In this document: piece after piece, positions 1 to 33,193 of the stretch
Layout: each line of letters starts with the position of its first letter
How positions within the stretch are numbered: the first letter of the stretch is position 1
Assembly: GCA_947176615.1 (NCBI GenBank)
Contig: CAMWRO010000002.1
Coordinates: 1 to 33,193, forward strand
From: an uncultured Porphyromonadaceae bacterium
GTDB lineage: Bacteria; Bacteroidota; Bacteroidia; Bacteroidales; Muribaculaceae
Reading direction: 5' to 3'
DNA: 33,193 nucleotides
Notes under the pieces: model-generated
What the model saw: only the letters and a program-made list of their open reading frames with translations
Told to the model about the DNA's origin: nothing
Databases searched by the model: none
Position numbers and translations under genes: made by a program

Positions 1-1
1 G

Positions 2-91
2 CTTGAAAAAGCGCAGTCGCTCGGCGTTTCCGTCATCGGCGAGGATGAATTTCTCGCTATGCTTGCCGCAGGGGAGGGTGCCAATGGATAG
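2..91 (+). CDS. ligA: NAD-dependent DNA ligase LigA, C-terminal end (partial, 5' truncated by window)
   Basis: Frame starting at base 2 reads LEKAQSLGVSVIGEDEFLAMLAAGEGANG*, resembling the C-terminal BRCT end of LigA. The supplied ORF 3..506 is in another frame over this stretch. Confidence 0.75.
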   Translation, partial: LEKAQSLGVSVIGEDEFLAMLAAGEGANG

Positions 92-506
92 GCGGCGCTT
101 TTTCAAACTATCGGCAATCGCCGCAGCCGTGTCGGCTCTTCCGCGATGGGTCTCGGCGGCAGAAAACCGGAAGTGTTCCGGCAGTGTCACGAATACCTCT
201 CCGGTGACGATACCCCCCTGTCGTGTGACGGTGTTGCGCAAGGAGTGCTACATGGACATCCAGTCGCTATATCTCGACGACCCTGAAGCGGGTGCGTGTG
301 ACTCGATGGAGTGCGGGGCGACATTTTCCAGTAGCGATGGCTCGTGCCCCGAGGGGTTCTGCCCAAAAGCATGGGAAAGCATCCGGGCCACGCTTGCCGA
401 CCCCAAGGCATGCCACGGACGCAACAGTGCCGCCGCAACAGCCATAGCAAGCTGTCCCGACGGCACCCGTCCTGTAATCTTTAAGATAGAAATTCATAAT
501 GCATAA
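84..506 (+). CDS. TIGR04076-like Cys-rich protein with predicted twin-arginine signal
   Basis: MDRRRFFKLSAIAAAVSALPRWVSAAE is an RRxFFK Tat-type signal. The mature part (CRVTVLRKECYMDIQSLYLDDPEAGACDSMECGATF...PEGFCPKAWESI...ASCPDGTRPVIFKIE) matches the remembered TIGR04076 pattern. ATG at 84 overlaps the ligA stop (89-91), so the ORF-track start at 3 is too early. Confidence 0.75.
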   Translation: MDRRRFFKLSAIAAAVSALPRWVSAAENRKCSGSVTNTSPVTIPPCRVTVLRKECYMDIQSLYLDDPEAGACDSMECGATFSSSDGSCPEGFCPKAWESIRATLADPKACHGRNSAAATAIASCPDGTRPVIFKIEIHNA

Positions 507-549
507 TCAGCAACCATGCGCGGCGCAAGCCAATTATGCATTATGAATT
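491..549. repeat. Perfect 17-bp inverted repeat AATTCATAATGCATAAT / ATTATGCATTATGAATT with 25-nt spacer
   Basis: Left arm 491-507, right arm 533-549, exact reverse complements, between convergent genes. The left arm contains the TIGR04076 stop codon. Confidence 0.9.
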
Positions 550-554
550 AAACT

Positions 555-1376
555 TTACTGTTTCACCGAGCCTCCCGACGAGGTGCTGACGCTGGTGTTT
601 TTAACTTTGAGGCTGCGCTTTTCGATGGTTGCACCCGATGACGCGCTAAACTGTCCATTGGTGGCGTTGCCGGTCAGTTTTATCGATGCACCCGACGATG
701 CACTGGCATTCACGCTTTCGCCCGACAGGTTCTTAACCTCGATGTCGCCTCCCGATGATGCGCTTGCTGCAATTCTCTTGCCGCTGAGCGATCCTATCTC
801 GATGTCACCGCTGCTTGATGCTACGGTGTTCAGTTCAGAGCATGTCATTACTTTTATTTCTATATCGCCGCTTGACGATGCCGACAGGTTGGCATTGGAG
901 GAGTTGACCGTAATAATCTCCACGTCACCGCTGCTTGACGCATCGATGTGGAGTGCCGAGGCCGAGAGGGTGGAGAAGTTCACGTCGCCGCTGCTTGATG
1001 CCGCCACTTTCATTGTGCCGTTGACCTTGTAGTCTCCTATAACGTCGATGTCGGCAGCCGACGAGGCTGAAATGCTCGAAACTACGGGCGCGTTGACAGT
1101 CACCGTGACCCCCTTGAGGTCGAGCCGCTTGGGATGGTTGTCTTTCAGGCGTATGTTCAGTGTCGAGCCGTTTTTCTTGACTTCGACATAGGAAATCACC
1201 TTGTCAGGGCCGCTGACGGTCACTGAGGTGGAGTTGTGGCCCGGGTTATAGGTTACGTCGAGGCCGCATGATGCCGTGATGGCGTTGAGTGACCCGCCGA
1301 AAGTCTCGGTACGGCTTCCGGCTGCCATTACCGCGGGCAGCAACGCGATTGCAAGGGGTAGGATAATCTTTTTCAT
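555..1376 (-). CDS. DUF2807 / head-GIN domain secreted protein
   Basis: Signal peptide MKKIILPLAIALLPAVMAAG followed by repeated SSSGDVEI/SSSGDIEI/SSGGDIEV units typical of the GIN (putative autotransporter adhesin head) domain. Confidence 0.85.
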   Translation of the reverse strand: MKKIILPLAIALLPAVMAAGSRTETFGGSLNAITASCGLDVTYNPGHNSTSVTVSGPDKVISYVEVKKNGSTLNIRLKDNHPKRLDLKGVTVTVNAPVVSSISASSAADIDVIGDYKVNGTMKVAASSSGDVNFSTLSASALHIDASSSGDVEIITVNSSNANLSASSSGDIEIKVMTCSELNTVASSSGDIEIGSLSGKRIAASASSGGDIEVKNLSGESVNASASSGASIKLTGNATNGQFSASSGATIEKRSLKVKNTSVSTSSGGSVKQ

Positions 1377-1452
1377 AAGTGTTTCGGGGTTTATATTTAT
1401 TCTTTAGACGAATAATCCATATGAAAAGTTACATCATTGCGCGGGAAAATGT

Positions 1453-1460
1453 TATCTTTG
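1453..1460 (+). promoter_or_regulatory. Bacteroidetes-type -7 element TATCTTTG upstream of symporter gene
   Basis: Matches TAnnTTTG 20 nt before the ATG at 1480. No good -33 element seen. Confidence 0.5.
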
Positions 1461-1479
1461 CGGTTAAATACCATGTTTT

Positions 1480-2649
1480 ATGATTCAAAAACTACGAATA
1501 GGTCTTCTCGGACGGGTTGCTATAGCCATCGCGGCTGGTATCCCTGTCGGCATTGTCGCTCCTCACTGGGTGGCGCAGATATTTGCAACCTTCAACGCCG
1601 TTTTCTCCCAGTTCCTCGGGTTTATGATTCCGATGATTATTGTCGGATTTGTCGCTCCGGCTATTGCCGACATCGGCTCCCGGGCAGGACGACTCCTTGT
1701 GGCAACGGCGTTGCTTGCCTACGGTGCCACATTTCTTGCCGGACTGTTGTCCTACTTCACGGGCACACTGACTTTCCCGTCGCTCATTGGGGGAGAAGAA
1801 GGGGTTAGCCTTGTGGAGAAAGCGGTGTCGGTCGCACCCTTTTTCACCGTCGAGATGCCGCCGCTCATGACGGTAATGACCGCTCTTGTGCTGGCATTCA
1901 TGATGGGGCTCGGCATGGCGTTCTCGGGTGGCACGTCGCTGCGGCGCGGCTTTGACGAGTTTCGCATCATCGTCGGCAAGACTATCGACACGGCAGTTAT
2001 TCCATTGTTGCCTCTCTACATATTCGGTATTTTTCTAATTATGACTGTCGAGGGGCAGGTAGGAGCCATTATCGGATGCTTTGTCAAGATAATAGTGGTT
2101 ATATTTATCCTCCACGTCTTCATTCTCGTGCTGCAATATTGCATCGCGGCATGTTTCTCGCGTCAGAACCCGTTCAGAATGCTGCGCACCATGCTCCCTG
2201 CCTATTTCACAGCCCTCGGCACCCAGTCGTCGGCGGCAACAATTCCCGTCACGCTGCGGCAGGCTATAGCGATGGGCGTCGACAAGGATATTGCCGGATT
2301 TGTCGTGCCTCTATGCGCCACCATCCACATGTCGGGCAGCACTCTGAAAATCGTGGCCTGTGCCCTCGCGCTGATGATTCTGCATGGACATCCCGTAGAA
2401 CTCGGCACCTTCCTGCATTTCATCGCCATGCTCGGCATAACCATCATTGCCGCCCCCGGTATCCCGGGCGGAGCCATCATGGCCTCGCTCGGTCTGCTCG
2501 GGAGTATACTTGGTTTTGATGAGCCGATGCTCGCTCTGATGATTGCGCTTTATATCGCGATGGACAGTTTCGGCACAGCGTGCAACGTTACCGGCGATGG
2601 TGCGCTTGCCGTGATAATCAACCGGTTTTTCGCCCCAAGTCGCGGCTAA
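1480..2649 (+). CDS. Dicarboxylate/amino acid:cation symporter (DAACS family)
   Basis: 389 aa polytopic protein with PMIIVGFVAPAIADIG, LGTQSSAATIPVTL and FVVPLCATIHMSGS, characteristic of GltP/SstT-type symporters. Confidence 0.92.
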   Translation: MIQKLRIGLLGRVAIAIAAGIPVGIVAPHWVAQIFATFNAVFSQFLGFMIPMIIVGFVAPAIADIGSRAGRLLVATALLAYGATFLAGLLSYFTGTLTFPSLIGGEEGVSLVEKAVSVAPFFTVEMPPLMTVMTALVLAFMMGLGMAFSGGTSLRRGFDEFRIIVGKTIDTAVIPLLPLYIFGIFLIMTVEGQVGAIIGCFVKIIVVIFILHVFILVLQYCIAACFSRQNPFRMLRTMLPAYFTALGTQSSAATIPVTLRQAIAMGVDKDIAGFVVPLCATIHMSGSTLKIVACALALMILHGHPVELGTFLHFIAMLGITIIAAPGIPGGAIMASLGLLGSILGFDEPMLALMIALYIAMDSFGTACNVTGDGALAVIINRFFAPSRG

Positions 2650-4586
2650 AGGCTGTCGACTTCCTTGAGCCACAGGGCCGAAGATGCATCTGACGGCATG
2701 CGCCAGTCACCTCGCGGCGAGAGGCACACACTTCCCACCTTCGGACCGTCGGGCATACATGACCGCTTGAACTGCTGATTGAAGAAACGGCGGAAGAATG
2801 TGCGCATCCAGTGCTTTATGACATCGTCGGGATACGCCGCGGGGTCAAATGCCTTGCGGGCGAGCATGTAGATGCGCTGTGGCGAGAAACTGTAACGTAG
2901 CGTGTAATAAAGGAAGAAGTCGTGCAGCTCGTAGGGCCCCACAAGGTCTTCAGTCTTCTGCTTGATATTCCCTTCCTCATCGGCGGGGGTCAGTTCCGGA
3001 CTGATGGGGGTGTCGATGATGTCGTTGAGCGCGTCGCGGCCCTTGGGATCGGCTGTGCGCGTCGCAAACCATCTGACGAGGTATTTCACAAGCGTTTTAG
3101 GGATGCCGGCGTTGATGCCGTACATCGACATCTGGTCGCCATTATATGTCGCCCATCCAAGAGCGAGTTCCGACAGGTCGCCTGTGCCGAGGACTATTCC
3201 CCCGGCTTGGTTGGCGATGTCCATCAGCAACTGAGTGCGTTCACGAGCCTGTGAGTTCTCATAGGTCACGTCATGCACTGCGGGGTTATGGCCTATGTCC
3301 TCGAAGTGCTGGTTGACAGCCTTTACAATCGAAATCTCGCGCATCGTAATTCCGAGCGATTCCATCAGCGCGACAGCGTTGCCGTGGGTGCGTCCCGTGG
3401 TGCCGAAACCGGGCATTGTCACGCCTATTATGCCTTTACGGTCAAGGCGCAGTCTGTCAAAAGTCTTTGCGGCCACGAGCAGCGCGAGGGTTGAGTCAAG
3501 TCCGCCAGAGATACCGACAACGAGGGTCTTGCACCGTATCGCATCGAGGCGGCGTGCAAGGGCTGCCACCTGTATGTTGATAATTTCGTCACAGCGGTCG
3601 TCGATGGCCTCGTCGCCGGCGGGGACAAAGGGGCGTGGGTCGACAGTGCGGTAGGAGAGGGGGCGTGTGGCGACAGGGTTGGTCTCGGAGCGAGGTTTCT
3701 CTACAGTGATACGGCTATTCTCAATTTCGGCACAGTCGGCAAAGGTCGTCGTGTGCAATCGGTCGTGTCGCAGCATCTCAATGTCGATGTCGGCGATTGA
3801 TATATTGTCGTCGGGGTTCCACCGTCGGTTGGCAGCAAGGATAGAGCCGTTTTCGGCAATGATGGCTTTGCCGTCAAATGTCAGGTCGGTCGATGATTCT
3901 CCCCATCCCGCACCTGCGTAGACATAGGCGCAGAGGCACCGGGCCGACTGTTGCTTGATGAGCGATATCAGATAACGGTATTTGCCGATGAGGTCATCCG
4001 AAGCACTGAGGTTGAACACAACCTCGGCGCCACCCATTGCGAGATGGCACGATGGGGGCACCGGCACCCATAAATCCTCGCAGATTTCGATGGCGATGTT
4101 GACTCCGTGGCTGCTGAACACACGGTTGCTGTGGACTGTCGCCGTGTCGCCCGAAGGGAGCGTGACGGCAAAATCGCCGGTGAGTACAGCTCCGGTTCGC
4201 CACCACCGGCGCTCGTAAAATTCATTATAGTTTGGAATATAGGATTTTGCAACCAGCTCCACCTCTCCGTCGCGCAACAAGGCGGCGCAGTTGTACATCG
4301 TGCAGCCGTCAGCTACGGGTAGTCCCACGATGAAGTGCATGTGTTTCCCTTTCGAGAGCTTGCGCAGCTTCTCCAGTCCCGCAAGGGCGGCGCTGATAAG
4401 GGTGGCGCTGTGGAAAAGGTCGCCACAGGTATATCCTGTAATACACATCTCGGGGAACACGGCCACATCCACTTGCTCTTTTTCAAGTCTGTCGACCAAG
4501 AGAGATATCTGTTCTATATTGTGGTCCACGTCGGCCACATTGATATGGGGCACTGCCGCCGCCACGCGCAAAAATCCGTTTACCAT
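2646..4586 (-). CDS. nadE: Glutamine-dependent NAD(+) synthase
   Basis: N-terminal nitrilase-like domain (FPEMCITGYTCGDLF, IAIEICEDLW) plus NAD synthase domain (VVGISGGLDSTLALL, GTGDLSELALGWATYNGDQMSMYGIN). Confidence 0.95.
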   Translation of the reverse strand: MVNGFLRVAAAVPHINVADVDHNIEQISLLVDRLEKEQVDVAVFPEMCITGYTCGDLFHSATLISAALAGLEKLRKLSKGKHMHFIVGLPVADGCTMYNCAALLRDGEVELVAKSYIPNYNEFYERRWWRTGAVLTGDFAVTLPSGDTATVHSNRVFSSHGVNIAIEICEDLWVPVPPSCHLAMGGAEVVFNLSASDDLIGKYRYLISLIKQQSARCLCAYVYAGAGWGESSTDLTFDGKAIIAENGSILAANRRWNPDDNISIADIDIEMLRHDRLHTTTFADCAEIENSRITVEKPRSETNPVATRPLSYRTVDPRPFVPAGDEAIDDRCDEIINIQVAALARRLDAIRCKTLVVGISGGLDSTLALLVAAKTFDRLRLDRKGIIGVTMPGFGTTGRTHGNAVALMESLGITMREISIVKAVNQHFEDIGHNPAVHDVTYENSQARERTQLLMDIANQAGGIVLGTGDLSELALGWATYNGDQMSMYGINAGIPKTLVKYLVRWFATRTADPKGRDALNDIIDTPISPELTPADEEGNIKQKTEDLVGPYELHDFFLYYTLRYSFSPQRIYMLARKAFDPAAYPDDVIKHWMRTFFRRFFNQQFKRSCMPDGPKVGSVCLSPRGDWRMPSDASSALWLKEVDSL

Positions 4587-4619
4587 ACTATAATATTATA
4601 TATGTATATAAGTAAGGGG

Positions 4620-4650
4620 CAAATTTAGCGAATTTTTATCGGGCGACAAA
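4620..4650 (-). promoter_or_regulatory. Predicted nadE promoter (TTTG-N19-TAAATTTG)
   Basis: Minus-strand TAAATTTG at 4620-4627 and TTTG at 4647-4650, overlapping the 3' end of the upstream MATE gene. Confidence 0.6.
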
Positions 4651-5997
4651 ACTTTTCCCGGCCCACTTGAAACTGCGCCATCGCCGGGCAAAGATAAAAC
4701 CGCGTATATTCTCGTCGAGAGTGAACATCGCCCACATCCCATATATCCCGAGTCCAGCGACAATACCGAGCATGTAGCCTGCCGCGACCGCGACACTCCA
4801 CTGAACGACCAATCCGATATAGAACGGGAAATTGACATCTCCCGTAGCTCTGAGCGCGTTGGTGGCGAAGATGTTGATTGCGCGGCCCAGTTCAAGCACG
4901 ATGTCGATTACCAGTATTGTGGTTCCCATCTTTATTATTGCGGCATTGGTTGTCAGTGTATGGAACATCAAGTTGCCAAATGCCGCAATCAGTATCGCGA
5001 GCGACACTGACACAATTACCGATATACGCATCACGAAACGGCCAAGCAGGTATGTCCCCATCACTTTGCCCCGCCCGATAAGATGTCCGATGCAGATTGC
5101 TCCGCCCTGTGACACAGCTATGCAAAAGAGGTAGCCGAACATGACGATGTTGACCGTATAGGTGCGGGTGGCAAGCGCCTCTACCCCGAGCATGTTGATG
5201 AAGTAGGTGATGACGACCTGTGATGAGCTGTAGGAAAGCTGTTCTCCTGCCGACGGGATACCTATCTTCAACAGATTTTTTACCTCCTTGAATGGGAATG
5301 GCTTGAAAAGCGACGGCTTGATGGCGGGAATGGTTGTGCGGAACATGATGACAAAAAGCATTATCATGGCCAGAGTGCGTCCCGCAGCGGTAGAGATTGC
5401 CGCGCCTTCGACTCCGAGAGCGGGTAGTCCGAACTTGCCGAAAATCAGCGCATAGTTGCCAAAGATGTTAAGCACGTTTACAATAGCCACGACCGCCATC
5501 GGGTAGACCGCCTTGTTACAGGCCCTCAGTGTGGCCGATACCGTCATTGCCAAGGCTTGTACAAATGCCAGACCGCCCACGATGCGCATGTAGGCCAGTC
5601 CTTCGGGCATCATTTCCGCGCTCAGACCCATCGCTGTCAGAATGTCTCCGGCACCGAAAAAGAGTGTCGCGCTTATGATGCAGCCGGTCAGCAGATTTAT
5701 GGCGAGAGCCACTCCTACGACGGTTACAAGCCTGTCTTTTAGTCCGGCTCCGAGATACTGGCTGCATAGAACCGACGTGCCGAGGTTTATGACCTCGAAA
5801 ACGAGGAAACACAGCATCACAATCTGATTGACAACCCCGACGGCGGCTACACTCACGTCGCTGTGGCGTGATAGCATGATAGTGTCGACTGCCCCGAGCA
5901 TCATGATGAGGAATGTCTCAATGAAGATGGGGACAGCGAGAGATGCAAGCTGCCGCTTGATACCATGCGGCATTGATTTTCCATGTGATAATGACAT
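4636..5997 (-). CDS. MATE family efflux transporter
   Basis: MATE-type sequence (GIKRQLASLAVPIFIETFLIMMLGAVDTIMLSRHSDVSVAAVGVVNQ). Start placed at MSLSHGKS (5997), because the -7 element TATCTTTG (6026-6033, minus) lies inside the longer ORF-track version. Confidence 0.9.
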   Translation of the reverse strand: MSLSHGKSMPHGIKRQLASLAVPIFIETFLIMMLGAVDTIMLSRHSDVSVAAVGVVNQIVMLCFLVFEVINLGTSVLCSQYLGAGLKDRLVTVVGVALAINLLTGCIISATLFFGAGDILTAMGLSAEMMPEGLAYMRIVGGLAFVQALAMTVSATLRACNKAVYPMAVVAIVNVLNIFGNYALIFGKFGLPALGVEGAAISTAAGRTLAMIMLFVIMFRTTIPAIKPSLFKPFPFKEVKNLLKIGIPSAGEQLSYSSSQVVITYFINMLGVEALATRTYTVNIVMFGYLFCIAVSQGGAICIGHLIGRGKVMGTYLLGRFVMRISVIVSVSLAILIAAFGNLMFHTLTTNAAIIKMGTTILVIDIVLELGRAINIFATNALRATGDVNFPFYIGLVVQWSVAVAAGYMLGIVAGLGIYGMWAMFTLDENIRGFIFARRWRSFKWAGKSFVAR

Positions 5998-6025
5998 GTA
6001 TACGCTATATTGAATTTTCGGGGTG

Positions 6026-6033
6026 CAAAGATA
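6026..6033 (-). promoter_or_regulatory. -7 element TATCTTTG of the MATE gene
   Basis: Minus-strand TATCTTTG 29 nt upstream of the ATG at 5997. Confidence 0.5.
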
Positions 6034-6116
6034 ATGATAACCGTCGTTAAGTGGCACAAAGCAACCGCGTTAAATTTAGTTAACATACAAGCCTCTGCAA
6101 TGTGGGGAATATTCGC

Positions 6117-6124
6117 TATCTTTG
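6117..6124 (+). promoter_or_regulatory. -7 element TATCTTTG of the DUF6377-like gene
   Basis: TATCTTTG at 6117-6124, only 4 nt before the first plausible ATG (6129). Confidence 0.5.
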
Positions 6125-6128
6125 CATA

Positions 6129-7745
6129 ATGAAGACTTTTTCCATAATGCTGCACAGTAGAATATATCATAGGTTGTTGCTCTTGTTCCTGTTGTCACTG
6201 ACTTTCTGTGGCAGTGCGATGGCTGCGTCTGTGACGAGCGAGGATGTGTCTGCCATTTTGAAACGTCTTGACCATGAATTGTCCCACCGAGATAATTATG
6301 TTGCCAAGCGCCAGCGGATTATTGACTCCCTGCGCAACCGGGTGGAGAGACTGCCTATCTCGGTGCATGAACGGCTTGAATCAGAATTGCTTCTTGGAGA
6401 AAATTACAGCGGATTCAATGCCGACTCGGCCATTTACCATTATTCACACGGTCTTGACGTCGCGCAGGAGATTCAGGCCGACACAATGGTTGCTCTTTTC
6501 CAAATGCGCCGTGCGACATTGCTCCCTCTTGCCGGTTTTATTCAAGAAGCGCTTTCGAGCTATCAGGCAATTGATACAGTCGGGATGCCTGTAGACCTCC
6601 GATGTGTGTACCATGACGCGGGGAGGCAGATGTATAGCTATATGGCCTCGTTTTGCGTCAGTCACCCGACAGAGTATGAGCGTTTTACATATCTTGCACT
6701 TGAATCTCAGGCCAAGCTTATCCCGCTTCTCGGAGACAATACTTTGCGATACAAGCTCAACCAAGGGGAATATTACTTCCTCAGAGGAGAATATTCCCGG
6801 GCCAAGGCCATACTTACCGACTTGCTTGACAATCTTGACGAAGATGACAATATGTTTGCCCGCGCAAGCCACTTTTTGTCAGGAATCGCCCTTGCCCGTA
6901 ACGAGCGTAATGAACATATCTATTATCTTGCCCTTTCGGCCATCTCTGACATCAAGTCGGCCACGCTTGAGGTGTCATCATTGCAGGAACTCGGACAGAT
7001 ATTGTTCAGCCTCAAAGATGTCTCGCGCTCCCACCGTTATCTATCGGTTGCCCTTCGCAACGCTGTCGAGTGTCGTGCGCCATTGCGCATCCTCCAGTCG
7101 GCCGAGTCGCTGCCTATTATCGAGAGTGCTCATGCCGTAGAGCTTGAGGGATCACGTCGCCGCATATATGTCATCATGGCTCTCATGGGACTTTTGCTTG
7201 TGGGGCTTGCCGCCACTCTGACTCTTTTGCGTCGAAAGATGATTTCAATGAACATGCTTTCCGACCGTCTTGAAGAAGCCAACCGTGTCAAGGATATATA
7301 CATAAACCAGTTCCTCAACCTGTGTTCCATATATATGGACAGGCTCAACCAGTTCAGCAAGACTGTAAACCGCAAGATTTCGGCCGGAAAGGTCGATGAC
7401 CTGTACAATATAACAAAATCAGGAAAGTTTATCGAGGAACAGTCCAAGGAGTTCTATAAGGTTTTTGATGATGCTTTCCTGCATATTTATCCTAACTTTG
7501 TGGAAGATGTCAACGCCCTTCTCCGTCCCGAGGAACGGATTGAACTGCACGATGGGGAGAAACTTAACACAGACCTTCGCATCCTCGCGTTTATGCGTCT
7601 CGGCATTGAGGAAAGTTCGCGGATTGCCCAGTTGTTGAACTATTCGGTCTACACAATTTACACTTATCGCAACCGTCTTAAAAACCGCGCGATAGTCCGT
7701 GATACGTTTGAGGCCGACATGATGCAGATTAAGTCGATTTCGTGA
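6129..7745 (+). CDS. DUF6377-like membrane-bound regulator (TPR-like extracytoplasmic region, TM helix, C-terminal HTH-like region)
   Basis: Signal-peptide-like N-terminus, helical repeats, TM segment IYVIMALMGLLLVGLAATLTLL, then a cytoplasmic region ending ...EESSRIAQLLNYSVYTIYTYRNRLKNRAI, as in DUF6377 proteins. The start could instead be the ATG at 6147. Confidence 0.8.
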   Translation: MKTFSIMLHSRIYHRLLLLFLLSLTFCGSAMAASVTSEDVSAILKRLDHELSHRDNYVAKRQRIIDSLRNRVERLPISVHERLESELLLGENYSGFNADSAIYHYSHGLDVAQEIQADTMVALFQMRRATLLPLAGFIQEALSSYQAIDTVGMPVDLRCVYHDAGRQMYSYMASFCVSHPTEYERFTYLALESQAKLIPLLGDNTLRYKLNQGEYYFLRGEYSRAKAILTDLLDNLDEDDNMFARASHFLSGIALARNERNEHIYYLALSAISDIKSATLEVSSLQELGQILFSLKDVSRSHRYLSVALRNAVECRAPLRILQSAESLPIIESAHAVELEGSRRRIYVIMALMGLLLVGLAATLTLLRRKMISMNMLSDRLEEANRVKDIYINQFLNLCSIYMDRLNQFSKTVNRKISAGKVDDLYNITKSGKFIEEQSKEFYKVFDDAFLHIYPNFVEDVNALLRPEERIELHDGEKLNTDLRILAFMRLGIEESSRIAQLLNYSVYTIYTYRNRLKNRAIVRDTFEADMMQIKSIS

Positions 7746-7761
7746 CAGTTGCTTTTTCGTC

Positions 7762-7798
7762 ATAAAATGTTCAAAAATCGAATCAGTTAACATTTTAT
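7762..7798. repeat. Inverted repeat ATAAAATGTT / AACATTTTAT downstream of the DUF6377-like gene
   Basis: Perfect 10-bp arms at 7762-7771 and 7789-7798, 17-nt spacer; terminator or operator. Confidence 0.5.
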
Positions 7799-7921
7799 AC
7801 CCCTTACTCGGCCTATGCTCGGCTTAGATGCGAAATGTTGCATTGTCTGCGTATGTGATTGAATGTCAAGTTTGTGTATGTGCTAAATGGTCATGCAATT
7901 CTATATTTTGTCTATTTCTGC

Positions 7922-7952
7922 TTGCCGAGGATTGAAATGATTGCTAATTTTG
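7922..7952 (+). promoter_or_regulatory. Predicted promoter TTG-N20-TAATTTTG in the DUF6377-folP gap
   Basis: TTG at 7922-7924, TAATTTTG at 7945-7952, spacer 20. Confidence 0.5.
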
Positions 7953-7958
7953 CATCAG

Positions 7959-8178
7959 AAACAAATCGGTAATGCGACTTGACGTCACAGAGCTGGGTTG
8001 TTGAGACAAAATAAGAATACGTTTAATAATTTAGTTTTAGGGTTAGTATAGATTGTTAGTATTCTTAGCGATGAAATAATTGCATAATAGTAAATGTGTT
8101 TTTATGTTAGGTTTGTAGAGTCTTATTGCTAAGACAGTAATACGGCGCCTCCGTGAGGAAGTGCCGTATTGTCGTTTT
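7959..8178 (+). ncRNA. Candidate small RNA ending in two tandem hairpins
   Basis: Predicted promoter upstream, no convincing ORF. Ends with perfect hairpin GTCTTA-TTGC-TAAGAC (8120-8135) and hairpin AATACGGC...GCCGTATT (8139-8170) followed by GTCGTTTT. Confidence 0.35.
8139..8178 (+). terminator. Hairpin plus short T-run, probable intrinsic terminator
   Basis: AATACGGCGCCTCC-GTGA-GGAAGTGCCGTATT stem (one mismatch, one G.U) then GTCGTTTT. Confidence 0.6.
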
Positions 8179-8262
8179 ATAGGTCTTGGTCGAAAACAAA
8201 AATGCGATATATTTGTGCATACAGTGTTTTTTTGTTAATTTCGCAGTTGAAAAGTTTATCCG

Positions 8263-9105
8263 ATGTTCAACCGTTTTTCACTGAACCTTCATGGGCGGCT
8301 TTATGTCGCGGATCGTCCTCAGGTAATGGGGATTTTGAATATCACGCCCGATTCATTTTATTCGGGCAGCCGCACTATGCGCGACCGTGAGATTGCGGCC
8401 CGTATTATATCAATGGTAGAGGAGGGTGCCGACATGATTGACATCGGGGCCTACTCCTCGCGCCCCGGTGCCGCCGATGTCCCTTTAGAAGAAGAAATTG
8501 ACCGTCTGCGTCTCGGGATGCGGTTGCTTCGCGATATCGCTCCGGAGATTCCGGTCTCGGTCGATACCTTTCGGGCCGGGGTTGCCCGCGTGGCGGTTGA
8601 AGAACTCGGGGCCGATATTGTCAACGACATATCGGGGGGAGATTTAGACCCTGAAATGTGGTCTGCCGTAGCCGCTCTCGGTGTGCCATATATATTGATG
8701 CACATGCGCGGGACGCCTTCCACCATGCAGCAATTTGTCGACTATGGCGATGTTACGGCTGACGTCATAAACGACCTCTCGCGCAAACTTCGCGGACTGA
8801 GGCTCTCGGGAGTGGCCGATGTCATTGTTGACCCGGGATTTGGGTTCAGTAAGACGATTGACCAGAACTTTGAGATGATGAGAAATCTCCGCGCCTTTAC
8901 GCTGGCTCTGGACGCCCCGTTGCTTGTGGGTATATCGCGCAAGTCGATGATATATAAGACATTCGACACGGATCCGGCAGAGACGCTTAACGGTACTACA
9001 GTGTTAAATACAATAGCCATCTCCCGAGGCGCGTCAATTTTGCGTGTCCATGACGTGAAACAGTGTGTCGAGGCTGTTAGGCTCAGCCTTTTGTCATCTA
9101 ATTAG
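8263..9105 (+). CDS. folP: Dihydropteroate synthase
   Basis: VMGILNITPDSFYSGS, DIGAYSSRPGA, IVDPGFGFSKTIDQN motifs. Confidence 0.96.
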   Translation: MFNRFSLNLHGRLYVADRPQVMGILNITPDSFYSGSRTMRDREIAARIISMVEEGADMIDIGAYSSRPGAADVPLEEEIDRLRLGMRLLRDIAPEIPVSVDTFRAGVARVAVEELGADIVNDISGGDLDPEMWSAVAALGVPYILMHMRGTPSTMQQFVDYGDVTADVINDLSRKLRGLRLSGVADVIVDPGFGFSKTIDQNFEMMRNLRAFTLALDAPLLVGISRKSMIYKTFDTDPAETLNGTTVLNTIAISRGASILRVHDVKQCVEAVRLSLLSSN

Positions 9106-9116
9106 AAACTAACCTT

Positions 9117-9893
9117 ATGGATCAGTTTGGAATCAGAGATGCCTTTGACATAGCGATTGTCGCACTCTTGCTGTTCTACCTTTACAGAATCATGAAAGAG
9201 AGCGGCACTATCAACATATTCTTCGGTGTGCTCGCGTTTATAATAGTGTGGGTGCTTACCTCTCAGATTCTTGAAATGAAGTTGATCGGCACTATTCTCG
9301 ACCAGTTTATGGGAATAGGACTGCTTGTTCTCGTTATCCTTTTTCAAGACCAGATCAAGCGTTTCCTTGTCGAGCTTGGTGACCACAAGCGGTGGCGGTT
9401 TCTGAAAAAATTGTTTCAGCATTCCAAGCATGACCACGGCAGCGAGGCACGCAGGTATGTGATGCCGATTGTCTATGCGTGTCTCAACATGTCAAAGACA
9501 AAAACAGGAGCTCTGATAGTCATACAGCAGGAAATCCCGCTCGACTCCTATGAAAAGAGTGGTGATATTATTGATGCCGATGTTAATTCCCGGCTGATAG
9601 AAAACATATTCTTTAAAAATTCGCCTCTCCATGACGGGGCCATGATAATTGCCCGCGGGCGCATAAAATCGGCGGGATGTATCCTCCCGGTCAGCCATGA
9701 CCGCAACATCCCCCGCGCTCTCGGACTCCGTCACCGGTCGGCCCTCGGCATTTCTCAGGCGACTGATGCCGTGGCCGTGATAGTGTCGGAGGAGACCGGA
9801 AACATTTCAATCGCCCACCGTGGCACTCTGACTACGCGCCTGTCATCGACCGACCTTGAACACCGGCTTTCCCAAGCGATGTCGAGCGAATAA
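9117..9893 (+). CDS. cdaA: Diadenylate cyclase (c-di-AMP synthase), CdaA type
   Basis: N-terminal TM helices and DAC domain with SPLHDGAMII and LGLRHRSALG. Confidence 0.95.
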   Translation: MDQFGIRDAFDIAIVALLLFYLYRIMKESGTINIFFGVLAFIIVWVLTSQILEMKLIGTILDQFMGIGLLVLVILFQDQIKRFLVELGDHKRWRFLKKLFQHSKHDHGSEARRYVMPIVYACLNMSKTKTGALIVIQQEIPLDSYEKSGDIIDADVNSRLIENIFFKNSPLHDGAMIIARGRIKSAGCILPVSHDRNIPRALGLRHRSALGISQATDAVAVIVSEETGNISIAHRGTLTTRLSSTDLEHRLSQAMSSE

Positions 9894-9899
9894 AAACAG

Positions 9900-9921
9900 T
9901 TAATAACCAATTAATAACCAA
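9900..9921 (+). repeat. Two exact tandem copies of TTAATAACCAA
   Basis: 9900-9910 and 9911-9921, in the OPT upstream region. Confidence 0.85.
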
Positions 9922-9941
9922 TACATTTATCACAACAGCCT

Positions 9942-11927
9942 ATGTCAAACAAATCTCTAAAGGATGATGTTTACACCGATGCCGATCCGCTGGAACTGCC
10001 TGAAAACGCGTTCCGCGAGCTTGGTGCCGATGAAAACTATCGTCCCGTCATGCATCCGGCGCATGACTATCCCGAAGTGACACCCTATTCGGTGTTCATG
10101 GGGCTTTTGCTTGCCGTGATATTCAGTGCTGCCGCAGCCTATCTCGGATTGAAGGTCGGGCAGGTATTTGAGGCCGCAATTCCCATTGCTATTATCGCCG
10201 TCGGGTTGTCGGGAGCCTTGAAAAAGAAAAATCCTCTCGGACAGAATGTCATTATCCAGTCAATCGGGGCATCCTCAGGCGTGATTGTGGCCGGAGCCAT
10301 CTTTACGCTTCCTGCTCTCTACATCCTGCAGGCCAAATACCCTGATATCACAGTCAACTTCATTGAAATCTTCCTCAGCTCGCTGCTTGGTGGTGTTCTC
10401 GGGATACTGTTTTTCATCCCCTTCCGCAGATATTTTGTGAAGGACATGCACGGAAAGTATCCTTTCCCTGAGGCAACAGCTACCACTCAGGTGCTCGCAA
10501 GTAGCCTCGGTAAATCTCAGGCAGGTGGAAACTCCCAAGCCAAGACTCTTGTCATCGCCTCGCTTATAGGCGGTATCTATGACTACATAGTCGCCACATT
10601 CGGGTGGTGGGCCGAGGTTGTCACCACGACCGCGACAGGATGGGGTCATGCTCTGGCCGAGAAAACCAAACTTGTTCTTTCATGTAACACGGGAGCCGCA
10701 TTGCTCGGACTCGGTTATATAATCGGCTTGAAATATGCCTTTGTGATATTTGCCGGTTCTATATTCGTGTGGTGGATAATTGTTCCGTTGATGGGCACAT
10801 ACGGCTCGCCTGAAATCGCAGCGATGGATGCCGGTGACATTTTCAGCAACTATGCCCGAATGATAGGCATTGGCGGTATCGCTATGGCCGGTATTATCGG
10901 CATAGTGAAATCATGGGGCATTATCATGGATGCCGTTGGTCTTGCCGGTCGCGAATTGCGCGGAAACGCTTCGACGGAGAAGACTGTGCGCTGGCAGACC
11001 GACCTGTCGATGAAGTATGTCGTTGCCTATACGGTATTGGCTCTTGTGGCTGTCTTGCTGTTCTTCTGGTTCGGTGTGATCCACACCTTCGGGCCGGCGG
11101 CCGTGGCTTGGCTTGTCGTTACGGTAATCGCTTACCTTTTCACGACGGTAGCTGCTAACGCGATTGCTATTGTAGGCTCCAACCCGGTTTCGGGTATGAC
11201 GCTGATGACTCTCATTGTCGCTTCGGCGATATTCGTGGGCATCGGTCTGAGCGGCACTTCGGGCATTGTGGCCTCTATGGTTATCGGCGGTGTTGTGTGT
11301 ACGGCGTTGTCGATGGCCGGTGGATTCGTGACTGACCTCAAAATCGGTTACTGGCTCGGCTCGACACCGCGTAAGCAGGAAAGCTGGAAGTTCCTCGGCA
11401 CTCTTGTGTCGGCCGCTACCGTTGGCGGTGTCATACTTCTGCTCAATGACGTGTATGGTTTCTCCGGTCCGAATGCACTCGTCGCTCCGCAGGCCAATGC
11501 GATGGCCAAGGTGATAGAACCTCTCATGATGGGTGGCGACACTCCGTGGATACTTTATATGGTGGGCGCGATTCTTGCCCTGATTCTTAACTGGCTCGGC
11601 GTTCCCGCTCTTGCATTCTGTCTCGGCATGTTCATCCCCTTGTATCTTAACACACCGGTCCTTATAGGCGGTGCTGTCGCATGGTTTGTCGGATCTCGTT
11701 CCAAGGATAAGGCTGTCAACGACGCCCGTCGTGACCGCGGCACTCTCATCTCGTCGGGTCTCATTGCCGGCGGTGCGCTTTTCGGGGTATTTGCCGCGTT
11801 GACTCGTTTCTGTGGATTTGAATATCAGAATCCGATGGATTCCGCAGTCGTTCAGTGGCTCGGCCTCATCGTCTACGCGCTGCTTATTGTCTACCTTTGC
11901 TGGGACAGTATGCGTGCCAAGAAATAA
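9942..11927 (+). CDS. OPT family oligopeptide transporter
   Basis: 661 aa polytopic protein with YSVFMGLLLAVIFSAAAAYLGLKVGQVFEAAIPIAI and FPEATATTQVL, typical of bacterial OPT family. Confidence 0.93.
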   Translation: MSNKSLKDDVYTDADPLELPENAFRELGADENYRPVMHPAHDYPEVTPYSVFMGLLLAVIFSAAAAYLGLKVGQVFEAAIPIAIIAVGLSGALKKKNPLGQNVIIQSIGASSGVIVAGAIFTLPALYILQAKYPDITVNFIEIFLSSLLGGVLGILFFIPFRRYFVKDMHGKYPFPEATATTQVLASSLGKSQAGGNSQAKTLVIASLIGGIYDYIVATFGWWAEVVTTTATGWGHALAEKTKLVLSCNTGAALLGLGYIIGLKYAFVIFAGSIFVWWIIVPLMGTYGSPEIAAMDAGDIFSNYARMIGIGGIAMAGIIGIVKSWGIIMDAVGLAGRELRGNASTEKTVRWQTDLSMKYVVAYTVLALVAVLLFFWFGVIHTFGPAAVAWLVVTVIAYLFTTVAANAIAIVGSNPVSGMTLMTLIVASAIFVGIGLSGTSGIVASMVIGGVVCTALSMAGGFVTDLKIGYWLGSTPRKQESWKFLGTLVSAATVGGVILLLNDVYGFSGPNALVAPQANAMAKVIEPLMMGGDTPWILYMVGAILALILNWLGVPALAFCLGMFIPLYLNTPVLIGGAVAWFVGSRSKDKAVNDARRDRGTLISSGLIAGGALFGVFAALTRFCGFEYQNPMDSAVVQWLGLIVYALLIVYLCWDSMRAKK

Positions 11928-11954
11928 AACAATAGAAATCGTAATTAGTTAGTG

Positions 11955-11994
11955 GAGCGGCGGGGAGATGTGTTTTCTCGCCGCTCTGTTCTTT
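11955..11994 (+). terminator. Hairpin terminator between OPT and MATE genes
   Basis: GAGCGGCGGGGAGA-TGTG-TTTTCTCGCCGCTC (11955-11986; 14-bp stem with G.U pairs) followed by TGTTCTTTT. Confidence 0.8.
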
Positions 11995-12000
11995 TGAACC

Positions 12001-13290
12001 ATGAACCGTAAGATACTCGCGCTTGCTGTCCCGTCGATTATAACCAATATCACAACTCCGCTGCTCGGCCTCATGGATGTCGCCATTGTGGGTCACATGG
12101 GGAGTGCCGTATATATTGCCGCCATAGCGGTCGGGGGTACGATGTTCAACATGCTCTACTGGCTGTTTGGATTCCTGCGCATGGGGTCAAGCGGCATGAC
12201 GGCTCAAGCCTATGGCGCCGGAGACACGCATAATATTGCGGTGGTGCTCTACCGTGCGCTCCTTGTGGCCGCATGTGTCGGTGTGATGCTTGTTCTGGTG
12301 CATTATCCTGTCGGGGTATTCGCCTTGAGATTCATGGATGCCGATATGGAGACACAAGGGTTTGCCATGAGGTATTTTTCCATTCTTGTGTGGGGCGCGC
12401 CTGCTGTCTTGGGGACTTATGCGCTCTCGGGGTGGTTTCTCGGAATGCAGAATGCCAAAGCGTCGATGTGGATGTCGATACTCATAAATGTCAGCAACAT
12501 TGCCGTCAGTCTTATCCTTGTCCTCGGTTTCAGGTTGAAAATCGAGGGTGTCGCATTCGGCACATTGACGGCTCAATGGATAGGGTTTGTCTATGGACTC
12601 TGCGTGGTGGCTAAGAAATATGCGGTGCCTGTGCCCGCATTCGGAGACCTTGTTGACCGTGCCGGTCTTAAACGGTTTTTCTCGGTCAATATCGACATAT
12701 TTCTGCGCACATTGTGTCTTGTCGCGGTAACGATGTGGTTTACCCGCGTCGGGGCGACTCAAGGCACGCTTATTCTTGCGGTAAACACGCTTTTGATGCA
12801 GTTTTTCATGCTGTTTTCCTACTTTATGGATGGGTTTGGTTTTGCGGGGGAGGCTCTTGTCGGTCGCTATGTGGGGGCAAGAGATACCAAGATGGCTAAA
12901 CGGAGCATCAGCATGCTCATGAAGTGGGGTGCCGTTCTCGCAGTCATCTTTTCGTTATTATATTTTACCGTAGGAGCGGAATTTTTGGAGATACTCAGCA
13001 GCGATAGAACGGTTACCGATGCGGCCCGCGATTATTTTTATTGGGTGGTTGCCCTTCCGCTGTTGAGCTTTTCGGCGTTCTCGTGGGATGGCATATACAT
13101 AGGCGCCACCGATACCCGTGCAATGCTTGTTTCGATAGCTGTCGCGACTACGGTATATTTTGCGGCCTATTGTTTTCTGTTTCCGCTGTTGGGCAATCAC
13201 GGATTGTGGATTGCCTTTCTCGCTTATCTCTCGGTCAGAGGGGTTGCGCTGTCTCTGATGCGTCGTCGCATTTATCGACTTTGCCGTTGA
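12001..13290 (+). CDS. MATE family efflux transporter (DinF-like)
   Basis: MNRKILALAVPSIITNITTPLLGLMDVAIVGHMG...RMGSSGMTAQAYGAGD, typical MATE N-terminus. Confidence 0.92.
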   Translation: MNRKILALAVPSIITNITTPLLGLMDVAIVGHMGSAVYIAAIAVGGTMFNMLYWLFGFLRMGSSGMTAQAYGAGDTHNIAVVLYRALLVAACVGVMLVLVHYPVGVFALRFMDADMETQGFAMRYFSILVWGAPAVLGTYALSGWFLGMQNAKASMWMSILINVSNIAVSLILVLGFRLKIEGVAFGTLTAQWIGFVYGLCVVAKKYAVPVPAFGDLVDRAGLKRFFSVNIDIFLRTLCLVAVTMWFTRVGATQGTLILAVNTLLMQFFMLFSYFMDGFGFAGEALVGRYVGARDTKMAKRSISMLMKWGAVLAVIFSLLYFTVGAEFLEILSSDRTVTDAARDYFYWVVALPLLSFSAFSWDGIYIGATDTRAMLVSIAVATTVYFAAYCFLFPLLGNHGLWIAFLAYLSVRGVALSLMRRRIYRLCR

Positions 13291-13726
13291 CAAGGTGTAT
13301 TATACGCTGGTTGGACGAGCCTCGAAACCGCAGGGATGTATCGCGTTTCTCAATCATGAACGGGCCGTCGACCAACGCATCAATCACATTTAAAATAGGG
13401 GATAGACGTGGTGACGACTGAATCTGCTCAAGTGTGTAGCCGGTATAGCACCACACGGTGTAACCGCGTTCTTTGATATGCGATGCGAGCTCTATCATGT
13501 CGTCAATCTGAAAAAGCGGGTCGCCTCCTGTCAGTGTCACGTTGAATCCGTTTTCCTCGACCACATCGAGTATCTGTTCTATTGACATTACGGTGCCACC
13601 CTCAGCATCCCAAGACTGAGGGTTGTGGCAGCCGGGGCAATGATGCGAACACCCGGCAAAGTATATTGAAGTGCGTAATCCCGGGCCGTCAACTGACGTT
13701 CCCGGGATTATATCGATTACATTCAT
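13235..13726 (-). CDS. nrdG: Anaerobic ribonucleoside-triphosphate reductase activating protein
   Basis: Radical SAM motif CSHHCPGCHNPQSWD and GSSNQRII. Start set at MNVIDIIPGTSVDGPGLR (13726). The 3' end overlaps the convergent MATE gene by 56 bp. Confidence 0.93.
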   Translation of the reverse strand: MNVIDIIPGTSVDGPGLRTSIYFAGCSHHCPGCHNPQSWDAEGGTVMSIEQILDVVEENGFNVTLTGGDPLFQIDDMIELASHIKERGYTVWCYTGYTLEQIQSSPRLSPILNVIDALVDGPFMIEKRDTSLRFRGSSNQRIIHLVNGKVDKCDDASETAQPL

Positions 13727-13737
13727 TGGGGTATGGC

Positions 13738-15945
13738 TTATTTGTGTACCACGCGGTCGTGAAGTTCTGACAGTTTTGCCTTGTTCCATCGGTCGGTAGT
13801 GCCTACAAGGTATCCGGTGATGCGCTGGAGGCAGTCGATGTTGTGGCTGTGGCATTTCGGGCATTCTTCAAGGGATTCCGACGCGTCTTCATATCCGCAA
13901 TCCATGCAGCGGTTGCGGTTGTGGTTGACCGAGCAATAACCGATGTTGTATTTGTCCATCAGGTCAACGACATCGCTGATTGCTTCAGGGTTGTGGGTTG
14001 CGTCACCGTCGATTTCGACATAGAATATGTGACCTCCTCGGGTCAGGTCGTGATATGGAGCCTCGATTTTTGCCTTGTGTCGCGGTGAACATTTGTAGTA
14101 AACCGGCACATGATTGGAATTGGTGTAATAAATCTTGTCGGTGACACCGGGAATTTCGCCGAATGAGCGGCGGTCGCGCGCTGTGAATTTGCCCGAGAGA
14201 CCTTCGGCCGGCGTGGCAAGTACCGAGAAGTTGTGGCTATACCGCTCAGAGAACTCATTGGCGCGGGAACGCATGTGGGAAACAATTCTTAACCCGAGAG
14301 CCTGAGACTCGTTGCTTTCGCCGTGATGTTTGCCGGTCAGGGCGACAAGGCATTCGGCAAGGCCGATGAATCCAATGCCGAGTGTGCCCTGATTGATTAC
14401 GCTCTCGATTGTGCTGTCGGGATTGAGCGAGTCGGCGCCGTTCCACAGTCGCGACATGAGCAATGGGAACTGCTTGGACAGGGCTGTCTTCTGGAAATCA
14501 TATCGGTCGCAAAGCTGTCGTGCGGTAATTTCCATGATTTCATCGAGCCGGCTGAAGAAACGGGCAATGCGTTCATCCATGTCGACAATGTTCATGCACT
14601 CGATAGCGATGCGCACGATATTGATGGTCGAGAAACTTATATTGCCTCGTCCGATGGATGTTTTTTCTCCATAACGGTTTTCGAAGACACGAGTGCGGCA
14701 TCCCATTGTCGCGACCTCATAGTTGTAGCGCAGCGGGTCGTCGGCACGCCATTTCTCATGCTGGTTGAAAGTTGCATCAAGGTTTACAAAGTTGGGGAAG
14801 AACCGTCGGGCAGTCACCTTGCAGGCGAGTTTGTAGAGGTCGTAGTTGCGGTCGGCGGGGAGATAGCTCACACCGCGTTTCTTTTTCCAGATCTGAATGG
14901 GGAAGATGGCGGTAGCTCCGTTGCCAACACCTTCGTAGGTGGAATTGAGTAACTCGCGGATAATGCAGCGACCTTCGGCCGATGTGTCAGTGCCGTAATT
15001 GATGGAACTGAACACGACTTGGTTGCCTCCACGGGAATGGATGGTGTTCATGTTGTGGATGAACGCCTCCATTGATTGGTGGACGCGGCTGACGGTGCGG
15101 TTTATCGCGTGCTGAATCCATCGGTTGTCTCCTTCAAGTCCGTCAAGGTCCCTCTTGATGAAATCGTCGATTGACACATTATATAAATGAGAGAGGTCGG
15201 TGCCGTTCAGGCTTTCGAGATTCTTGATTTCTTCAATATAAGAGTATCTGACATAGGGCGCAAGGTAAAAATCAAATGCCGGAATGGCCTGACCGCCGTG
15301 CATCTCGTTCTGTGCTGTTTCAAGGGAGATGCATCCGATTATGGATGCCGTCTCGATGCGTTTGGCCGGGCGTGATTCTCCATGTCCGGCAATAAAACCG
15401 TATTTTAATATGCGGTCAAGAGGGTGCTGTACACATGTCAGGCTCTTGGTCGGATAATAATCCTTGTCGTGGATGTGGAGATACCCGTTTCTGACGGCAT
15501 CACGGGCCTCGGGTGAAAGAAGGTAGTCATCGACAAACGGCTTGGTGGTCTCCGAAGCGAATTTCATCATCATTCCGGCGGGAGAATCGGTGTTCATGTT
15601 GGCATTCTCGCGGGTAATGTCATTGTTCTTGGCCTCGATGATTTCAAGGAACATGTCGCGGGTTTTAGCCCGACGGGCGATGTTGCGCTGGTCGCGGTAG
15701 GCGATGTAGCGTTTTGCCACCTCTTTGCGCGGTGACTTCATCAACTCCACTTCGACCCGGTCCTGAATTTCTTCTACAGTCATGCGATCGTCGCCGCTCA
15801 TGCCTACGCGGTCTGCAATACGCATGATAAGGGCTTCGTCTTCGCCCATTTCGGTTGTCAACATCGCTTTGCGGATTGCCGCCTTGATTTTTTCTTCGTT
15901 GTAACCCACGACGCGTCCGTCACGCTTTATTACTGTCTGTATCAT
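13738..15945 (-). CDS. nrdD: Anaerobic ribonucleoside-triphosphate reductase
   Basis: N-terminal ATP-cone (VIKRDGRVVGYNEEKIKAAIRKA) and C-terminal CMDCGYEDASESLEECPKCHSHNIDCLQRITGYLVG. Confidence 0.96.
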   Translation of the reverse strand: MIQTVIKRDGRVVGYNEEKIKAAIRKAMLTTEMGEDEALIMRIADRVGMSGDDRMTVEEIQDRVEVELMKSPRKEVAKRYIAYRDQRNIARRAKTRDMFLEIIEAKNNDITRENANMNTDSPAGMMMKFASETTKPFVDDYLLSPEARDAVRNGYLHIHDKDYYPTKSLTCVQHPLDRILKYGFIAGHGESRPAKRIETASIIGCISLETAQNEMHGGQAIPAFDFYLAPYVRYSYIEEIKNLESLNGTDLSHLYNVSIDDFIKRDLDGLEGDNRWIQHAINRTVSRVHQSMEAFIHNMNTIHSRGGNQVVFSSINYGTDTSAEGRCIIRELLNSTYEGVGNGATAIFPIQIWKKKRGVSYLPADRNYDLYKLACKVTARRFFPNFVNLDATFNQHEKWRADDPLRYNYEVATMGCRTRVFENRYGEKTSIGRGNISFSTINIVRIAIECMNIVDMDERIARFFSRLDEIMEITARQLCDRYDFQKTALSKQFPLLMSRLWNGADSLNPDSTIESVINQGTLGIGFIGLAECLVALTGKHHGESNESQALGLRIVSHMRSRANEFSERYSHNFSVLATPAEGLSGKFTARDRRSFGEIPGVTDKIYYTNSNHVPVYYKCSPRHKAKIEAPYHDLTRGGHIFYVEIDGDATHNPEAISDVVDLMDKYNIGYCSVNHNRNRCMDCGYEDASESLEECPKCHSHNIDCLQRITGYLVGTTDRWNKAKLSELHDRVVHK

Positions 15946-16025
15946 TTTGAGGGATAATTTCTTAGGATGAGGTGTCAGTTTTGTTGATGTTTATGATAGG
16001 GTGTCTGATGATGTTTTAGACGGTG

Positions 16026-16057
16026 CAAAGATACGATGTCTTATCCGCTTTTGCAAA
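16026..16057 (-). promoter_or_regulatory. Predicted nrdD promoter (TTTG-N20-TATCTTTG)
   Basis: Minus-strand TATCTTTG at 16026-16033 and TTTG at 16054-16057, spacer exactly 20. Confidence 0.7.
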
Positions 16058-16070
16058 CTTTTGCGGATAA
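16041..16070. promoter_or_regulatory. Candidate operator dyad TTATCCGC-N14-GCGGATAA over the nrdD -33 element
   Basis: Perfect 8-bp arms at 16041-16048 and 16063-16070; dyad centre coincides with the centre of the -33 TTTG. Confidence 0.6.
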
Positions 16071-16357
16071 ATGTGTGAAATGAATTTTTGTTTTGGAAAA
16101 CTTTTTGTGATTTTGAAAAATGTAGTGTGTTTATATATAGCGAGTTAGCGTTTTGAAATGGAAAACTTTGTGGCAGTTGCGTTGTTTTGAGTTGCTGATT
16201 GTGTGTTTTTCTTGATGACGCGTGAAATACTCTATCCTGTTAAAATCCACTGTGTTCTGTGTCTTGGAATCACTTGAAACGAGGCCGATTCTTAGTGGAA
16301 TTATGTCGAGTGGAATGGTTGTAAATGATTTTTAACGTTGATGCGAAAAGGGGAGTG

Positions 16358-16388
16358 TTGTCTATGTTGGCGGATTGTAGTAACTTTG
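16358..16388 (+). promoter_or_regulatory. Predicted uvrB promoter (TTG-N20-TAACTTTG)
   Basis: TTG at 16358-16360, TAACTTTG at 16381-16388, spacer 20, 23 nt before the ATG. Confidence 0.65.
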
Positions 16389-16411
16389 TAAATTATACAA
16401 AATCGAAATAA

Positions 16412-18502
16412 ATGAAGTTTAAACTCTCATCTTTATATAAGCCAACAGGGGACCAGCCTCAGGCGATTGACAAACTTGTCGAAGGGATTCGGCGTGGCGA
16501 CCCGGCGCAGACACTGTTGGGCGTCACAGGCTCGGGAAAGACCTTTACAATGGCCAATGTCATCGAAAGAGTCGAGAAACCCACTCTCATATTGAGCCAT
16601 AATAAGACTCTTGCGGCCCAGCTTTACAGCGAGTTTAAGAACTTTTTCCCCGAAAATTCGGTGCAATATTTTGTATCTTACTATGATTATTATCAACCCG
16701 AGGCTTATATCCCGTCGGTTGACAAATATATCGAGAAAGACTTGATGATTAACGACGAGATTGACAAGTTGCGTCTTGCCACAACGTCGGCTTTGTTATC
16801 GGGGCGAAAAGATGTCATAGTTGTGTCCTCGGTTTCGTGTCTTTACGGCATGGGCAATCCGGAGGATTTTGACAGTAATGTGATTGACATCCGCGTCGGG
16901 CAAAAGATTGCGCGAAATAAGTTTTTGCGCGACCTTGTAGGTGCGCTTTACAGCCGCAATGAAATAGATTTGCGTCGCGGTAATTTCCGTGTGAAGGGCG
17001 ACACGGTTGACATCCGTCTTGCATATGAGGAAATCGTGTTGCGCGTGACCTTCTGGGGTGATGAAATCGAGTCGATAAAGACACTTCATGCTGAGGACAG
17101 TACCTCGCTCGGCTCTCACGACTCATTCAAGATTTTTCCGGCGAATCTTTTTGTGACATCTGCAGCCCGCATGGGGAGCGCGATTGCTCAGATCGAGCTC
17201 GACCTTGGCAGCTCGGTCAACGAGTTTTACCGAGAAGGAAAAGAACTTGAGGCAAAACGGCTTCAGGAACGTGTCACATATGATGTGGAGATGTTGCGCG
17301 AAGTGGGACACTGCTCGGGAATTGAAAATTACAGCCGCTATTTTGACGGCCGCGAACCGGGCATGAGGCCCTTCTGTCTTCTCGACTATTTCCCGAAGGA
17401 CTTTTTGACGATTATCGACGAGAGTCATGTCACGTTGCCGCAGGTGCGTGCAATGTTTGGCGGCGACCTGTCGCGAAAGATGAATCTTGTCGAATACGGA
17501 TTCCGTCTCCCTGCCGCTCTTGACAACCGTCCGCTGAAGTTTGAGGAATTCGAGAGGCTGACACCGCAAGTGGTGTATGTCAGCGCGACTCCGGCCGATT
17601 ATGAACTTGAAAAATGCGAAGGAATAGTGGTCGAGCAGATTATACGACCCACAGGACTGCTTGACCCGATAATCGAGGTCAGGCCGTCGCTGAATCAGAT
17701 AGACGATTTGCTCCATGAAATATCACTGCGTATCGAGCGCGGGGAAAGAGTCCTTGTCACAACCCTTACCAAGCGTATGGCTGAGGAGCTGAACGAGTAT
17801 CTTCTCAAGCTCAGAATAAAAACAGCCTATATTCACAGTGATGTCGAGACGCTTGACCGCATCAGGATTCTTGACGACCTGCGTGCCGGTGTATATGACG
17901 TGCTTATCGGTGTCAACCTTCTGCGCGAGGGCCTTGACCTTCCCGAGGTCTCGCTGGTTGCAATTCTTGACGCTGACAAGGAGGGTTTCCTGCGCAGTCA
18001 CCGCTCGCTGACACAGACGGTAGGCCGTGCGGCCCGAAATCTTAACGGAACCGTAATCATGTATGCTGACAAAATCACCGACTCCATGCAGCAGACAATT
18101 GATGAAACGGCCCGGCGGCGCTCATTGCAGCTCGCCTATAACGAAGAACACGGCATCACGCCGCAAGCAATCGTCAAAGCCCGCAGCGCACTCATCGGTC
18201 TTGACAAAGAGGATGAGACTTCGACTATGCGACCGTTGGGCGCCGGCAAAGATCGGGGCGGGAAGAAAAATACCGCGATTCCCTATGCCGAGGAATATTC
18301 TACCCGTGTCAATGTCGCTGCCGACCCTGTCATGTCTTATTTCAATGCCGAGCAGTTGCAGAAGATTATCACGCAGAAGCGTACCGAGATGGTCGAGGCT
18401 GCAAAGAAGATGGAATTTATCGAGGCTGCAAGGTTGCGTGACGAGGTGCTTAAACTTGAAGAAATGATGAAACAGAAACAAGAGGAGGAGGAAAATTCAT
18501 GA
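16412..18502 (+). CDS. uvrB: Excinuclease ABC subunit B
   Basis: GVTGSGKTFTMANV, YYDYYQPEAYIP, VTLPQVRAMFGGD, C-terminal UVR motif. Confidence 0.97.
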   Translation: MKFKLSSLYKPTGDQPQAIDKLVEGIRRGDPAQTLLGVTGSGKTFTMANVIERVEKPTLILSHNKTLAAQLYSEFKNFFPENSVQYFVSYYDYYQPEAYIPSVDKYIEKDLMINDEIDKLRLATTSALLSGRKDVIVVSSVSCLYGMGNPEDFDSNVIDIRVGQKIARNKFLRDLVGALYSRNEIDLRRGNFRVKGDTVDIRLAYEEIVLRVTFWGDEIESIKTLHAEDSTSLGSHDSFKIFPANLFVTSAARMGSAIAQIELDLGSSVNEFYREGKELEAKRLQERVTYDVEMLREVGHCSGIENYSRYFDGREPGMRPFCLLDYFPKDFLTIIDESHVTLPQVRAMFGGDLSRKMNLVEYGFRLPAALDNRPLKFEEFERLTPQVVYVSATPADYELEKCEGIVVEQIIRPTGLLDPIIEVRPSLNQIDDLLHEISLRIERGERVLVTTLTKRMAEELNEYLLKLRIKTAYIHSDVETLDRIRILDDLRAGVYDVLIGVNLLREGLDLPEVSLVAILDADKEGFLRSHRSLTQTVGRAARNLNGTVIMYADKITDSMQQTIDETARRRSLQLAYNEEHGITPQAIVKARSALIGLDKEDETSTMRPLGAGKDRGGKKNTAIPYAEEYSTRVNVAADPVMSYFNAEQLQKIITQKRTEMVEAAKKMEFIEAARLRDEVLKLEEMMKQKQEEEENS

Positions 18503-20391
18503 GTGAAGATAGCAAAAACAGATTAATGCGCACTGAACTGTGGCTGCCCACGTCGGTAAAGGAGATGAATGCGTTGGGCTGGGATTCGGTAGATGTCGTG
18601 TTGTTTACCGGAGACGCCTATGTCGACCATCCCTCGTTTGCCGCGGCAGTTCTTGGCCGCACCCTTCAGGCTGCCGGTTATAAGGTGGCCATAGTGCCGC
18701 AGCCCAACTGGCAGGACGACCTGAGAGACTTTAAAAAATTTGGTGCCCCACGACTGTTTTTCGGCGTGTCAGCCGGAGCTATGGACTCAATGGTAAATCA
18801 TTATACCGCCGCCCGTCGCCGCCGCAGCAATGACGCCTACACACCCAACGGTCGACACGGGGCGCGTCCGGATTATCCTACAATTGTATATACGAAAATT
18901 CTGAAAAAACTCTTTCCCGGCACTCCGGTAATAGTCGGTGGCATTGAGGCTTCGATGCGGCGTTTGTCCCACTACGATTACTGGCAGGACCGTCTGCGAG
19001 GGTCGATTCTGCTTGACTGCGGTGCCGACATGCTTTTATACGGTATGGGCGAAAAGTCTATTCTTGAACTTACGCAGCGTATCAGCCGCGGGGAGGACAT
19101 CAGTGAAATAGTCGACATGAAACAGAGTGTCATCGTGCGCCCTCTTTCAGAAATGCCGGCTGCTGACGATGATGAAAACATAGTTCTCAGTTCGTTTGAG
19201 CATTGCCTGCGCGACAAGAGGGCGCAGGCTCTCAACTTTCGTCACATCGAGGAGGAAAGCAATGCCATGAAGGGGAAAATCCTATGGCAACAACACGGGG
19301 ATGCGGCAGTAAAAGTCAATCCCATGTATCCTCCGCTGACTATGGATGAGATTGATGCCGCATATGATTTGCCCTATACGCGTATGCCGCATCCGCGATA
19401 CAAGGGAAAGCATATCCCGGCTTACGAGATGATACGACATTCAGTCAACCTTCACCGCGGGTGTTTCGGCGGATGTGCATTCTGTACCATATCGGCTCAT
19501 CAGGGAAAGTTCATTGCATCGCGGTCTCCCCGCTCGATAATCAACGAGGTAAAGGCTGTAACCCGAATGCCTGATTTCAAAGGATACATAAGTGATCTCG
19601 GAGGGCCGTCGGCCAACATGTATCGCATGGGTGGCAAAAACATTGAGGCTTGTTCCCGCTGTCGTCGCCCGTCGTGCCTGCACCCGCGTCCTTGTCCGAA
19701 CCTCAACACCGACCACGGCCCGCTGCTTGAACTATACCGTCAGGTCGATGCTTTGCCCGGGGTGAAGAAGTCATTCATCGGCAGTGGAGTCAGGTATGAC
19801 CTGTCAATGCATCACACAGGTAATGAAAAAATAGACAGGACCAATAGAATATTCAACGAGGAGTTGATTGTTAACCATGTGTCGGGACGACTGAAAGTCG
19901 CGCCGGAGCATACATGTCCACAGGTGCTCGACATCATGCGAAAGCCTTCATTCTCGCTCTACCACGAGTTTTCGCGGCTTTTTGACCGGGTGAATCGTGA
20001 GAACGGTTTGCGGCAGCAATTGATTCCCTATTTTATCTCGTCACATCCGGGATGTCATGAGGGGGATATGGCGGAACTTGCTGTTGAGACAAAGGACATG
20101 GGGTTGCAGCTGGAACAGGTGCAGGATTTCACACCGACTCCCATGACTCTCGCAACCGAGATTTTTTATACAGGCATACATCCTTACACCGGAGAAAAGG
20201 TGTTCACCGCCCATTCTCCCGAGGAAAAACTGGCTCAAAGGAAATATTTCTTTTGGTATGACCCGGCTTACCGGGCTGATATTGTGCGCTCGCTACAGCG
20301 GTTGCACCGTACCGACCTGTTGAAACGCCTGTTCCCTCAATCGGCATCCTATCCTTACGGAAACAAGCGTCGGGCCGGCTCTAAACGATAG
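18499..20391 (+). CDS. YgiQ family radical SAM protein
   Basis: HRGCFGGCAFCTISAHQGKFIASRS radical SAM motif and YgiQ-like length and sequence. ATG overlaps the uvrB stop (ATGA). Confidence 0.95.
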   Translation: MSEDSKNRLMRTELWLPTSVKEMNALGWDSVDVVLFTGDAYVDHPSFAAAVLGRTLQAAGYKVAIVPQPNWQDDLRDFKKFGAPRLFFGVSAGAMDSMVNHYTAARRRRSNDAYTPNGRHGARPDYPTIVYTKILKKLFPGTPVIVGGIEASMRRLSHYDYWQDRLRGSILLDCGADMLLYGMGEKSILELTQRISRGEDISEIVDMKQSVIVRPLSEMPAADDDENIVLSSFEHCLRDKRAQALNFRHIEEESNAMKGKILWQQHGDAAVKVNPMYPPLTMDEIDAAYDLPYTRMPHPRYKGKHIPAYEMIRHSVNLHRGCFGGCAFCTISAHQGKFIASRSPRSIINEVKAVTRMPDFKGYISDLGGPSANMYRMGGKNIEACSRCRRPSCLHPRPCPNLNTDHGPLLELYRQVDALPGVKKSFIGSGVRYDLSMHHTGNEKIDRTNRIFNEELIVNHVSGRLKVAPEHTCPQVLDIMRKPSFSLYHEFSRLFDRVNRENGLRQQLIPYFISSHPGCHEGDMAELAVETKDMGLQLEQVQDFTPTPMTLATEIFYTGIHPYTGEKVFTAHSPEEKLAQRKYFFWYDPAYRADIVRSLQRLHRTDLLKRLFPQSASYPYGNKRRAGSKR

Positions 20392-21037
20392 TCTTGTTCT
20401 CGCAGCGTATTACGCGTCCCGGGAACCGGTCGACAAAAGTCAGGTTGTGGGTTGCCATGACAACGGTGGTTCCGGCGGCTGCAATTGCATGGAGCTGCGA
20501 CATAATCTGCTCGCCGGTGACGGGGTCGAGATTTCCTGTCGGTTCGTCGGCAAGAATCAGTTTTGGGTTGTTGAGCATGGCGCGGGCGATTACAACCCGT
20601 TGCTGCTCGCCTCCCGACAGCTCGTGGGGCATCTTGTAGCTCTTGTTCAGCATCCCGACGTTTTTCAATACCTCGGCAATGCGGCGGTCTATTTCCGCGC
20701 GATCTTTCCATCCCGTCGCTTCAAGGACGAATCTCAGATTGGAATCCACATTGCGGTCAGTCAGCAGCTGGAAGTCTTGAAACACAATTCCTATTTCGCG
20801 TCGGAGATAAGGTATCTGCTTGCGCTTTATTGCGTTCAGGTCATAATCGAGTACCCGCGCCTCGCCGAGAGCCACGGGAATCTCGGCATACATTGACTTC
20901 ATCAATGATGATTTTCCACTGCCCACTTTGCCGATGAGATAGACAAACTCTCCCTCATCGACTGTCAGATTGACATGTTTCAGGACGATCAGTTCATTGC
21001 GGTGCAACTCGACGTCGCGGTAATTGATTATTGACAT
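20381..21037 (-). CDS. ftsE: Cell division ATP-binding protein FtsE
   Basis: ABC ATPase: Walker A GKVGSGKSS, signature LSGGEQQRV, Walker B LILADEPTGNLD; FtsE-like overall. Confidence 0.85.
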   Translation of the reverse strand: MSIINYRDVELHRNELIVLKHVNLTVDEGEFVYLIGKVGSGKSSLMKSMYAEIPVALGEARVLDYDLNAIKRKQIPYLRREIGIVFQDFQLLTDRNVDSNLRFVLEATGWKDRAEIDRRIAEVLKNVGMLNKSYKMPHELSGGEQQRVVIARAMLNNPKLILADEPTGNLDPVTGEQIMSQLHAIAAAGTTVVMATHNLTFVDRFPGRVIRCENKTIV

Positions 21038-21065
21038 TGCTGAATATGGGGGGTAGATTCAATGC

Positions 21066-21126
21066 AAAATATTGTTATTCCACAGTCACGGCAACGGTTG
21101 CGCGACAGGAGGAATAACAATATTTT
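21066..21126 (-). terminator. Long inverted repeat, probable recQ terminator
   Basis: Perfect 16-bp arms AAAATATTGTTATTCC (21066-21081) / GGAATAACAATATTTT (21111-21126), with nested GCAAC-G-GTTGC in the loop, just after the recQ stop. Confidence 0.65.
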
Positions 21127-21138
21127 TATTCATAACAT

Positions 21139-23325
21139 TTAATTTCCGAGGTCAGAATGGAACTTAATGCGCATAAGGCGGATTTCTTCCTCGGAATACT
21201 CGTCGCCAAGTTCCTTGAGCGCGTCGTTGAGGTCGTCGCTCTCACTTTCTTTGAAATAGTCAAAGATTTCCTCCTGACTGTCCTCATCAATAACCTCGTC
21301 AATATAATAATTGATGTTGACCTTGTAGCCGGCATAGACTATAGCCTCGATTTTGTCAAGAAGCTCGCTGAACTCGATTCCTTTGGCATTGGCGATTTCA
21401 GGCAACGGAATCTTGCGGTCAATGGTCTGTATTATAAAAATTTTCAGACTTGAACGGTCGGGGACACTGCGCACTCGCAAATCTTCGGGACGTTCAATCT
21501 CGTTGGCCTCGACATGGCGTTTGATGACTTTTACAAATTCATCGCCATATCGCTTGGCTTTGCCGGGCCCGACGCCGGGAATGTTCTGCAACTCGTCGAT
21601 AGAAATGGGGTAGGTCGTGGCCATTGCCTCAAGCGACGGGTCTTGGAAGATGACATAGGGGGGCAATTGAAGGTTGCGGGCGACTTTTTTTCTCAAATCC
21701 TTGAGGATACTGTACAGTTCCGGGTCGGCGGCACAAGACGCACCGCTTTTTAATATTTCAGGTTCAGCCTCCTCGCTGAATTCGTTGTCCTCGACTATTT
21801 TGAACGAAACCGGAGAGTTCAGGAACTTGCGTCCTTTCGCAGTGATTTTGAGCAACCCGAAATTCTCGATGTCACGCTCGATATACCCGGCGATGTCAGC
21901 CTGCCTTACGATGGCGTTGAGCAGTTTCTCGTCGACACCCTGCTCGCAGCCAAACACTTCTAACTCGTCGTGGTGATAGGTCTGGACATCATTAGTCATC
22001 CGGCCGGTCATTACGTCAATGACGTGTTCGGCTTTGAACTTTTCTTTCAGTGCAATAATCGTTTCAAGCACTGCACACAAATCGTCTTTAGCTTCCACTC
22101 GTTTTTTAGGATTTAAACAATTGTCACAATTTCCACAGTTGTCATTTCCGAAATTTTCGCCAAAATAGTGCAGGAGAGATAGACGCCGGCAAACACTTGA
22201 CTCGGCATAGGCAGCGGTTTCTTTGAGAAGTTGCCGCCCGATTTCCAGTTCGGCGAGAGGCTTTCCCTGCATGAATTTTTCCATTTTTTGCAGGTCTTTT
22301 GCCGTATAGAAAGCAAGGCAATGGCCTTCGCCGCCATCACGTCCGGCGCGTCCGGTCTCTTGATAATACCCCTCCAGCGATTTGGGTATGTCGTAGTGGA
22401 TGACAAATCTGACATCGGGTTTGTCAATTCCCATTCCGAATGCGATTGTCGCCACGATTACGTCGACTTCCTCAAGCAGAAACGCGTCTTGATTCATCGA
22501 TCGTGTCGCGCCATCCATACCGGCGTGATAAGGAAGAGCGCGGATGTCGTTTACCCGTAGCATCTCGGCAAGTTCTTCGACTTTTTTACGGCTCAGGCAA
22601 TATATAATACCTGAACGTCCGGGATGTCCCTTGATAAAACGTATGATGTCTTTGTCTATTGTCGAGGTCTTGGGCCGCACCTCATAGTAGAGGTTGGGGC
22701 GGTTGAACGACGACTTGAACACATTGGCATTGAGCATACCGAGGTTCTTCTGTATGTCATGCTGCACTTTAAGTGTCGCGGTAGCCGTGAGTGCAATGAC
22801 AGGACGAGACCCGATCTCATTGATAATGGGGCGTATGCGCCGGTATTCCGGGCGGAAATCATGTCCCCATTCCGAAATGCAGTGCGCTTCGTCGACTGCA
22901 TAAAAAGAAATCGGAACTGTTTTCAGGAATTCGATATTGTCTTCCTTTGTCAATGATTCGGGGGCGACATACAGCAACTTGGTTTTCCCTGCCACAATGT
23001 CGGATTTTACCTGATCGATGGCCGCACGGTTAAGCGATGAGTTCAGAAAATGAGCCACATGGTCTTCTTCGCTGAAGTGTCTCATCGCGTCCACTTGGTT
23101 TTTCATCAAGGCAATCAGGGGGGAAATCACAATGGCCGTTCCGGGTTGCAGAAGGGCCGGTAGCTGATAGCACAGTGATTTTCCGCCTCCGGTCGGCATA
23201 AGTACGAATACATCGTCTCCATTCATGAGGGATGTCATTATCGCCTCTTGGTTGCCTTTGAAAGAGTCAAACCCAAAGTGCTCCTTTAGTGCTGATTTTA
23301 ATAGTGATTCAGTTGCCGTTGCCAT
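21139..23325 (-). CDS. recQ: ATP-dependent DNA helicase RecQ
   Basis: MPTGGGKSLCYQLPAL, DEAHC, QETGRAGRDG, Zn-binding CRRLSLLHYFGENFGNDNCGNCDNC, C-terminal HRDC-like region. Confidence 0.96.
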   Translation of the reverse strand: MATATESLLKSALKEHFGFDSFKGNQEAIMTSLMNGDDVFVLMPTGGGKSLCYQLPALLQPGTAIVISPLIALMKNQVDAMRHFSEEDHVAHFLNSSLNRAAIDQVKSDIVAGKTKLLYVAPESLTKEDNIEFLKTVPISFYAVDEAHCISEWGHDFRPEYRRIRPIINEIGSRPVIALTATATLKVQHDIQKNLGMLNANVFKSSFNRPNLYYEVRPKTSTIDKDIIRFIKGHPGRSGIIYCLSRKKVEELAEMLRVNDIRALPYHAGMDGATRSMNQDAFLLEEVDVIVATIAFGMGIDKPDVRFVIHYDIPKSLEGYYQETGRAGRDGGEGHCLAFYTAKDLQKMEKFMQGKPLAELEIGRQLLKETAAYAESSVCRRLSLLHYFGENFGNDNCGNCDNCLNPKKRVEAKDDLCAVLETIIALKEKFKAEHVIDVMTGRMTNDVQTYHHDELEVFGCEQGVDEKLLNAIVRQADIAGYIERDIENFGLLKITAKGRKFLNSPVSFKIVEDNEFSEEAEPEILKSGASCAADPELYSILKDLRKKVARNLQLPPYVIFQDPSLEAMATTYPISIDELQNIPGVGPGKAKRYGDEFVKVIKRHVEANEIERPEDLRVRSVPDRSSLKIFIIQTIDRKIPLPEIANAKGIEFSELLDKIEAIVYAGYKVNINYYIDEVIDEDSQEEIFDYFKESESDDLNDALKELGDEYSEEEIRLMRIKFHSDLGN

Positions 23326-23463
23326 AGTTTTATCTAAGGAAAGATTGTTAGAGGATATGCGAGAGGGGTATCGGGTATTTTGGTCAGAAATGTTTCAGAA
23401 TGTGTGGAAACGTGATCTATCTATGATTTAATACACAGAGATTTTTACAGAATTAAAATGTAA

Positions 23464-24726
23464 TCAGTCAGCCGTTGTGTCAAAGTAAGCGTTGCGTAGT
23501 TTCTCAGCGGCATAGTCGCGGTCTATCACAAGCTCTTTGACGTCGGACGACGGGGTTTCAAACATTTTGTCAATCATGACCGTTTCGACAATTGACCGCA
23601 GTCCGCGTGCCCCGAGTTTGTTCTCGATTGCTTTGTCGACGACAAACTCCAGCATGTCGGGAGCAAATGTCAGCTTGACTCCGTCCATTGCAAACAGCTT
23701 TTCATATTGTCGCGTAATTGCATTTTTGGGTTCGGTCAGCACGCGCAGCAATGCGTCTCGGTCAAGCGGGTCGAGATGGACAAGCATGGGAAGGCGGCCG
23801 ATTATTTCAGGAATGAGGCCGAATGACTTCAAGTCCTGAGGCGCGATGTATTGCAGGTAATTGTCCTTGTCAACCTTGGCGCGGGTCGCACTGCCGGTAA
23901 ATCCCACGACATGAGTGTTGAGGCGGTGGGCGATTTTGCGCTCGATGCCGTCAAAGGCTCCTCCGCAGATGAAGAGGATGTTCTTCGTATCGACAGGAAT
24001 CATTTTTTGTTCGGGGTGCTTGCGGCCACCCTGCGGGGGCACGTTGACAACCGAGCCTTCAAGCAGTTTCAGAAGTCCCTGCTGCACACCTTCGCCCGAT
24101 ACGTCGCGGGTAATCGACGGATTGTCACCCTTGCGGGCGATTTTGTCAATCTCATCGATGAACACGATGCCTTTCTGCGCTTTCGCGACATCATAATCGG
24201 CTGCCTGAAGAAGGCGCACGAGCAATGACTCGATGTCTTCGCCGACATATCCGGCCTCGGTCAGTACCGTCGCGTCAACGATGGCAAACGGCACGTCGAG
24301 CAGCCGGGCGATTGTCTTGGCAAGCAGAGTCTTGCCTGTGCCGGTCGGCCCGACCATGATGATGTTGCTTTTTTCGATGTCGACATCGTCGTTGTCTTGG
24401 GCAAGTCGTTTGTAATGGTTGTAGACGGCTACCGAAAGAACCTTTTTCGCATCATCCTGACCGATGACATACTGGTCGAGGAAGTCGCGTATTTCACGCG
24501 GCTTGGGAACTGAGTCCAGTTTGGCTGCTGCACCGGCAGTGTCGCCGCTTTTGCCGTTGTTGTCTTTGACACCGAGTTCGATGCGGTAGTCCTTGAGCAA
24601 CCCTTCAATCTGGTCCACGCAGCTGGAGCAGATGTAGGTGTCCTCGATGGCACTCGGCACCATGATGTCGTTATAGGACGGCTCATTGCCGCAGAAAGAG
24701 CATTTTACTGTCTTTTTCTTTGCCAT
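23464..24726 (-). CDS. clpX: ATP-dependent Clp protease ATP-binding subunit ClpX
   Basis: N-terminal zinc domain [14 protein letters not shown]...[25 protein letters not shown]. Start set at MAKKKTVKC (24726), not the longer ORF-track start. Confidence 0.96.
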
Positions 24727-24733
24727 AATTCTG

Positions 24734-25417
24734 TCACTTCTTAACGGGCAGAAGGATGTCGTCAATCATGCCGTATTCTTTTGCAACATCTGCTGTCATC
24801 CAGTAGTCGCGGTCGGCATCGCGCTCGATTCGTTCAACCGGCACGCCTGAGTGGTCAGAAATAATCTTATACAGCTCAGCCTTGTATCTAAGGATTTCGC
24901 GGGCGGTAATTTCAATGTCGGAAGCCTGTCCCTGTACTCCGCCGAGGGGCTGGTGGATCATCACACGGGAGTGGGGGAGGGCAAGGCGTTTACCTTTCTC
25001 GCCGGCCACAAGGAGTACTGCGGCCATAGATGCGGCCATGCCGATGCAGATGGTCGACACGTCGCTTTTGATGTGCTGCATCGTGTCATACAGTCCGAGA
25101 CCGGCTATAACCGAGCCGCCGGGAGAGTTGATGTAGATAGAGATGTCTTTTCCGGGGTCGACCGAGTCAAGATAGAGCAACTGACCCTGTACCACTGTCG
25201 CGGTATATTCATTGACATCGGTGCTGAGAAAAATGATGCGGTCCATCATAAGGCGTGAGAACACGTCCATCTGGGCCACGTTTAACTGACGTTCCTCTAT
25301 GATTGTGGGAGAAATGTAGGAGGATGTGATGGTAGATGTGGCGTTGGCATACTGGTCAAGGGCCAATCCGTTCATCCCCAAGTGCTTTACAGCGTAATTT
25401 CTGAAATCGTTATTCAT
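24734..25417 (-). CDS. clpP: ATP-dependent Clp protease proteolytic subunit ClpP
   Basis: [43 protein letters not shown] with catalytic Ser/His contexts. Confidence 0.96.
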
Positions 25418-25681
25418 ATATCAATGTAAATGTAAAACTTTCTATAATAATTAATATTGTGCCAAGGTCGTCGAGGATGGTTGCAAAGACTCTACATGCC
25501 TTGGTTTCATAATGTAAAGGTATAAAAAAAAACACTACATCACAAAATTCAAGAAAGAATTTTGCTAAAAAATCGCTGCCTCCGAGAAATATGACCGGCG
25601 TTTTCAACAAAATTTGTTAAGTGATTGTTATATAATCAAAATGAAATTAAAGTCTAACTATTAACTTATTAAAAAGTCGTT

Positions 25682-26239
25682 ATGAAAGCGTTGTTTTCTA
25701 ATTTTTGGGGCCGCTCACGCTATTGGTGGGTTGTCTTGGTCGCAGGAATCCTGATGGTTCTGTGTGGATTTGCTTATTGGTTCTGGCCGGTGGCAGGATA
25801 TGCTGTCGCGTCTCAGATTTTCGGATGGCTCCTCGTCCTTCTCGGCGTTGTGCAGTTGCTTGTTTCGTCGGGCGTCAACCGTCCCCGCGGGTGGGGTTGG
25901 TGGCTTGCCGGCGGAATTATTGATATGTTTATCGGTTTCCTGATGGTTCGTTCCGTCGTTCTTTCCGAAGCGGTTTTCCCCTATTTCATCGCGTTTATTT
26001 TCATCTTCTGGGGTATAAGCGCGTTGTGTAGCGCTGTGCAGCAGAGCGGCCGCCGGTACTGGTGGATGTATCTTGTCAACGGCGTCCTGATGCTGCTTAT
26101 CGGATTCTTCTTCATTGAGGCCGGTTGGGTGCAGGATATGGAGATGGCAAGTTTCCTGACCTCCCTCGCTTTTATCTACTGGGGTTTCTCGATTGCCATG
26201 CTTTCCTATGACATGAAGCCCGTCGGTGGAGAGGAATAA
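25682..26239 (+). CDS. DUF308 / HdeD-like small membrane protein
   Basis: About six TM helices in 185 aa, with the repeated W/G-containing layout of HdeD/DUF308 proteins. Confidence 0.75.
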   Translation: MKALFSNFWGRSRYWWVVLVAGILMVLCGFAYWFWPVAGYAVASQIFGWLLVLLGVVQLLVSSGVNRPRGWGWWLAGGIIDMFIGFLMVRSVVLSEAVFPYFIAFIFIFWGISALCSAVQQSGRRYWWMYLVNGVLMLLIGFFFIEAGWVQDMEMASFLTSLAFIYWGFSIAMLSYDMKPVGGEE

Positions 26240-26301
26240 GGCCGTTCAGGCTGGCTTTCGGGCCTTGCCTGTAAGATTACCTCGGTGCTAAATGTTTATC
26301 A

Positions 26302-26348
26302 CACTGTCGGCAAGTGTCCGTAGATTTATGGAACTTTTGCCGACAGTG
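26302..26348 (+). terminator. Hairpin downstream of the DUF308 gene
   Basis: Perfect 12-bp arms CACTGTCGGCAA (26302-26313) / TTGCCGACAGTG (26337-26348). No strong U-tract follows. Confidence 0.5.
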
Positions 26349-26391
26349 CTGTTAAAAAAGGTTCAAATCGCCGTAAAAGAGACACAATTCG

Positions 26392-26422
26392 TTGCCAATT
26401 ATGCGCTTTTTGCGTATTTTTG
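26392..26422 (+). promoter_or_regulatory. Predicted promoter TTG-N20-TATTTTTG for the Trp-rich protein/porin unit
   Basis: TTG 26392-26394, TATTTTTG 26415-26422, spacer 20; predicted leader about 90 nt. Confidence 0.6.
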
Positions 26423-26518
26423 TGATTCATTAAGCGGGGCGTGTTAAACTTTTTAGCTCTGCGCATGTCTAATTGATATTTAAAACGACATTTCTAACAC
26501 ATTAATAAATACAGAAAT

Positions 26519-27616
26519 ATGAACCGCAAACGAATTTTATTATTGATGGCGATAATTTTGCCTGCAATCGGTATGGTTTCGGCTCAGTCCTATTATGATG
26601 ATGACATTTATTATGATGCGTCCAAGGCTAAAAAACAGCAACCGGCCAAGGTTGTCGACAATAATTACCGTCAGTCGCAGGTTGCCGATTATCCGGCAGC
26701 TGATACTTACAGCTACAGTGTGAACGGCACACGCAGCATAAGTGTCGACGATTATAATAGGAGAGGGATTTTTGCAGCCGACTCGGTTTCGGCCGATTCG
26801 ACAGTCAATGACTTCCAATATACCCGTCGTATCGAGAAATATTATAACCCCGAAGTCGTGACGTCGCAAAATGACCCCGAGCTTGCCAACATATATTATA
26901 TGGAGCCTGATCAGGTCAATATTTATGTCAACACTCCGTCGGGTTACTGGGGGTATGATTACCTGTCGCCTTATGCGATGTGGAATCTGTCATTCGGTTA
27001 TCCTTACTATAACAACTACTGGCGATGGAGCTCTCCGTGGTACTGGAACACTTGGTATGATCCTTACTGGAGCTGGTCATGGGGTTGGGGTGCAGGCTGG
27101 GCGCCCGGTTGGGGCCCCGGATGGGGTCCGAGCTGGTCTTGGGGTTGGGGTCCCGGTTGGGGCTATGGCTGGAGCCGTCCTCGCAGTCCCCGCCATCCCG
27201 GCGGCTGGAGCGGTAGCGGCGCTCACCGCCCCGGAAACGTCCCCTCGTCGGGTGTGCGTCCCGGGTTTGGCACCGGCAACCGCCATCAGGGATCGACCAT
27301 GCGCCCCGGAACGGCGAATGGGAATTATCGACCCGGTAATAATTCCGGTGTCCGTCCCGGAAACAACACGGGTGTCCGCCCCGGCAATAATGGCGGCACA
27401 TATCGTCCCGGAAACAATTCCAACTCGGGCCGTCCGTCCAACAACAATAACTATAACCGTCCGTCTAACAATAACAACAATTACAACCGTCCCTCCAATA
27501 CTAATGGCGGCAGAACGCCTTCCTATAACAGCGGCGGTGGCAGCCGTGGCGGATTCGGCGGCGGAGGTCGCTCAAGCGGCGGTGGCCGCTCGGCCGGCGG
27601 TCGCGGACGCCATTAA
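26519..27616 (+). CDS. Secreted low-complexity protein with Trp/Gly/Pro-rich and PGNN/RPSNNNN repeat regions
   Basis: Signal peptide MNRKRILLLMAIILPAIGMVSAQ; SWSWGWGAGWAPGWGPGWGPSWSWGWGPGWGYGWS; RPGNNSGVRPGNNTGVRPGNN; RPSNNNNYNRPSNNNNNYNRPSN; Gly/Arg/Ser-rich tail. Confidence 0.85.
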   Translation: MNRKRILLLMAIILPAIGMVSAQSYYDDDIYYDASKAKKQQPAKVVDNNYRQSQVADYPAADTYSYSVNGTRSISVDDYNRRGIFAADSVSADSTVNDFQYTRRIEKYYNPEVVTSQNDPELANIYYMEPDQVNIYVNTPSGYWGYDYLSPYAMWNLSFGYPYYNNYWRWSSPWYWNTWYDPYWSWSWGWGAGWAPGWGPGWGPSWSWGWGPGWGYGWSRPRSPRHPGGWSGSGAHRPGNVPSSGVRPGFGTGNRHQGSTMRPGTANGNYRPGNNSGVRPGNNTGVRPGNNGGTYRPGNNSNSGRPSNNNNYNRPSNNNNNYNRPSNTNGGRTPSYNSGGGSRGGFGGGGRSSGGGRSAGGRGRH

Positions 27617-27654
27617 TCGAACAAACTAATGATTCTCAACTGAACGATAGAATT

Positions 27655-29352
27655 ATGAAAAAGTCAATCATAGCCGCGCTCATCATCGGCGCACCCGCCT
27701 TGGCTGCCCACGCGCAGTCGGCTTTTGACGCCTACTCGATAGGTCGTAACGACCTGAGAGGCACTGCCCGGTTCATGTCTATGGGCGGCGCGTTTACCGC
27801 TCTCGGCGGCGACCTGTCAACGCTCAATCAGAACCCCGGCGGCATAGGAGTGTACCGCAGCAGCGAAATAGGCGGAACTCTTGACATAAACATGCAGTCG
27901 GCCAATTCAGAGATTTTCGGCTATTCCAACAAAATCAACCAGACCAAGGTCTGCGCCAATAATATCGGTTATATTGGCTCCGTGTCTCTCAGCTCCGAGA
28001 CTATGCCTTATTTCAACTGGGGATTCAGTTATAGCCGTGCGGCCTCCTTTGACCGCCACTATGGCGGCTCCCTTGGAGAACTGGGTGGCTCGCTGACCAA
28101 TTATGTGGCCGATTTCACCACCTATGACGGATATAAGCCTAATGAACTTATCAGTTCCAACAAGGATTATAATCCTTATCTTGACTCTTCGGCTCCGTGG
28201 ATGTCAATCATGATGTACAATGCCTACGGTATAAATCCCCCCGCGGCGGGTTCAAGCGCTTATCAGGGGTTGTGGGATAATGATGCCACCTACGGCACAG
28301 GATGGTACGAGGTGCAGGAAAAAGGCCATGTGGATGAATATGCAATCGACCTCGGAGGCAATATAATGAATACCGTCTACTGGGGTATCGGATTCGGAAT
28401 CACCGATGTGGAGTATAAATCAAACACTTTTTACGGTGAGTCGCTGAATGATGCCCGGGTTACAGGATTTGACACTAACGGCAACCCCGTGGGATACACA
28501 TCGGGCAACGCTGATTTTGACATCCAGAATGTCAAGCACATATATGGTAACGGCTTCAACTTCAAGGCCGGCCTTATAATCAAGCCGGTTAACGAGTTTC
28601 GTATCGGTATTGCCGTGCACACCCCCACATATTACAGTCTTACTTACGAGGGCTGGGGTCGCATGAACTATCAGTACGGTGCCGACGGTTATCCCGGAGG
28701 AAAACCGCTTGCCGGATATGAGGACACCGATTATGGATATTCCGATTATTTCGACTGGAAATGCCGCACTCCGTGGCGGTTGATGGTCGGTGCCGCAGGT
28801 GTTATCGGCGGTCGTGGAATACTGAGCGTTGACTATGAATATCGCCCCATGCAGAGCCTGAATGTCAAAAATGCCGACAGCTACGAAATCACGGCTGTGA
28901 ATGACGACATCAACACCTACTTCCGTGCGTCCAATATAATCCGCGTCGGAGGTGAGTTCCGAGTTACCCCGCAATTCAGCCTTCGTGCCGGATATGTTTA
29001 CGAATCTTCCCCCGTGACCCAAGAGGGGATGAACGGCTATCGCACCGAAGGCGGCCACAATATTCCGGTTGCTTATTATACTTCGGGGCCCGATGATACT
29101 GAAACTCAGCCTTCGGTTACGCTTGACAAGTCCACGCAGTATATCACCTGCGGTATCGGATACAGGTATAAGAATTTCTATGCCGATGCTGCATTTGTGC
29201 ATCGTTACAACCGCAGCCGCTATCAGGCCTATACCAACTACACGGAACTGATGCCCGATGCTGATGGAAACACCTACGACGTTTGGGCACCTTCGGCATC
29301 AATCGCTCAAAACAACAACTCAATAGTCCTCTCTATCGGTTTCAAATTCTGA
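27655..29352 (+). CDS. Outer membrane protein, OmpP1/FadL-like transporter
   Basis: Signal peptide; RNDLRGTARFMSMGGAFTALGGDLSTLNQNPGGIGVYRSSEIG; beta-barrel pattern with terminal ...IVLSIGFKF. Confidence 0.82.
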   Translation: MKKSIIAALIIGAPALAAHAQSAFDAYSIGRNDLRGTARFMSMGGAFTALGGDLSTLNQNPGGIGVYRSSEIGGTLDINMQSANSEIFGYSNKINQTKVCANNIGYIGSVSLSSETMPYFNWGFSYSRAASFDRHYGGSLGELGGSLTNYVADFTTYDGYKPNELISSNKDYNPYLDSSAPWMSIMMYNAYGINPPAAGSSAYQGLWDNDATYGTGWYEVQEKGHVDEYAIDLGGNIMNTVYWGIGFGITDVEYKSNTFYGESLNDARVTGFDTNGNPVGYTSGNADFDIQNVKHIYGNGFNFKAGLIIKPVNEFRIGIAVHTPTYYSLTYEGWGRMNYQYGADGYPGGKPLAGYEDTDYGYSDYFDWKCRTPWRLMVGAAGVIGGRGILSVDYEYRPMQSLNVKNADSYEITAVNDDINTYFRASNIIRVGGEFRVTPQFSLRAGYVYESSPVTQEGMNGYRTEGGHNIPVAYYTSGPDDTETQPSVTLDKSTQYITCGIGYRYKNFYADAAFVHRYNRSRYQAYTNYTELMPDADGNTYDVWAPSASIAQNNNSIVLSIGFKF

Positions 29353-29389
29353 AAAGTCACTTTGTCTTGAAAGAGATTATATAGTGTAT

Positions 29390-29431
29390 AAAACAGACAA
29401 ATTTATTCGTAAAAATAAATTTGTCTGTTTT
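29390..29431 (+). terminator. Perfect 18-bp stem terminator downstream of the porin
   Basis: AAAACAGACAAATTTATT (29390-29407) CGTAAA AATAAATTTGTCTGTTTT (29414-29431), T-rich tail. Confidence 0.85.
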
Positions 29432-29451
29432 ATTTTGTTTTGCTATATTTG
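29420..29451 (+). promoter_or_regulatory. Predicted promoter TTTG-N20-TATATTTG overlapping the porin terminator
   Basis: TTTG at 29420-29423 lies within the terminator right arm; TATATTTG at 29444-29451; spacer 20. Confidence 0.6.
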
Positions 29452-29469
29452 TGATATAAATATTCTGCT

Positions 29470-29670
29470 ATGGGAATAGAATCTATTATTGGCTATATTA
29501 TAGGAATAGTTATCATTGGATTGGTAATTATGGGTTTTTTAGCGGTGATTTTAGTATGCGTTAGGTCTTTACAAATTGACCCCGACGAACCGCTATTCAC
29601 CATAACGTTCCAATTCAAGTCTGATGAAGAAAAAAAGATTGACGAAGAAAAAAAGATGAATGACGATTAA
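29470..29670 (+). CDS. Small single-pass membrane protein with charged DEEKK repeat tail, function unknown
   Basis: 66 aa, predicted promoter directly upstream; MGIESIIGYIIGIVIIGLVIMGFLAVILVCVRSL... then SDEEKKIDEEKKMNDD. AT-rich relative to surroundings. Confidence 0.55.
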   Translation: MGIESIIGYIIGIVIIGLVIMGFLAVILVCVRSLQIDPDEPLFTITFQFKSDEEKKIDEEKKMNDD

Positions 29671-29880
29671 ACCGTCTTCACCATTTCCTCAAAACGTTTC
29701 TGCCTTTCCTCAGCTGTGAGTTGCGGGGCGTCGTTTTGCGGAACGATACTTTTTATCCCACGGCAGCGGCAAAAGCTACCGTGGAACTATTTTTTCAGAC
29801 ATGCGGCCGGATGCAGAAGGATGCTACTGCACATCGCTGATTGTCGATATAATTCCGATGCCGATTAGTGGGGACTTAAT
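29667..29880 (-). pseudogene. Degenerate minus-strand coding fragments or dispersed repeat
   Basis: Minus-strand frames read ...KSPLIGIGIISTISDVQ*HPSASGRMSEKIVPR* and, after a frame change, FHGSFCRCRGIKSIVPQNDAPQLTAEERQKRFEEMVKTV*. Protein-like composition with stops and a frame break; no plausible start for the C-terminal piece. Confidence 0.35.
29758..29796 (+). terminator. Hairpin with T-run downstream of the 66-aa ORF
   Basis: CCACGGCAGC-GGCAAAA-GCTACCGTGG (29758-29784, one mismatch) followed by AACTATTTTTTC. Confidence 0.6.
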
Positions 29881-29886
29881 TTGGTT

Positions 29887-29918
29887 TTTGCATATCATGG
29901 AATAATTTTGTAAATTTG
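29887..29918 (+). promoter_or_regulatory. Predicted ftsY promoter (TTTG-N20-TAAATTTG)
   Basis: TTTG 29887-29890, TAAATTTG 29911-29918; a second -7-like TAATTTTG abuts at 29903-29910. Confidence 0.65.
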
Positions 29919-29988
29919 CAGTCTTAAAAACTTATCAGCCGTTGCGGCACTGACTGTCGCGTGGAACGGCGACTCATTTATAAAGACA

Positions 29989-30946
<958 letters not shown>

Positions 30947-30963
<17 letters not shown>

Positions 30964-32284
30964 AAAGATTTTGAAAAAGAAAAAAGTCAATATAATTTCC
31001 CTCGGATGCTCCAAGAATCTTGTCGATTCAGAGCGTCTGATGGCTATGCTTGCCGGCGTAGGGATGGATGTCGTTCATGAGGACGACGCTGTCAATCGCG
31101 GCGATATCGTGGTAGTGAATACCTGCGGCTTTATCGGTGACGCCAAGGAGGAATCGATAAACGAGATTCTGAAATGGGCGACCGCCAAAACAGAAGGTGA
31201 AATTTCGGAGCTTTATGTGATGGGGTGTCTTTCCCAACGCTATGCCGACGACCTTCCGGCTGAAATTCCTGAAGTAGACAAGTGGTATGGCAAGACTGAC
31301 TGGCCTGCGCTTGTTACGGATCTTGCACGGAAGTCGCCTGCCACCGTCCCCTATGACCGAATTATCACCACTCCGCGTCATCATGCTTACCTGAAGATCG
31401 CCGAGGGTTGTAACCGTTTTTGCGCTTTCTGTGCAATACCGTTGATAACGGGGCGTTATAAATCCCGGCCTATGGAAGAAATCATTGACGAAGTTAAGTC
31501 TTTGGTTGCCCGTGGAGTAAAAGAATTAAATGTCATTGCACAGGATCTGACTGCATATGGTCAGGATATATACGGTCACGTCAGCATAGCTGAGCTTGTT
31601 GACCGGATTGCCGATGTCGAGGGGGTAGAGTGGATTCGCCTTCATTATGCCTATCCCGCAGGATTTCCGATGGATCTTCTTGACGTGATGGCGCGTCGCG
31701 ACAATGTGTGCAAGTATCTTGACATCGCCTTGCAGCATGTTAATGACCGGGTGCTTTCCAATATGCGCCGCCACATAACCGGAGACGAAACGCGCCAACT
31801 GCTTGCCGAGATGCGTCGCCGTGTTCCCGGATTGCATATACGCACCACACTTATGGTCGGTTTCCCCGGCGAGGATGACGAGGCGTTTGAGGAACTTATG
31901 GCGTTTGTCAAGGAGCAGCGTTTTGAACGCATGGGGGCATTCGCCTATTGTGAGGAGGAAGATACATTCGGAGCAAAGAATTTTGCCGACGATATACCTG
32001 CCGAAATCAAGCAATCGCGCCTTGACCGATTAATGGAACTTCAGGAGCGGATTTCTGACGAAATTCAGCAGCAGAAGGTAGGGGAAACAATCCCCGTAAT
32101 CATTGACCGTGAGGAGAGTGAATTTTATGTCGGCCGCACTCAGTGGGACTCCCCTGAGGTCGACCCCGAGGTTCTAATCTCAAAACCTTCAGCGTTTAAG
32201 CCTGAGCGCGGTGGTTTCTATAATGTTAAAATAACTTCGGCATCCCCGTTTGAACTCATGGGGCGGTTTGAGGAGGATTGTTGA
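30947..32284 (+). CDS. rimO: Ribosomal protein S12 methylthiotransferase RimO
   Basis: SLGCSKNLVDSERLM, radical SAM CNRFCAFCAIPLITGRYKSR, C-terminal TRAM-like region. Start is GTG 30947 (overlapping ftsY) or TTG 30971. Confidence 0.95.
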
Positions 32285-33193
32285 TGGAGAATAAGACAGA
32301 TTTGTTTTCGGTCGCCGAAGGGTGCATCAATGTCGGACTGCCGTTTGCTCTTTATGCTTTCCCCAATGAGGATGAATTTCATTTTGAAGCCTCGTTGCCC
32401 GATGCCGACGCTTGTTGTGTGGCCCATCTCGACCGTCCGACATGGAATGGTTTCGCCATTAATTTTTTTGGGAACGATGAGTCCTACACTGCCGGAGTCA
32501 CAGATATGATTGACTTGGCCGAGGCTCGGGATATAGCTGAGAAAATCGACGAAAAACTATATCATCCCACTGTCGCCCCTGCATTTCGTTCTACTCCGGT
32601 TCTGAATTACAAGGCATCCTTGCACCGGGTTATAGACACGTTAAAAAAGCGCGGAGGCAAAGTCGTGATGTCGCAAATGACCGCTGTGGCTACAGAGAGA
32701 TCCGTTGCCGAGGTTGTCGCCGACTATTTTTCGCGTTTTCCCGCGACATTCCGTTTTTTGTGCTACACCCCTGAGACAGGAGCGTGGTTAGGAGCGTCGC
32801 CCGAGTTGCTGATTGACTATGATACCGCTACGGGACAATTGTCAACAATGGCTCTTGCCGGGACTCGCAGCGTGGCTGTGGCCGACCCGTGGGACAAAAA
32901 GAATCTTGAGGAGCATGAAATGGTTGTCGATTTTATCGGCAACACTCTTGCCTCGCTCGGAATGGATGCCGAAGCTGACGACCTCGGCGAGATGAAATAT
33001 GGCAATATTGTTCATCTCTTTACCCCCATTAAGGCAGAGGGCAATGTCCCTGTCGGGCAGGTACTGGGCGAATTGAGCCCGACTCCGGCTTTATGCGGCT
33101 TGCCACGCAATGAAGCGATTCATGACATTGTTATGAACGAGTTTCACGAGCGCCTGTGTTATGGCGGATATGTCGCGGTAAAAACCGGGACCC
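32284..33193 (+). CDS. menF: Isochorismate synthase / chorismate-binding protein (partial, 3' truncated by window)
   Basis: ATG in TGATG overlap with the rimO stop; open to window end. Reads MENKTDLFSVAEGCINVGLPFALYAFPNEDEFHF...ALAGTRSVAVADPWDKKNLEEHEMVVDFI...VGQVLGELSPTPALCGLPRNEAIHDI...CYGGYVAVKTGT. Missing from the ORF track because no stop lies in the window. Confidence 0.85.
   Translation, partial: MENKTDLFSVAEGCINVGLPFALYAFPNEDEFHFEASLPDADACCVAHLDRPTWNGFAINFFGNDESYTAGVTDMIDLAEARDIAEKIDEKLYHPTVAPAFRSTPVLNYKASLHRVIDTLKKRGGKVVMSQMTAVATERSVAEVVADYFSRFPATFRFLCYTPETGAWLGASPELLIDYDTATGQLSTMALAGTRSVAVADPWDKKNLEEHEMVVDFIGNTLASLGMDAEADDLGEMKYGNIVHLFTPIKAEGNVPVGQVLGELSPTPALCGLPRNEAIHDIVMNEFHERLCYGGYVAVKTGT

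Follow-up and report, generated by a model that had tools for sequence, protein, structure and literature searches.

A conserved two-box element upstream of class II and class III ribonucleotide reductase genes in Bacteroidales

The window that we analysed, a stretch of 33,193 nucleotides from an uncultured Porphyromonadaceae bacterium, carries on its minus strand nrdD (13738..15945; 735 aa; NCBIfam NF005497, 984.9 bits), which encodes a class III anaerobic ribonucleoside triphosphate reductase with an N-terminal ATP-cone (a PF03477 match), and nrdG, which encodes the activating enzyme (13235..13726, minus strand; TIGR02491, 145.8 bits). The nrdG start was inferred at MNVIDIIPG, the TIGR02491 match beginning at residue 49 of a longer open reading frame, and the gene is reported as overlapping the end of nrdD. 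Upstream of nrdD, we read from the sequence a minus-strand promoter with a -7 box, TATCTTTG, at 16026..16033 and a -33 box, TTTG, at 16054..16057; the gap between the two is exactly 20 nt (TTTG-N20-TATCTTTG), as a preliminary description of this region had stated. The same description had pointed to a dyad, TTATCCGC-N14-GCGGATAA, at 16041..16070 as a possible site of a repressor that occludes the promoter. We observed that TTATCCGCTTTTGCAAACTTTTGCGGATAA at this place is indeed a dyad whose 8-bp arms match perfectly across a 14-bp spacer, and that its centre, 16055.5, falls on the -33 box as described. The promoter core, TTTG-N19-21-TAnnTTTG, is found again upstream of nrdD in relatives. The dyad is not conserved, and lies outside the conserved element that we describe here.

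The nrdD upstream regions have in common the sequence AAAGTT(T/G/A)TCCAAAA, with an A/T-rich end, which is usually present in two direct copies. In the window, the proximal box P, AAAGTTTTCCAAAA (16091..16104, minus strand), starts 71 nt before the -7 box and 47 nt before the -33 box, and the distal box D, AAAGTTTTCCATTT (16156..16169, minus strand), is a weaker copy 65 bp from P. In the genome assembly that contains the window, P is the sole exact copy of the 14-mer AAAGTTDTCCAAAA, and the CCATTT-ended variant seen in D is also found in relatives such as L049, L105 and L158. The whole composite element extends over 16081..16193 (minus strand), where it is matched by our sequence-only profile R1 with 54.5 bits and an E value of 2.6e-14; the window is itself one of the 58 elements from which R1 was built. 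Allowing up to three mismatches per box, we observed a box pair with a start-to-start spacing of 63-66 bp in 60 of the 75 nrdD loci whose upstream sequence was long enough (64 bp in 34, 65 bp in 19, 66 bp in 6 and 63 bp in 1). In a sequence logo, the GTT and the C of the core show little or no variation in either copy. With six helical turns between them, the direct repeats D and P lie on the same face of the DNA.

Among 59 nrdD promoters, 45 have a distance of 69-73 bp from the start of the proximal box to the -7 box; among 25 nrdJ promoters, 19 have one of 67-69 bp, and in the genes of a second class III family, TIGR02827, it is 69 and 71. The few alternative distances, one turn nearer or further (47-51, 58-61, 85 and 94-97 nt), show a helical phasing that is suggestive only. 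This distance holds despite the opposite orientation of the boxes at nrdD and nrdJ: they run with the gene at nrdD of this family, and against it at nearly all nrdJ and at the TIGR02827 genes, and these reversed boxes are not explained by a simple one-face activator model. The reading of the element as a structured RNA or riboswitch was ruled out, as no Rfam match was obtained for the element at E ≤1 and RNAalifold predicted no pairs on the 58 element sequences.

Between the boxes, relatives of the window have a well conserved palindrome, TAA-N4-YTGATWATCAR-N4-TTA; the corresponding position in the window (16123..16147, minus strand) holds a degenerate version, TAACTCGCTATATATAAACACACTA, with 12 of the 17 specified bases. 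The palindrome is centred 5-6.5 bp off the D-P midpoint in 32 of 33 nrdJ elements and 54 of 59 nrdD elements, and each of its halves fits the IHF consensus WATCAANNNNTTR. An IHF-like match, i.e. agreement at 7 or more of the 9 positions of this consensus, is present at the spacer centre in 57% of the nrdD elements and 61% of the combined nrdJ and TIGR02827 set, against about 10% of shuffled sequences. Proteins of the HU/IHF family are encoded in the window's own genome, with four PF00216 matches.

Searching 295 Bacteroidales genomes with a strict pattern for the box pair, we obtained eight matches, against one for the reversed control; each of the eight precedes an RNR gene, which is nrdJ in six cases, nrdD in one and a TIGR02827 gene in one. 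Profile R1 was run on 247 Bacteroidales genomes. Its best 46 matches (E ≤4.6e-5), which span 18 families of the order, all lie next to an RNR gene start: 32 nrdJ, 12 nrdD and two TIGR02827-type nrdD. At least seven of these 46 belong to the training set, and the rest, mostly nrdJ, are not known to. Weaker R1 matches away from RNR genes fall mostly within coding sequence. In the window's own genome, the element at nrdD is accompanied by a weak copy at nrdJ (L160, E 0.004), and outside Bacteroidales a 248-genome sample of the phylum gave four weak matches; two of these adjoin nrdJ genes of other orders within the class. A search for a single box, the 20-mer AAAGTTTTCCAAAACGAAAA with up to two mismatches, found it in 90 of 137 Muribaculaceae genomes, mostly once; 86 of the 90 loci examined carry an RNR gene, namely nrdD in 67 and nrdJ in 19, where the nrdD share is not independent of the way the motif was derived, and the nrdJ share and the absence of the box elsewhere are independent of it. 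From these observations, we conclude that the element is associated with RNR genes and is common to class II (nrdJ) and class III (nrdD) genes in at least 18 Bacteroidales families. In the window, the gene putatively under its control is nrdD.

The four single-box loci without an RNR gene comprise two truncated by a contig end beside a tandem copy, one chance match inside a gene and a fourth locus, L278. The latter (G213:C11, 1506-1525) is a tandem-box-like site upstream of a SAVED/HNH gene of the CBASS-effector-like, defence type, which stands beside a BrxA gene. A search of 60 kb of this contig revealed no RNR gene. The pattern also had three matches in viral contigs: two fall within a tandem repeat that is coding sequence, and the third precedes a TIGR02827 reductase gene. 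Few Bacteroidales genomes (5 of 198) have a class I RNR, and the element was found at none of the five class I loci checked. The protein encoded at L091, L095 and L113 was considered as a class I NrdA, a possibility ruled out by its assignment to TIGR02827 (NCBIfam); therefore no class I gene bears the element in these data. A cobalamin riboswitch (RF00174) lies directly upstream of six nrdD genes (L045, L070, L073, L074, L075 and L079), which are without a clear tandem element, L074 having a weak box match just upstream of the riboswitch; most nrdD genes with this riboswitch have no element. We also observed that some leaders of element-bearing nrdD genes, e.g. L108 and L145, resemble cobalamin riboswitches by sequence.

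RNRs supply all DNA precursors, and a dedicated repressor, NrdR, is described as controlling their genes in most bacteria. We found no NrdR (zinc ribbon plus ATP-cone, TIGR00244) in the window's own genome, which is 86% complete, and none above the cut-off in any of 247 Bacteroidales genomes, in a search that detected NrdR in 9 of 14 reference genomes. Ten weak matches all fall within open frames of 738-832 aa, which is consistent with these being the ATP-cones of RNRs. The only ATP-cone protein in the window's own genome and in same-genus genomes is NrdD, and an ATP-cone regulator is thereby ruled out in this genus. At L176 (G398:C6), a 286-aa protein that is not an RNR, and that is the sole ATP-cone match in its genome, starts with an ATP-cone followed by an apparent nuclease-type domain.

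The binding sites of known regulators were also sought. The NrdR box, consensus ACACWATATATWGTGT, has one chance-level match in the window at up to three mismatches, at 29372, far from nrdD. For the FNR/CRP-type site TTGAT-N4-ATCAA, we counted 21 matches at up to two mismatches against 20.7 expected, none of them on the element or the dyad, and the Rex site, a TTGTTAAW-N2-TTAACAA-like palindrome, has no match in the window at up to three mismatches. NrdR, FNR and Rex sites were rejected accordingly, in agreement with the preliminary description, which had held the site at the nrdD promoter to be of none of the NrdR, FNR/CRP or Rex types. A survey of the neighbourhoods of element loci revealed no recurrent transcription factor gene, the recurrent neighbours being only dnaA, a nitroreductase-like gene and RNR genes; likewise, no regulator gene that would point to autoregulation was seen among the weaker R1 matches examined or at the non-RNR single-box loci. 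The open-access literature yielded no description of the motif, of NrdR in Bacteroidetes or of Bacteroides nrdD promoters.

We hypothesize that the composite of about 110 bp, distal box, palindrome and proximal box, is an apparently undescribed RNR-dedicated transcription control site that is bound by a putative regulator and bent between the boxes, a reading to which we assign a probability of roughly 0.7. A single putative DNA-binding protein would occupy D and P on the same face of the DNA, and an HU/IHF-family protein would bend the middle so that the two boxes can touch; the assembly would act on RNA polymerase from upstream, and may, like NrdR in other bacteria, match the supply of dNTPs to demand. 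Judged from box position alone, activation is somewhat more likely than repression, the other option being a looping repressor; because no box overlaps the promoter, an activator is more likely than a repressor that occludes it. It is also probable, if less firmly so, that the Bacteroidales, in which no NrdR was found, use an unrelated RNR-specific regulator on a bent 110-bp element, i.e. that the NrdR system has been replaced across the lineage. The failure to find NrdR in 247 genomes of a dominant gut lineage raises the question of how its RNR genes are coordinated, and a sharply defined, conserved element common to class II and class III genes offers a direct handle, both as bait for the regulator and as a target for reporter mutagenesis.

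We considered DnaA as the protein that binds the boxes, because the box core resembles DnaA boxes and because DnaA controls nrdAB in E. coli. D and P (TT-TTCCAAA) would then be DnaA sites with an IHF-like bender between them, as at E. coli datA, and RNR transcription would follow the replication clock. Similarity to TTATCCACA is seen in the box core, and one of the weak boxes of E. coli oriC is TTATCCAAA; some promoters have, 19-23 nt beyond the proximal box start, a DnaA-like TGTTGAWAA sequence, and in 8 nrdJ loci dnaA adjoins nrdJ. The recognition helix of Bacteroidales DnaA reads KKDHATVLHAC, where E. coli has RDHTT at the corresponding place, so the Bacteroidales DnaA box may differ. However, conservation covers 14 bp (AAAG...AAAA), beyond a 9-mer; the single copy of the exact box in the window's own genome is hard to square with an oriC cluster; and in G616 there is no cluster of boxes at the GC-skew minimum and none before dnaA. 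We therefore regard the DnaA reading as unlikely. In addition, we noted that the dyad arm TTATCCGCA is one mismatch from the DnaA 9-mer TTATNCACA, which is chance level for the window, and that the order's own box may differ. At L092, L093, L099 and L185 (the start of G616), dnaA adjoins nrdJ; in L092 and L093, the element separates the two genes. On the complete Bacteroidales chromosome G616, the GC-skew minimum, which is the predicted oriC (G616:C1, about 2297452), lies about 12 kb from the nrdD element and more than 1 Mb from dnaA.

A second alternative is that the dyad at 16041..16070 is a true operator, whose repressor occludes the -33 box, perhaps acquired recently in this lineage in addition to the conserved element. 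Its 8-bp arms are perfect, contain four G/C each and are centred on the -33 box. When the 466-bp intergenic region was shuffled with dinucleotides preserved, an 8-bp inverted repeat of any composition with a spacer of up to 20 appeared in 12% of the shuffled regions, and one with at least four G/C in each arm in none of 300, this filter having been chosen post hoc; the dyad is for these reasons mildly unusual, not compelling. It is single-copy in the 2.83-Mb assembly of the window. The exact pattern of arm, spacer and arm recurs in just three other genomes among 397 of the family, where the spacers are unrelated, and the 26 same-genus genomes all lack it. Nor was a dyad with TTATCCGC arms seen in 80 nrdD loci taken from GTDB genomes, whose upstream regions we read and in which the promoter core recurs. 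The same is true of the eight same-genus nrdD upstream regions that we read directly: the dyad is present in none, the promoter core is kept, and seven of the eight retain the two-box element. Relatives that keep the promoter core without the dyad are what the preliminary description itself had named as refuting its proposal, and we reject the dyad in that role. Three same-genus nrdD loci (L172, L174 and L175) have an unrelated inverted repeat, AATAATYCAAC-N6-GTTGGATTATT, near the -33 region, imperfect in L174 and L175; this placement, similar to that of the dyad, speaks for the operator reading, and dyads near the -33 region may come and go between species. On balance, we consider it quite improbable that the dyad is a true operator; under the two-box reading, it is a lineage-specific or chance feature. 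Promoter occlusion is not the indicated mechanism either, since the conserved boxes lie 20-130 bp further upstream and are clear of the -33 box. What stands of the earlier proposal that the nrdD promoter may carry a regulator site not yet described is that an apparently undescribed conserved element exists; that element is not the dyad.

The notion that the element is a mere UP-element or curved A-tract region, which would strengthen the promoter at a basal level with no dedicated regulator involved, suits its A/T-richness, its A-tracts in rough helical phase and its fixed distance upstream of the promoter, but is very unlikely: the GTT-TCC core, which is near-invariant, is no A-tract, and the boxes occur almost solely at RNR genes and are not found at other strong promoters.

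The element can be compared with several known systems. Like the cobalamin riboswitch RF00174, it would be an upstream control of nrdD in Bacteroidales; the riboswitch, however, is a transcribed, B12-sensing leader RNA, whereas the element is upstream DNA without RNA structure. It resembles class I (CRP-type) upstream activator sites in that the box centre lies about 60-75 bp upstream of the -7 box, but it consists of two boxes 65 bp apart plus a palindrome, and the box is unlike a CRP/FNR site. In the DnaA-IHF complexes of E. coli datA, asymmetric TT-T-CCAAA-like boxes flank a bend site with an IHF consensus. The element likewise has asymmetric TT-T-CCAAA-like boxes on either side of an IHF-consensus site, although the boxes differ in length and composition, stand at RNR genes and are not seen at a predicted oriC. 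NrdR boxes are 16-bp palindromes, usually 15-16 bp apart (three or four turns), that lie on the promoter; they are paired at integral helical turns, with a spacing preserved by helix phase, and within a single genome they precede RNR genes belonging to two or more classes (PMC12051234, PMC9110341). The boxes of the element, in contrast, are asymmetric 14-mers in direct repeat, six turns apart and upstream of the promoter. Since box sequence, spacing and position differ and NrdR is lacking, membership of the element in the NrdR system is, on the sequence evidence, excluded. Both kinds of box are nevertheless paired, helically phased and found at RNR genes of at least two classes, and the parallel between them is a functional one.
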